This document shows, piece by piece, positions 1 to 64,000 of a DNA stretch of 64,000 nucleotides. A model generated the notes under the pieces. The model worked only from the letters and a program-made list of their open reading frames with translations, was not told the DNA's origin and made no database searches. The position numbers were made by a program, and so were the translations under genes. The stretch's first letter is position 1. The number at the start of each line of letters is the position of its first letter. This DNA comes from Bacteroidetes bacterium CG12_big_fil_rev_8_21_14_0_65_60_17 (lineage in GTDB: Bacteria; Bacteroidota; Rhodothermia; Rhodothermales; UBA10348): positions 62,001 through 126,000 of the forward strand of contig PCUY01000031.1 in NCBI GenBank assembly GCA_002787815.1. Direction: 5' to 3'.

Positions 1-231
1 AATCGTGCCGCGGAGGGAGCAACGGTACCGCCCTACAGGGAAGGTGGACTCGTCCACGCACTGAAGGTCGTGGAAAGGGCCCAGGCCGGTACCGTTCCGG
101 ATCTCAATATGGTTCTCCCGGAGATCGAGCAGCGTATCCTGATCGAGTCAAGGAAACAGTTGTTTGCACGGCAGGTTCAACGACTCCGAACAGCAGCAGA
201 GGCGCGCAATGACCTGTTCGTCAGGGAGTAG
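1..231 (+). CDS. C-terminal fragment of a probable parvulin-type peptidyl-prolyl isomerase (5' truncated by window edge)
   Basis: Frame 1 is open from base 1 to TAG at 229-231. The translation NRAAEGATVPPYREGGLVHALKVVERAQAGTVPDLNMVLPEIEQRILIESRKQLFARQVQRL resembles a PPIase C-terminal tail and lies next to a SurA-like gene. Confidence 0.5.
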   Translation, partial: NRAAEGATVPPYREGGLVHALKVVERAQAGTVPDLNMVLPEIEQRILIESRKQLFARQVQRLRTAAEARNDLFVRE

Positions 232-322
232 TCGGCGCGTCCCCTGTGCTGCGACGCCTGGCGGGCGGACGCATGTTGCGCCCGCCCTGTCTGTTTGTTG
301 GCCTTCCATTTCCCTTTGCTAC

Positions 323-1684
323 ATGACTATTACATCCTGCCGGCTGATTCTTCTTGTCAGCCTCGTCCTCACACCCATGGTGGTGCACGCCCAGGACGAC
401 ACGGTGCTCGATGAGATTGTTGCCGTCGTGGGGTCGGACATCATACTGGCCTCGGACGTGGACGGGTTTGTGCTCGGCATCATGAATCAGCAGAAAATGC
501 CCTATACGCAGGACCTCTGGGACAGGGCTCTGCAGCAGATCATTGACGAACAAGTTCTGGTCATCCATGCCAAGCGCGATACCAACATCGTCGTTGGAGA
601 TCAGCAGGTGGAGCAGATGCTGGACAGCCGGGTTTCCCAGATGGCGCGGCGAATGGGTGGGGAGGCGCGTCTTGAGGCGCTGTACGGTAAATCTGTGCTC
701 GAACTCAAAGATGAATTCCGCGAAGAAATACGGAACCAGGCCCTGTCGGAACAGATGCGGAACCAGAAACTCCGCAACGTTCGGGCCACTCCGTCGGATG
801 TCGAAGCGTGGCTCAGTCAAATTCCTCCCGACTCCCTCCCCACCATGCCGGACATGGTTCGTATCTCCCATATCGTGGCGCTTCCGGAAATCACGGACGA
901 TGCGAGAGAGGAGGCGATGGAAATCCTGTCTACCATCCGCGACACGGTCCTCGCCGGTGGTGCCACGATGGAAGAGATGGCAGAGTTGTTCTCCGATGAT
1001 CCGGGATCGGCGCCCAACGGTGGTCTTTACGAGGATATGGCCCTGTCCGATCTGGTCCCGGAATTCGCAGCCGTTGCTGCCCGTTCGCCAATCGGTGTAT
1101 ACAGTCCCATTTTTGAAACGCAGTTCGGTCTTCATTTTCTCCGGATCAATGCCAGGCGTGGAGACCGGATTGACTACAACCATATCCTGATTGAATTTGA
1201 TGAATCCGACAGTGATGCCGAACCTGCAATCGAGTTGCTCTCAACACTGCGCGATTCCATTCTTGCCGGCAAGGCGACGTTCGAGAAATTGGCCAGGGAA
1301 TTTTCCGATGAAGAAGCCTCCCGATCACGTGCCGGCGCGGTCATTGACCCCAATACGGGAGAAAAAATACTGTTCGTAGAAGCGCTGGGACCGATGTGGC
1401 AGGCGACACTTGCCGGCCTTGAGGAGGGTGACATATCCGAGCCGCGTGAAGTAACGCTTCAGGACGGGCGCCGGGCGTATCACATTGTTCGGCTGGAAGA
1501 ACGGATACCAGAGCACACGGTCTCTCTCGAGACCGATTACGCGCTCATTGAACGGCGTGCCCTGCAGGACAAACAGGATCGGATCATGAGGGAGTGGATG
1601 AAGCAGCTCAAGGAAACGGTCTACATTGAATTACGCGGTCGGGCTCTCCGGAATACCACTGCAGCCAATACTTCAACCAATTGA
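323..1684 (+). CDS. SurA-like periplasmic peptidyl-prolyl cis-trans isomerase (two parvulin domains)
   Basis: ORF 164-1684; the likely start at 323 gives signal peptide MTITSCRLILLVSLVLTPMVVHAQ. SurA_N-like region, then parvulin-like segments (VRISHIVALPE..AEEFSDDPGSAPNGGLY and YNHILIEFDESDSDA..EFSDEEASRSRAG). Confidence 0.85.
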   Translation: MTITSCRLILLVSLVLTPMVVHAQDDTVLDEIVAVVGSDIILASDVDGFVLGIMNQQKMPYTQDLWDRALQQIIDEQVLVIHAKRDTNIVVGDQQVEQMLDSRVSQMARRMGGEARLEALYGKSVLELKDEFREEIRNQALSEQMRNQKLRNVRATPSDVEAWLSQIPPDSLPTMPDMVRISHIVALPEITDDAREEAMEILSTIRDTVLAGGATMEEMAELFSDDPGSAPNGGLYEDMALSDLVPEFAAVAARSPIGVYSPIFETQFGLHFLRINARRGDRIDYNHILIEFDESDSDAEPAIELLSTLRDSILAGKATFEKLAREFSDEEASRSRAGAVIDPNTGEKILFVEALGPMWQATLAGLEEGDISEPREVTLQDGRRAYHIVRLEERIPEHTVSLETDYALIERRALQDKQDRIMREWMKQLKETVYIELRGRALRNTTAANTSTN

Positions 1685-1687
1685 CAT

Positions 1688-2677
1688 ATGGAAATCAAGA
1701 CATCGCCCGAGACCATTGACCATCTCCATGCCGGTTACAAGTCCCTCCGGTCAGAAATAGCCAAGGTCATTGTAGGCCAGGACGATGTCATTCATCGGAT
1801 CATAGTATCGATCCTGTGTCGGGGGCACGTTCTCCTGATCGGTGTACCCGGTCTGGCGAAGACACTCCTCATCCACACAATTTCCGAGGCCGTGGAGCTT
1901 GACTTCAATCGAATCCAGTTCACTCCCGACCTGATGCCGTCGGATATCACGGGAACGGAAATCATAGAGCAGGACCGCACGACCGGCGGTCGTGAATTCA
2001 AATTCGTGAAAGGACCCGTCTTTGCGAACGTGGTGCTGGCCGATGAGATCAACCGTACCCCTCCCAAGACGCAGGCCGCACTTCTCGAAGCCATGCAGGA
2101 GCATCACGTGACGGCTGCCGGCCAGACGTATGCCCTCCCGGAACCATTCTTCGTGCTGGCAACACAGAATCCCATTGAGCAGGAGGGCACCTATCCCCTG
2201 CCAGAGGCCCAGCTTGACCGCTTCATGCTGAACCTGTGGCTCGATTACCCGACGTTCGACCAGGAAGTCGAGGTCGTGCGCCAGACGACATCAGCCCACC
2301 GGAGCGATGTCAAATGTGTCATGACTGCCCGGGATATCCTGACCTATCAGCAGTTCATTCGGGAAATACCCGTGGCCGACAACGTCATTGAATATGCGGT
2401 TCGGCTCGTGGGCCGGACGCGTCCGGGAACCGATGCCGCGCCGGATTTCGTGAATCAGTACCTGAGTTACGGTGCCGGACCGAGGGCGTCGCAGTATCTG
2501 ATCATGGGGGCCAAAACAATGGCCGCGCTGGACGGCAGGCTTACGCCTTCCATAAGTGACGTGAATGCCCTGGCAATATCCGTTCTCAGGCACCGTATTG
2601 TCTCCAATTTCACGGCCGAGGCCGAAAGTGTCACATCCGTGGATATCATTGAGCGCCTTATGGAGCATTCGGTTTGA
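1688..2677 (+). CDS. MoxR family AAA+ ATPase
   Basis: Walker A-like GVPGLAKT, Walker B VVLADEINRTPPKTQAALLEAMQE, sensor ATQNPIEQEGTYPLPEAQLDRF; classical MoxR signature. Confidence 0.93.
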   Translation: MEIKTSPETIDHLHAGYKSLRSEIAKVIVGQDDVIHRIIVSILCRGHVLLIGVPGLAKTLLIHTISEAVELDFNRIQFTPDLMPSDITGTEIIEQDRTTGGREFKFVKGPVFANVVLADEINRTPPKTQAALLEAMQEHHVTAAGQTYALPEPFFVLATQNPIEQEGTYPLPEAQLDRFMLNLWLDYPTFDQEVEVVRQTTSAHRSDVKCVMTARDILTYQQFIREIPVADNVIEYAVRLVGRTRPGTDAAPDFVNQYLSYGAGPRASQYLIMGAKTMAALDGRLTPSISDVNALAISVLRHRIVSNFTAEAESVTSVDIIERLMEHSV

Positions 2678-3725
2678 CGACACTGCTCATGAGAACCGAC
2701 ATGGGGCGCAGTGGACCGATATTCTCGAATACGATCTTCAGCGTCGCCGTCGTGGGTACAGCAAGGATCATACCCCACAGTCCCCACAGCCATCCCCATG
2801 TGATCAATGACACCAGGATGAGCAGTGGACTAAGATTCAGGCTGAAACCCATTATCCTCGGCTCTATTACATTTCCCATCGTGAGTTGAAGCGCCCCCAG
2901 GCCCAGAATGACCACGAGCGGGATGACCAGCGTATCGAATTGAAGCAGGCTTACCGCGAACGGAAACAGGACAGCAATCGTGCTGCCAATGTTTGGTATG
3001 TAGTTGAGCAGAAAGGCCAGAAATCCCCAGACAAGCGGGAAATCCACTCCCAGGACGTACAGGACGAACCACGTGAGCGTTCCGGTACCCAGGCTGATTA
3101 GTGTCTTTGCAACCAGATACTTCCGCACCTGTTCATCCACATTGGATACCAGATTGGCAATCTTGTCGGCCTGTGACTCCGGAAATGCCACCCTGATTTT
3201 TTCCGCCAGTTCTCCACTGCCGGCCAGGATGAACAGCATGAAGAGCAATACAAGAAACGTCGTGCTGACGAAGCTGATGAATGACCCGACACCGCTCGTC
3301 ACCGCCGTAGAAACGCTGGACCAATCGAAGGCGTCCGACCAGTCTACTTCGGCCACATCCACGTTGAAACGCGTTGCCGAATCCAGAAGGAAGGTCTCCA
3401 CATCTCTTACAATAACGACCGCCTTGGCCCCATACTTGGGAAGCTCCTCGATGAACGACTGCGTTGATGAAAAAAGCACCCATCCCACCAAAAAAAGAAC
3501 CGCTGACGATACAATCAGTACCAGAAACAGCGCTACCGCCATGGGAACCCGCTTACCCCGCAGCCAAAGAATCCCTGGCTTGAATATCACCGAAAGCAGA
3601 ATGGCCAGAACCAGTGGCATGAGCACGACTTTCAACTGCAACAGCGTCACGCCCAGCAGGAAAACAGCAATCAAGCCCAGAAATATCAGGAACAGGTTGT
3701 TATGTTGGGGATCTGATACCATCAC
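2658..3725 (-). CDS. AI-2E family transporter (PerM/YdiK-like)
   Basis: Multi-TM protein with LLNYIPNIGSTIAVLFPF and GNVIEPRIMGFSLNLSPLLILVSLITWGWLWGLWGMILAVP motifs typical of PF01594. Confidence 0.9.
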   Translation of the reverse strand: MMVSDPQHNNLFLIFLGLIAVFLLGVTLLQLKVVLMPLVLAILLSVIFKPGILWLRGKRVPMAVALFLVLIVSSAVLFLVGWVLFSSTQSFIEELPKYGAKAVVIVRDVETFLLDSATRFNVDVAEVDWSDAFDWSSVSTAVTSGVGSFISFVSTTFLVLLFMLFILAGSGELAEKIRVAFPESQADKIANLVSNVDEQVRKYLVAKTLISLGTGTLTWFVLYVLGVDFPLVWGFLAFLLNYIPNIGSTIAVLFPFAVSLLQFDTLVIPLVVILGLGALQLTMGNVIEPRIMGFSLNLSPLLILVSLITWGWLWGLWGMILAVPTTATLKIVFENIGPLRPMSVLMSSVVKPNAP

Positions 3726-3731
3726 ATTGTC

Positions 3732-5489
3732 ATGAGTAAAGCATCCTGTTTCCTGGCCATTTGTGCGGTCCTTCTATTGGGCAGCATGCACGGGGATCCG
3801 TACCCGGACAATTATTTCACTTCGCCGCTCAACATTCCACTCATTCTTTCGGGTGGATACGGCGAAATGCGTTCCAATCACTTCCACGCCGGGCTGGATA
3901 TCAAAACCCAGGGGCGAACGGGCCTCCCTGTCCTTGCGGCTGCCGACGGCTGGGTCTCGCGGATCAACGTCAACGCCGGCGGATACGGCAATGCCCTGTA
4001 TATCAACCACCCTGATGGACACCAGACAGTGTACGCGCACCTGGACGCGTTCGCCGATCCCATTGCAGGCTACGTCGAGAAAACGCAATACGAACGGGAA
4101 TCATTCGAATTACAGGTTTTTCCTGGTAAAAATCAATTTCCGGTTTTCCGGAAAGACGTGATCGCGCTGTCAGGTAACTCCGGCAGCTCTGGAGGTCCGC
4201 ATCTCCACTTTGAAATACGTGACGCCAGCACAGCAGAACCGCTCAATCCCCTTCTTTTTGGTATAGACGTTCAAGACACTGTCCCTCCGCGCATATTCCG
4301 CTTCAAGGTGTACGCGCTCGATTCCCAATCGACCATCCGACTCCGTGACAGCCAGACAGGTGGTTGGCGCACGGTCCACGGAGGAGGGTCCGCATTCGTG
4401 GACGTCCGCAGGGATGCCGATGGATCATACTCACCCGTTCGTGTATCCCGGATTGAAGCACGCGGCCGGATCGGTTTCGGAATCCAGGCCCACGATTATC
4501 ACGAGGGGGCCAGCAATCGCTTGGGGACGTATCGTATCTCATTGCAACGCAACGGCAACTTGCTTTTTTCGTCGGTGATGGAACGGTTTTCATTTGCTAC
4601 TACACGATTCCTGAATGCACACGTTGACTATGCCGAGCGGCGGCGAAGCGGCCGCTGGGTGCAACGGAGCTACGTGTTGCCCGGAAATGATCTGAATATT
4701 TACAATGCGTCGGGCAGGGGTATCCTCGCCGTGGACGACTCAAATGCCGTATTCAATATGCAGTATACCGTGGAGGATGCCTACGGACACACCGCCCAGT
4801 TGGGGTTCGCTGTCCATGGTACCAGCTACGCGGTGAGCAGTGCTCCGATAAGCGATTCCGGCGCGTCGACAGAAATCATGCACTGGGACAGAACTTTTAC
4901 CTACGCGACACAGGACATGTCGCTCAGGATTCCCGCCCGGGCCCTCTACGACGACGTTCCGTTCACATATGAAAAACGGCCTCCGCTTGAGGGACAAATG
5001 TTTTCCGCCCGCCACCGTGTGCATGATGCCAACACGCCCTTGCACACGGCCATGACCATACGCCTCGCGGCAGATGCTGTCCCTCCGTCTTTGCATGACA
5101 AGGTCCTGGTCGGCCTGCTTGACGAGCGTGGACGCACGTCGTCTGCCGGAGGCGGATATTCGGGTGGTAACGTGACGACGCAGGTGCGTACGTTCGGTAC
5201 CTTCGCGATTGTGGCCGATACCACCGCTCCATCCATTACCCCTCTCGGTTATTCCCGCACGACGTCAGCCCGTGTACTTCGTTTACGGGTGCGTGACAAC
5301 CTGAGCGGGATAGACTCCTTCCGTGCCGAGATTGACGGTGAATGGCGCCTCTTCAACCACGACGCCAAGAACAGCCTGTTCGAACACCGTCTCGATGATA
5401 GAACGCCTCCGGGTGAGCACATCCTGATCGTTCGTGTGCGCGACAGGAAAGGAAACGAAAATGTCCTGGAGCTGCCCTTCAGGAAGTAG
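3732..5489 (+). CDS. M23 family metallopeptidase (LytM-like), secreted
   Basis: HFHAGLDIKTQGRTGLPVLAAADGWVSRI..GNALYINHPDGHQTVYAHLD..SGNSGSSGGPHLHFEIRD contains the HxxxD and HxH zinc motifs. Confidence 0.9.
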   Translation: MSKASCFLAICAVLLLGSMHGDPYPDNYFTSPLNIPLILSGGYGEMRSNHFHAGLDIKTQGRTGLPVLAAADGWVSRINVNAGGYGNALYINHPDGHQTVYAHLDAFADPIAGYVEKTQYERESFELQVFPGKNQFPVFRKDVIALSGNSGSSGGPHLHFEIRDASTAEPLNPLLFGIDVQDTVPPRIFRFKVYALDSQSTIRLRDSQTGGWRTVHGGGSAFVDVRRDADGSYSPVRVSRIEARGRIGFGIQAHDYHEGASNRLGTYRISLQRNGNLLFSSVMERFSFATTRFLNAHVDYAERRRSGRWVQRSYVLPGNDLNIYNASGRGILAVDDSNAVFNMQYTVEDAYGHTAQLGFAVHGTSYAVSSAPISDSGASTEIMHWDRTFTYATQDMSLRIPARALYDDVPFTYEKRPPLEGQMFSARHRVHDANTPLHTAMTIRLAADAVPPSLHDKVLVGLLDERGRTSSAGGGYSGGNVTTQVRTFGTFAIVADTTAPSITPLGYSRTTSARVLRLRVRDNLSGIDSFRAEIDGEWRLFNHDAKNSLFEHRLDDRTPPGEHILIVRVRDRKGNENVLELPFRK

Positions 5490-5495
5490 ATCCTG

Positions 5496-6797
5496 TTAGG
5501 CCCTGATGAGCTCGAGCAGCCCGGAGGGATCGACATCCATCGGCATGGCATAATGCGGTTGGTTGGCCATCGCGGCAAGTTGCTCGGGAACGTCGGGTTC
5601 CAGCCCAATGGCATCTCTGACGGTTTCAGGAAATTTCGCGGGATGGGCCGTGGACAACACAACCACAGGGCCATCCTGTTCGTCAGCACGCTTTGCGGCA
5701 TGTAACGCAACGGCCGTATGGGGGTCGGCCATGTATCTGTTTTTTTGCCACGTGATCCTCATCTGCCCGCGGGTTTGTTCGTCAGTCACACGTTCACCCC
5801 GAACGAGCGACGCAAGCTCATCGTGACTGAAGAAATATGTGAGCCGCTCGAAGTTGCTTGGCGCACCCACATCCATGGCATTCGACAGCGTTTTCACCGA
5901 TGGAGCAAAGCGCGCCGACTCGTCCTGGAGCCAGGACGGAAAGAAATCATTCGCATTGTGTGCCGCAATGAACCCCCGGGCTGGCATACCAGCCCTGTAG
6001 GCCAGGATACCGGCTGTCAGGTTGCCAAGATTGCCGGAAGGAACGCAGAAAACGGGCGCACGACCATCCACGCCTTTACCCATAAGGCGTAGTCCCGCAT
6101 GGATATAGTAGATCATTTGGGCCATCAGTCGCGCGATATTGATGGAATTTGCCGTAGTCAGCCGGATACGGGCGGGCAATGGGCCCATGAATGCGCCTTT
6201 TACCATGCGCTGACAGTCATCAAAACTTCCGTCAACGCGCACCGGGAGGACACCCGGTCGACGCACGGTCAATTGGGACTCCTGTGTGGGGCTCACACCA
6301 CGTTTGGGATACAGCAGAACAACCTTGACCCCTTCGATCCCGCTGCATCCGTCTGCCACAGCGCTCCCGGTATCGCCCGACGTAGCAACGAGCACAACAG
6401 TTTCCTGATCGGATTTTTGCTGCAGGTGCCCCAGAAAACCACCCAGAAGTCGGGCACCAAAATCCTTGAAAGAGAGTGTTGGACCGTGGAACAGCTCGAG
6501 GATGTGCATGTCCGTCTCGCCAGCGGGCGCCACGAGAGGAGCCTCGAACGTGAAGACGCGCTCAGCCAGTTGTTCAAATTGTGCCGGTGTCAGCCAGTCG
6601 TCCGTCCACCTGGAAAGAACCTGGACAGCCAACTCCGGGAATGACGGCACTCTGCCGTGCGGTTGACGCACGTCCTGCGGCAATACGGGAATGGACTCCG
6701 GTATATAGAGGCCACCATCCGGTGCCAGCCCTTGCAGCACCGCTGTGCCAAGGCCAACCGGCTCGGATCTTCCCCGGGTGGACAGAAATCTCACCAT
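5496..6797 (-). CDS. thrC: threonine synthase
   Basis: ATG at 6797 (MVRFLSTRGRSEPVGLGTAVLQGLAPDGGLYIPE). PLP lysine region LSFKDFGARLLG and ATSGDTGSAVADG are present. Confidence 0.95.
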   Translation of the reverse strand: MVRFLSTRGRSEPVGLGTAVLQGLAPDGGLYIPESIPVLPQDVRQPHGRVPSFPELAVQVLSRWTDDWLTPAQFEQLAERVFTFEAPLVAPAGETDMHILELFHGPTLSFKDFGARLLGGFLGHLQQKSDQETVVLVATSGDTGSAVADGCSGIEGVKVVLLYPKRGVSPTQESQLTVRRPGVLPVRVDGSFDDCQRMVKGAFMGPLPARIRLTTANSINIARLMAQMIYYIHAGLRLMGKGVDGRAPVFCVPSGNLGNLTAGILAYRAGMPARGFIAAHNANDFFPSWLQDESARFAPSVKTLSNAMDVGAPSNFERLTYFFSHDELASLVRGERVTDEQTRGQMRITWQKNRYMADPHTAVALHAAKRADEQDGPVVVLSTAHPAKFPETVRDAIGLEPDVPEQLAAMANQPHYAMPMDVDPSGLLELIRA

Positions 6798-7759
6798 GGC
6801 CAGTCCCCTCCCTGTCCGGTCTCGGTATCTATTCGGGCACCACTGGTGTCCACGGAAGACGTCCTTGCGATACTTTCCATCCCACGATGCGCACAGGCGT
6901 GCTGCATGGCCCGCGTAACCTCCGAGGCGGACTCGGATGTGGGACAAACAGCAAACATCGCTGGTCCGGATCCCGAGAGGGCAACACCATGCGCTCCCGC
7001 ATGGACTGCCGAACTTCGTATGTCTTGGTATGCCGTCACCAGTACAGCTCGCTTCGGCTCGACGATCTCATCGCACATGACAAGGTGGCCAATATCAGAA
7101 GCGTTTCCGCAGCATATGGCGTTTACCAGCATACCAAGCAGTGAGGCATGCCGAACGGCGGCATCCAGTGGGATTTCCCGGGGAAGCAGACCTCTCGCCT
7201 CGCGCGTGAGCACATCAACATCAGGTAGTATGATGGCCAGGTGCAGGCGGGTCGGACAATCTATCCGACGACTGAATTCGAGTCGGTCGGACTGTGCCAG
7301 AACGAAGCCCCCGTAGAGAGAGGGAAGAACGTTGTCCCCGTGTCTTGCGGCCGACGCGGCCTGCTCCCCATCCAGCGCGGCCTCTCTGATGACATCCTTC
7401 TCGAGTTCCCGTCCTTCAAGTGCCGCCACGGCCAGTGCCGCGGCGACGGCACTGGCGGCCGAACTGCCCAGGCCGGACCCGGCACGGCCCTGCTTGCTGA
7501 TTTCCAGGTGCACACCGGTCGCGATGTCCAGGCGTCGCAGCATGGAGCGCGCCGCAACCACGGCCGTGTTGTCCTCCGAGCGTACCGGCGCGCTCCAGAC
7601 CGAGCTCCGGTGCCACTCCCATGTCACTTCCGGACCGGGTTGACGACGCGCCCGGATCCGGTCTCCGAAATTTGATATTGCAACACCGAGACAATCGAAC
7701 CCCGGACCCAGATTGGACAGGGATGCCGGGGCCGAAACGGTGACTACGTCCCTCCTCAT
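6791..7759 (-). CDS. thrB: homoserine kinase (GHMP family)
   Basis: GSGLGSSAASAVAAALAV GHMP motif; lies immediately upstream of thrC with overlapping ends. Confidence 0.95.
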   Translation of the reverse strand: MRRDVVTVSAPASLSNLGPGFDCLGVAISNFGDRIRARRQPGPEVTWEWHRSSVWSAPVRSEDNTAVVAARSMLRRLDIATGVHLEISKQGRAGSGLGSSAASAVAAALAVAALEGRELEKDVIREAALDGEQAASAARHGDNVLPSLYGGFVLAQSDRLEFSRRIDCPTRLHLAIILPDVDVLTREARGLLPREIPLDAAVRHASLLGMLVNAICCGNASDIGHLVMCDEIVEPKRAVLVTAYQDIRSSAVHAGAHGVALSGSGPAMFAVCPTSESASEVTRAMQHACAHRGMESIARTSSVDTSGARIDTETGQGGDWPW

Positions 7760-8793
7760 GGAAATCGCAGTTCACCACTGAGAAAGGCCTCGGCCGTCCT
7801 TACCATATCCACACAACCGATATAGACAGGTACCCGCTGGTGCAATTTCTTTGGAACCACCTCCAGTACGCGACCTGTACCGGTGGACGCCGCGCCCCCG
7901 GCCTCTTCGACAATCATGGCCAATGGATTGGCCTCGTACATGAGTCGAAGCTTTCCCTCCGGATTCTTGTGCGTCGCAGGATAGATGTACAGTCCACCCT
8001 TGAGCAGATTCCGATGAAAATCGGCAACGAACGAGCCGATATACCTCGTACCCAGCGGGCGGCCCGTACCGCCATCCTCATGCTGCATCCACTTGATGTG
8101 TTCCTTGAGGCCCTGCTCGAATGAATTGTAGTTGCCCTCGTTCACGGAATACATTCTTCCCGTTCGGGGCGTCTTGATCTCGGGATGTGTCAGCAGGAAT
8201 TCCCCGATGGCCGGATCGAGGGTGAACCCATTGACACCGTGCCCTGTCGTGTAGACCAGCATGGTCGATGAACCGTACACGACGTACCCGGCCGCAACCT
8301 GGCGGGTCCCCGGCTGCAAGGCCGACTCAAGCGTGGGCTCGGACACATCATCAGGCATCTGGTAGATGCTGAAAATTGTGCCAACCGAGACGTTTACTTC
8401 TATGTTCGACGATCCATCGAGAGGATCAAGAAGCACAATGTAGCGTCCCGTATCGATGGAAGTTCGCATGGGAATGGCCTCGGAGTGTTCTTCCGACCCG
8501 ATCAGGCAACATTCCCCACCTCTCTTGAGTGCGCGCACAAACTCCTTGTGTGCCAATGCATCCATGATCTGCTGGACCTCCCCCTGCACATTGATTTCAC
8601 CCGTCTGCCCGAAAACATCGACAATACCCGCGCGACGCATATGCCAATTCACCAGCTTTGCGGCCACGCTGATATCCCGCAGCAACCGGGAAAACGAACC
8701 CGTGGACTCACTGACTTCCAGCTGACGCTCAATAATGAACTGTTCGAGCGTTTTGAACTCGCCGATTTCCCGGATACGCGACTCTGGCTGCAT
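7756..8793 (-). CDS. fbp: class I fructose-1,6-bisphosphatase
   Basis: YIVLLDPLDGSSNIEVNVSVGTIFSIY and KLRLMYEANPLAMIVEEAGGAAS motifs. Confidence 0.96.
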   Translation of the reverse strand: MQPESRIREIGEFKTLEQFIIERQLEVSESTGSFSRLLRDISVAAKLVNWHMRRAGIVDVFGQTGEINVQGEVQQIMDALAHKEFVRALKRGGECCLIGSEEHSEAIPMRTSIDTGRYIVLLDPLDGSSNIEVNVSVGTIFSIYQMPDDVSEPTLESALQPGTRQVAAGYVVYGSSTMLVYTTGHGVNGFTLDPAIGEFLLTHPEIKTPRTGRMYSVNEGNYNSFEQGLKEHIKWMQHEDGGTGRPLGTRYIGSFVADFHRNLLKGGLYIYPATHKNPEGKLRLMYEANPLAMIVEEAGGAASTGTGRVLEVVPKKLHQRVPVYIGCVDMVRTAEAFLSGELRFP

Positions 8794-8835
8794 GTATAAC
8801 GTGATATTCGTTGTCGGAGTTGAAAATATACAGAT

Positions 8836-9471
8836 TCAGAACAGTACTGCCAGCAGCCGGGGACAATCCATGTCGCCTTCACGGAGTTCCTCAAGTAAGC
8901 GATCCAGATCCTCTGCTGTGTCCACATCATACCACAGTGGCAGAATAGTCAGATCCGTTTCAAGTTGAGCAGCCCGGGCTGTGGTTTCGGCAAACACCGA
9001 ATCAGTGGACCAGGTCATGTTACGGAACAGTTCCGGATAGAACGCGCTCATTCCAATCAGATAGTAGCCGCCGTCGACACTGGGACCCAATACCAGGGAT
9101 TCCGGGGTCGAGAGCGCATGCATGGCCTCCTCGACAAAGGGAAGCGGCAACGTGGGGTGATCCGTACCAATGAGGATAACAGCGCCGTGTCCCGCTGCGA
9201 ATCCCCTGGCGATTTCCCGCATCATCCGCGCTCCCAGATCGGATCCCTGCTGCCTCTCCAGGACCGTTCCTGCCGGCATATCGTCCCTCGAAGGCACGCC
9301 CGACACGGACAGCACGATCTCCGCTTCTTTTTTGAGGCTCTGCAGCCTCGTCAAGGTGTCGTGCATCATTGCGCTGTTCAACAACGCACATTTCTTCGGT
9401 CCAAGATGCGGCTCCAGCCGCGTTTTCACCTGGCCGGGAACGGATCCCTTTCCCATCACGGTAATTCTCAC
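8836..9471 (-). CDS. TIGR04282-like (DUF2064) glycosyltransferase/nucleotidyltransferase
   Basis: GKGSVPGQVKTRLEPHLG..VILIGTDHPTLPLPFVEEAMHAL..VLGPSVDGGYYLIGM. Confidence 0.85.
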   Translation of the reverse strand: MRITVMGKGSVPGQVKTRLEPHLGPKKCALLNSAMMHDTLTRLQSLKKEAEIVLSVSGVPSRDDMPAGTVLERQQGSDLGARMMREIARGFAAGHGAVILIGTDHPTLPLPFVEEAMHALSTPESLVLGPSVDGGYYLIGMSAFYPELFRNMTWSTDSVFAETTARAAQLETDLTILPLWYDVDTAEDLDRLLEELREGDMDCPRLLAVLF

Positions 9472-10589
9472 GCCATCCTCCTGGCTACGCGTGAGACCGC
9501 CGAAAGGGTATGCTCAATATCCTGGATGGTTGTATCCCGTCCGAGGGAGAAGCGAACAGCCCCACGGGCAATATCAGGCTGCATACCGATCGCCATCAGG
9601 ACGTGACTTGGTTTCATGGATCCACTGCTGCACGCGGCGCCAGCGGAGACCTGGACGCCTTCCATGTCGAGCCCCAGAATAAGCATTTCTCCATCCAGGC
9701 CACACCCGTCCGCATCCAGGAAAACAGTATGAAGAATGTGTGGCGCGCTCTTTCGTGGCGCACTCGGGGTCGTACGATGAATCCTGTCTCCCAGAGCGTC
9801 TGCGAGCCCCTCCCACAGGTGCTCACGCAGGGACCGCACGCGCGCCGATATCTCATCGCGCTCCTCGGACACAAGTGCAAAAGCCCGCGCAAATCCGGCA
9901 ATGGCGGCTACATTCTCCGTGCCCGACCTCCGGTCCCTTTCCTGGCCGCCACCACGAAGGAGCGGATGAAGTTCCGCTCCGGGTCCCGTGACGACCGCAC
10001 CGACCCCTTTGGGCCCACCCAGTTTGTGGGCCGAGAGTGTCACATATGCACACCGGGAAACCAGCCCTCCAAGGTCATACCACGCAGCGGCCTGTACGGC
10101 ATCGGAATGGTACAGGCCGTCCCCGGATCCCGGGTCCTGGTTTCGCACGCCCGTCTCGTTGTTCACGGCCATGAGCGACACCATGTGACCAGGCGCACAC
10201 GCCGCGGGTGGCGCGACACCACCATGTGCGTCCGGTGACAGCCACGTCACCGGATGACCTCTACGCTCCGCCGCCAACACAGGCGCGAGCACGGCATCGT
10301 GTTCGACGCGCGAGAGTATGAGTCCGGCGTCGGCGCGTGCCGACACATGTGACAGGATTACCTGGTTGTTTGCCTCGGTACCCCCGGAGGTGAACACCAC
10401 GTTGTCTGGCTCCACCGAGAGGAGAGCTGCGACGGTTTCCCGTGCCTGTTCGACGGCATTCCGGGCTCGTCGCCCCCGAGCATGCACCGAGGACGCATTA
10501 CCATAGTCATCTGTCAGCCACGGCATCATATACTCCAACACTTCCCTTCTGATGGGAGTTGACGCGGCATGATCCAGATATACGTTCAC
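9468..10589 (-). CDS. cysteine desulfurase (NifS/IscS-like aminotransferase class V)
   Basis: YLDHAASTPIRREVLEYM; PLP lysine in VTLSAHKLGGPKGVGAVV; RSGTENVAAIAGFARA. Confidence 0.9.
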   Translation of the reverse strand: MNVYLDHAASTPIRREVLEYMMPWLTDDYGNASSVHARGRRARNAVEQARETVAALLSVEPDNVVFTSGGTEANNQVILSHVSARADAGLILSRVEHDAVLAPVLAAERRGHPVTWLSPDAHGGVAPPAACAPGHMVSLMAVNNETGVRNQDPGSGDGLYHSDAVQAAAWYDLGGLVSRCAYVTLSAHKLGGPKGVGAVVTGPGAELHPLLRGGGQERDRRSGTENVAAIAGFARAFALVSEERDEISARVRSLREHLWEGLADALGDRIHRTTPSAPRKSAPHILHTVFLDADGCGLDGEMLILGLDMEGVQVSAGAACSSGSMKPSHVLMAIGMQPDIARGAVRFSLGRDTTIQDIEHTLSAVSRVARRMA

Positions 10590-10730
10590 GGCTCGGTGAT
10601 TGATTACAGAACTTGGATGGACGTCGGTTCACCCTGCTTGGTTGCCGAACGCATCGATGGCGCTGCAGATCCGGATCTGCAGTATCTTGATGTCTCCGAA
10701 AACACCACGCTCAATCCGCACCGGCACGCC

Positions 10731-12032
10731 ATGGACAAACTCGTTATCCGGGGAGGACACCCCCTTCAGGGAACGCTACCCGTCAGTGGATCGAAGAATA
10801 CGGCTCTGGCACTCATGTCTGCGGCTCTGTTGACGGCAGAACCGGTCCAGTTGCGACATATTCCGGATCTGAAGGACATCCGTACGTTCAGTCGTGTGAT
10901 GGAAGTCACGGGTGCCCAGGTCACATTCAATGCCGCCGCCAACAGTCTGCAGATCGATGCGTCAGAACTGACCCGCACCGAAGCACCATATGGCCTTGTA
11001 AAGCGCATGCGTGCTTCATTTTACATGCTCGGTGCCCTGCTCGGTCGTTGTGGGCAGGCTCGCGTCTCTCTTCCTGGAGGATGCGCCTGGGGACCACGTC
11101 CGGTAGATCTGCACATCGAAGGCATGAAGGCCCTGGGAGCCGCTATATCCCTGGACAAAGGATACGTCGTTGCCCGTGCACGCGATGGTGGACGGTTGCC
11201 CGGTGGCGACTTCACGCTTCGCCCCTCCTCGGTGGGCGCCACCATAAATTTCCTGCTCGGAGCCGTTACCGCAATGGGGCGGTCGCGCCTGCATGGTGCA
11301 GCGACAGAGCCTGATGTGGTGGAGTTCTGCCGCATGCTCACTGAGATGGGTGCTCAAATTGACGGTACAGGCACGCGTACGCTGACCATTTCCGGGGTTG
11401 AATCCCTGTCTGGCGTAACGTTCGACAACCCCCCGGACAGGATTGAGTTGGGTACGTTCATGATCGCGGCTGCCATCGCAGGGGAGGCCGGAAAACCCGT
11501 CACATTGACGCATGCACGCCCGGAGCATCTGGGCCGTGTATTCATGCAGGCTTTTGAACAGACAGGATGTGAGATTCATGTCGACGGCACCACGCTGGAA
11601 GTCATTCCCCCCGGTGTGCTGACGCCGGTCAGCATTTCCACGGATGTCTATCCGGGGTTTCCGACCGATCTGCAGGCACAATGGACCATCCTCCTTGCGT
11701 GCGCCGATGGCAATGCCAAAGTGCTTGAAACCATTTACCATGACCGATTCAAACACATCCCGGAGCTGAGGCGCATGGGGATCAATGCCGTGGTAGTCGG
11801 AAATGAGGTCGCCGTCGAGGGTGGCAATCCCATCGAGGGGACAGCCGTGATGAGTACGGATCTCAGAGCCAGTGTCTCACTCGTCCTCGCGGGCATGGTA
11901 GCGCGGGGAGAAACGCACGTCCTGAGGGTTTATCATCTTGATCGTGGATACGAGCGACTTGAGCAGAAACTCAGTGCTGCCGGTATTGATATACGCCGCG
12001 AACCCTACGACGAATGGGCCGACCCCGTCTGA
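10731..12032 (+). CDS. murA: UDP-N-acetylglucosamine 1-carboxyvinyltransferase
   Basis: Likely start 10731 (MDKLVIRGGHPLQGTLPVSGSKNTALALM). Active-site Cys in LPGGCAWGPRPVDLH. Confidence 0.95.
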   Translation: MDKLVIRGGHPLQGTLPVSGSKNTALALMSAALLTAEPVQLRHIPDLKDIRTFSRVMEVTGAQVTFNAAANSLQIDASELTRTEAPYGLVKRMRASFYMLGALLGRCGQARVSLPGGCAWGPRPVDLHIEGMKALGAAISLDKGYVVARARDGGRLPGGDFTLRPSSVGATINFLLGAVTAMGRSRLHGAATEPDVVEFCRMLTEMGAQIDGTGTRTLTISGVESLSGVTFDNPPDRIELGTFMIAAAIAGEAGKPVTLTHARPEHLGRVFMQAFEQTGCEIHVDGTTLEVIPPGVLTPVSISTDVYPGFPTDLQAQWTILLACADGNAKVLETIYHDRFKHIPELRRMGINAVVVGNEVAVEGGNPIEGTAVMSTDLRASVSLVLAGMVARGETHVLRVYHLDRGYERLEQKLSAAGIDIRREPYDEWADPV

Positions 12033-12062
12033 CAGCTACCGCCGGGGTCTGTCAGGGCCTGG

Positions 12063-15000
12063 TCAGAACAGGGCCGTCAACTGGAATCTGCCCGTGTGGA
12101 TGGTGCGGCCATTGGCCGGAGCCCGGCCGTCATAGGTCAGACGGGCTGACAGACTTTCTGAAAGCTCGGCCTGTAATCCTGTGCGCCACAACCAGGATGC
12201 CCCTTGACCACGTCCGTCGGTGAGTTGAAAGCCAACAAGCCCCGAACCGGCTGTTGAGCTGGATCCCGAATTGAATGTGACCCGCGCGTGTTCCAATCGT
12301 GTTCTCAGGCGGATACGGCTTTCCATGGCCCATACGGACTCCACCGGAAGTATCCATACGACAGCGTCCGTTCGGGAGCGCTGCTCTGTCTTGAATGACA
12401 CCGTCGGATCGGTCGCGATTGTCCAGCGCCGCGAAATGGAAAGCCGGGCCGAGGGACGAAGCCGCCAGCTCACGACATCGAAACTCCTGCTTGAAAACTG
12501 TGCACTCTGCGACGTCTCCAATTCCCTGGCCAGATCGAGTCCCCATGTCCACATCGATGTCATCCGCCATACCGTTTCGATGTCCACCAGGTCCGAACGT
12601 GAAGCCTCACTACCGGATGCAAGTGAACTCAGACTTCGTACGGTCTGGGCGGTCGCATCCATATCCACACTTCGTATCCACGGGAGAAGCGATACGGACT
12701 GTGCCAGGCGAAGTCGGCCACGTACGGTTTGGTTGGCCGATCGGAAGGTCCCCAGCTGCAGCAGGTAGACGTCGCTTCGCCGGGCTGTCCGACTCGTCTC
12801 CTGGACTTCCATTACCGTTGTGGAGCCGAGACCCTGAAGTCTCCGTCTCCGGTCCGGTCGGATATCCAGACGGATTCGCCCCATGACACTTGTTACAGCT
12901 TCCAGCGAATCGGACGGAAGCAGCGTGCGAACATAGTCTCCTTCGGTGGGATTGGTCTCAGGAATGAATTCATCCAGCTGGATGACGCCATCGCCGTTCG
13001 CATCCACCCACACGAACTGGCCCCTCTCCGGTCCCGCCCTGATGAAGATTTCCTGCAGTGTGGCCGATCGCTCCGACCGGGCATCGTAAAGCAAGGCCAT
13101 ACGCGCCCGGCGGGTTGGTTGCCACTGGCTGTTTGCAGTCACAAGCAGGGCATCGTTGCGCGTATCTCCGTCCTGCCGCGTCTGGCGCCAGCCAAATGTC
13201 AGATCCATATCCAGATTGGATTGGGACAAGCGCGCACCCAATTGCGAGGTCAGGATATCCACACTCGACGACAAGGCGTCCGGCTGAAACCGGGTCTCCT
13301 CACGTGTTTCCAGGCTGGCGAAACCCGTCCAATCTCCGCGACCAGCTTCGATACCGGTGGCGTACAGCCTGAAATCAGGCTCTAGGGACATCATTGATCG
13401 CTCGCCCTCCTCTACGCTCATCTGCTCGGACTGCCAACGGACCCAGGGGCGAAATGACACATCATCCGGAGCGGAAATCCGGGCTCCTTGACGACGCCAG
13501 AGTCCCTTCTGCAACCCGGTCTGCTGCGACATACGATCCCGGGTTCGCGTCCACGACGCATGTGCGCTGAGCGAGGGCAGTCCGGCTTCATACGACTGGA
13601 TGGACAGGCGTTGTTGGTGGCCATCGAATGCATCGCCAAGATCAATCCGGTCAACAGCAACCTCAAAGCGTGTGCTGTCCGCCAGGCCCATTGTAATTCG
13701 TCCACGGCCTATTGTCTCATCCTCGCCCGATATCGCATTCTCCAGTACAGAATTTTCCGCGGAACGGGGAATATTCCATGTTCTCTCAAACTCCACGTCA
13801 CGAGTGCGATCGAACGAGGTAAAATAGGCTGAGCGACGTTCCACCTGCCCCTCTGCCTCCAACCAGATCGGAATCCATGCGTCTGTCCTCCACCGGTTTG
13901 TGGCCAGCCTTGAAGCCCATGCCCCGCCACGATCGTCATCGGCGTCCAGACCAGACAGGCGGTTCCTGTCCAACCGCGATCCGGCCCATTCCACGGACAG
14001 TTGGGCCCATGGAAGATTCCGGCTGACCAGACGCAGGCTCACGAGCTCCTGACTCCGTGGGGCCGAGAGCGGCACAACCGGCTTATACTCCCCCGCTCCT
14101 TCGCCGACAAAGGTGAATACGATTCCGTTTGCACTGGAGGAACCCGTCCTGATGTAGCTTCCCTCGCCCGGCCCAAACCGCGTAAACGTGACACGGAATA
14201 CCCGCTCGCCCGGCATGGGCTCCCGGGAAACAGGAACAAAAATGGTGAGGGAGTCCCCGTTGGCCTCTGGACGTGTCTCCCTGAAATACTGCGTGAACAG
14301 CGCCTCCGGATCGTACACCACTTCCCGCGCACCGCTTCTGAATGGCGTCGTGTCGCCCGCCATGATAACCGCGGCCGAATCTTCCGAAGAAAAAGCCAAC
14401 TCTTCCGTGAAGGCATTCCCGTCAGCCTCCCGGATGGCCGTAACGTCCAAATCGGCAATCCGGGTACGGGCCTGACCGCTGCCGAACAGGAACGTCCGGG
14501 TGAACTGGTTCGTGGTAAACTCGAACTCAACGCGTATACGACGTTCTCTTCCAATGATATGGCGTGATGTAAACGATATTTCAGCTGTCGTATAATCGAT
14601 CGTATAATCTTCCTGCGCGCCACGCGTCATCAACTCTCCATCCAGAAACACGCGCTCCGAACCGGGAAGCACCAGGATGAACCGCTCCCCTGTGTTGCCC
14701 TCCAGTCGATATGGTCCCTGCACACCATCGAGAGCCTGTATTTGCTGCGACCGGAAAATCCCCCGTGACGTGGCACCAGCCACGCGCGCTGTCCAGGGAC
14801 TTCGCGCACCGATGGTGCCCGGTGACGCCGTTGCCTCCACGAGTGCTCCCTGCAGACTCCGCCTTACACGGCCATACCGGCCACTGCGATGCAGAATGTC
14901 CACGTCTCCCAGCTGGAGTTCTCCCCGATCTGTGGACAGTCGGATAAAAACGCGGTCGAATTGATCCAGGCGCCGCGTGGTACCCTGTGGCAGAACCGGT

Positions 15001-15527
15001 GTATCCTCGTCGGTCAGGGATGCCATAATCCTGACACCCGGCGTCAGCTCACCCTCCATTTCAAATCGCAGCGCTGACTCGATCGAGGCATCCCGTCCCG
15101 ACCCGGCCACAACGCCACGCGATACCGATCCGGACCTGCGAAGATCAGGCACCCTGGTCTGCTCAAGGGGACGTGAAGACGTGGTCTGTTCTGTTCCGGC
15201 ATACGGCCATGCCCGAACACCATCCGGGCGGTCGAGCGGTATGTAGGCATAGGCTGCCACCAGGGTCATGACCGAGTCCACGGACACGTTCCTCAGCGTG
15301 AGCAGCCCGGCCGGGGCATTGAGCGTGTAGGATGACGGCGGAATGTTCCGTGCGGGATTCGCGATTTCCAAACGCAGGGACTCCTCCACCACAAAGGGAC
15401 GCAACTGGAATGGGCCTGGACCAACAACATGCAACGTATCAGTGCTTATCGGTGCCTGTTGGGCGCGGGAAACCTGGAAACCACACAACAGCAGCAGCAC
15501 GAGCATGCTCCCGGCCCTCGTGTACAT
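12063..15527 (-). CDS. large (~1150 aa) putative outer-membrane/surface beta-rich protein
   Basis: Likely start 15527 with signal peptide MYTRAGSMLVLLLLCGFQVSRAQQ. Long alternating beta-like sequence includes GPYRLEGNTGERFILVLPGSERVFLDGELMTRGAQEDYTIDYTTAEISFT and many aromatic/hydrophobic alternations typical of barrels. Exact family not recognised. Confidence 0.6.
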   Translation of the reverse strand: MYTRAGSMLVLLLLCGFQVSRAQQAPISTDTLHVVGPGPFQLRPFVVEESLRLEIANPARNIPPSSYTLNAPAGLLTLRNVSVDSVMTLVAAYAYIPLDRPDGVRAWPYAGTEQTTSSRPLEQTRVPDLRRSGSVSRGVVAGSGRDASIESALRFEMEGELTPGVRIMASLTDEDTPVLPQGTTRRLDQFDRVFIRLSTDRGELQLGDVDILHRSGRYGRVRRSLQGALVEATASPGTIGARSPWTARVAGATSRGIFRSQQIQALDGVQGPYRLEGNTGERFILVLPGSERVFLDGELMTRGAQEDYTIDYTTAEISFTSRHIIGRERRIRVEFEFTTNQFTRTFLFGSGQARTRIADLDVTAIREADGNAFTEELAFSSEDSAAVIMAGDTTPFRSGAREVVYDPEALFTQYFRETRPEANGDSLTIFVPVSREPMPGERVFRVTFTRFGPGEGSYIRTGSSSANGIVFTFVGEGAGEYKPVVPLSAPRSQELVSLRLVSRNLPWAQLSVEWAGSRLDRNRLSGLDADDDRGGAWASRLATNRWRTDAWIPIWLEAEGQVERRSAYFTSFDRTRDVEFERTWNIPRSAENSVLENAISGEDETIGRGRITMGLADSTRFEVAVDRIDLGDAFDGHQQRLSIQSYEAGLPSLSAHASWTRTRDRMSQQTGLQKGLWRRQGARISAPDDVSFRPWVRWQSEQMSVEEGERSMMSLEPDFRLYATGIEAGRGDWTGFASLETREETRFQPDALSSSVDILTSQLGARLSQSNLDMDLTFGWRQTRQDGDTRNDALLVTANSQWQPTRRARMALLYDARSERSATLQEIFIRAGPERGQFVWVDANGDGVIQLDEFIPETNPTEGDYVRTLLPSDSLEAVTSVMGRIRLDIRPDRRRRLQGLGSTTVMEVQETSRTARRSDVYLLQLGTFRSANQTVRGRLRLAQSVSLLPWIRSVDMDATAQTVRSLSSLASGSEASRSDLVDIETVWRMTSMWTWGLDLARELETSQSAQFSSRSFDVVSWRLRPSARLSISRRWTIATDPTVSFKTEQRSRTDAVVWILPVESVWAMESRIRLRTRLEHARVTFNSGSSSTAGSGLVGFQLTDGRGQGASWLWRTGLQAELSESLSARLTYDGRAPANGRTIHTGRFQLTALF

Positions 15528-15678
15528 GGTTGGCAAATGACGATGCTGCTGCTGCACCTGGCGCCCGTGTGGTCTGTCGAATGACGATTCCACAAACACT
15601 CCCGCTCGTAGGCTGTTTCCCGGTCGTTGCCACACAACGTGTGCAGGCCCTACATTGGAAATACGTTCATTAAACTGA

Positions 15679-17070
15679 ATGGTCATGGCCAACAACGCAT
15701 CTGCATGGAAGATCGCCGTCATTGGAGCAGGTCCTGCCGGGTTTTACGCCGCCGAGCATTTCCTCAAGCAGGATGAGCCAACAGTCACCGTGGATATGTT
15801 CGACCGTCTGCCAACACCGTACGGGCTGGTACGTGCCGGTGTGGCTCCGGACCACGAAAAGATCAAGAATGTCACGCGGGTCTTCGAGAAAACAGCCGAT
15901 CGCGAGGGCTTCCGGTTTTTTGGAAACGTGGACTATGGTCGCGATATCACACTCGATGACCTTGAAAAACATTATCATCAGGTCTATTTCTCCACCGGTG
16001 CCCAGGTCGACCGATCACTCGGGATTGAAGGAGAGCGCCTTCCCCGCAGTCATTCCGCCACGGAGTTTGTTGCATGGTACAATGGGCACCCCGATTTCCG
16101 CGACCTTGACTTCGATCTGTCACAGGAACGCGTCGCCGTCATCGGGGTCGGTAATGTTGCCGTGGACGTCGCACGGATTCTGTCCCGGACCGTGGATGAA
16201 CTGAAGCAGACGGATATCGCCGACTATGCTCTCGACAGATTGGCGGAAAGCCGCGTACGGGAAATCGTCATGATCGGACGACGGGGTCCTGCCCAGGCCG
16301 CCTTCACGTTACCCGAAATCAAGGAGTTGGGACAGATGCAGGATGCCGGGGTGTCCGTAATGGCCGCCGACATGGAGCTCGACAGACACACGCTGGCGCA
16401 ACTGGAATCTGATCCCGATCGGATGACGACCAAGAAACTCGAGGTCATGCGCAGTTACATCGGAGGCACGAACCCGGATGCGTCGCGACAGTGCATTATT
16501 CGTTTCCTGTTGTCCCCCATTGCCATACATGCTGCACCTGACGGAGGCGCAGGAAGCATGACACTGATGCGGAACCGTCTGGAACCCGGGCGCGGCACAC
16601 GCCTTTCGGCGGTCGCTACCGGAATAACGGAAAGACTGGCATGCGGCCTCGTCTTCCGATCGGTCGGCTACCATGGTGTCGCGCTACCGGAAATACCATT
16701 CCGGGAAGACTGGGGGACGGTGCCGAACCAGCTGGGCCGTGTTACCCGCGAGGATGGCACGGCTGTGACGGGAGTGTACGTTGGCGGCTGGATCAAGCGC
16801 GGACCAACCGGCATCATTGGGACCAACAAGCCGGATGCCATTGAAACGGTCAATTGCATGTTGGAGGATCTGGCCAGCGGCCTTGTCTTTTCACCTACAG
16901 GTCTCGACATGGCCGAAACCCTGCAGGAACGCGGCATCTGCTATGTCACGTTCGCCGACTGGAAGCGCCTGGATGCCCTCGAAACAGAGAATGGACGTGT
17001 CCAGGGGCGCCCCCGCGTCAAGTTTACGCGGGTAGAGGACATGCTCAGTGCCCTGTCTCCGCAGACGTGA
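15679..17070 (+). CDS. FprA/adrenodoxin-reductase-like ferredoxin-NADP+ reductase
   Basis: WKIAVIGAGPAGFYAAEHFL; PTPYGLVRAGVAPDHEKIKNV; IGVGNVAVDVARIL; VGGWIKRGPTGIIGTNKPDA. Confidence 0.93.
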   Translation: MVMANNASAWKIAVIGAGPAGFYAAEHFLKQDEPTVTVDMFDRLPTPYGLVRAGVAPDHEKIKNVTRVFEKTADREGFRFFGNVDYGRDITLDDLEKHYHQVYFSTGAQVDRSLGIEGERLPRSHSATEFVAWYNGHPDFRDLDFDLSQERVAVIGVGNVAVDVARILSRTVDELKQTDIADYALDRLAESRVREIVMIGRRGPAQAAFTLPEIKELGQMQDAGVSVMAADMELDRHTLAQLESDPDRMTTKKLEVMRSYIGGTNPDASRQCIIRFLLSPIAIHAAPDGGAGSMTLMRNRLEPGRGTRLSAVATGITERLACGLVFRSVGYHGVALPEIPFREDWGTVPNQLGRVTREDGTAVTGVYVGGWIKRGPTGIIGTNKPDAIETVNCMLEDLASGLVFSPTGLDMAETLQERGICYVTFADWKRLDALETENGRVQGRPRVKFTRVEDMLSALSPQT

Positions 17071-17260
17071 CCGTATAACCTTCTTCTTCCACGGCATTCC
17101 GCAATGCGGCCGCCGTTACGTCATTGGCGTCGGTCTCGACGACGGCTCGGCCCATTTCGACAGAGGCTACCCGGACGCCATGTAGAGCGCCCAACGCTTC
17201 TTCCACCGCGCGCACGCAGTGACCGCAACTCATTCCTTCAATTGTCAACGTGTGCTTCAT
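17045..17260 (-). CDS. heavy-metal-associated domain protein (CopZ-like copper chaperone)
   Basis: [29 protein letters not shown] with CxxC. The start overlaps the copA stop. Confidence 0.85.
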
Positions 17261-19629
17261 TGCGAGCCCCCATTTCGTTTCAGTCTGAGACTGTTCGATA
17301 CGACAGAGACACTGGAAAGTGCCATGGCAGCCGATGCAATCATGGGACTGAGCAACCACCCTGTGAATGGGAACAAGACGCCAGCCGCCACAGGAATACA
17401 GATGACGTTGTAGATGAAGGCGAAAAACAGATTCTGACGGATGATGTGCATTGTCTGGCGGGAATCCCGGATGACCCGGGGAACCAACGTGAGGTCGTCA
17501 TTCATGAGCGTCACGTCGCTTGACTCCATGGCAATATCCGTTCCACTGCGGACCGCCATACCCACATCAGCAGCGGCCAGCGCGGGCGCATCGTTGATAC
17601 CATCTCCGACCATGCCCACGAGGCCGTATTTTTCCCGCAATGCGTGTACGGCCTCCACTTTGTCATGCGGCAGAAGGTCTGCTTTGACGTGTTCTATGCC
17701 CGCCTCTCGGGCAACGAGCTGAGCCGTGGCATCCCTGTCTCCGGTCAGCATGACCACGTCCACTCCCATGTTCCGTAACTGCGAAACCGCGTCCTTGGCA
17801 TCGGCACGGATCCGGTCCTCAAAAGAAATACTGCCCAGGTACTTTTCACCGCGGGAAACATGGACAAGCCCGACGGAAACGTCTTCCGTAGCTGCTGACA
17901 CATCCACGTCAGCTTCCCTGAGGAAGGAAAGCGACCCGACCCGTACGCGTATGCCGTCAACGCCGGCTTCCACACCCCGACCGGTCACCGTCCGGAAATC
18001 CGTGGAACGCGGTACGGACAACGCTTCGTGGCGGGCTGCAGCCACCACCGCCTTCGCCAGCGGATGCTCCGAGTGCACCTCGACCGCTGCCGCCATCAGC
18101 AGCACCTCGCGCCTGTCGCCACGAACAGTACCCACAACCGGTCTGCCGTGGGTGACCGTGCCCGTTTTGTCCACGGCAACCACCGCAAGGCGGCCAGCCC
18201 TCTCAATGGCAGCGGCCTCGCGAATGAGTATTCCAGTGGATGCAGCGCGCCCGGTAGCCACAACCACGGCGGTCGGAGTAGCCAATCCGAGAGCACAGGG
18301 ACACGCGATGATGAGGACCGATACGGCCCGCAGAAGGGCATGGTTGAGTGCCGGATCCGGACCCGTCACAAACCAGACAACAGCCGTAACGATCGCGACG
18401 AGCAGCACCACCGGAACGAAAACCGCGGCAATTCGATCTGCCATTTTCTGGATGGGCGCCTTCGAACCCTGTGCCCGGTGAACCAGATCAACGATCTGAT
18501 TGAGCATCGTATCCGGCCCGGTCCGGACCACCTCCACGACGACCGATCCCGTATCGTTCACGGTACCCGCCACCACGCGATCACCTTGCTGCTTTTCCAC
18601 AGGCAGCGGTTCACCGGTCAGCATGCTCTCGTTGATGCTCGTCGAGCCCTCGAGTATACGTCCATCTACTGGAACGCGTTCACCCGGGCGTATCCGCACG
18701 CGGTCACCGAGAACCACCTCTTCCACGGGAACCACTTCCTCGCCTTCTTCTGTCAGCCGATATGCGGTATCGGGCTGCAGATCCATGAGCTTGCGGACGG
18801 CAATCCCTGTCCGCGACTTGGCCCTTTCCTCCAACAAACGCCCGGCCAGTATCAACGTCACGATAACGGCAGCCGCCTCGAAGTAATACTCGGCGGCCGC
18901 ATCTCCCGGAAAGAAACCCGGAACGAGTAGCGCAGCCGTACTGTACCCCCACGCAGCACCCGTTCCAAGCGCAACCAGGGTATTCATGTCTGTCGCCCCG
19001 TGACGGGCTGCCGTCCAGGCAGACGTGAAGAAGGGTTTTCCGGCCCAGATCACAACGGGTGTGGCGAGCATGAACTGTATCCAGCCCTCCATGGGAATGT
19101 GCCAAGTGCCGTGAGACATGGCTATGACAGCCAGCGGCGCAGTCAGCAGCGCAGCAAAAAAAACGCGTCTTTTCAGACGTTGAACGCGTTGTTGCTGGTG
19201 CGTCTCGTCGGTCTCTTCCGTTTCATGTGTGGCTTTGGCGCCTCTGAAAGCGCTCAGTATGTCCTGTAGCGACCGCCCCGACAGGACCGATGCCACATAG
19301 CGGACATGGACTATGGCCTGGCCGTCCCTGTCCAATTGCCGTACTGAGAGAATCCCGTTGGTTTCAGAGAGTGCGCGGGTGGCCTCGGCAGCCGCCTGCG
19401 GCTCGGCAAACACCGCCTCCGCCTCGGCCACCCTGACCGAATAACCGGTCTTCTCTATGATATCCACGATATCGCGGATGGACGCTCCCGATGTGGTGAC
19501 CTGTGCTCTTTCGGTGGCATAGTTTACGGCGACATGGTCGACCCCGGCTGCCTTGCCGAGCTTGCGCTCAATACGGAGCGCGCACGCTGCGCACGTCATT
19601 CCATCTACAGGTATCGCGTACTCTACCAT
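17257..19629 (-). CDS. copA: copper-translocating P1B-type ATPase
   Basis: N-terminal [15 protein letters not shown] motif [21 protein letters not shown] phosphorylation site; [16 protein letters not shown]. Confidence 0.95.
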
Positions 19630-19713
19630 GTCGTTTTTCGGCTGTTAACACCGTTCGAACCTTTGCCCCGGCGAACACGTTCCACGGCGTCACCAAATAA
19701 CCGGCTGCGTTCG

Positions 19714-20739
19714 ATGGCCAAGGAAAAAACCCGTATTACGATATATGATGTGGCCAACCACGCGCATGTGGCCATATCCACCGTATCGCGCGTACTCAAC
19801 CAGTCTCCGGAAGTATCTCCTGCCACGCGAAACCGGGTCGAACGTGCCATTGCCGAGCTGCAGTACCGGCCGGACCGGACCGCGCGCTCACTGGCGCAAC
19901 AGGAATACAATACGCTTGCCGTTGCGCTGCCGTCGTTCACGGCTCCTTTCCAGAACGAACTGCTCAAGGGAATCCGGACGTGCATTCGCGAGCATGCCCT
20001 CGACCTGCTCATTTGTGACCTGGGGTCATCGAACCACGACCGCGCACTCCTGGATTTCCTGAAACGTGGTGCCGTCCAGGGCATGCTCATAGGTGGCATG
20101 CAGATCAGCCCCCAGGTGCGGACTACCCTGCAGTCCCTTCATGCTCCCACGGCAGTAATCGGAGATCTGTGCGAGGGAGTGGACAGTTATGCATGGGATG
20201 ATACGACAGGGGCATCTGCCGCTGTGGACCATCTGATTGATCAGGGTCATCGGCACATTGCCATGATCCGTTCTGCTGCGCGGAGCACATTGCAGGAAGC
20301 GCGGGCCGAAGGCTACAGGATGGCCCTGACGCGGGCCCGCATTCCTGTAGATGACGACCGCATTCTGGCCGGACGTATTGAGAAGCACGGTGGATTCAGT
20401 GAGGAGGATGGCTACGACGCCATGACGCAGATCATGGAGCGCTTTCCGCAGGTCACGGCTGTTTTTGCGAGTAGCGACGTGCAGGCCATAGGTGCCCTGT
20501 CCGCACTTGCAGATTCGGGACGAAGAGCACCCGATGATATGGCCGTTGTCGGGTACGACGACATCAAGACGAGTCGGTTCATCGGTCTCACCTCCGTGAG
20601 CCAGTACATGCAGCAAACCGCGCTCGAAGCCACGCGACGATTGCTTGCGCGCATCGAAGGGTCGGAAACGTCCGCGCCCATTCGACGAACAATGACACCC
20701 GAATTACAGATCCGGCATTCCTCGGACAGACCATTATGA
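19714..20739 (+). CDS. LacI family transcriptional regulator
   Basis: Start 19714 MAKEKTRITIYDVANHAHVAISTVSRVLNQSPEVSPATRNRV (LacI HTH), followed by a periplasmic-binding-like effector domain. Confidence 0.93.
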   Translation: MAKEKTRITIYDVANHAHVAISTVSRVLNQSPEVSPATRNRVERAIAELQYRPDRTARSLAQQEYNTLAVALPSFTAPFQNELLKGIRTCIREHALDLLICDLGSSNHDRALLDFLKRGAVQGMLIGGMQISPQVRTTLQSLHAPTAVIGDLCEGVDSYAWDDTTGASAAVDHLIDQGHRHIAMIRSAARSTLQEARAEGYRMALTRARIPVDDDRILAGRIEKHGGFSEEDGYDAMTQIMERFPQVTAVFASSDVQAIGALSALADSGRRAPDDMAVVGYDDIKTSRFIGLTSVSQYMQQTALEATRRLLARIEGSETSAPIRRTMTPELQIRHSSDRPL

Positions 20740-21725
20740 CAACACGGGGAGTAATCCGCGCCCAACTCGATCACACCGTGCAGGAAACACACTTCCAGCA
20801 CCTGGGAATGAGATTCAAAGGCAAGGTGCGTGACACCTATCGCACGGGAGACGTCCTCATCCTTGTAACGACCGATCGGATCAGCGCGTTTGATCATGTG
20901 TTACGTCAGGGTATTCCCTTCAAGGGTCAGGTGCTCAATCAGTTGGCGGCATGGTTCTTCGAGCAGACATCCGATGTCTGTCCGAATCATGTGATTTCAG
21001 TGCCCGATCCGAACATTACTGTTGCAGATCGATGTCACGCTGTTCCGGTCGAATTCGTGGTGCGCGGATACCTGGCCGGACACGCATGGCGTCTGTATCG
21101 GGATGGGCATCGCACACTCTGCGGCAAAGTGCTTCCCGATGGCCTCTCCCAGAACAGCCGTCTCCCCGAACCGATTCTGACGCCAGCCACCAAAGCCCTG
21201 GCCGGCCATGATGAAGACACAACCCGGGAAGACGTGGTTGCACAGGGTATCCTGTCCGGAGCTGACTTTGACCACCTTGAGTCCATGGCCCTGACGCTCT
21301 TTGAACGTGGCAGTGAAGTAGCCAACGAACGCGGCCTGATCCTGGTCGATACGAAGTACGAATTCGGGCGGTACCACGATGGCACATACCGTGTCATCGA
21401 CGAAATACATACTCCCGATTCGTCCCGCTACTTTTACAGCGATACATACGAAGAATCGCTGTCACAGAATGCGCCGCAACGACAACTGTCCAAGGAGTTC
21501 GTGCGCGAATGGCTGATGGAACACGGTTTCCAGGGGCGTGATGGCGAACGGTTGCCTGACCTCTCAGACGAGTTCAGAATAGACGTCGCTGCCCGGTACA
21601 TGGAATTATTCGATCGCCTTACAGGGACGCGCTTTGTCCCGGATACCACACACGAACCTATTGCCAGGATGCAGCGTGCCCTGGCCGGTGTTGGCGATCT
21701 TGACCGCGCCTCCCGACAGCAGTGA
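20736..21725 (+). CDS. purC: phosphoribosylaminoimidazole-succinocarboxamide synthase (SAICAR synthetase)
   Basis: GKVRDTYRTGDVLILVTTDRISAFDHVLRQGIPFKGQVLNQLAAWFF and LILVDTKYEFGRYHDGTYRVIDEIHTPDSSRYF. Confidence 0.95.
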   Translation: MTTRGVIRAQLDHTVQETHFQHLGMRFKGKVRDTYRTGDVLILVTTDRISAFDHVLRQGIPFKGQVLNQLAAWFFEQTSDVCPNHVISVPDPNITVADRCHAVPVEFVVRGYLAGHAWRLYRDGHRTLCGKVLPDGLSQNSRLPEPILTPATKALAGHDEDTTREDVVAQGILSGADFDHLESMALTLFERGSEVANERGLILVDTKYEFGRYHDGTYRVIDEIHTPDSSRYFYSDTYEESLSQNAPQRQLSKEFVREWLMEHGFQGRDGERLPDLSDEFRIDVAARYMELFDRLTGTRFVPDTTHEPIARMQRALAGVGDLDRASRQQ

Positions 21726-21735
21726 GGCCCTCTGC

Positions 21736-22182
21736 CTACCAGGATCCGGGCACCCACGAAGTCGCGCCATCGCGAAAGCGTTCCCTCTTCCAAATGGGCA
21801 CGCGTCTCTTGAGCGTATCGATAAGCCAATAGCAGGCATCGAATGCCTCTTCGCGGTGCGCCGTGGCTACTCCTATGAGTACGCTGGTTTCCGACACGGG
21901 TACATTTCCGAGACGATGCCAGATGAATGCCCGCAATACGGGCCACTGCCTGGCGGCCTCGGCAAGCAGGCGTTCACACTCTGCCTCCGCAAGGGGAACA
22001 TGTGCCTCATAAAACAGGGAAACGGTTTCCCTGTCTCCGGTAATGCGCCGGGTTGTCCCCGCAAAGAGAACGTTTCCCCCTCCTTCTGCCTGGGACAGGA
22101 ACGCCATGGCTTCATCCATGGTCGGTATGGCATCGCCAATGCGGACATCGAATGTGACCGGGTCCCTCGCAGGCGTACTCAT
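21736..22182 (-). CDS. moaE: molybdopterin synthase catalytic subunit MoaE
   Basis: GGNVLFAGTTRR..VSLFYEAHVPLAEAE..IWHRLGNVPVSETSVLIGVATAHREEAFDACYWLIDTLKRRVPIWKRE. Confidence 0.93.
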   Translation of the reverse strand: MSTPARDPVTFDVRIGDAIPTMDEAMAFLSQAEGGGNVLFAGTTRRITGDRETVSLFYEAHVPLAEAECERLLAEAARQWPVLRAFIWHRLGNVPVSETSVLIGVATAHREEAFDACYWLIDTLKRRVPIWKRERFRDGATSWVPGSW

Positions 22183-22424
22183 CCACCACTCACCGGGGTC
22201 AGAAGGGCCAATTCGTCCAAGTCAGACAGCTCATGCGCAGCATCCACAAATGAGGTTCCCACGGCGTAGCGCAGGGATGACCTCACGTTGGCAACAGCTG
22301 CGTGACGGGCGGCGACGTTGTCCACCACGTCCCGTACGATTGCTCCGTCGGCTACTTCCACAGACTCTGATTCACAGCCGAGCGTGGATCGAAGATGGGA
22401 AAAATATCGGATGGTGACACGCAT
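22179..22424 (-). CDS. moaD: molybdopterin synthase sulfur carrier subunit MoaD
   Basis: Small ubiquitin-like protein ending in ..LALLTPVSGG with the C-terminal GG; overlaps moaE. Confidence 0.9.
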   Translation of the reverse strand: MRVTIRYFSHLRSTLGCESESVEVADGAIVRDVVDNVAARHAAVANVRSSLRYAVGTSFVDAAHELSDLDELALLTPVSGG

Positions 22425-22439
22425 GCGCCCGGTGCCTTT

Positions 22440-22898
22440 TCAGAGTGCTTTGACGACTTCTTTCACGGCATCCAGATCAGGCATTCCTCCCGCATTTTCC
22501 AGGACTTCGACATGGGCAACGGTCCCGTCCCGGTCAATGACGAATGCAGCCCGCTTGGAGATCCGATCCAACTTCATGGAAGTAAAGTCACGGTCATATT
22601 TACAACCGTAGGCTGCCGCCACGTCAGCATCATGGTCGCTGAGCAGATCGAACCGGAAGCCGTTCGCGTCGGAAAAAGCTTTGAGAGCAAAAGGCGAATC
22701 GGTGGAAATACCACGTACAATGGCACTTCCGTAGGCTTCCAGCTCATTGCTGACCGTGTTCAACTCTGTAGTACACACACTTGTGAATGCACCGGGGAAA
22801 AACAGGAGCACGACGGGCTTTTCCTGGAGGGAAAGCTGAAATGGTTCGGTTTTGTCCGAGTAAAGCAGAAAATCAGGGGCCTTGTCTCCTTTCTTCAT
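22440..22898 (-). CDS. peroxiredoxin (AhpC/TSA, AhpE-like)
   Basis: KGDKAPDFLLYS..VVLLFFPGAFTSVCTTELNTVS active site. Confidence 0.9.
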   Translation of the reverse strand: MKKGDKAPDFLLYSDKTEPFQLSLQEKPVVLLFFPGAFTSVCTTELNTVSNELEAYGSAIVRGISTDSPFALKAFSDANGFRFDLLSDHDADVAAAYGCKYDRDFTSMKLDRISKRAAFVIDRDGTVAHVEVLENAGGMPDLDAVKEVVKAL

Positions 22899-22901
22899 GG
22901 T

Positions 22902-24143
22902 TCAATGCTGTAAATGAATGGCGCGGATGGGATCTATTCTGGATGCGTATCGGGCCGGCACAAAAGCAGCCCCGGTACAGAGCACACATGTTACCAGTGG
23001 CACAAGGGCGAAGTCAAGTAGCGAAAGCGCAATCGGCGCCTCTTTCATGTAGTAAGCCTCCGGCGGCAGGGGAATGATGCTATATTGGATCTGAATGAGA
23101 GCAAACACCATGGCAATCACTGCACCCAGGATGGATCCTGTCAGACCTATTCCAAGACCCACCCTGGTGAATGTTGCCGTCATGTCACTGCCCCGTGCGC
23201 CCATTCCCATGAGCACGCCGATATCAGCGCGTTTTTCCAGAATCACCATGAGTAGCGTCCCAATCACGTTCACCGCGGCAACGAGTACGATGATGGAAAT
23301 GACAAGGGGAATAATGCTCTGCTGAAGGCGAACCCAGGCGAACAGACTGCGATATACTTCACTGATGGGCCGGGCCATCGCTGGAAACGGCAATTCTTCA
23401 TCGAGCAGGGATGCGATGCGCTCATAGTCCTCTCCTTCCTTCACGCGGACATCTATCCGGGTAGCCTGGTCCTCCTCATACCCTACAAGCTGCCGGGCGC
23501 GCCCGATCTCCGTGAAAAGATAAAGCTCATCAAAATCAGCCAGGGAAGACTCATACACGCCGGCGATGGTGAATTGCGCGACGCGCGGCATTCCACGCAT
23601 ACCGTCTGGAGGGACAGAAAAAAGAGTCACCGTATCTCCCGGCACCAATTGCAGTTTCCGTGCCAGGGATGCGCCCATGAATACGTCGTCACGAGACAGA
23701 TTTGACGACTCCGTCTCCATGGTCAGCACAACATAGGGCGGCAGGCGCTCCGTCCCCCAGATGGCAGCACCCTCTACCCGCTTGTCGCCCGTTCGAAGCA
23801 GCACGAACTCCTGGACGACATGGGCTGTACTGACCACGCCGGGTTGTGCCTGTGCAATTCGGACATAGGTTTCGGCATCGGAAAGCGGCGCATCGCGCAG
23901 GCTTTCGATCTGGATCTGTGCACCGAAACCAACAATTTTCCGGGTTATCTCCTGGCTGAATCCGCGGACGATGGCGAGAGACAGAATAAGTGTGGCAACG
24001 CCTACAGCGACTCCGCCTATAGCGATCCTGATGACAAGACGAAGGAATCGACGCCCTTCGGAGCGACCTTCAGCTCCCCGGAGGTATCTCCATGCCAGAA
24101 AAGTCTGCAACGATTGTTTTGCCATGTGCTGTTGACGACGCAA
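22902..24143 (-). CDS. ABC transporter permease of LolC/LolE/FtsX type
   Basis: AWRYLRGAEGRSEGRRFLRLVIRIAIGGVAVGVATLILSLAIVRGFSQEI; MacB-PCD-like domain and C-terminal FtsX TM helices. Confidence 0.9.
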   Translation of the reverse strand: MRRQQHMAKQSLQTFLAWRYLRGAEGRSEGRRFLRLVIRIAIGGVAVGVATLILSLAIVRGFSQEITRKIVGFGAQIQIESLRDAPLSDAETYVRIAQAQPGVVSTAHVVQEFVLLRTGDKRVEGAAIWGTERLPPYVVLTMETESSNLSRDDVFMGASLARKLQLVPGDTVTLFSVPPDGMRGMPRVAQFTIAGVYESSLADFDELYLFTEIGRARQLVGYEEDQATRIDVRVKEGEDYERIASLLDEELPFPAMARPISEVYRSLFAWVRLQQSIIPLVISIIVLVAAVNVIGTLLMVILEKRADIGVLMGMGARGSDMTATFTRVGLGIGLTGSILGAVIAMVFALIQIQYSIIPLPPEAYYMKEAPIALSLLDFALVPLVTCVLCTGAAFVPARYASRIDPIRAIHLQH

Positions 24144-24189
24144 CGGGCATTCGGATCCTTGCTACCGCACATAGCCAGACGAGAGCCTG

Positions 24190-26976
24190 TCACATGGCGT
24201 GCGCGTTGGACGACGGGATATGCGTGAAGTGGTAGGCCATCCATGGCCCACTCAACTGCATTTCCACTCCCAAGTCATCGTATTCGGCGGCGATGGCAGA
24301 AACCGCTGCCTTGAACTCCGCTTCCCTCGCCTCGGAAACCAGGTAGCTCGCATTCAACACGACGCGTCGCGTGGCATCGGAATTGGCCGGCACGTTTTTC
24401 AGGAGTCCTTCCGACGCTACACCGAGAAGGCGAGAGTGCGTGTTTCCGACAATATTCTGAATGATTGTCACCAACTGGGACTCGTCCGGTGCATCGGCAG
24501 TCAGCTTAAGTTCTTCCCTGATGAAACCCGCTACTCCGTGTGTCATGTCATTGAGTGAGGCATCTATCCGGGCATCGGATGCCATGAAGTGTTCCCGGAG
24601 TGCGTGCATATCCACCTGCATTCGCAGACTGAATTCCTTCCTGTTGGACAGTCTCGAGAGCGCATCCCGGAACGCTTCGTGCCTTTCGGCAAGAAAGTCA
24701 TCCAGATCGACAGCACGCTCAAAGACTTCACCAAACGGCAGGGGCACGAGTGAATCGACACCGGGAAGTGCACTCAGGATATTGGCGTGCTTCGCCACCT
24801 GCTGCTTCGTCCAGGCAGCGTCAGTCATGGCGTGACGGAGGGCGTCGTCACCATACGTGGACACCGGAACACGTGACATCACAGCGCACAGGTCCTCCCA
24901 GGTATGGAATTCCAGTCTGGTTCCGGGAGCCAGTCCCTCAATGCTTTCAATGGCATCGGTGTCCAACGCGTCGATATCCAATATGCCGTATACGTACAGG
25001 AGCGTGCGCTTGGCGTCCTCCGTTTCTGGCACGGCCGCATCTGGCATGCCGGGTGCTTCAGTGTGGGCACCGTCACCCGCCGTCAACAGCTCCGAAACAG
25101 ACCAGGGCTTTTCCGCCCCCTCATCCGCGTTTTCGCAGCTCTCGTTCTCGTGGTCCTCATCCATGTCTGATAGTGTTGTCCACGACATGGACGCCGAACC
25201 GGTATCAAGAACGGCCGTCATGGCATTTCTTAGCAGTGACATGTCGTCGCCCGTTGCGCTCTTTTCAGCAGATTGACCCAACGAACGCAGCGTGTCGGCG
25301 ATGACCGTCGCCAGAATCCGTTCCCGGAGGGAACTGGCTACCTGACCAATTTCAGGGGCATCGCCAGGAACATGCACCATGGCTTCGGTAACTGACGTCT
25401 TCACGTCCGAGACCGCGCGAAGAACTCTCTCGGCAACTTCTCTCAATACGTTGTCCTGCAATGCCTCTGTCACGTCAAAGATTGTCTGTGACTCGAGGTC
25501 AATGCGCTCCCATGCCTCGCGCGTTGCGCGATCTGTGTCGGATAGATCCTCTTCAGCATGGCGGGCGATCTCATTGAAGAGCATGGACAGAAGGGCGGTA
25601 CGCGCCGCATCCATTTCCGGCGCCGCGTCCAGGATGTCGCGCGCAGAACGGGCCACCTCGTCACTCTTCGACAGGCGCTCATGTGCCTGCGTGCTGACCT
25701 CTTCAACGAGCATTCTCTCAAGCATGTCCGCGGCCTGCTCCACACCGGGCAGTGACTCGGCCATGCGTGTTCTGGCCTCGGACGACAGCTTCTCCACATG
25801 CAGGAGACGGCCTTCTGCTTCGGCTATGACCTCTGCCACGATCAGTGACATGGTTGCTTTCAGAATGCGCTGGACATCGTGTGCATCCGTCGGGATGGAG
25901 TCGGCCGCCCGAGCAGCGATCGCATCCGTGTCGACCAGTTGCTCTTCTGCCAACCCTGATACGATTTCAATGAGTCGTTCGCGTGTTGCTGATACGGCAC
26001 TTGCCAGACTCTCACCGCTCTCGTCGACAACGCGCTCGGCCGCTGCTTTACCAAGCGTGTCGGGTACACGCAATACGTTGCGCAATTCCGATTCAATGTG
26101 CTGAGTCAGACTCTCTTTCGCCGCCGCTACTGCCGGCTCCAGCTCAGGATCGGATGCGGATATCCAAAGCTCGGCATCGGTAGCCAGTTCGTCCCGGTTG
26201 CCCAGTGAGCGCGCCGTCCTCCTGGCGATATCCTGAATGATGCGCGTGCGCAGAATGGTCGTGGCGGCAATGATATCATCCTGGTCGAATGTGACCAGTG
26301 CGCGGGCTTCCTTCGAGAGCCGGTCCGCATCTCCCAGGCCATCAACAGTCCGGTCTGCAATGCGTTGAACCAGCGCCGTACGAACATCCGAAGCAATGCT
26401 GTCGACGACATCCGAACGGGAAATCACGGACGACAAGGACTCGGCGAGAACCTCATCACGGCTTTCGCTGCCCGCGTCCAGCATATGCGCTGACAGTTCG
26501 GACACGCGCGACGAGATGGCCGTTTTTACCGCAGACGAAATATCCAACCCCTCAAGGGAAGCTTGTACGTTTTCCCGGATGAAGACCTCCATCTGGGCAC
26601 GAGACTGTTCCTCGATTCGCGTCCTGACAAGAGATATCACCTCCTCTCCCAGTGCGAATTCAGGCGCTGTGGCCTCCAGACTGTCCGCAACGATGGCTTC
26701 CATGTCAATACCTGCCCAGGATGCTTCACATTCGGACCGGACCATGTCGCGAACGCGCTCTTCGGTTTCAGCGTGAACAGCACCTTTTTTGGCCTGCACA
26801 AGTGCGCGGACCCTTTCGCGGGCAGGCCCAAGGTCGAGCGAAATCTCGCTGATCTGCCTGTCTATCTGCTGCTGACTGTCGGCAGCCAGTTCCTCCACAG
26901 CCTGTTGCATGAGGGTGCGTAGGAGCTGCTGCTTGACAGCTGCGCGGGCTTCGTCCATCTGTGGTTGCTGGTTCAT
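24190..26976 (-). CDS. fusion protein: N-terminal helical repeat array plus acidic linker plus C-terminal GvpL/GvpF-family gas vesicle domain
   Basis: Start MNQQPQMDEARAAVKQQ at 26976. The C-terminal ~265 aa reads TLLYVYGIL..VPLPFGEVFERAVDLDDFLAERHEAFRDALSRLSNRKEFSLRMQVD..VVLNASYLVSEAREAEFKAAVSAIAAEYDDLGVEMQLSGPWMAYHFTHIP, the GvpL/F family pattern (PF06386). Confidence 0.85.
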   Translation of the reverse strand: MNQQPQMDEARAAVKQQLLRTLMQQAVEELAADSQQQIDRQISEISLDLGPARERVRALVQAKKGAVHAETEERVRDMVRSECEASWAGIDMEAIVADSLEATAPEFALGEEVISLVRTRIEEQSRAQMEVFIRENVQASLEGLDISSAVKTAISSRVSELSAHMLDAGSESRDEVLAESLSSVISRSDVVDSIASDVRTALVQRIADRTVDGLGDADRLSKEARALVTFDQDDIIAATTILRTRIIQDIARRTARSLGNRDELATDAELWISASDPELEPAVAAAKESLTQHIESELRNVLRVPDTLGKAAAERVVDESGESLASAVSATRERLIEIVSGLAEEQLVDTDAIAARAADSIPTDAHDVQRILKATMSLIVAEVIAEAEGRLLHVEKLSSEARTRMAESLPGVEQAADMLERMLVEEVSTQAHERLSKSDEVARSARDILDAAPEMDAARTALLSMLFNEIARHAEEDLSDTDRATREAWERIDLESQTIFDVTEALQDNVLREVAERVLRAVSDVKTSVTEAMVHVPGDAPEIGQVASSLRERILATVIADTLRSLGQSAEKSATGDDMSLLRNAMTAVLDTGSASMSWTTLSDMDEDHENESCENADEGAEKPWSVSELLTAGDGAHTEAPGMPDAAVPETEDAKRTLLYVYGILDIDALDTDAIESIEGLAPGTRLEFHTWEDLCAVMSRVPVSTYGDDALRHAMTDAAWTKQQVAKHANILSALPGVDSLVPLPFGEVFERAVDLDDFLAERHEAFRDALSRLSNRKEFSLRMQVDMHALREHFMASDARIDASLNDMTHGVAGFIREELKLTADAPDESQLVTIIQNIVGNTHSRLLGVASEGLLKNVPANSDATRRVVLNASYLVSEAREAEFKAAVSAIAAEYDDLGVEMQLSGPWMAYHFTHIPSSNAHAM
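25222..26410 (-). repeat. protein-level tandem array of ~8-9 degenerate ~44-aa helical repeats inside the GvpL/F fusion
   Basis: Aligned units: AATTILRTRIIQDIARRTARSLGNRDELATDAE.. / AVAAAKESLTQHIESELRNVLRVPDTLGKAAAE.. / AVSATRERLIEIVSGLAEEQLVDTDAIAARAAD.. / AADMLERMLVEEVSTQAHERLSKSDEVARSARD.. / AARTALLSMLFNEIARHAEEDLSDTDRATREAWE.. at 42-48 aa period. Confidence 0.7.
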
Positions 26977-27227
26977 GTCAGCGCGTGTTGTATTCGGTTT
27001 GTCGAATGAACGCGCGTGCAAGTCCTGTGCCGTATCGAAAATGGCTCTTTAACCACCGTTTCCGGCCACATTCGCAATGACTGGTGCCGGAAATCTTGCC
27101 CGCTCGAGGAAAAATATTCCGTCCCTTGGCACCGGGCTCGAAGGACCAATGCTCTGCCGTTGGAAGTTTGAATGAAAGCCTGTAAGACGCTTTCTGTACG
27201 TGTTACATTGCAGTCTCGAGCGTATCC

Positions 27228-28898
27228 ATGCAATATCCAATGGCCATGAACAATCAGATTCCCTCTGTACCGTATCCCGTCAATGAACCGGTCACGTCCT
27301 TCGCTCCGGGTACGCCGGAACGCGCGTCCCTGCGAAAGCGGCTCGCCGACATGAGGCAGGAAACGTTCGATATCCCTGCCATCATAGGTGGACAGGAAAT
27401 CAGGACGGGCAGGACCTTTCGTGTCGTCGCACCGCACGATCATGCGTTGGATCTGGGCCATATGCACAAGACAGGGCTCGATGAGGTGGAGAAAGCCGTT
27501 GCCGCGGCACGGGATGCGCGAAAGGAGTGGGCAGAGCTGCATTGGACGGACCGGGCCGCCGTTTTCCTGAAAGCCGCCGAGCTTCTTGCCGGTCCATGGC
27601 GGGATACCATCAACGCCGCCACGATGCTGGGTCAGAGCAAGAATACCATGCAATCGGAGATAGATGCGGCCTGTGAACTGATTGATTTTTGCCGGTTCAA
27701 CGTACATTTTGCCGAGCAGATCTACTCCGATCAGCCCATTTCCGATGTGGGTATCTGGAACCGGTCCCAGTACCGTCCCCTGGAGGGTTTTGTGTTCGCC
27801 GTTGCCCCATTCAACTTCACATCCATTGCAGCCAACCTGTTCGTGGCGCCGGCACTCATGGGCAATACAGTGCTGTGGAAGCCATCGTCCACGTCCATCC
27901 TGAGCGCGTACCACCTCTACAAATTGTTCGAGGCAGCCGGCCTGCCGCCTGGTGTGGTCAACATGTTGCCTGGCGATGGTCCTACAGTGGGTGATCCGGT
28001 ATTCGCGCACCCGGAGTTTGCCGGTATCCATTTCACGGGATCCACCGCCACGTTCCAGCACATGTGGCGAACCATGGGATCAAACATCGAAACCTATCGG
28101 TCCTATCCACGCATCGTCGGTGAGACCGGTGGGAAGGATTTCATTCTCATGCACCCGGATTCGGATCCGACAACCGTTGCGACGGCCATTGTACGAGGGG
28201 CATTCGAATACCAGGGGCAGAAGTGTTCTGCAGCCTCGCGCGTGTATATTCCGAAGTCCCAGTGGAATGACGTCCGTGAAAGTCTTACTGCGCAACTCTC
28301 CGAGATCACGGTAGGTCCCGTGGAAGACTTCACGAACTTCATGAATGCCGTCATAGACCAGAAGGCATTCGACAAGATTACTGGATACATAGAACACGCC
28401 CGGTCCTCGTCCGATGCAGAAATAATTGCCGGAGGCACGTATTCGGACAAAGAGGGCTGGTTCATTGATCCAACGGTCATCCTTGCCAAAGACCCCGGAT
28501 ACAAGACCATGTGCGAGGAGATTTTCGGTCCCGTGGTAACGATCCATGTCTACGAGGACCAGAAGTTCAGTGACATGATCCGCGTCATTGACACCACCAG
28601 TCCGTACGCACTGACAGGCGCCATTTTTGCCCGTGACCGGCGCGTCATTGCCGAGACCACGGCTGCCCTCTCCGACAACGCCGGCAACTTTTACATCAAT
28701 GATAAACCAACGGGAGCTGTTGTCGGGCAACAGCCCTTTGGCGGCGCCCGTGGTTCAGGTACGAATGACAAGGCAGGTTCCTACATGAACCTGCTACGCT
28801 GGGTGTCTGCGCGCTCCATCAAGGAGAATTTCTCTCCGCCCACTCACTTTGCATACCCGTTCCACCAGCCCGATCCAACCGAGAATCCAATCACATGA
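27228..28898 (+). CDS. L-glutamate gamma-semialdehyde (1-pyrroline-5-carboxylate) dehydrogenase
   Basis: Aldehyde dehydrogenase fold: VGETGGKDFILMHPDSD, AFEYQGQKCSAASRVYIP (catalytic Cys), FGGARGSGTNDKAGSYMNLLRWVSARSIKENF (P5CDH-type C-terminus). Confidence 0.92.
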   Translation: MQYPMAMNNQIPSVPYPVNEPVTSFAPGTPERASLRKRLADMRQETFDIPAIIGGQEIRTGRTFRVVAPHDHALDLGHMHKTGLDEVEKAVAAARDARKEWAELHWTDRAAVFLKAAELLAGPWRDTINAATMLGQSKNTMQSEIDAACELIDFCRFNVHFAEQIYSDQPISDVGIWNRSQYRPLEGFVFAVAPFNFTSIAANLFVAPALMGNTVLWKPSSTSILSAYHLYKLFEAAGLPPGVVNMLPGDGPTVGDPVFAHPEFAGIHFTGSTATFQHMWRTMGSNIETYRSYPRIVGETGGKDFILMHPDSDPTTVATAIVRGAFEYQGQKCSAASRVYIPKSQWNDVRESLTAQLSEITVGPVEDFTNFMNAVIDQKAFDKITGYIEHARSSSDAEIIAGGTYSDKEGWFIDPTVILAKDPGYKTMCEEIFGPVVTIHVYEDQKFSDMIRVIDTTSPYALTGAIFARDRRVIAETTAALSDNAGNFYINDKPTGAVVGQQPFGGARGSGTNDKAGSYMNLLRWVSARSIKENFSPPTHFAYPFHQPDPTENPIT

Positions 28899-29911
28899 AT
28901 CAACCCTATCGCGTCGTTCAGTATGGGCTTGGCCCCATTGGCCAGTCGTGCCTCAGAACCATACTGAACAAACCGCTCGGCATTGAGCTCGTCGGTGCCA
29001 TTGACATTGATCCGGAAAAAGTCGGCAAGGACGTCGCCGAGCTCATAGACTATCCGCAAAACACAGGCGTTATTGTCTCGAACAATGCCGATGCCGTACT
29101 CTCCGAGACCAGACCAGACGTCGTCGTGCACACGACATCCTCTTTTCTGGGCTCGATGTACGACCAACTCGTCCAATGCGCACGCCATGGCGCACACGTT
29201 ATCTCTTCCACGGAAGAGCTCTCCTTTCCGTATCACCGGCATCCGGCCATTTCGGCTGAGCTCGAACGCGTTGCCACGGAAAACGGGGTAACCATTCTGG
29301 GTGCCGGGGTAAATCCAGGCTATGCCATGGATGCACTCGCACTCATGGCAACCGGCGTGTGCAACGATGTCACCAGCGTTGTTGTCCACCGGGAAGTCAA
29401 CGCCGGGCTACGTCGGCTGCCCCTGCAGCGCAAGGTCGGGGCAGGCATCACGCCCCAGGAATTCGAGGAAAAGAAAGCCACAGGCCAATTTGGCCATATC
29501 GGCCTCGTCGAGTCTTTGTACATGATCGCCGCAGGACTCGGGTGGGAGCTCGATTCAATGGAGGAGCTACTGGAGCCGGTCATTTCCGATACGCACCACG
29601 AGACGGATTACCTGAGCGTCATGAAAGGCCAGGTCGCCGGTATCCACCACCATGCACATGGTTTTGTACGGGATGAAGAGGTTCTTACGCTCGATCTCAA
29701 GATGTATGTCGGTGCACCCAACCCCCGCGATGCCGTTCGTGTGGAGGGCGATCCTCCGATAGACCTCGAGATCAAAGGGGGTATTTTTGGCGATACCGCG
29801 ACCGTGGCCGCCCTTGTCAACGGTATACCTCTGGTGGCCCAGGCGCAGCCTGGACTGAAGACGGTAGCCGACGTGCCACTTCCACGCGCCTTCGCGACCA
29901 CGCCCGGATGA
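28895..29911 (+). CDS. dihydrodipicolinate-reductase-like NAD(P)-dependent dehydrogenase (2,4-diaminopentanoate dehydrogenase-like)
   Basis: RVVQYGLGPIGQSCLRTILNKPLGIELVGAIDIDPEKVGKD Rossmann start; GAGVNPGYAMDALALMATGVC; ATGA overlap with the upstream P5CDH. Confidence 0.75.
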   Translation: MNQPYRVVQYGLGPIGQSCLRTILNKPLGIELVGAIDIDPEKVGKDVAELIDYPQNTGVIVSNNADAVLSETRPDVVVHTTSSFLGSMYDQLVQCARHGAHVISSTEELSFPYHRHPAISAELERVATENGVTILGAGVNPGYAMDALALMATGVCNDVTSVVVHREVNAGLRRLPLQRKVGAGITPQEFEEKKATGQFGHIGLVESLYMIAAGLGWELDSMEELLEPVISDTHHETDYLSVMKGQVAGIHHHAHGFVRDEEVLTLDLKMYVGAPNPRDAVRVEGDPPIDLEIKGGIFGDTATVAALVNGIPLVAQAQPGLKTVADVPLPRAFATTPG

Positions 29912-29930
29912 CACTTCGAACGAGACCCGA

Positions 29931-30350
29931 TTGAAATCATACCTTTCCCGCAGACACCCCGGTGGGCGTCCCCGTCCCATTGTGTTCGCATCGGAGCTGG
30001 TGCGCCCACTGGGGGTGTGCATGTTGCCGGTCATGGTGGTCACGCTTGTCGCCATGCTCGAAGGGCAAGAGGTGCTTGCTGCCATTTATACGGGATTCCC
30101 ATTGGCACTGCTCGTTGCATCGGCCTGGACCTGGATCAGGACCAGGGACATCATTGTCGAGATACACGTGGATGATGATCGCATTGCCGTTCGCTCACTC
30201 TACGACGCCGCCGCACCTGAAAAAGAGCTGCATTGGTCCCGACTTCTTGACGCCAGGCGCGAAGGCGGTCGAATTACGTTACAGATAGGTCACGAGGAGT
30301 TTCGGCTCGAAGATAGAGACTGGGACCTGCTTCCTGTCAGTCTTCCATGA
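29931..30350 (+). CDS. small membrane protein with two predicted TM helices and a PH-like C-terminal domain; function unknown
   Basis: Hydrophobic segments LGVCMLPVMVVTLVAML and AAIYTGFPLALLVASAWTWI. ATGA overlap with the downstream regulator supports coding. Confidence 0.6.
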   Translation: MKSYLSRRHPGGRPRPIVFASELVRPLGVCMLPVMVVTLVAMLEGQEVLAAIYTGFPLALLVASAWTWIRTRDIIVEIHVDDDRIAVRSLYDAAAPEKELHWSRLLDARREGGRITLQIGHEEFRLEDRDWDLLPVSLP

Positions 30351-31267
30351 TCCGGGTAGATACGAACGATGAAGTACCTGTCTATCGGCAGCTCGTCGAA
30401 TCTGTCCGATACGAGATAGCTACGGGTGCGTACGCCCCCGGCGAGTCGATGCCTGCTACACGCGCCCTTGCCCGTGACCTGGAAATCTCCTTTCATACGG
30501 TCCGCAAGGCATATGGTCTACTTGTCGACGAAGGAATACTCCGGGCAGAACCAGGGAAAGGATTCATTGTGGTCGGCTCGACCTCTCTCGGTAAATCGGA
30601 ACGCATGGAGGTAGGTGCCCGCATCGTATCGAGTGCATTGCAACGAATGACAAGCCTGGGGTTGAACGATTCCGAGATCGCCTATCTCATGGAGGAGCAG
30701 CGATCGCTGCTGGACCTGGAACAGCGCGGTCACGTGGTTGTCATTGGTGCTGCCTACCGCGAGTTGGCGGAAGTCGCCAGCGACGTTGCATCGCTCACGA
30801 GCAGCAATGCTGTCAGAATCATGGACCTGGACGCCATCGATGCCCGCGTGGAAGCGGATGTGATAATGGTACCCATTTCATCGCTGGGCGTCATGAAATC
30901 ACGCAATACGCAAGCGGAAGTCACCGGTTTTCAGCATACGTATTCGGAAGATGCACTCCTGGCGGTCTCATCCCTGATGGACCGTGAGACGCTCGGTCTC
31001 ATGACGAAATATCCGGACGCCATTGGACCTATTTCGCTCCAACTTCGGCATTTGACTGGATTCAAGGGCCAGATTCTTGCGAGTTCCGTGAGCGGACAGG
31101 ACATCCACATCGACACGATAGCAGCAGCATCGGACCTTGTAGTATACACCCGCGGTGTATCCAGGACGGTACGCCGGCTGGATCCCGGCGCCATCCGTGC
31201 CGTGTTTGAGTTGGGCATCCAGCTTACGCCCTCATCCGTCGAGCGCATCCGTAATCTTTTCAGATGA
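30347..31267 (+). CDS. GntR family (YtrA-like N-terminal wHTH) transcriptional regulator with uncharacterised C-terminal domain
   Basis: VPVYRQLVESVRYEIATGAYAPGESMPATRALARDLEISFHTVRKAYGLLVDEGILRAEPGKGFIV. Confidence 0.88.
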   Translation: MIRVDTNDEVPVYRQLVESVRYEIATGAYAPGESMPATRALARDLEISFHTVRKAYGLLVDEGILRAEPGKGFIVVGSTSLGKSERMEVGARIVSSALQRMTSLGLNDSEIAYLMEEQRSLLDLEQRGHVVVIGAAYRELAEVASDVASLTSSNAVRIMDLDAIDARVEADVIMVPISSLGVMKSRNTQAEVTGFQHTYSEDALLAVSSLMDRETLGLMTKYPDAIGPISLQLRHLTGFKGQILASSVSGQDIHIDTIAAASDLVVYTRGVSRTVRRLDPGAIRAVFELGIQLTPSSVERIRNLFR

Positions 31268-33535
31268 ATCCTCGCCTGGATATTTGACCCGGACGTGATA
31301 GATTCCAAGCAGGGCGTTGAGGAGGGTTTCCTTGATCACTTTGAGATCCTTGAAGGTCAGGTCGGTGTCGTCCAATTGTCCGTCTTCCCTTCGTGCTTCG
31401 ACCAGGCCATCGATCAGACTCTCAAGACGTTTGTGGTTCGGGTTCTCCAGCGATCTGCTGGCTGCCTCCACGGAATCGGCCAGCATCAGGATACCTGTTT
31501 CCTTTGAATTGGGAACGGGACCCGGATACCGGAAGTCCGACTCGGAGACATCGGCATCTTTCGACTGGGTCAAATCGAGTGCTCTCCTATAGAAGTACTC
31601 AATCCTCGTTGTCCCATGATGCATCGGAATAAATTGCAGCACTTCCTTCGGAAGGTTTTCGTCCCGGCCAAGATCCAGTCCTTCCTTGACGTGCGATGCA
31701 ATGATGAGTGCACTCATGCGAGGCTTCAGCGCATCATGCGGATTGCTGTCCGGGCGCTGGTTCTCCACAAAATATTCCGGCTTGACGATTTTGCCGATAT
31801 CGTGATACAGCGCTCCGACACGTGTCAATAACGCGTTCGCCCCCACGGCCGCAGCCGCAGCCTCTGCCAGATTGGCAACCTGCAGGACATGATTGAACGT
31901 ACCGGGCGCACGCATGCTCAGCTTTTTGAGAATTGGGCGGTTGGTGTCGGAAAGTTCGAGCAACGTCAAGTCCGTCGTAATATCGAACGTCCTTTCAAAG
32001 ACCCACAGCAACGGATAGGCGAGCAACAACAGAACAGAATTGATCAGAACGAATACGACCTCGTCCGAAAACCGCTCAATCGATGTACCCGCCAGAAGCA
32101 GGCCCGCTGTAAGCACGGTCAGATACCCGATGAAAACCAGTCCAGCACTCAGGAAGAACTGGCTTCGGTTCCGGATGTCACGCACACTGAATATCCCGAG
32201 CGTTCCTGCAAAAATTGTGGCAAATGTGAACCCGAAGTCGAATCCCAGCAGCAGCCCTCCCAGGAGAGCCAGGGTCAATGTTGCAAACAGGGCGGCCCGG
32301 GAATCGAACATTACCGTCAACAGGATGGAGACCACAGCTACGGGGACCAGATACATGTCCACCAGCGCCAGACGCAAAGCCACACCAAAGAGCAGGATAA
32401 CACTCATCAGCAGGAGGTTGATGAGTAACATGAGCTTGGCGTCCATGAAAATGGGACGCCTCAGCAGATACAGATACAGGTAGAAAATCAGGAACGTCCC
32501 CACGACAACCATGATCTGGCCGAGCAGGCGTTGCCACTGGATACTGGTTCCCGAACGTTCCATACGCTCCGCTTCCAGCGACGTCAGCTTCCGGTGGATT
32601 TCCTCCGTCACGAGATCTCCACGCCGCACGATGACTTCATTCTGCCGTACGATGTCTGCGCTTGGCACAATCAGGTTCTCCTGTTCCTGCCATCGTGTTT
32701 CCGAGGCACGTCTGTCATAAACCAGGTTGGGTTCCATCAGGAACGCATATAGTGACATGGCCGTGGACTGCATGACCGGATCGGCGACGTACAATGACTG
32801 AACACGGGACTGGACTTCACGCAGGGCCTCGTCACGCCCCCAGACCAACCGCACTTCCACATCCCTCTGCCTGCGCGTAAGATCCGTCCTGACGGTCACG
32901 TTCTCGGACAGAATGGAGTCTTTGGCTACACTGAGTATACCTGTCTTCTGTAGTTCGGCTATGATCCGGCTCATGTCCCTGATCATACGCTCTGTCTGCC
33001 CATCGGAGAGCAGAACATCCCACTCAGAGCTTCTTAGTCCGAGACGAAGCGAATCCACACTGGCTCGCCACGCCAGGGAGTCCCTGCGCCGTATGGAATC
33101 GCTCGCCGCACCAGGAATTTCCTTACGTCTCCGGTGCACGGGTGCCAGCCCCCGAAGCGCTTCAGTCAGGGCTTCTCTCTTCTCACGCAGCTTCCCGGAC
33201 GCATCTGTGACTTCCCGGAAGATGGGAGGCGTTTCCCGGCGCACGCGCTCCCTTTCCCGCCGAAGTTCATCGGGAGATTTTCTGATGGCGTATCGAAACG
33301 GTGCGTGCAGATTTTCCTGGCGCCATATGTCATCCACTTCGACGGTATACTGATAGACCTGGACCCGGGGGAACACGGCAATGGCACTGGCTACCACAAC
33401 AGCAACCATGCTCCACCTGAACCAGCGCTCCCGTCGCAACTTGACCGCCGATTGATTGTCCGTTCCCCGCTCAAGGTTTGAGCCAACGGGACGGACACGG
33501 GGTCTGAAAAAAGGCAGCTTATCCAGCAATGACAT
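31232..33535 (-). CDS. 7TM-HD (PgpH-type) HDIG phosphohydrolase, predicted cyclic-di-AMP phosphodiesterase
   Basis: 7TMR-HDED-like extracellular N-domain, 7 TM segments, then VGALYHDIGKIVKPEYFVENQ..IIASHVKEGLDLG..FIPMHHGTTRIEYFYRRA. Confidence 0.9.
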   Translation of the reverse strand: MSLLDKLPFFRPRVRPVGSNLERGTDNQSAVKLRRERWFRWSMVAVVVASAIAVFPRVQVYQYTVEVDDIWRQENLHAPFRYAIRKSPDELRRERERVRRETPPIFREVTDASGKLREKREALTEALRGLAPVHRRRKEIPGAASDSIRRRDSLAWRASVDSLRLGLRSSEWDVLLSDGQTERMIRDMSRIIAELQKTGILSVAKDSILSENVTVRTDLTRRQRDVEVRLVWGRDEALREVQSRVQSLYVADPVMQSTAMSLYAFLMEPNLVYDRRASETRWQEQENLIVPSADIVRQNEVIVRRGDLVTEEIHRKLTSLEAERMERSGTSIQWQRLLGQIMVVVGTFLIFYLYLYLLRRPIFMDAKLMLLINLLLMSVILLFGVALRLALVDMYLVPVAVVSILLTVMFDSRAALFATLTLALLGGLLLGFDFGFTFATIFAGTLGIFSVRDIRNRSQFFLSAGLVFIGYLTVLTAGLLLAGTSIERFSDEVVFVLINSVLLLLAYPLLWVFERTFDITTDLTLLELSDTNRPILKKLSMRAPGTFNHVLQVANLAEAAAAAVGANALLTRVGALYHDIGKIVKPEYFVENQRPDSNPHDALKPRMSALIIASHVKEGLDLGRDENLPKEVLQFIPMHHGTTRIEYFYRRALDLTQSKDADVSESDFRYPGPVPNSKETGILMLADSVEAASRSLENPNHKRLESLIDGLVEARREDGQLDDTDLTFKDLKVIKETLLNALLGIYHVRVKYPGEDSSEKITDALDG

Positions 33536-33570
33536 GATGTTTCAGTAAAGCGCAGTGGGTACGCGAACAA

Positions 33571-35040
33571 TCAGGAATGGCGCAGCGCCAAGGATGATCC
33601 TGTTGCAACCGCTACCAATGTACCAATTGCGGTATACCACGGCCACGCAACGGAAGGAGCCATCCATATGCCAGGTATTCCGAATATCAGTACGACCATG
33701 GTCAAAACGGAAACAACAAAAGCGGCAATGGCATCTGTCTCGTTGGCGCGGCTGTTCCACAGGCCCAGTGCAAAGCCCCCGAGCAGGGCACCGTATGTGA
33801 AGCTGGCAATCGACAATCCCAGTTCAACGACCGGGTTCTGCTGATCCTCGAACAACGTGGCAAAACCAACAAAAACCAGTGCCCATACCAATGTAAGCCT
33901 CCGGGAAATCCGCAGGCGCTCTGCATCGGAGAGGACTGAAAGACGTTTTCCGAACAAATCCAACACGGAGGATGAGGCCAGTGCATTCAGACTTGAAGAC
34001 AAGGTGCTCATGGCTGCAGCCAGAATACCGGCAATGAGGATCCCCGTAAGCCCAACCGGCAGTCCCTCGATGATGAAGCGGGGAAATATCTCATCGGCCC
34101 TCGTGAGCCCCATGGCCTCCGGAGAGGCCCCTCCGTAATATGCCCACAGCAATGACCCGACCCCCAGAAAGGCGATGAACTGAATCATCACCACCAGAGC
34201 ACTACCCAGCAACGCTTTGCGCGCATCGTTCAATGAACCACAGGCGAGCAGCCGTTGCACGATCAGTTGGTCGGTTCCATGCGATGCCATGCTGAAAACC
34301 GCCCCGCCGATAACTGAGGTGACAAACACGTACGGTTCGGAGAGTATCCTCCCTCCGTTCGTGGTCATGTCGAATACGTTGAGCTTGCCTGCTTCACCAA
34401 GCATGGCCGTTGCTGCCCGGAGATCAAGGCTGCTGCCAATGATTACCATCGTCACAGCCGCACCGAATACGTAGAGACCCATCTGTACCACATCCATCCA
34501 GACTACCGCCTTCAATCCACCAAAATATGTATAAAGGGCCGTCAGGACACCAATACCCAGAATGATCACAGGGTAACCGAAGTCAAATCCGAGCGAAGTG
34601 AAGATCATCTTTACGGGAATGGCCGTGGCGAAGAGCCGCACGCCGTCGGCCAGCAACCGTGTCACAAGAAACGTGGCAGAAGCGGTACTCTGAAGCCGGT
34701 GACCAAAGCGCTCGCCGAGGAATCGATATGCGGTGCCAACCTCACCGGAATAATATTTGGGCAGGAGAATCCACCCGACCAGCGAACGACCCAACAGGTA
34801 TCCGATCGTCAGTTGAAGGAAGGTCCAAGTACCGGCGTAGGCAACGGCCGGGATTCCGATTATGGTCAGTGTACTCGTTTCGGTCGCAACGATGGAGAAG
34901 CATATGGCCCACCACGGCAGCTCTCTGCTGCCCATGAAGTAGTCACTCGTCGAGTGTTGTTTTCCCGCAATCCTGATACCGAATATGACCACGCCCACAA
35001 GGTACAGAACGATGATGGCCAGGTCGATGGATGAAAGCAT
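33571..35040 (-). CDS. sodium:solute symporter family protein
   Basis: Multi-TM SSS family pattern: YFMGSRELPWWAICFSIVATETSTLTIIGIPAVAYAGTWTFLQL. Confidence 0.9.
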   Translation of the reverse strand: MLSSIDLAIIVLYLVGVVIFGIRIAGKQHSTSDYFMGSRELPWWAICFSIVATETSTLTIIGIPAVAYAGTWTFLQLTIGYLLGRSLVGWILLPKYYSGEVGTAYRFLGERFGHRLQSTASATFLVTRLLADGVRLFATAIPVKMIFTSLGFDFGYPVIILGIGVLTALYTYFGGLKAVVWMDVVQMGLYVFGAAVTMVIIGSSLDLRAATAMLGEAGKLNVFDMTTNGGRILSEPYVFVTSVIGGAVFSMASHGTDQLIVQRLLACGSLNDARKALLGSALVVMIQFIAFLGVGSLLWAYYGGASPEAMGLTRADEIFPRFIIEGLPVGLTGILIAGILAAAMSTLSSSLNALASSSVLDLFGKRLSVLSDAERLRISRRLTLVWALVFVGFATLFEDQQNPVVELGLSIASFTYGALLGGFALGLWNSRANETDAIAAFVVSVLTMVVLIFGIPGIWMAPSVAWPWYTAIGTLVAVATGSSLALRHS

Positions 35041-35049
35041 GGAGCACGT

Positions 35050-38176
<3,127 letters not shown>

Positions 38177-38275
38177 CGGAAAGTACGCGTTGCAGCAACA
38201 AGCTTCCAGTTCAAAAACAAGCAGCCGTGCGCGACGTTGAAGGTCCGATCATCTTCCAAACGGCAAATCACTATC

Positions 38276-39223
38276 ATGACCCGGACCTGCGTAACATTGT
38301 TACTGATCATGGGGATACTGGCTGCATGCCAGAATACACCAACGTCGGACCGAACTCCCTCTTCGACGTCAGTTTCGTCTTTGAATGACCACGCCGGACC
38401 CGCCGTACTCGTAGTAACAGCCCATCCGGATGACGAAGCCATGTTCGCTGCCACAATGTATCGGATAACGCACGCTCTTGACGGAGATGTCCATCTGGCT
38501 CTGGTCACCGACGGTGCCGGCGGGTATCGTTTTTCCACACTTGCCGAGCCCCTGTACGGAAAAGCATTGACCAACCAGGACATTGCCCGCCAGGAGTTAC
38601 CCGCCATCAGAAAGAAAGAGCTTGAGGCAGGAGGTCGCATTGTGGGTATTTCCAACTACTTCTATATAGATCAACCTGACGAGGGCAAGACCGAAAACGC
38701 TGACTCCGTATTGCAGCACGTCTGGGATGCCTCTCATGTTGCATCCCGCCTGGATGAGATCCTCGCGGGTCACAACTACGACTTTGTGTTCACGCATTTA
38801 CCTATCAAGCCCTTTCATGCCCATCACAAGGCGGCAACAATCCTGGCGCTTGAGGCAGTCAACAGAATGGATCCGTCAAATCGTCCCATTATTCTGGGTA
38901 GTTTTCCGACGGGTGGGATGGATGATGTCGTAGCCGGCTTCCAGGAGCTTGAAGGCTATCCGATTACGGCGGTACGCAAGGATGTCGGACCGTGGGCATT
39001 CGACCGCTCGACGCCCTTTGGAACGGACAATCGCCTTCACTACGGCATCATTGCCAACTGGTTGATTGCAGAACACAAGTCCCAGGGCACCATGCAGCTT
39101 TTCATGGCTGGACCCGCGCCTGGCACGGAGCGTTTCTGGTTGTATGCGCTCAACCCGGAAAGCGCCATAGAGCCTACAGCGTCGCTGATGCACTCTGTCA
39201 ACGCACCACCCCACCCCTTCTAG
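38276..39223 (+). CDS. PIG-L family deacetylase, predicted lipoprotein
   Basis: Start 38276; lipobox MTRTCVTLLLIMGILAACQN; catalytic VVTAHPDDEAMFAATMYRI. Confidence 0.88.
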   Translation: MTRTCVTLLLIMGILAACQNTPTSDRTPSSTSVSSLNDHAGPAVLVVTAHPDDEAMFAATMYRITHALDGDVHLALVTDGAGGYRFSTLAEPLYGKALTNQDIARQELPAIRKKELEAGGRIVGISNYFYIDQPDEGKTENADSVLQHVWDASHVASRLDEILAGHNYDFVFTHLPIKPFHAHHKAATILALEAVNRMDPSNRPIILGSFPTGGMDDVVAGFQELEGYPITAVRKDVGPWAFDRSTPFGTDNRLHYGIIANWLIAEHKSQGTMQLFMAGPAPGTERFWLYALNPESAIEPTASLMHSVNAPPHPF

Positions 39224-39227
39224 GGTG

Positions 39228-40349
39228 TCACGGTTTCATGGCTGACGCTGCGACCTGTCTGCCTTTCCACTGTGCCGTGCCCGTGAAATGGGCCTGCGCG
39301 GAGCTGACCTGTATCAAGCCTCCCAGCACGTACGAGACCGGGGCCATCAGGGTGACCCACCACGGTAGTCCAAGAAATCGATCCGTAACAAAACGGGTAC
39401 CCACCAGAACAACAGCAAGGCCTGGAGCCAGCACGGGTGCAACGACAACCAGCCACACATATATCGCAAAGACGGCGATGGCCCGAAACGGTGTACCGCC
39501 TGAAATAGCGTAGGCGTTTTTACGGTATCCGAGCCAGGCATCGTGAAGGTCGTCGTACATGTGTACGAGCACTTCCGTCTGGGCGTTGAGCATCACAGGT
39601 GTGTAGCCGGACCGGAACAGATATCGGCCAATGTGGATGTCCTCGAGTACCTCCCCTTTCACATGCAGGTGTGGTTCTGTTCGTCTGTAGGCTGCGCCGT
39701 CCATGAGCCAACACTGGCCATTCACCCCCGCCATGCTTGAGGTCGGCAGGGACTTTCCGAGCCACCACGGGATGGCTGACAGAATGACTCCTCCGATATG
39801 TGACCCCAGCAGCAACCCTCCACCCCTCAGACGTGTGACACCGGTGCCTAAGACGGCGCCCGAGTGACGGAACTTCGACACAAGGCGATGAAGTGCATAC
39901 CGGTCCACCAACTCCGTGTCGGCATCAAGAAACAGGTAGCATGCGCCCTCGGCACCTCGCGTCAATCGATACAGCGCGTATACCTTGCCCATCCAACCCG
40001 CAGGGGGACCCTCTCCCCGCTCTTTCCGCAGCCTTACATCGGCACACGCCGCGAGCACATCCCACGTCCGGTCTTCCGACGCATCATCGTGTACGTGCAC
40101 ACGGAATTTCCCTGCGTATTCCTGACCGAAGAGGGATTCGAGCAGTCGTTTGAGGTTGGCTTCTTCGTTCCGGGCAGGAATGAATACGTCGACGTCCGGC
40201 CAGGGCCCGCTCGCCGGACCTGCGTTCAGATCCGCGTTTGAGGAAACGCGGGACGATATCTGGAGCCACGACACGTTCACAACGGCATTCAGCAACATGG
40301 TTACCAGGAGGACGGCTGCAGATGTCGTTGCCCAGAGCGTCGCATCCAT
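39228..40349 (-). CDS. GT2 family glycosyltransferase (CruC/CrtQ-like, probable carotenoid glycosyltransferase)
   Basis: DVFIPARNEEANLKRLLESL..HVHDDASEDRT..FLDADTELVDR..GEVLEDIHIGRYLF plus C-terminal TM helices; last gene of the carotenoid operon. Confidence 0.78.
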   Translation of the reverse strand: MDATLWATTSAAVLLVTMLLNAVVNVSWLQISSRVSSNADLNAGPASGPWPDVDVFIPARNEEANLKRLLESLFGQEYAGKFRVHVHDDASEDRTWDVLAACADVRLRKERGEGPPAGWMGKVYALYRLTRGAEGACYLFLDADTELVDRYALHRLVSKFRHSGAVLGTGVTRLRGGGLLLGSHIGGVILSAIPWWLGKSLPTSSMAGVNGQCWLMDGAAYRRTEPHLHVKGEVLEDIHIGRYLFRSGYTPVMLNAQTEVLVHMYDDLHDAWLGYRKNAYAISGGTPFRAIAVFAIYVWLVVVAPVLAPGLAVVLVGTRFVTDRFLGLPWWVTLMAPVSYVLGGLIQVSSAQAHFTGTAQWKGRQVAASAMKP

Positions 40350-40957
40350 CAGACCGATGTCCCACTGACAGTCGGAAAGTAGAACGTGGCCACGGTTCCA
40401 TCCGGTTCCACGACGGTCTGGGTCCAGCGACCTTCGACAGGTTCGCGCATGGCACGCTCCACTTCACGCGCCAACAGCCTGAACCAGGGTGTGAAAGCGC
40501 CAGGTTGCGACGTCAACTCGCTCTGCACTGATGGAAAGTCCACCAACCGGGTCGCCGCTATCTCGCTTGGATCCGGGCGCAACGGGCCGGAAAACGTACC
40601 GGCATATACCTGGTCGTATTCATGTTCTATCAATCCGCCCTGTAGCTCGGAGCGGTATTTCATGTCGAACAGGTAGTTGACGTCGCATTCCAGCCCCAAC
40701 TCTTCCCGGACCCGGCGCTTGACGGCGAGATCAACGGACTCCCCGGGATGTGGATGCGAGCAGCACGCATTGGACCACAATCCCCCCGTGTGATACTTGT
40801 TCGAGGCGCGACGCTGGATGAGTTGCCTCCCCGACGAATCGAACAGGAAGACAGAGAAGGCCCTGTGCAACAGCCCTCTGGCGTGCACGTCGTCTTTGCT
40901 GGCCGTTCCTGCCTCCTGGTTTCGCTCATCAACAAGAATTACCTGGTTATTGTCCAT
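40349..40957 (-). CDS. idi: type 1 isopentenyl-diphosphate delta-isomerase
   Basis: LLHRAFSVFLFDSSGRQLIQRRASNKYHTGGLWSNACCSHPHPGE..REELGLE Nudix-like signature. Confidence 0.94.
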   Translation of the reverse strand: MDNNQVILVDERNQEAGTASKDDVHARGLLHRAFSVFLFDSSGRQLIQRRASNKYHTGGLWSNACCSHPHPGESVDLAVKRRVREELGLECDVNYLFDMKYRSELQGGLIEHEYDQVYAGTFSGPLRPDPSEIAATRLVDFPSVQSELTSQPGAFTPWFRLLAREVERAMREPVEGRWTQTVVEPDGTVATFYFPTVSGTSV

Positions 40958-42425
40958 TGCAGTCCTCCTGAATGCTTGAAAAGGTCGCTTCGGCCGACAG
41001 CATTACACCCGGTACGCCGGCCCCCGGGTGCGTGCCTGCACCCACGATATACAGACCCTCCACGTCTTCAGACCGGTTATGTGGTCGGAAAAATGCTGTC
41101 TGCGAGATACGGGGTTCGAGTGAGAACGCGTTTCCGGCGAAAGCATTGAGCTCCGTCCTGAAATCCTCGGGTGTAAACATCTCACAGACGTCCAGATTGT
41201 CACGCAGACCATCCATTCCCCATTTCTCAAGGAAGTCAAGGATCTTGTCCCGATATCCGGGTGCTTCCTCCGACCAGTCGATATCCGCCCGAAGGTTCGG
41301 CACCGGGACCAAAACGTACATGCTTTCACATCCATCGGGCGCCATGGACGGATCGGTCGCCGTCGGTACATGCAGATACATGCTGAAATCATCCGGGAGC
41401 GTCTCGTGACGAAAAATGTCATCAATGAGTCCTTTGTAGCGCTCCGCAAGAATCAACGTGTGGTGAGCGAGGCGGGGGTACCTCTTTCTTGTCCCCAGAT
41501 AAAGCAGGAAGCAGCTCATCGTGTATGAACTGCGGTCAATTTTTCTGTCCGTCCATTTCTTTCGATGCTCAGGTTCGATCAGGTGCCGATATGTCGTCGC
41601 CACATCCGCATTCGACACGACGGCATCCGCATCCTGCCACCCCGACGTAGTCTCAAGTCCCGTTACACGGCCATCCTCGACACCAATCCTGACGACCTCC
41701 TCTCCGGTTCTGATGGTACCGCCCAACTCCGTGAATACGCGTCCAAATGCCTCTACGAGCGCATACATGCCTCCTTTGGCAAACCATACGCCCTCTTCCT
41801 TCTCCAGGTACGGTATCATGGCGTAAATAGCCGGTGCCCGGAAGGGATGTCCACCTATGAACAGCGGATGAAAGCTGAACATGAAACGGTGTCGGAAGTC
41901 TCTGAAAAACCGCCGCGCAAACCACGCCACTGGTAGAAGAGCCCCCAGGCGCAGCGCCCGCGGTACGAACCGGGCCATGATGCCAGGGGCGTCGAATGGC
42001 TTGCTCCCCAGGCCCTCCTTGATGACAGCCTCGTAAATGGGCTTCGATGCCTCCATGAAGTGGTCGTATTGAGCGGCATCGGCAGCGTCAAATCCGGCCA
42101 TCTGAGCTTTCATCCGATCCCCGTCTCCCACGTAGTCGATATGCGTTCCATCGTGGAAGAAAATCCGGTAGAAAGGGTCGAGTGGCACGAGCTCCACATA
42201 ATCCTCAAGACGTCGTCCTGCGGCATCGAAAATCCGCCGGATAATGGACGGAGCGGTGACGAGGCTCGGTCCCATATCGAACGTATACCCGTCCTTTTTC
42301 AGTTGGTAGGCGCGACCACCCATACGCGGCCGTTTTTCAAATATGGTCACCTCGTGACCGGCAGCCTGCAGACGGACCGCCAAGGCAAGACCACCAAAAC
42401 CTGAACCTATGATGGCAATATTCAT
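40947..42425 (-). CDS. crtI: phytoene desaturase / carotenoid desaturase
   Basis: IAIIGSGFGGLALAVRLQAAGHEVTIFEKRPRMGGRAYQLKKDGYTFDMGPSLVTAPSII; C-terminal LYIVGAGTHPGAGVPGVMLSAEAT. Confidence 0.94.
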   Translation of the reverse strand: MNIAIIGSGFGGLALAVRLQAAGHEVTIFEKRPRMGGRAYQLKKDGYTFDMGPSLVTAPSIIRRIFDAAGRRLEDYVELVPLDPFYRIFFHDGTHIDYVGDGDRMKAQMAGFDAADAAQYDHFMEASKPIYEAVIKEGLGSKPFDAPGIMARFVPRALRLGALLPVAWFARRFFRDFRHRFMFSFHPLFIGGHPFRAPAIYAMIPYLEKEEGVWFAKGGMYALVEAFGRVFTELGGTIRTGEEVVRIGVEDGRVTGLETTSGWQDADAVVSNADVATTYRHLIEPEHRKKWTDRKIDRSSYTMSCFLLYLGTRKRYPRLAHHTLILAERYKGLIDDIFRHETLPDDFSMYLHVPTATDPSMAPDGCESMYVLVPVPNLRADIDWSEEAPGYRDKILDFLEKWGMDGLRDNLDVCEMFTPEDFRTELNAFAGNAFSLEPRISQTAFFRPHNRSEDVEGLYIVGAGTHPGAGVPGVMLSAEATFSSIQEDCNGQ

Positions 42426-42426
42426 G

Positions 42427-43083
42427 CTATGTCATGCTGAATTGGGTAATGGCCTGCTCTCCGTGCGTGTGCAGCAGATGCCTGATGGCCTTGACGCGCC
42501 CGGCAACCCGCTGCTCTGCCAGACCAACGATGTCATCGTCCGGGGAGAGCATTACCGGCTCGTCAATATCCATGAACAGGGAGGGCTTTGTACCATGCAG
42601 CATTTCTGTTGCCAGTCCGACGGCCGTCAGCTGCACACGATACGGGCTCCATGTCGCCAGGCGGGGCAGTTGCCCGAACCGGAGCGGCAGGGCATCGCCA
42701 GGCATGATACGCCCCTGTGGAAACATCAGAATGGCATCGCCAGCGACGAGATCTGTTGAAACGAAGCGTGCTATGCGGAAGAGCGTCTGTGGCCGATCCG
42801 GGACGAAACCGATCGCCCCGGCCCCGTTGAATATGCGGTATCGGTCAAGTTGTGCCTGCAACATCAGCGTATACAACCTGCCACCCTTCTGACCGGCGAA
42901 CCATGCGCGCCATATGGCAAACCCGTCGTATCTACCCGTATGATTGGCCACGATGAGATTCACGACGCCCCGATTTCCCGTGAAACATCCCCTCGTATGC
43001 ATGCCCGCCAGACGACGCCGCAGTTCCAGGCGGATAATAACGTCGAGCAGGCGCGCCCGGTGCGATTTCCAGTACCGGGTCAT
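42427..43083 (-). CDS. PlsC-like 1-acyl-glycerol-phosphate acyltransferase family protein (possible carotenoid glycoside acyltransferase)
   Basis: Start 43083 (MTRYWKSHRARLLDVIIRLEL). HX4D motif VANHTGRYDGFAIW and MFPQGRIMPGD. Confidence 0.8.
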   Translation of the reverse strand: MTRYWKSHRARLLDVIIRLELRRRLAGMHTRGCFTGNRGVVNLIVANHTGRYDGFAIWRAWFAGQKGGRLYTLMLQAQLDRYRIFNGAGAIGFVPDRPQTLFRIARFVSTDLVAGDAILMFPQGRIMPGDALPLRFGQLPRLATWSPYRVQLTAVGLATEMLHGTKPSLFMDIDEPVMLSPDDDIVGLAEQRVAGRVKAIRHLLHTHGEQAITQFSMT

Positions 43084-44972
43084 GATCCTTGCTGCCGGTA
43101 GCGGACGGGATCCGGCGTCGTTGTGCGTAGTGCGTAGAAATACCGAACGCGACCGAATCCGTATCTGCACAGGCCACGCATGGCATACCACAGTTTTTCG
43201 GTGGGTGTTGTCACGATCCGCGTGTCCAGATTGTTGTAGTTACGGAGCTGTAGTTTGCGCAGAATACCTCTATAGACCTCTGCGGCGACGGCAACCGGCG
43301 GACCGAACGATGAGGGAAGTGATGGAATGGCCTCCCAGGCCCGGCTGTATTCTTCTTCCGCGAGGTGCACGACTGACTTGAGTGCGTTTCGATACGGTTT
43401 CATCAGGTTGTCCAGCTCGTCCCCACCTGCGTCAGTGCTCAGTAGTACCATCAGGTCACGCGGCAGAAGCCCTTCCCTCGCAAGTACATCCGAAGGTACG
43501 TACACGCGGTCCATGACCAGATCCTGTTTCACGTCCCGAAGTATGTTCGTGATTTGCATGGCACGCCCGAGCGCAGCGGCTCTCGACAGCGTCCAGGTGT
43601 CGGTCTGGCCAAACAGGTGACACATCATGATGCCCACGGTGGACGCAACCGAATAGGAATAGTCTTTCAGTTCCTTTTCGGTCTGTATACGGACGCGGCC
43701 CGTGTCACCACATACACCATCGATCAGACTTTCCATGACGCTCAGCGACATGCCGGAGGCTTTGAGTTCTGCAGCCAGTTCGTTGAGCCATGGAAGTTTC
43801 GACGTTTCGTGGTCATAGGCCTCCCGGACTGTACAACGCCAGTCTTCCAGCAAGACCATCCGCTGCTGTGTCGGAATGTCACTTTCGTCGGCAAGATCGT
43901 CGGTGATCCTGCAGAAAACATAGAGTGACGTAACCAGCCGCCGATACCGTCGGCTGAACAACCTGGATGAAAACGAGAATGACCTGGAATGATGTCGGAA
44001 AAAAGCCCACGCATCGGCGCTTGCGGATCGGATGACAGCATTCAGATATGCGCTCTCCTCGGTAGGACTGTCGGATTTCGGCGTCTGGGACAATGCTTCA
44101 TCATTACCGGACGAAATCCTGGTGGGCACATTTTTCATGCGCTGGCCCAGTTTGCCGTACGCCATGATGGCCGCAACCAGGATGCCTGCAGACAGCAGCG
44201 CTGCAGCCCATGCGCCAGCTGCGATCAGCATTCCGAATGGGAGAGCGAACAGCGTGATGTAGTAGAGAAATACCCAACGTGACGACAGGTTGGACTCCCA
44301 TCTTCTGACCCCCGTCCCATCCAGGGCCATCGAAAGTATAATGCCCGTGAATAGCCATCCGGCAAGATTTACCCAGGGCATGCCATAATATGCGCCCTCG
44401 ACACCCCACTGCCAATACACCACGAGATGGCTCATGGCTGGATCCAGAGCCAGGTCCCATATCGTAAGCAGGATACCAGTCAGGAGCCAATGTACGGGTC
44501 GCGACAGCTGCCACTTTGTCAATCTGCCCGTAATGATATGCGCGGGCAAAACCATCGTGTACCAGCTCAGTGGTATGACAATGGGGACGTGCCCGAACCA
44601 CTTTGTACCCAACAGGCTTGTGTAGCGGTATTCCCCGAAGGGAAATCCCGTATTCGTTCCTACCAACTCACTGGACAGACTCAGCACATATACGAGAGCA
44701 AATCCGGCAATCCACCTCCACTCTGTTGACCGGACAAGAAAAAATGCCAAAACGATGCCCGATAGCCAGACCTGGGACTGCGCGAAGAAACTGTAGGACA
44801 CGGAATAGAATGCCGCCGAGGATGGAAACCGAGCCAGGTTTTCGGGATGGAGCCCAAAAAACCAGTATCCACCAAGCGCCATGAGAGTGAAGATCACCAG
44901 GACAATGAGGCCCGATGTGGGCCAGGCATCGGCCCGGGGCTCCACGTCGTGGAGAAAGCGTCTACTGTTCAT
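43080..44972 (-). CDS. fusion of CruF-like carotenoid biosynthesis membrane protein (N-term) and phytoene synthase CrtB (C-term)
   Basis: Start 44972 MNSRRFLHDVEPRADAWP. N-terminal multi-TM GTNTGFPFGEYRYTSLLGTKWFGHVPIVIPLSWYTMVLPA (PF04240-type). After a linker, HSRSFSFSSRLFSRRYRRLVTSLYVFCRITDDLADE and NILRDVKQDLVMDRVYVPSDVL (both Asp-rich motifs). Confidence 0.9.
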   Translation of the reverse strand: MNSRRFLHDVEPRADAWPTSGLIVLVIFTLMALGGYWFFGLHPENLARFPSSAAFYSVSYSFFAQSQVWLSGIVLAFFLVRSTEWRWIAGFALVYVLSLSSELVGTNTGFPFGEYRYTSLLGTKWFGHVPIVIPLSWYTMVLPAHIITGRLTKWQLSRPVHWLLTGILLTIWDLALDPAMSHLVVYWQWGVEGAYYGMPWVNLAGWLFTGIILSMALDGTGVRRWESNLSSRWVFLYYITLFALPFGMLIAAGAWAAALLSAGILVAAIMAYGKLGQRMKNVPTRISSGNDEALSQTPKSDSPTEESAYLNAVIRSASADAWAFFRHHSRSFSFSSRLFSRRYRRLVTSLYVFCRITDDLADESDIPTQQRMVLLEDWRCTVREAYDHETSKLPWLNELAAELKASGMSLSVMESLIDGVCGDTGRVRIQTEKELKDYSYSVASTVGIMMCHLFGQTDTWTLSRAAALGRAMQITNILRDVKQDLVMDRVYVPSDVLAREGLLPRDLMVLLSTDAGGDELDNLMKPYRNALKSVVHLAEEEYSRAWEAIPSLPSSFGPPVAVAAEVYRGILRKLQLRNYNNLDTRIVTTPTEKLWYAMRGLCRYGFGRVRYFYALRTTTPDPVRYRQQGS

Positions 44973-45873
44973 GACGAACGTCCAGCCAATCCACAAACGA
45001 TTCCGAGTCCTCGAACGTCCGCACGACAACAGGAGACGGTCGCGACGGTACCTGGTCTGTAACCAGATTCACTGCCGAGCCCCCGATGGCCAGGTCAAAA
45101 GGAACGTCATCCCGTCTCAGGCTCGTCACGTTACGAACGAACTCGCGCAGCGCAGCCGTCGTCTGATGACTGGACATCGATACGGCCACGAGTTCGGCAC
45201 GATGACGACGCTGGTACAATACAATGTCCTCCTCCGGTACATTTCTGCCCAGGTATATCACTTTCCATCCCCGGTCCATGAGCAGAATGCGCACCATCAT
45301 GGCACCGGTTGCGTGGTCCTCCTGTGGGCCACAACCCACTATGGCTCTGCGCACGGGCCGGCCATTCTGTTGTGGTGGAGTCTGGGGCATGCTGGACATC
45401 AGGCTGTAGAGAACGTCCATCAGAGACTCCGATATGCGATGTTCGTCACCGATGTCGAACGATCCACGAGACCATTCTTCACCAATGTCTTCCATGACAC
45501 GCGCAATCAACCGGTCGAAAAGTCGTGCATAAGGAATATCCAGGGAGCGACACAGCAACATCAGTCCCGAGAGCTTCTGACTCTCCGCATGCAGAAGCCA
45601 GTCTCTCATTTTGATGGCAAGCACCTCTGCCTGGCGCCCGAGTCGAAGCTCATTCGCACCGTTCCAGACCATCAGGGCGTCTGCGCCGAAGGGCAGAAGT
45701 GAACACTCGAGGTGCTGTTTACGGGCAAACGTGAGAACGTCGGTCAGATCAATTCGCCGATGCCCACCGGCTGTATGGGAGCAGGGCAACTCTTCGGAGT
45801 TGCACCAGCGCTTGATGGACGACTCGTGCACACCAAGCAATGTTGCAGCCTGACGTGTTGACACCAACTTCAT
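44962..45873 (-). CDS. CarH/LitR-like MerR-family regulator with B12-binding domain
   Basis: Start 45873 MKLVSTRQAATLLGVHESSIKRWCNSEELPCSHTAGGHRRID. Wx9EH motif WSRGSFDIGDEH at 45439-45474, cobalamin ExHxxG motif EDHATG at 45304-45321, downstream GG in AIGGSAVN. Confidence 0.9.
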   Translation of the reverse strand: MKLVSTRQAATLLGVHESSIKRWCNSEELPCSHTAGGHRRIDLTDVLTFARKQHLECSLLPFGADALMVWNGANELRLGRQAEVLAIKMRDWLLHAESQKLSGLMLLCRSLDIPYARLFDRLIARVMEDIGEEWSRGSFDIGDEHRISESLMDVLYSLMSSMPQTPPQQNGRPVRRAIVGCGPQEDHATGAMMVRILLMDRGWKVIYLGRNVPEEDIVLYQRRHRAELVAVSMSSHQTTAALREFVRNVTSLRRDDVPFDLAIGGSAVNLVTDQVPSRPSPVVVRTFEDSESFVDWLDVRHEQ

Positions 45874-46038
45874 ATCGTTCTTTACGGCATTGTGGACGCT
45901 ATACAGCTGTGCTATCCGCGGAACGGCACTATGTTTCCGACTATTTTCTTTTTTTGATCGTTTCAGACTGGCGATAACGACCTTTCCGTCCGCCTGCGAA
46001 ATTTGGCCGGTGCTATCCGTAGCAACTCCCACAAATGC

Positions 46039-46067
46039 GAAGAGACAGACCGTTGGCCTGTCTCTTC
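46039..46067 (-). terminator. stem-loop downstream of tRNA-Pro (possible terminator, weak T-tract)
   Basis: Perfect 10-bp arms GAAGAGACAG / CTGTCTCTTC with an inner CC/GG pairing, directly after the tRNA 3' end on the minus strand. Confidence 0.45.
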
Positions 46068-46076
46068 ACTTCCTCG

Positions 46077-46150
46077 TCGGGACGGCGGGATTTGAACCCA
46101 CGACCCCTTGCACCCCATGCAAGTGCGCTACCGGGCTGCGCTACGTCCCG
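46077..46150 (-). tRNA. tRNA-Pro (anticodon GGG)
   Basis: Reverse complement CGGGACGTAGCGCAGCCCGGTAGCGCACTTGCATGGGGTGCAAGGGGTCGTGGGTTCAAATCCCGCCGTCCCGA. 7-bp acceptor, D-stem GCGC/GCGC, anticodon stem CTTGC/GCAAG with loop ATGGGGT, T-arm TTCAAAT. Confidence 0.96.
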
Positions 46151-46215
46151 AGGTCTGGTTGCTGATATCTATCCCTGATCAATCGGTTCCCGGCGCAGCC
46201 ACGACCGGATGATGG

Positions 46216-46548
46216 TCATATCCGGTCCAGCAGGCGGGTCAGAAAGGATCGTACCATCAGGAGGTCCTTTGTCGCGTCTTTCATGTCCTCTCCCCCTTCG
46301 TCCTCGCGACGGGTCAGTGCCTGACGGGCCCCTTCGATCGTAAACTTTTCTTCCCGTAACAGATGTCGGATCCGAAATACTGTATCAATGTCATCACGCG
46401 TATAGACACGCTTCCCGGCACGGTTTTTCCGGGGCTTCAGTACCTGAAACTCCGTTTCCCAATACCTCAGGACATGTGCCTCCTCACCAATAAGGCGGGA
46501 CACCTCACTGATCGTGTAATACAGCTTCGTTATTCCTCTGTCTGCCAT
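46216..46548 (-). CDS. MerR family transcriptional regulator (small)
   Basis: Start 46548 MADRGITKLYYTISEVSRLIGEEAHVLRYWETEFQVLKPRKNRAGKRVYTRDDIDTVFRIRHLLREEKFTIEGARQAL. Confidence 0.9.
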   Translation of the reverse strand: MADRGITKLYYTISEVSRLIGEEAHVLRYWETEFQVLKPRKNRAGKRVYTRDDIDTVFRIRHLLREEKFTIEGARQALTRREDEGGEDMKDATKDLLMVRSFLTRLLDRI

Positions 46549-46600
46549 GCCGTAATGTACGATTTTTGAAGTAGCTTGCCACGACCGGAATTCGATCAGC

Positions 46601-47542
46601 TTGATGGGAGACATGATGAAGCGATGGCGCAGCGAAATGGAGTTGCTTTCTGTCGTCCTGATGTGGGGCGTAAATTTTCCGCTGATGAAATGGGTGCTTG
46701 AGGTGTTCGATCCTGTCGTCCTCAATGCACTCCGTGTCTCCACCGCTCTGTTTGTGCTCGCCTGGGTATACTGGGTTCGAAGCGGTCGTAGTATACAGAC
46801 CATGATGGCACCCTTTGCCACACATACGTGGGAAATTGTCCGCATTGGAATTGTCGGATGGTTCATCTACCAGGTCGGATTCGTATTCGGACTGTCCATG
46901 ACGTCCGCCGGTAGTGCAGCGCTCATCATGGCAAGTGCACCGCTCTGGACCGGAGTGCTGGCCAAGATGCTTCGTCTCGAAACACTCGGCGGATGGGGCT
47001 GGATTGGCCTGTTTGTCAGCATGTCCGGAACGGTCGGAGTGGTTGTTTTCGGTCGTGCCGAAATCGTGCTCAGCTGGAGTACCATGCTGGGCAATATCAT
47101 CATGTTGGCGGCCGCCATGATGTGGGGCTTCTACACCGCCATGGCCCGGCCGCTCATCTCTGTGATGAGTCCGACGGCATTGACCGTATGTGCCATTCTG
47201 CCAGCGCTTCCCCTGCTCGTTGCGGCCGCCATTCCATTCCTGGGGCAGATGGACTGGTCACAGGTGACCTGGATCCACGTACTGCTTATCCTGGCCTCCG
47301 GTGCATTGCCCACCGGCTTTGCCATTGTCCTGTGGAATCGAGGTGTCCGAACCATCGGAGCCTCCCACACGGCGGCGTTCGGCAATCTTGTGCCATTTGT
47401 AGCGCTTTTCTCTGCCTGGTGGTTACTTGGAGATCCGGTGCTCCCGGGCCAGATCATCGGGGGAGGTCTCATTGTCGGAGGACTTGCCGTGATGAGACGA
47501 TCACGGATGCAACCCAGAACCCTGGCGCCTCGCGTGCATTGA
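46601..47542 (+). CDS. EamA/DMT superfamily transporter
   Basis: About 10 TM helices: MELLSVVLMWGVNFPLMKWVLEVFDPVVLNALRVSTALFVLAWVYW. Confidence 0.9.
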   Translation: MMGDMMKRWRSEMELLSVVLMWGVNFPLMKWVLEVFDPVVLNALRVSTALFVLAWVYWVRSGRSIQTMMAPFATHTWEIVRIGIVGWFIYQVGFVFGLSMTSAGSAALIMASAPLWTGVLAKMLRLETLGGWGWIGLFVSMSGTVGVVVFGRAEIVLSWSTMLGNIIMLAAAMMWGFYTAMARPLISVMSPTALTVCAILPALPLLVAAAIPFLGQMDWSQVTWIHVLLILASGALPTGFAIVLWNRGVRTIGASHTAAFGNLVPFVALFSAWWLLGDPVLPGQIIGGGLIVGGLAVMRRSRMQPRTLAPRVH

Positions 47543-47548
47543 CGGACC

Positions 47549-48355
47549 ATGCTTTATTCCAAATTATCCCGTCTCGGACTGCTTTCTGTCACAATCGGAG
47601 TGCTCCTTGCGTGCTCTGACGGATTTACCCGGGACGCCATCGCGCGCCAACTGCCCCATCCAGCCCCGATCTCGTGGACGTCCGACGCCTGGTCCGTCCT
47701 GGACGACAACATCCAGGGTGCCCGGATAGGACTTCGCAGATCCGTACCGTTGCACTCACTGCTTCCGCAAACTGCACCTGGAAGCAGTGCGCATGTATTG
47801 ATTCTTGAGGGAGGTATCCAATCCGATGACGGCGACACAATGGGCAGGTTTCGAGTGGCTGGCATGGAACTGGACATGCAACGAGGCATCAAGTCGGTTC
47901 TTTTTACCCTGGTCGACTACGATCGTGCAGGCACAATGGACCTCAATGCCACATGGCTTCGTGTGGGCTTCGGTCCGGGTTATACAGCGAAAGGACATTC
48001 CGGAACAGTGCGCACAGCCATACATGTTTTTTCCGGACTGGCCACCAGGAAGCTCGGCAGGAGCCTTTACCCGGCACTTCCGGACAACGATCAATCCGAG
48101 ACCCTGCTTGAGGGCGGGCTGGCCGGCCGATCGACAGTTGTGTTCGCCTCCCGTCTACGCGTGAATGTACGTGCGGAATACGCGGTTCACAGCCAGAGTG
48201 ATCACCTCCGGACCTTCATGGCCCAGCCTGAATTATCATGGCAACCTGCTGCGTCCGCCAATGTGTCAGTATATGCACAATTCTACGGCGCAGAACGCAG
48301 CAGCGTAACGCATCACGATATGCTCTTCGGCGTTCGTCTCCAAATCATGCGGTGA
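47549..48355 (+). CDS. hypothetical lipoprotein/outer-membrane-like protein
   Basis: N-terminal hydrophobic segment with lipobox-like LLACSD; C-terminal alternating beta pattern; no family recognised. Confidence 0.55.
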   Translation: MLYSKLSRLGLLSVTIGVLLACSDGFTRDAIARQLPHPAPISWTSDAWSVLDDNIQGARIGLRRSVPLHSLLPQTAPGSSAHVLILEGGIQSDDGDTMGRFRVAGMELDMQRGIKSVLFTLVDYDRAGTMDLNATWLRVGFGPGYTAKGHSGTVRTAIHVFSGLATRKLGRSLYPALPDNDQSETLLEGGLAGRSTVVFASRLRVNVRAEYAVHSQSDHLRTFMAQPELSWQPAASANVSVYAQFYGAERSSVTHHDMLFGVRLQIMR

Positions 48356-48363
48356 CGTGAACG

Positions 48364-48906
48364 TTACGTCGGCTTTCCCTTGCGTACGGCTCCAATCCGT
48401 TGTTCGACCTGTTTTCGGAAATCATCGAAAGCGTCCGATTCACGTCCGATCATTTCCCAGGCCTTGGGGACAATGCCGGACACGGGTCTGTACAGATCCG
48501 ATTCCACACGTGCCGGCTGGGAGGGCAACTCTGCAAAACCGAGCATGAGAAACAGCAGACTCAATACGACGGCCGACTTGAGCACACCGGTTGCGCCGCC
48601 TACAACCCTGTTCAGTCCGCTCAGGGGCGCGCGGGAAAGGGACTCGTCAAGAGAGGCTCCGAAGCCCCTTACTACGACCCGAACAACAAGAAAGACGCCG
48701 ATGAACGCAAGAAAAACCGAAAAGTCTGGGGAAATACCCAGCTTGTCAACAAATACACCGCTGACGGGCCCCATCAGCAGGGAGGCCGAAATGAAAGCCG
48801 CTGCGAGCCCCATCAGATTGGCAATCTGGCGTACAGCACCAGACCTGTATCCGCGGAAAAGACCAACGGAAAGCACGATGAGTATGATGATATCTAGAGT
48901 TGCCAT
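48364..48906 (-). CDS. CvpA family membrane protein
   Basis: LDIIILIVLSVGLFRGYRSGAVRQIANLMGLAAAFISASLLMGPV; 4-TM CvpA pattern. Confidence 0.85.
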   Translation of the reverse strand: MATLDIIILIVLSVGLFRGYRSGAVRQIANLMGLAAAFISASLLMGPVSGVFVDKLGISPDFSVFLAFIGVFLVVRVVVRGFGASLDESLSRAPLSGLNRVVGGATGVLKSAVVLSLLFLMLGFAELPSQPARVESDLYRPVSGIVPKAWEMIGRESDAFDDFRKQVEQRIGAVRKGKPT

Positions 48907-48924
48907 GTGAACATTATCGGCTGA

Positions 48925-49407
48925 TCAGCCCATTCCTGAAAGAGATTCCCGGACAATGCGCTGCACATCGGCACCATTGGCCCGCCCGGCAAACCGGGAC
49001 ATGGCCAACTTCATCACGTTGCCCATATCGGACATGCCCTTAGCCCCTGTCGTCTCAAGTATGGGGGCCAGTTCCTCCCGGATGGCATCATCCGACAGCT
49101 GTTCGGGCAAATACCTCTCCAGAACGGACAATTCTTCCTGCTCCTTCTGAACCAGATCATCGCGACCGGCTTCGCGAAACTGCGAAATCGCGTCCCGGCG
49201 TTGTTTGGCCTGCTTCTGGATAACCGCCAGGATCGTTGAGCCGGGTAGTGGGGCGTCCGCTTCCCCCTGTCCCCGTTCTCCAGTTCGTTTCTCGATGGAC
49301 TTTTCCATCAAGGCGGCACGAAGGGCGCGAATGGTTCGCAGCGCCACCTGGTCACGCCCTTTCATGGCCTTTTTCAGGTCGTCGGCCAACTTGGTCTGAA
49401 AGTCCAT
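48925..49407 (-). CDS. GatB/YqeY domain-containing protein
   Basis: Start 49407 MDFQTKLADDLKKAMKGRDQVALRTIRALRAALMEK; C-terminal MSDMGNVMKLAMSRFAGRANGADVQRIVRESL. Confidence 0.93.
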   Translation of the reverse strand: MDFQTKLADDLKKAMKGRDQVALRTIRALRAALMEKSIEKRTGERGQGEADAPLPGSTILAVIQKQAKQRRDAISQFREAGRDDLVQKEQEELSVLERYLPEQLSDDAIREELAPILETTGAKGMSDMGNVMKLAMSRFAGRANGADVQRIVRESLSGMG

Positions 49408-49444
49408 AAAACGTGCTGTAATGTTTCCACGGATACCGTGAGCG

Positions 49445-50221
49445 TCAAAAAACGAGACGGAAAGCAAAAACGCCAATGCCCGCCTGCATGGTACCTACGG
49501 CGATTCCTGAATATACATCAAATCGTTGGATCCGATCTTTCAGGTCAGGATCCTGTGTCTCCTGCCACCGGTCGAACCGATTGTCGGCTTTGGTTCGGAA
49601 ATGGATGGCAAGTGCGCCTGCGACTACCGCCGTCGACAAGGCTGTTACATCAATCCACCTGCGCCTGCGGTCGGTTTCCTCAATACCTATTCGGCGTGCC
49701 ACGTGTGTATCGGCTATATCAAGCGTGACAACCTCATGATTCCAGATATCCTGCCCGGGCGTTATTCGAACGCTTGTGTATCCTTCCTGTGCCACCATCA
49801 ATTCACCCTGGAGTGCCACGGTGGACTTGTGCAACAGGGGTGTTTCGCCCAGCCATTCATCACCCATTGGCGATACCAGAAAAACGTCGGCACCCGGTGG
49901 CATGGACTCCACACGGTAATGATACGGAAACATGGCCCGCAACGTCCCGTCGGATTTACCTGTTGTCAGATCGAACCGGATGGGCTCGATAGCCCATGCA
50001 TCTATGTGTTCCGGTTTTACCATGAGCTCTTCTGCAGAATCCGGCACGGTGAATGGACCATCGGAAATGCGGCCCACCCACTCTCCGTCAACGAATACGT
50101 GTGCTGTTTTCATATTCGAATCGACGGTCAGGTAGCGAACCTGTGCAAAAACGTTCACCTCCGACACGGTCACGATAAACGTCAGTGCGACCAGGATTCT
50201 GATGAAATCACTTCTCCTCAT
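49445..50221 (-). CDS. signal-peptide-containing protein with PEGA-like repeats
   Basis: RYLTVDSNMKTAHVFVDGEWVGRISDGPFTVP and ESMPPGADVFLVSPMGDEWLGETPLLHKST resemble PEGA motifs. Confidence 0.65.
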   Translation of the reverse strand: MRRSDFIRILVALTFIVTVSEVNVFAQVRYLTVDSNMKTAHVFVDGEWVGRISDGPFTVPDSAEELMVKPEHIDAWAIEPIRFDLTTGKSDGTLRAMFPYHYRVESMPPGADVFLVSPMGDEWLGETPLLHKSTVALQGELMVAQEGYTSVRITPGQDIWNHEVVTLDIADTHVARRIGIEETDRRRRWIDVTALSTAVVAGALAIHFRTKADNRFDRWQETQDPDLKDRIQRFDVYSGIAVGTMQAGIGVFAFRLVF

Positions 50222-51398
50222 CTTCGACCTCTGTAGTTCGAACGAATTTCGTCACATAACGGGGCTCGGACAGGACAATCAGGGCGTCGTCCATGACGGC
50301 CATGGCGGATTTGACTCGTCCCTTCAGTTCGGCCGACCACACCTTGGCCCCTGACGCCCGATCAAGCGCTACCACCTGGCTTCCGAGTGTGCCCACATAC
50401 ACATGGGCACCTGCAATCTGCGGAGGAGCAGACACGACGCCGTCAAGTTCTGTTTCCCAGATCTGCTTTCCCGTTTCCAGATCAATGGCTCTTATACGCT
50501 GGTCGGTGGCCCCCACAAAGACACGGCCATCGCCTATTGCGACCCCACTGAAACGGGCATCTTCCCGCCCGAGCGCAAACTCCCATGATTTCGTTCCACG
50601 CTCTGCACGTAAGGCAATAAGCCGTCCACGCGTTGTGGGGATTACAATGACACCGTCACTGACAGCGGATGACGAATAGACGGGGGCATCGAGATCCAGC
50701 CGCCACAACGGCTCACCCCTTGCCGCATCCAGCATCAGTATGTGACCCGTGTCCGTTGCAATCACCATTCGCGTATGGTCCAGTAACACGGGAGCAGATT
50801 TCACGGCGCCCCTGGTCTCCATGTCGAAATGCCAGATCTCGGTCCCCGTTTGTTTATTATAGGCCCTTACGTGCGATTCCACATCGACAGCCACCACGGT
50901 TTCCCCGACGTCTACAACGGGTACCTCGATGGGAACCCCCCGCACGCTCCACCTGACAGTGGAGCGTGTCACGTCGTAGGCCATGAGAACCTTTCGCCCC
51001 CACGCCGATGTCACATACAACGTGTTTCCTGCCAGAACGGGACTGCCCTCGATGGCTTCGTTGAAGGGTTTGTACCCGGACCGCTCACCCGAAGTCCAGT
51101 CAATGGCATGCACCTCTCCCTTGCGCGTTCCCACAATGACCTGGTCTCCGAGTATCAGCGGAGATCCGGGTCCGAAGCCCGCCGATGCGTTGTACTCCCA
51201 CGCCAATTCCAGTGGCGGCGTCAACTCCGACGAGGAAAAACGATCGCGCTGTGGACTTCCCCCATCCGTCTTCCATGCATGCAGCCCCAGGGCCTGTGGG
51301 CGATCGATGGACACGCTCTGGCACCCCGATACAAACAGCAGCCCGAGAACCGCTGCTGTAACAAAATTCCGTATGCAACGCTCCATCAGAAGTCCCAC
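50208..51398 (-). CDS. PQQ-like beta-propeller repeat lipoprotein (BamB-like)
   Basis: Lipobox VSGCQS. Repeats GTRKGEVHAIDWTSGERSGYKPF, GATDQRIRAIDLETGKQIWETELDG, GTLGSQVVALDRASGAKVWSAEL. Confidence 0.85.
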   Translation of the reverse strand: MGLLMERCIRNFVTAAVLGLLFVSGCQSVSIDRPQALGLHAWKTDGGSPQRDRFSSSELTPPLELAWEYNASAGFGPGSPLILGDQVIVGTRKGEVHAIDWTSGERSGYKPFNEAIEGSPVLAGNTLYVTSAWGRKVLMAYDVTRSTVRWSVRGVPIEVPVVDVGETVVAVDVESHVRAYNKQTGTEIWHFDMETRGAVKSAPVLLDHTRMVIATDTGHILMLDAARGEPLWRLDLDAPVYSSSAVSDGVIVIPTTRGRLIALRAERGTKSWEFALGREDARFSGVAIGDGRVFVGATDQRIRAIDLETGKQIWETELDGVVSAPPQIAGAHVYVGTLGSQVVALDRASGAKVWSAELKGRVKSAMAVMDDALIVLSEPRYVTKFVRTTEVEDEEK

Positions 51399-54337
51399 CC
51401 AAACATGAACTGGCGAAATACCTTGTCCTGCTCCCGGAAACCATCCCTGTAGCGCCGGCCATAGTCGAACCGCAGAACGAAAGCGCCGTACAGGTTCAGT
51501 CGCAACCCCAGACCCGCCGAACCAATTGTCTCTCCCGCATTGATTTCACTACGGACCTCATTGTAATCATTGTTCCAGGCGTGTGCCGCGTCGAAAAATG
51601 CGGCTCCACGCAGGTTGGCTACGCCCAATGGGGCCAGTATGGGCAACACCACGGAAGGGGCGTCAAGCAATGGAAAACGCAATTCCTGCGAGGTGAACCA
51701 GATCTTCTGCCCGCGGACGTCAAAGAAATCAAATCCTCTGATGTCCCACGATCCGCCCATCACGAACAGTCTGGCTTCCTTTCCTTCGTTGATTCGTCCC
51801 ATGAACCAGGAGGCGAAGGTCACCCTGTCAGTCAGGCGGATGTAGTTTCGAAAATCAGCACTGAGAGTGAAATAGCTCACATTTGAGTACACGACGTCCG
51901 TGGTATATCCGGCTGTCATCTTTGCGCGCCACCCACCGATCGGTCCGTTCATCCAGTACAGCGCCTCGTCGTGAACCAGCGATACCGTGTTGGACAACAG
52001 CCACGCATCCCTGTCCTGTTGTGTAAAGTTGATTTCCTTCCGGGACCAGTTGAAGGATGTACCCAGCTCAAGACGCCGGAACTTGGACAGGGGGTAGCTC
52101 AACGCTCCGAAACCGCCGTAAATAGTCTCTTCAAACCGGGGGAATGAGGTCGGTGCATCGGGGTCCGTGACGTCGTAGCGGAGTCCGGCAAACCGATAGA
52201 ATCCGTACCCCTTGTTCACGCGACTCCCGAAATCAAACCTGGCAACCTGGAATGACAGATCCCGGAGAAGCGATCGTTGCGTCGTCCCGGAATTGAACAG
52301 CGTAAACTGCAGATAGTCATCGCCCAGCATGTCCGAAAACGACAGAATCGCACCACCCGTTGTACCCAACACGGAGCTCTGGCTTACCGAACCCTGCGCA
52401 AAATCGAGTTGGTACTTCTTTTTATACGTCCCCATTGTAGCGCCTTCACCAACCCCGATCTTTCCGAAAGTCCACTCCCCTCCCGCGTCCGACAAATCCG
52501 CTACAGCCCGTCTTTTCGGCGCATTACGCAGCGAATCCACGCGGTCGAGGTGTCTGATGGAGAACTGCAACCCCTCAAATGACGTGAAAATGATCCGGTC
52601 CTGCGAAGCCCAGACCGGATCCATGGCCGCCGTTGCCAGGTGCGTCAATCTGTCCATGGCTCTCCATTGCGGGGAACCGGAGAAGAATGTCGTACCGTCA
52701 ACAGCCACCACGGGGTCATCCGAGGGCCCGTACGACATGTCCACGGTCCACAGGTCCTGCGGCCCGAACCGACCGGTCGAGTCCTTTACCGCCGAGATGA
52801 ACGCCAGCGTTCGCCCATCAGGACTCCACGCAGGTGACATGTCCATCCGCATTCCGTATGTCACATAACGTATCTGGCCGTCATTCAAATCGTATACGAA
52901 CAGATTATAGGCTCCGTGTTTGCCGGCACTCGTCCGGTCAGAGGAAAATGCTATCTGCTGTCCGTCCGGGCTCCACGAAGGGTCCCGGTCGTCATAGTGA
53001 TCGTTTGTGAGTCGTTGCAGCCGGTGCGTTTCGCGATGATATACGTACAAGTCGGAAAAGCCGTTTTCCTCGATCGAGGAAAACACCAGCGCCTTGCCGG
53101 ACGGAGACCACGCCGGTGAATAGGCTGCTGTAAACTCGTCAAAGCGGTATGTGGCCTCATGCTTGTCACGGACAAGATCCCATATATGAATCACATCCTG
53201 GCTGCCACTCTTGGTTACGAATGCCAGTTTACCCTCCGACGAAACGGCAATTTTGGACTCGAACAGATGAACCGACTCGAAGTCGTCGTCCCGTCCACCG
53301 CGGACCACGATTCCGGGATCTCCGACGGGCGTAAATGCGGAGTCCACCTCGACCCCGTACACATGGCTGAGTCCAGACTTATTCCCTACGAAGTAAACCA
53401 TCCGGCGCCCGTCCTCAAACGTATGGTAGGCGGGCTTGGCGCTGAATCCCGACGCGTTGATGCTTCCTGTGGAGAGCGAGGCTACATCCACATTTTCAAG
53501 ATCCGGATAGTACTGTTTCTTTATCCATGACTCCCAGCGCGATGTGATGTCTTCGATCGGCTCCTGCAGCGATACCTCAAGAACTACCTCGAATTCCCTG
53601 GACTTCCAGAAATTCTCAATGATATCCAGGATTTTTTCCTCTCCGTACTCTTCCGCAATGAAGCGGTTAATGGCCTCGCCCTGCTTGTACATCACAAACG
53701 ATCCATTGATACGGAACATGGACTTGAGCGGCGTCAGGTAGTTCGTGTACAGCGCATCGCGGAGAATCATCTCATGTTGATGATCAGGCTCTCCGGACCA
53801 GTATTCCGCAAGCCCTTCCGTGAACCACAACGGCAGGAATCCGGTAAACGGCCTCCTGTGGTCGCTCATCACGCGGGACAGCTTGTTGAACGTGAACACG
53901 TGAACCATTTCATGGCGAACCACCCGTCGAAACCGCTGCAGGTTGCCATTGGCCGGAATGACCACTCGCCCTTTCATGAACTCGAAAAAACCACCCACGC
54001 CGTCCGGAATGAATCCGGGAGTTACGTTCGTCTGCTTGAAATCAAGGTTCGACGAGTAAAAAATGAGGGGCACCCGTTCGTTGAGCGTGAAATTGAACTT
54101 GTGCTGCAGGTCCGAATATGCCTCTTCAGCGAAATAAGCCCCGTGCTCGGCCAGCTCCAGCATTTCGGGATAATAGTACACATCGAAATGCTCCGTCCGC
54201 ATGACTTTCCAGTCGAAATCGTCATACTGGATTTTATTGCGACCGAAGTGATAGTCGTACTGCCCGAATGCAGGCACGGTCCAAACAAGACACGTGCACA
54301 GACACAACTGGAGAAATCCCGTTTTCCTCATCCACAT
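51386..54337 (-). CDS. multidomain outer-membrane protein: HExxH peptidase-MA-like domain, PD40/TolB beta-propeller and Omp85/BamA-type C-terminal barrel
   Basis: Start 54337 with signal peptide. HEMVH at 53900-53914 followed by WFTEGLAEYWS. PD40 repeats AYSPAWSPSGKALVFSS, DPSWSPDGQQIAFSSDR. C-terminal LYGAFVLRFDYGRRYRDGFREQDKVFRQFMFGWDF. Confidence 0.82.
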   Translation of the reverse strand: MWMRKTGFLQLCLCTCLVWTVPAFGQYDYHFGRNKIQYDDFDWKVMRTEHFDVYYYPEMLELAEHGAYFAEEAYSDLQHKFNFTLNERVPLIFYSSNLDFKQTNVTPGFIPDGVGGFFEFMKGRVVIPANGNLQRFRRVVRHEMVHVFTFNKLSRVMSDHRRPFTGFLPLWFTEGLAEYWSGEPDHQHEMILRDALYTNYLTPLKSMFRINGSFVMYKQGEAINRFIAEEYGEEKILDIIENFWKSREFEVVLEVSLQEPIEDITSRWESWIKKQYYPDLENVDVASLSTGSINASGFSAKPAYHTFEDGRRMVYFVGNKSGLSHVYGVEVDSAFTPVGDPGIVVRGGRDDDFESVHLFESKIAVSSEGKLAFVTKSGSQDVIHIWDLVRDKHEATYRFDEFTAAYSPAWSPSGKALVFSSIEENGFSDLYVYHRETHRLQRLTNDHYDDRDPSWSPDGQQIAFSSDRTSAGKHGAYNLFVYDLNDGQIRYVTYGMRMDMSPAWSPDGRTLAFISAVKDSTGRFGPQDLWTVDMSYGPSDDPVVAVDGTTFFSGSPQWRAMDRLTHLATAAMDPVWASQDRIIFTSFEGLQFSIRHLDRVDSLRNAPKRRAVADLSDAGGEWTFGKIGVGEGATMGTYKKKYQLDFAQGSVSQSSVLGTTGGAILSFSDMLGDDYLQFTLFNSGTTQRSLLRDLSFQVARFDFGSRVNKGYGFYRFAGLRYDVTDPDAPTSFPRFEETIYGGFGALSYPLSKFRRLELGTSFNWSRKEINFTQQDRDAWLLSNTVSLVHDEALYWMNGPIGGWRAKMTAGYTTDVVYSNVSYFTLSADFRNYIRLTDRVTFASWFMGRINEGKEARLFVMGGSWDIRGFDFFDVRGQKIWFTSQELRFPLLDAPSVVLPILAPLGVANLRGAAFFDAAHAWNNDYNEVRSEINAGETIGSAGLGLRLNLYGAFVLRFDYGRRYRDGFREQDKVFRQFMFGWDF

Positions 54338-54461
54338 AGGCACCACATGTAACGCGACGTACCCAACATACGCACCGGAACGCGTCACGTGCCCTCGGAT
54401 TCCCTCACGTGTGCCAATTGACCGGTTAACCGGTTCTGAGCCCGACCGAACCGTTCAGGAC

Positions 54462-56195
54462 TCAATAGTCCAACCCGCAACCGTGTTCGCTGAGCCACGC
54501 CGCAAGGAACGCATGCGTATCCCGAACATCTTCCGAGCGAAGGGCGCGCTCGGCCACCTCCTCTCCCTCTTCCATATTCATCGAGCGGATAATCCGCTTC
54601 ATGGACGGCAGGTATACGGGAGATGCGGACAGGGAGGTCACACCGAGACCCACGAGAACAGGTACGGCCTGCAGATTTGTCGCCAGTTCTCCGCACAGAC
54701 CGACCGGTATGTCCTGTCGATGCGCAGCCCGGACCGTATGACGTATGAGCCTGAGCACGGCCGGGTGCAACTCATCGAAAAGTCCAGCCACAAGATCATT
54801 TCCACGATCCACCGCCAACACATATTGCGTGAGATCGTTTGTGCCAATGGAAAAGAAGTCGACTTCCCGGGCCAGTGAGTCGGCCTGCAGCGCTGCAGCC
54901 GGTACTTCGATCATGATGCCGAGAGGTATGTCGGACGTACAGGGTATACCTTCGGCCTCCAGTTCGGCATGTACCTTAACCAACTGCTGCCGAAACACCC
55001 TGATCTCGTCCCGACTTGTCACCATGGGCAGCAGCAGACGAGTTGGACCATGCCTGGCCGCACGCAGAATGGCGCGCAATTGCGGCACAAGGATGTCCGG
55101 TTTGTCGAGCAGGACCCGGATCCCCCGCCACCCGAGAAACGGATTCTGCTCCCTGTGCCCCATGGGCAACATTTTATCGCCCCCCAGATCAAGCATCCGG
55201 AATGTCGTGTAACCGGGCGCCGCGGCCTTGACCACATCCCGGTACAACTCATATTGTTCTTCCTCGGAGACAAGCAGGCGACTCTCCATCAGAAGCAACA
55301 TTTCCGTACGGAACAGGCCGATTCCGTCGGCGCCATATTCTGACAGCAGGGGCAGTTCCTCCCGCAGTTCGATGTTGGCCTCGAGATTGATCTGGTGACC
55401 GTCCAACGTCTGGGACGGCAAGGGCACAAGGGCGCGGTCTTCCACCAGTAGCCGCTCGAAGCGCGTCCGTTTAGCGGCATAGGCCTGCTCCTCGGCCTCC
55501 GTAGGGGCTACGATGACCTCGCCTTTCGCACCGTCCACGATAACCGTCTGCCCGGTCTCCACGTGCTCGGTGATGTCATGCATACCCACGACGGCCGGCA
55601 CACCAAGTGAACGGGCCATGATCGACACATGTGACGTCGCACCGCCAAAATCCGTGGCACACCCGAGAATTCCCTTTCTGGAGAAGAGAATGATGTCGGC
55701 CGCCGTCAGGTTTTCCGCTATTACAACAGTCTGCGTTGGAATGTCGGAGAGGATGTGCCCCCGTCGAAGATGGCGAACAAGACGTTCCTGTACATCAAGC
55801 AGGTCGTTGGCCCGCTCCCGGAGGTACTCGCTGTCGCTGCCTTCCATCATCTGCCGGTGCTTGGACATCACCGAGCTGACGGCATACTCTGCCACGACAT
55901 GATTGGATGATATGGCTTCGACAACGGTATCATAGAGGGCATCGTCCCGCAACATGAGCAATTGCGCCTCAAAAATGACGGCGCTTTCCGAGCCGACCTT
56001 GTCCCGGGTCAGGGCTATGATCTTCTTGAGATCCCTCTCCGAGCGCTGCACGGCTCGTTCAAATTTCTCCAGCTCCACCTTCACATCGCGATCCTGGATG
56101 GTCTTTTTCTCAACGCTGAAAGACACTTTCGCGTAGAGATACGCCGGCCCTTTGACAATGCCTGGAGCGACACCCGATCCTGCGTAGGAGGCCAC
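54462..56195 (-). CDS. ptsI: phosphoenolpyruvate-protein phosphotransferase (PTS enzyme I)
   Basis: DFGGATSHVSIMARSLGVPAVVG active-site His; GIGLFRTEMLLL; FFSIGTNDLTQYVLAVDRGND. Confidence 0.96.
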   Translation of the reverse strand: MASYAGSGVAPGIVKGPAYLYAKVSFSVEKKTIQDRDVKVELEKFERAVQRSERDLKKIIALTRDKVGSESAVIFEAQLLMLRDDALYDTVVEAISSNHVVAEYAVSSVMSKHRQMMEGSDSEYLRERANDLLDVQERLVRHLRRGHILSDIPTQTVVIAENLTAADIILFSRKGILGCATDFGGATSHVSIMARSLGVPAVVGMHDITEHVETGQTVIVDGAKGEVIVAPTEAEEQAYAAKRTRFERLLVEDRALVPLPSQTLDGHQINLEANIELREELPLLSEYGADGIGLFRTEMLLLMESRLLVSEEEQYELYRDVVKAAAPGYTTFRMLDLGGDKMLPMGHREQNPFLGWRGIRVLLDKPDILVPQLRAILRAARHGPTRLLLPMVTSRDEIRVFRQQLVKVHAELEAEGIPCTSDIPLGIMIEVPAAALQADSLAREVDFFSIGTNDLTQYVLAVDRGNDLVAGLFDELHPAVLRLIRHTVRAAHRQDIPVGLCGELATNLQAVPVLVGLGVTSLSASPVYLPSMKRIIRSMNMEEGEEVAERALRSEDVRDTHAFLAAWLSEHGCGLDY

Positions 56196-56464
56196 TATTT
56201 CACCTCACCGAATCCATCTTCAAAAAGCGCAGAAAGAGAATTGAATGCCTCTTCCTCGTCCGGACCATCCAGTTGCAGTGTCAGCGTGGCACCCTGCTCG
56301 GCGGCCAGGGTCATTACGCCAATAATGCTTTTCCCGTTGATTTCATATCCATCCTTGTGGATGAAAAAGTCGGATTTGTACTGTGCGGCTGTACGCACAA
56401 TCATGGAGGCGGGTCGCGTATGCAGACCTGCCCGGTTGGTTACGGTTACTTCTCTCTCAATCAT
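56195..56464 (-). CDS. ptsH: HPr family phosphocarrier protein
   Basis: NRAGLHTRPASMIVRTA (His15) and GKSIIGVMTLAAEQGATLTL (Ser46-type motif). Confidence 0.96.
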   Translation of the reverse strand: MIEREVTVTNRAGLHTRPASMIVRTAAQYKSDFFIHKDGYEINGKSIIGVMTLAAEQGATLTLQLDGPDEEEAFNSLSALFEDGFGEVK

Positions 56465-56469
56465 ATCTG

Positions 56470-57459
56470 TCAGTGGACGCGCCTTTCGAGTTGTACGGTC
56501 AGTTGATGAAGCACATCACGCTCCAACCTCTTTGGCAGATGTTCCAGATGTGACCGGGCTGCTTCCGAGTGGAATATAACCGCTTTCTGCGCCGCATCCA
56601 GAATTCCTGTCGCAGAAAGACGTTGCCGCGCCTCGGGTACCTCGTCCGGATGCAGCCCGTTTGAAAGAATGCGCTGGAACCAGGAACGCTCAGGCCCTGA
56701 CGTAACCTCGAGAGCGCGCAACAGGAGCCAGGTCCGCTTGCCTGTAACCAGGTCGCCTCCCACCGGCTTTCCCCACGTGGGTTGACTGGCCGTCACATCC
56801 AGCAGATCGTCCTGGATCTGGAAAGCAAGACCCAGGTGTTCCCCGTAGGCTTCCAGACGTTCGATATCATCCGCGGGGGCATTTCCCAGCAGCGCACCGA
56901 GCACACAGGATGTCTGCAGCAGCGCAGCTGTTTTCTGACCAATCATTTGCATGTAGTCACGGAGAGGCACGTCCATTTCGCGTTCGAACTGCATGTCCCG
57001 GATCTGGCCCTCACACAGGGTTCTTACCGTGGCAAGGAAGCGACGGGTAAGCTCACGTCGCCGGGGCGATTCAACATCCGATACCAGTTCCATGGACAGC
57101 CCCATGAGGTAGTCCCCACACAGAATAGCGGTCGGATCGTCCCACTTCACATGTACGGCCGCACGACCCCGACGCTCTTCGGCCCCATCCATGATATCAT
57201 CGTGAACCAAGGTGAACGAATGGAAAACTTCCATGGCAAGTGCTATCGAAGCGGCATCCCTTTCCGGCGCATCGTACAGCGCTGCCGAAGAAAGCGTCAG
57301 AAGAGATCGGATCCTTTTCCCGGGTGACTGCAGAATATGACGAACGGGGCCATACAGCCCGACCGGGTCCTGCCGATGTTCCAGATCGGCCAACAGCTGG
57401 TCTACCCGCCTCCGGGATGTGGATATGAACTCGACTACAGCACCCGACACATCAGTCAC
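56470..57459 (-). CDS. polyprenyl synthetase family protein (GGPP/octaprenyl diphosphate synthase-like)
   Basis: LVHDDIMDGAEERRGRAAVHVKWDD and GLAFQIQDDLLDVTA, the DDxxD-type motifs. Confidence 0.9.
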   Translation of the reverse strand: MTDVSGAVVEFISTSRRRVDQLLADLEHRQDPVGLYGPVRHILQSPGKRIRSLLTLSSAALYDAPERDAASIALAMEVFHSFTLVHDDIMDGAEERRGRAAVHVKWDDPTAILCGDYLMGLSMELVSDVESPRRRELTRRFLATVRTLCEGQIRDMQFEREMDVPLRDYMQMIGQKTAALLQTSCVLGALLGNAPADDIERLEAYGEHLGLAFQIQDDLLDVTASQPTWGKPVGGDLVTGKRTWLLLRALEVTSGPERSWFQRILSNGLHPDEVPEARQRLSATGILDAAQKAVIFHSEAARSHLEHLPKRLERDVLHQLTVQLERRVH

Positions 57460-58087
57460 CCGTGTCGACTACCTGTAGAATACGATCACAGACGTCCGTG
57501 AAGCTCCCCTCTCCACTGATCTCGTGAAGCAGGCCGCGTTCCCGGAAAAATGCCACCACCGGATAGGTCTCCTTCCTGTATACACCCAATCTGTGCAGAA
57601 TGGCATCCGGTCGGTCATCCTTGCGCTGAACGACGTCCTCCTCGGGGACACCGGCCGGAACCGGCTTGTAATCCAGGTGGTAGTTCTCTCCGGTGCGGAT
57701 ATTTATACGGCGCTTGGAGAGACGATCTACAATCACATGGTCCGACACAACCAGACTGATGACGGCCGTTAGCGATGAATCATTCTCCTCCAGATCCGAC
57801 ATCAACCAGTTGGCCTGATCAATCGTGCGCGGATAACCATCCAGTACGAATTGATCAAAACCCGCTTCCCGAAGGGCCCCGTTGGCCAGCTCACGGACGA
57901 GTGCTCCGGGGACGAGGTGGCCGGATTCCACGTATTCCTTCGCCTTGAGGCCGAGTTCCGTCTCCTCCCGGATGGCCCTTCGAAGCAGAATGCCCGTCGA
58001 GATATGGGCTACCCCCCGTTTTTCAACCAGCATACTGGCCTGGCTGCCTTTGCCGACACCGGGAGGACCGAACAGAACAATTCGCAT
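57452..58087 (-). CDS. adk: adenylate kinase
   Basis: MRIVLFGPPGVGKGSQASMLVEKRGVAHISTGILLRRAI..FVLDGYPRTIDQANWL. Confidence 0.94.
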   Translation of the reverse strand: MRIVLFGPPGVGKGSQASMLVEKRGVAHISTGILLRRAIREETELGLKAKEYVESGHLVPGALVRELANGALREAGFDQFVLDGYPRTIDQANWLMSDLEENDSSLTAVISLVVSDHVIVDRLSKRRINIRTGENYHLDYKPVPAGVPEEDVVQRKDDRPDAILHRLGVYRKETYPVVAFFRERGLLHEISGEGSFTDVCDRILQVVDTGD

Positions 58088-58171
58088 GATGCAGTGGGGT
58101 TCAAAAAGAAGAGGGCATTCGACACGGAAACCAAAGAAATGATTCCCGGAGATCTGTGGATGGCAGAGACT

Positions 58172-58693
58172 TCACCGGTCCTGGCGCTTTCGCTCCAACC
58201 AGGCAACAGCTTGGTGCACAAGTTCCCTGGAGAAGGCAGATGACAGCGAATGCGAAAAATGGTGTACGACAAGCCCAATCAGGCCACGTGACTGTCGCAG
58301 CTCCAAAATGGGCGGATGCTCCTCAAGCGCCGCTCTTACAGCATCAGACGGATCTTCGCCGACCTTGATCTGCTCCGCAATGCGCTGTGTCAGGCGTTCG
58401 GATACATGATCAAGTCCCTCCTCGTAGGGCGTCCAACGCCGCGAGCGCAGTCCCCGCACGGCCAGAAATACACTCACCGCTGCCACGACGGGCAAGAGCC
58501 GTCGTCCCCTGAGTCGGCGGAAGGCGCTACCCAGTACTCCTGAACCCGTCGGTACATACGACTGTACGGCATTGATGCGATCGGAGATACGTCGTTGCCG
58601 CACTGCCAGCTCCTCTTCGAGTTCTTCCCGGCGCGACGTGCGCCCCGTACGAGGCGCTGCCGACGGTGTGTTGAGACTTGATTTACTCGGCAT
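58172..58693 (-). CDS. hypothetical protein with one TM segment (YqjD/DUF3618-like)
   Basis: Start 58693 MPSKSSLNTPSAAPRTGRTSRREELEEELAVRQRRISDRINAVQSYVPTG; lies directly downstream of a holin-X-like gene. Confidence 0.55.
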   Translation of the reverse strand: MPSKSSLNTPSAAPRTGRTSRREELEEELAVRQRRISDRINAVQSYVPTGSGVLGSAFRRLRGRRLLPVVAAVSVFLAVRGLRSRRWTPYEEGLDHVSERLTQRIAEQIKVGEDPSDAVRAALEEHPPILELRQSRGLIGLVVHHFSHSLSSAFSRELVHQAVAWLERKRQDR

Positions 58694-59120
58694 GACCATG
58701 CTCCGGAAGCTTTTTGTCGGTGCGCGCAGCGCCGGACTCATCCCCCTCACGGAACAGTCTGGGTGCCACACGGGGCCGCGAGGACTTGACCACTACGGCC
58801 ACAAGAAACCCGATCACAGCAACGATCAGAAATCCCAGAGCCGTACTGCCTGTCCATTCCCCCAGCGCAAATGCCGCCGCCATGGCCAGAAAGAGCAGCG
58901 CCAGCCCGATCAGCAGAATAACAATCGCTGCCTGGGCCATACGGTTGACCACGTCCTGGATACGTTCCTCCAGGTCCACCTGGAAGAGCTCCACACGCAG
59001 CTCCACCCACTCACGTATATCACTGAAAAATTGTCGGCTCTGCTGCGCCACCCCTTCAGGATCTGCTTCCGGGGTACCCGTACGACCTTGTGGTCTATGT
59101 TCACTTTTTGGAGTTTCCAT
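58683..59120 (-). CDS. phage-holin-like superfamily III / DUF1469 membrane protein
   Basis: FFSDIREWVELRVELFQVDLEERIQDVVNRMAQAAIVILLIGLALLFLAMAAAFALGEWTGSTALGFLIVAVIGFLVAVVV. Confidence 0.72.
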   Translation of the reverse strand: METPKSEHRPQGRTGTPEADPEGVAQQSRQFFSDIREWVELRVELFQVDLEERIQDVVNRMAQAAIVILLIGLALLFLAMAAAFALGEWTGSTALGFLIVAVIGFLVAVVVKSSRPRVAPRLFREGDESGAARTDKKLPEHGHAE

Positions 59121-59141
59121 GAGGGGTAAACGTCCGCGTCA

Positions 59142-60215
59142 TCAAAAGTGTTCTTGAAAGAACTCCTTGTGAGACATTCCGTCCGGGCACCAGGAGAGGG
59201 GCGGTCGCTGTGCGCTGCCCAGCTGCTCAACCTGCATACCACAGCGCTCGGACCAGGTATCCAGTCGCTCTTCCCGCACGTATACCGACTGCAGCCGTTC
59301 ACGATGACCCGAAATCCAGGATGACACCTCTTCCGGATGACCATATGGCACCCAGCGGATGTGCCCTGGCCCCTGTTCTTCCGCCTCGCCACATGAGAGC
59401 AGAAACGAGGGCCCATCTCCCCAAGCGTGAGGCTGGTCCAATGCCGCCAGAAATCCTTTCTGCATGACGAGCGCACCGGATGTTTTCGGGTGCACCGGAA
59501 ACGTGCCGCGAAAAACAGCGAGTGCCTCAAGAAGGGCATCTGGCGACTGGTCCTCAGGGACGAACACGATAGCCGCACTCCGGCATCCCAGTCCTTCATG
59601 CAACAACATGTCTTCGGAGGCCGCCACCAGCTCATCCGAGCTCTCCGCACCGTCCAGTACGGCCACGGAGAAACGATGGCCCCTGAGCCAGCAACGCTCC
59701 CGTGGGATACCGGCGTCAGCGGCCTTCCCGGAGATGATGTCCATCGTCTCGTCCGAACCGGAGGCGATCAGAAGATCTGCCTCCTGCAGCACATCTTCGA
59801 CAGATGCGACGGCCGCATCCATACACGAACTTCCACCGAAGGTGTGCAGCAGCTCATCCAGAAATGATGGCAACAACCAGGGTGAACGACTCGATACCGT
59901 TCCCCGCCAGGTGAATCCAGCAAGAACGGCCGCCACAAGATCCTGCAACTCGACAAGCGGAATATGCCCCGGATTCAGTACGGCAAGTCTGCGCCCGTTG
60001 CCCAGCCCCTTGAGCTGTCGGCACCAGCTCCGGAGCACATCCACATCCCGGAGTGTATCCATGGAACGATTTATCGCGAATGCCACGGCTTCTTCGGTAA
60101 ACCGGTGAGTATCCAGATCGAGTGTTGCCTCTACGGCGGCCACGCGCACCGGATGATCCACATCGACCCACTCGCGCGCGCACGCACTCAGCACCTCGCA
60201 CACATCCGGGGTCAT
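59142..60215 (-). CDS. LuxC-like acyl-CoA reductase family protein
   Basis: LAVLNPGHIPLVELQDLVAAVLAGF..SPWLLPSFLDEL..DLLIASGSDETMDII..GHRFSVAVLDG; pattern of PF05893. Confidence 0.75.
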   Translation of the reverse strand: MTPDVCEVLSACAREWVDVDHPVRVAAVEATLDLDTHRFTEEAVAFAINRSMDTLRDVDVLRSWCRQLKGLGNGRRLAVLNPGHIPLVELQDLVAAVLAGFTWRGTVSSRSPWLLPSFLDELLHTFGGSSCMDAAVASVEDVLQEADLLIASGSDETMDIISGKAADAGIPRERCWLRGHRFSVAVLDGAESSDELVAASEDMLLHEGLGCRSAAIVFVPEDQSPDALLEALAVFRGTFPVHPKTSGALVMQKGFLAALDQPHAWGDGPSFLLSCGEAEEQGPGHIRWVPYGHPEEVSSWISGHRERLQSVYVREERLDTWSERCGMQVEQLGSAQRPPLSWCPDGMSHKEFFQEHF

Positions 60216-60589
60216 GGCGTCAGTAGTGTGCGTCCCAGATATATACCACCGATCACAGCCAGCAGCGCTCCAATATTGTTGGCGGCGACATTCAGAAGCG
60301 CAGGCGGCAAACCAGCCTCCTCATACAGCCGGAAACTCTCCAGGCTGAATGTCGAGAACGTGGTAAATGCACCCATCATGCCAATCACGAACAAAGCGTT
60401 CAGGCGTTGCTGCCCGACGGTCTGTCCCAGGATGGACCACAGCAATCCCGCGATGAACGAGCCCAGCATGTTTACCGCGAGCGTCCCCCACGGGAACGCG
60501 GCTCCCATTGTTCGCAGTACTACGTTCGATACGGCGAAACGCATCACCGCGCCCATGGCTCCACCCAGGGCTACATACACTACCGACAT
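60212..60589 (-). CDS. crcB: fluoride efflux transporter CrcB/Fluc
   Basis: Start 60589 MSVVYVALGGAMGAVMRFAVSN; GTLAVNMLGSFIAGLLW; GMMGAFTTFSTFSLE. Confidence 0.95.
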   Translation of the reverse strand: MSVVYVALGGAMGAVMRFAVSNVVLRTMGAAFPWGTLAVNMLGSFIAGLLWSILGQTVGQQRLNALFVIGMMGAFTTFSTFSLESFRLYEEAGLPPALLNVAANNIGALLAVIGGIYLGRTLLTP

Positions 60590-61779
60590 CAGACCCGCTC
60601 CAGGGCAACGGCTGTGCCGCCGCCGGTACCGTGGCAAATTGCAGCCATGCCTTTTCCCTTTTCGTGGCGGTGCAGGGCGTGCGTGAGCGTCGTCACAATA
60701 CGCGAGCCGCTGCAGCCGATGGGGTGGCCCAGCGCCACCGCACCTCCATGTACGTTGATCCGCTCCATGTCGACTTCCAACATGGAGCTGTACAGAATGC
60801 TGTTGATGGCAAAGGCCTCGTTGTTTTCGTGCAGATCGAAATCCTGGATCGACATGCCCATTTTATCCAGTGCCTTCCTGACCGCAGGTATCGGCGCTTC
60901 CGTGAAGCGCCACGATGCACCTGCGGAAATACCCGACCCCATGATGCGCGCCAGCGGCGTAAGGCCGTGTTCCTTGACGGCACGCTCACTGGCCAACATG
61001 ATGGCCGAAGCACCATCGGATATCTGGCTGGCACTGCCCGCCGTCAGCACACCTTCCTCGGCAAATGCCGGCCGCAGACGCGCAAGCGATTCTGTTGTCG
61101 TATTGGCCCGAATGCCTTCGTCGCGCGCCAGGGTTTCCGTGCCGCGGCGCACCTTGTACTCGATGGGGGCCGTTTCGGCATCGTACGCTCCCGATTCCCA
61201 CGCCTCGTGCGCCCGTTTGTGCGATGCAAGGGCCACACGGTCGAGCGCCTCCCTCGTGATTCCCTTCTCTGCGGCAATCCGCTCGGTCTGACTGCCCATG
61301 GCCTCACCGGACATGGGATCCGTCAGGCCGTCATGAAGAACCAGATCGGTCAGTCCTTCTGGATTACCCATCAGAAACTTGTAGCCCCAACGGGCACGCG
61401 ATGACAGATAGAAGCCGGTGCCGGACATGGACTCCGCACCTCCTGTCAGTACCAGATCGGCATCATCTGCCTTGATCATGGACGCACCCTGCATGAGCGC
61501 CAGCATACCGGAAGAGCACACCATATCAACGGCAAAACCGTCTATGTGGTCCGGAATACCTGCCTTGAGGGCAGCCTGTCTGGGAATGAGTTGTCCGTGG
61601 CCACCCCGGAGTACGTTGCCGAAAATATACAGGTCGAGCGCACCGGCGTCTACGCCACTCCGCTCCACGGACGCCTTCATGACGTGGGCCGCCAGGTCGA
61701 CCGGAGAAATGCCTGAAAGGGAACCACCGAAGGTGCCGATGGGCGTACGGACCGCATCTACAATGAATACATCACGCAT
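60589..61779 (-). CDS. thiolase / acetyl-CoA C-acetyltransferase
   Basis: Start 61779 MRDVFIVDAVRTPIGTFGGSLSG; catalytic VDMVCSSGMLALMQGA; NVHGGAVALGHPIGCSGSRI; C-terminal CHGTGGGTAVALE. Confidence 0.94.
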   Translation of the reverse strand: MRDVFIVDAVRTPIGTFGGSLSGISPVDLAAHVMKASVERSGVDAGALDLYIFGNVLRGGHGQLIPRQAALKAGIPDHIDGFAVDMVCSSGMLALMQGASMIKADDADLVLTGGAESMSGTGFYLSSRARWGYKFLMGNPEGLTDLVLHDGLTDPMSGEAMGSQTERIAAEKGITREALDRVALASHKRAHEAWESGAYDAETAPIEYKVRRGTETLARDEGIRANTTTESLARLRPAFAEEGVLTAGSASQISDGASAIMLASERAVKEHGLTPLARIMGSGISAGASWRFTEAPIPAVRKALDKMGMSIQDFDLHENNEAFAINSILYSSMLEVDMERINVHGGAVALGHPIGCSGSRIVTTLTHALHRHEKGKGMAAICHGTGGGTAVALERV

Positions 61780-61840
61780 GGAGAAAAGGAGTTCGGACTG
61801 ATACAATTGTTGGCCCGTCTCCTACGCGATGCGTCTGCGT

Positions 61841-62116
61841 TCAGTTCTCCCAGTTTGCCAAGGAGAGATCATCCCGCGTATGGTAGGCAAAGTAGCCTAT
61901 CAGCAGTCCGCGAACCAGCAACTGTGCCTCGTGCAGGTTTGTGGTGAAGGCTTCCTCCTTGGCCTGGATACGAAGCCGTCCGTCACCAAGACGCTCCACA
62001 CTGCGGATCAGACCGAAGTCTTTGCCAAGCTCCATCAATTCCTGGAGCGTGGGCTCACGATAGGGCTCCGGCTCCTGCAGATCGGCGAGGGGTCGGAATG
62101 TTGGCGAAGTGTTCAC
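61841..62116 (-). CDS. small conserved-looking hypothetical protein (91 aa)
   Basis: MNTSPTFRPLADLQEPEPYREPTLQELMELGKDFGLIRSVERLGDGRLRIQAKEEAFTTNLHEAQLLVRGLLIGYFAYHTRDDLSLANWEN; compact ORF in an otherwise empty gap. Confidence 0.55.
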   Translation of the reverse strand: MNTSPTFRPLADLQEPEPYREPTLQELMELGKDFGLIRSVERLGDGRLRIQAKEEAFTTNLHEAQLLVRGLLIGYFAYHTRDDLSLANWEN

Positions 62117-62203
62117 GATACGTGTAGGGCAAGATGGATTCTTGGTCTTGTATCGGCCAGCCCGTTCGTATCCTTAAAAGTGAAGTAGAGCACGCCCCGA
62201 TTG

Positions 62204-62707
62204 TCACAGTATGGACCGGAACGTGGAGGGTAGGTCGTCCGCATCCTCCGACTTGGGAATCTCCTGCTCAGACGAAACGCCGTGAGAACCGCAGTGCGCC
62301 TTGTATGCACCGACCAGATCCATGGCAATGGCCGATGCCGAACGCCCCTCGATATTGCGCCGTTCCAGAATGAACACGGGCTCGGAATCCTTGAACAGTG
62401 CAATGAAGGGCGACGAGGGAGGAATGCCTGGCATGTACTCCCTGGCTCGCGCTGTGGCGTCCAGGTCCTGCCCGGCGAATACCGTTGTGTACGCATCCGG
62501 CTGAACAGGGGCCTGTCGTGCCAGCGAAACAGCCGGGCGGGCGTTGGCGGCCGCGCAACCACACACGCTGTTGACGATCAGGACCATCGTACCCGTTGCC
62601 GCCTTTTCGAAGGCGGCATCGACCGCTTCCGGCGTCATGAGTTCTTCAACACCGACACGGGTCAATTCGGCCCGCATGGGAGCAACAAGAGGTTCGGGAT
62701 ATGGCAT
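62204..62707 (-). CDS. BrxA/BrxB family bacilliredoxin (YphP-like)
   Basis: Start 62707 MPYPEPLVAPMRAELTRVGVEELMTPEAVDAAFEKAATGTMVLIVNSVCGCAAANARPAV with the CGC motif. Confidence 0.9.
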   Translation of the reverse strand: MPYPEPLVAPMRAELTRVGVEELMTPEAVDAAFEKAATGTMVLIVNSVCGCAAANARPAVSLARQAPVQPDAYTTVFAGQDLDATARAREYMPGIPPSSPFIALFKDSEPVFILERRNIEGRSASAIAMDLVGAYKAHCGSHGVSSEQEIPKSEDADDLPSTFRSIL

Positions 62708-62812
62708 GGGCGCGTGACGTTGATTGTTGATGGGTACACGGAAACGGAAGCAGACCGGAATTTGATCCAACCCCCGGCTTAAGGCGTGCCTGCCTCCGCC
62801 GAAACTCCGACC

Positions 62813-63388
62813 ATGTATCGTGTCATTGCCATCAGCTACCTGTTGTTCTTCTCGGGATGCGCCGCACTGCAGTCTCCCCGACCCGGTGCGTCCGTCATTG
62901 CACACGAGACCGGGCGTTCGGATGAAGCATCCGATTCGACATGGCAGGCAATGGACGCTCTGCTGCGTCAATATGCCGAGCGGTGGCTCGACACGCCCTA
63001 TCTTTTCGGCGGTGCGTCCCATCGGGGCGTGGACTGCAGCGGACTCATCCAACGCGTCTACGCTGACGCGCTGAACGTTTCGCTTCCCAGGACCACATCC
63101 GAACAGATTCGGGCAGGAACACGCGTCAGTCTGAAACGCACACGGCCTGGTGATCTCGTATTTTTCGAGCCTCGTGGAAAGAGTCGTCATGCGGGTATCG
63201 TACTTGACGGCCAACAGTTCCTTCACGCCTCGTCGAGCCGCGGTGTCATGATATCCCCGCTGGACCGTGGATACTGGTCGCAACACATGAAAACGGCCCG
63301 GCGTATTGTCTCGGCCGACGACATTCCTGGCTTGTTGTCCCGACGTGCACAAGCTGGCCCGGCTGTTCCCGACCTCACGGAACGCTGA
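62813..63388 (+). CDS. NlpC/P60 family cell-wall hydrolase, predicted lipoprotein
   Basis: Lipobox LLFFSGCAAL; catalytic GVDCSGLIQRVYAD and GKSRHAGIVLDGQQFLHAS. Confidence 0.93.
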   Translation: MYRVIAISYLLFFSGCAALQSPRPGASVIAHETGRSDEASDSTWQAMDALLRQYAERWLDTPYLFGGASHRGVDCSGLIQRVYADALNVSLPRTTSEQIRAGTRVSLKRTRPGDLVFFEPRGKSRHAGIVLDGQQFLHASSSRGVMISPLDRGYWSQHMKTARRIVSADDIPGLLSRRAQAGPAVPDLTER

Positions 63389-63452
63389 CCAACGCGTTCA
63401 GGCCCGCAGACGGAAACAGCCATTTCAGTAACGCGTTGAAGTCCCGGTTACG

Positions 63453-63482
63453 ACGCTGCCGCTCCACGCGGCAGCGTTTTTT
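63453..63482 (+). terminator. Rho-independent terminator
   Basis: CGCTGCCGC-TCCAC-GCGGCAGCG perfect 9-bp stem followed by TTTTTT, between the NlpC/P60 gene and greA. Confidence 0.9.
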
Positions 63483-63523
63483 CATTCTGGAGCCACCCGA
63501 CACGATACTCAGCCGCAACGCGT

Positions 63524-64000
63524 ATGGAAACGCCCAAGATCACCTACCTGACCAAAGAAGGTCTACAGAAGTTGAAGGACGAACTGCAGTTCCTGCGTAC
63601 CAGGGAACGTGCGCGCATTGCCGAAGCCATCGCTGAAGCCCGGGCGCAGGGTGACCTGTCGGAAAATGCGGAATACGACGCTGCGAAAGAGGAGCAGGGA
63701 CACCTGGAGTCGAAGATAGCCAAACTGGAAGCCACGATCGCATCCGCGCGCATCGTGGATGAAAGCCAGATTGACAGCTCCAAGGCTTACATCCTCTCCC
63801 GGGTCACGGTCCGCAACAAGGCCAACAACACGGAACAGACCTTCACACTCGTCGCACCTGAAGAAGCCGACCTTGCCGGTGGCAAAATATCCATAAAGAG
63901 TCCCATCGGCTCGGGTCTGCTGGGGAAATCCGTAGGCGATACGGCCGACATCAAGGTACCGGCGGGCATGGTCACCTTTGAAATCATTGACATCACGCGC
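63524..64000 (+). CDS. greA: transcription elongation factor GreA (3' end at or beyond window edge)
   Basis: METPKITYLTKEGLQKLKDELQFLRTRERARIAEAIAEARAQGDLSENAEYDAAKEEQGHLE; no stop codon before 64000. Confidence 0.95.
   Translation, partial: METPKITYLTKEGLQKLKDELQFLRTRERARIAEAIAEARAQGDLSENAEYDAAKEEQGHLESKIAKLEATIASARIVDESQIDSSKAYILSRVTVRNKANNTEQTFTLVAPEEADLAGGKISIKSPIGSGLLGKSVGDTADIKVPAGMVTFEIIDITR

Follow-up and report, generated by a model that had tools for sequence, protein, structure and literature searches.

The window (the whole 64,000-nucleotide stretch of DNA that was analysed) carries on its minus strand a gene for a large protein in which helical repeats precede a C-terminal GvpL/GvpF domain. 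The open reading frame spans 24190-27021 (−) and comprises 943 codons when started at TTG; an in-frame ATG at 26976 gives a protein of 928 aa, which fits both the end point and the ~930-aa length given by an earlier reading of the letters alone (below, the sequence-only reading). Residue numbers count from the TTG at 27021. The following features were assigned:

22902-24143 (−): LolC/E-type (MacB_PCD + FtsX) permease, co-directional, 46 bp past the stop of the fusion gene
24190-26976 (−): fusion protein gene (928 aa from the ATG at 26976; 943 codons from the TTG at 27021)
24223-24999 (−): GvpL/GvpF domain (PF06386, residues 675-933), full length, family signature residues retained
25006-25221 (−): acidic linker (residues 601-672; 18 D/E against 3 K/R)
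25048-25110 (−): second linker motif, KPWSVSELLTAGDGAHTEAPG, pattern W..[SN]E...GDG..AP
25156-25185 (−): first linker motif, SWTTLSDMDE, consensus W[ST]xLSD
25222-26400 (−): array of ~44-residue helical repeats (residues 208-600; starts detected at 208, 253, 342, 385, 430, 473, 517 and 561)
26887-26964 (−): N-terminal amphipathic helix (residues 20-45), ...DEARAAVKQQLLRTLMQQAVEEL
27228-28898 (+): L-glutamate gamma-semialdehyde dehydrogenase, divergent neighbour, context only

The C-terminus was matched to PF06386 with E 1e-37 (131 bits against the Pfam cut-off of 23.6), positions 2-244 of the 245 in the profile being covered, and nothing besides PF06386 was returned at E<=1 when the full fusion protein was scanned against Pfam. 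In an AlphaFold2 model (11 relatives aligned) the C-terminal domain was predicted with confidence (pLDDT mostly 75-89), and its three top fold matches in the PDB were crystal structures of Anabaena and Microcystis GvpF (6l5d and 4qsg among them; E 2.6e-12 to 9e-11, TM 0.72-0.78 by target length). The profile search and the structure prediction proposed in the sequence-only reading thus both bear out its assignment of the last ~265 aa (24214-25011) to the GvpL/GvpF family. Every signature residue common to gas-vesicle GvpF/L proteins is retained (H745, P760, F763, E796, L894, G925, P926, Y930 and F932). With GvpF and GvpL (PF06386; PDB 4QSG, 6L5D) the window protein has the full-length domain, these residues and the fold in common, but its domain forms the C-terminal part of a far larger protein, is encoded without a gvp cluster, lies far under the NCBIfam equivalog cut-offs (38.1 of 200 bits for NF045778, GvpL; 28.2 of 350 bits for NF052351, GvpF) and carries near-invariant residues specific to the orphan group (W737, H862, Y893 and G918). 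At 928 aa the window protein is not a stand-alone GvpF/GvpL protein of ~200-300 aa; its long-fusion relatives measure 708-1917 aa.

For the GvpF/L domain a dN/dS of 0.057 was obtained, and the permease gave 0.074-0.080 when these two pairs were compared; all of these figures are rough, with synonymous sites close to saturation. Where it is retained, the domain is under strong purifying selection and is constrained as strongly as the adjoining permease. In a tree of 100 GvpF/L domains, the deep branches of which are poorly resolved, the long fusions cluster together (support 85, with a core from families f1, f4 and f6 at 97), as do shorter GvpF/L forms from families f8, f10 and f11 (support 98); the gas-vesicle GvpF/L proteins of family f13 fall among those of other phyla, and both orphan groups are separate from them.

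The start of the protein, with its amphipathic helix, is conserved across nearly all relatives. The helical array and acidic linker described in the sequence-only reading are both present, and the array has a period of ~44 residues: with an iterated profile, units were detected 43-45 residues apart in all long relatives (8 to 18 copies in f1, f4 and f6, two in f5, and nine in the window protein, eight of them within residues 208-600). The 67 units of exactly 44 residues show a regular amphipathic helix; a conserved Asp (70%) precedes the second short helix and a turn rich in Pro and Asp. Across the Rhodothermales these repeats are confined to this family of fusion proteins, either at the home site or as contig-end fragments, plus a second copy in genome G016. 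Membership in a known repeat family was rejected after Pfam had yielded nothing convincing (no family covers the repeats in the full protein or in 19 array segments) and a PDB sequence search had returned a designed helical repeat protein as its sole match (E 0.001). AlphaFold models of the repeats, alone or within the full protein, were of low confidence (mean pLDDT ~56); the array is described here as helical and periodic, with a rod, a solenoid or a bundle as its possible shape.

Two known classes of repeat protein invite comparison. GvpC lies on the outer surface of gas vesicles and has 33-residue repeats. Like GvpC, the array is made of amphipathic helical repeats with a unit length that is a multiple of 11; its unit, however, is of 44 and not 33 residues, it has no GvpA ribs to bind, and it is fused to a GvpF/L domain. 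The GvpC family gave no Pfam match in the full protein or the 19 array segments, and PF06386 is the protein's sole Pfam match to any gas-vesicle protein. With apolipoprotein-type repeat proteins (PF01442) the array has in common 11-mer-based amphipathic helices with periodic breaks, and the 44-residue unit (4 x 11), with its regular hydrophobic face and acidic character, would suit a lipid- or granule-surface coat of apolipoprotein- or phasin-like repeats that is capped or chaperoned by the GvpF head. We consider such a coat unlikely: the single apolipoprotein match of the array in Pfam is insignificant (E 0.037), and the hydrophobic face is mostly A/L/I/V at the core-like spacing typical of helix-helix packing, not the residue pattern of a lipid face.

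The linker is acidic and variable apart from the two short motifs W[ST]xLSD and W..[SN]E...GDG..AP; 12 of 24 linkers contain GDG followed by one of six residues, where shuffled sequences would lead one to expect 0.6. Judged by its sequence, the protein is thus an intact GvpF/L domain fused through an acidic linker to an array of 44-residue helical repeats, the length of which varies. Further copies were seen in other families. In genus g48 of f13, a second copy elsewhere in the genome (L189 3247-4656, L190 4261-5673) has a helix, a repeat-like segment and the W...GDG...APG linker motif, and retains just the C-terminal half of the GvpF/L domain. Genome G016 (f3), which is without GvpA, has a tandem pair consisting of a 257 aa GvpF/L protein and a 708 aa fusion (L162 5348-6121 and 6154-8280), and a third, repeat-bearing copy of 658 aa elsewhere (L172 4201-6177).

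The genome from which the window comes (2.9 Mb, 90 contigs, 95.5% complete) was searched as a whole for gas-vesicle genes. PF06386 gave a single match, the fusion gene; PF00741 (GvpA/J/M/S) was not found at E<=1, nor were relatives of GvpK and GvpG, and the search for GvpN gave just sub-threshold AAA+ cross-hits, as it did in 12 of 14 control genomes. A 330-codon frame at window positions 2036-2323 (+) has such a match (28 of 266.8 bits) and, because similarly weak matches occur in those controls, is probably an ordinary MoxR-type ATPase. What the sequence-only reading had observed for the window, that no gvpA, gvpJ, gvpK or gvpN gene is visible, thus extends to the genome; its alternative of a remote gvp locus was rejected, none having been found genome-wide or in 43 of the 47 related genomes that carry PF06386.

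These 47 genomes come from a set of 115 Rhodothermales, in which GvpA was found in five, all from family f13, where a few members have real gvp clusters; the 43 are those without GvpA (PF00741). Four of the five GvpA genomes have PF06386, and the fifth, G070, has GvpA without a PF06386 match. In an even sample of the phylum, GvpA was present in 24 of 29 PF06386 genomes outside the Rhodothermales, against 0 of 15 inside. When genome contigs were scanned, the closest relatives of the fusion were from Rhodothermales MAGs, the complete ORFs measuring 1005-1552 aa and having no GvpA-like ORF nearby. Nearly all matches from other phyla adjoin 1-6 GvpA-like ORFs, which indicates that the detection of GvpA works; the exceptions, L129 and L139, have several GvpF/L ORFs each. 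The orphan state of GvpF/L is the rule in the Rhodothermales. In more distant Bacteroidota (f29 and f46), genomes without GvpA have ORFs of ~410-560 aa in which the C-terminus resembles a diverged GvpF/L domain at E 1e-7 to 1e-10 (L184 5108-6565, L185 5574-7259, L186 5476-6705, L187 5157-6605), and these are possibly a second orphan group.

An orphan of this kind might be the relic of a gas-vesicle cluster that has lost its other genes, and both the gvp clusters of a few f13 Rhodothermales and a partial loss of the fusion in genus g3 (described below) could be taken that way. The strong purifying selection and a context fixed across the order contradict decay, however, as do the elaborate, lineage-specific architecture and the position of the domain in the tree, apart from the f13 gas-vesicle proteins; a decayed gvp cluster was rejected on the grounds of selection and context and is, in our estimate, very improbable.

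The permease downstream was matched to TIGR02212 with E 2.6e-59, yet under the equivalog cut-off, and is here called LolC/E-type. In all 16 long-fusion loci measured (f1, f4, f5 and f6) it follows the fusion gene co-directionally after a gap of 12-166 bp, and the two genes are adjacent in four further loci (f3, f6 and f13); the fusion gene thus lies directly upstream of the permease in twenty genomes from six families. A survey of homologues for the same fusion and neighbourhood, as suggested in the sequence-only reading, therefore finds the fusion conserved across the Rhodothermales in this position. All members of the order have the permease, whether they carry the fusion gene or not, so the pairing alone is no proof of a common function.

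The site also records losses. In several other species the fusion gene is cleanly missing between its two usual neighbours, the dehydrogenase flanking the site whether the gene is present or absent. Only the 255 N-terminal residues are left in G088. In the sister species G084 and G085 (genus g3, in the family of the window genome) the ORF stops just past the second Trp motif, so that the array and both Trp motifs are kept while the GDG and the GvpF/L domain are lost; a search of both genomes gave no other PF06386 gene. Since these two species keep the array and the Trp motifs without the head, the head is separable from the role of the array, and it is not essential everywhere.

The main rival explanation is drawn from this neighbourhood. 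The fusion protein would act as a regulator or cytoplasmic organiser of the adjoining permease, in lipoprotein release or envelope biogenesis, as its fixed and co-directional upstream position might suggest. The permease is universal, however, many species keep the site but not the fusion, synteny extends over the wider region in any case, and the GvpF/L gene of f8, f10 and f11 lies away from the permease, adjoining succinate dehydrogenase genes in f8 and f11. This role is accordingly regarded as improbable, though it deserves more weight than the surface coat.

In families f8, f10 and f11 (the last of which we take to be Rhodothermus) the GvpF/L protein is shorter (~300-460 aa) and belongs to a multi-gene version of the system. 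A helix module of ~50 residues stands at the N-terminus of the GvpF/L protein in f10 and f11, with a shorter match in f8. Immediately upstream, in the same orientation, one to three genes encode small proteins (~60-250 aa) that carry the module as well, one of them with a C-terminal coiled-coil segment in addition. Strong matches to the module (E<1e-9) were found in exactly the f8, f10 and f11 genomes, all of which have GvpF/L, and nowhere else in the order; the canonical gas-vesicle loci examined gave no match. In the Rhodothermus-like genomes of L062 (8425-8943 + 7539-8474) and L063 (8034-8561 + 7144-8037), the short GvpF/L gene overlaps or abuts that of a 172-175 aa protein which shares its N-terminal helix module, the pair being convergent with sdhA and sdhB. 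Clusters of three to four genes ending in the GvpF/L protein were seen in L174 (2769-5295), L175 (4393-7024) and L061 (7992-10197), in the order small proteins of 76-93 aa, a protein of 138-251 aa with a C-terminal coiled coil, then GvpF/L; a family search with the 76-93 aa proteins gave no match.

Such small proteins beside a GvpF/L gene, together with the full retention of the canonical signature residues, might point to a cryptic compartment, gas-vesicle-like or otherwise bounded by protein, with a shell too divergent for PF00741, the wall being formed by the small helical proteins (~60-90 aa in f8 and f10) or by the repeats. The small proteins look helical, charged and soluble, however, and lack the hydrophobic beta hairpin seen in GvpA; beside the fusion gene in the window there is no shell-like candidate, and the genome searches gave no GvpK or GvpG. 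A hidden compartment is in our judgement quite improbable.

Even when the fusion sequences had been left out of it, a profile of the small-protein module matched the fusions of f4 and f6 in their first or last repeat (E 1e-5 to 7e-3, best 1.5e-5; 15.4 bits against 6.1 for the best shuffled sequence), but its match to the N-terminal helix of the window protein is weak (E 0.56). As a profile-profile comparison of the module with a four-repeat array was not significant (P 0.11), the matches in f4 and f6 suggest, at most, a descent of the array from the small proteins. That the lineage of the window fused and multiplied the helix module is a supported hypothesis at the level of sequence comparison. 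A wider proposal would see in the Rhodothermales a GvpA-independent assembly system derived from one common amphipathic helix module, either spread over small proteins and GvpF/L or fused and expanded into array plus head; we put it forward as a speculative possibility, with perhaps one chance in a few of being correct. On that view the GvpF fold would be a helix-binding assembly module of general use and not one specific to gas vesicles.

The reading that we favour, tentatively and at slightly less than an even chance, is that the fusion serves the Rhodothermales as a helical scaffold or adaptor in the cytoplasm, in which the C-terminal GvpF/L domain would be the binding head and gas vesicles would play no part. 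The repurposed GvpF/L domain in a non-gas-vesicle scaffold, already considered in the sequence-only reading, is thus the best-supported explanation; independence of GvpA is well supported, and the scaffold role is inferred from the architecture. In gas vesicles GvpF is a direct partner of GvpA and binds its N-terminal half, made up of the amphipathic N-terminal helix and the hairpin next to it; for this binding the alpha-1 helix alone suffices (PMC7688916, PMC11445434). By the simplest transfer from this pair, the head would hold a comparable amphipathic helix or a hydrophobic segment of some other client. The array would form an extended or bundled rod and, through its amphipathic helices, associate with itself or bind small helical partners, which in f8, f10 and the presumed Rhodothermus would be the separate small proteins. 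The ligand of the head might also be the array or the small partner itself, which would lead to a head-to-tail or network assembly. As the Trp motifs of the linker are retained even after loss of the head, they probably serve to recruit a further partner.

Literature searches on orphan GvpF/L, on PF06386 and on gas vesicles in Rhodothermus and the wider order turned up no account of such proteins, in keeping with the earlier view of the gene as a candidate for something undescribed. To our knowledge, GvpF/L has so far been studied only as a gas-vesicle accessory factor, and its role there (chaperone, nucleator or platform) is still debated. The proteins described here form a branch of the GvpF/L family that extends across the order, is independent of GvpA and has a new helical repeat array, and their function is a matter of inference: a domain known only from gas-vesicle assembly has been retained in a different role, probably to act as the binding head of a scaffold in the cytoplasm. 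Databases would label such proteins 'gas vesicle protein' and so predict a buoyancy that the organisms very probably lack. A conserved GvpF/L lineage free of GvpA, putatively including the cultured genus Rhodothermus, would be a clean system for finding the ligand of the fold.
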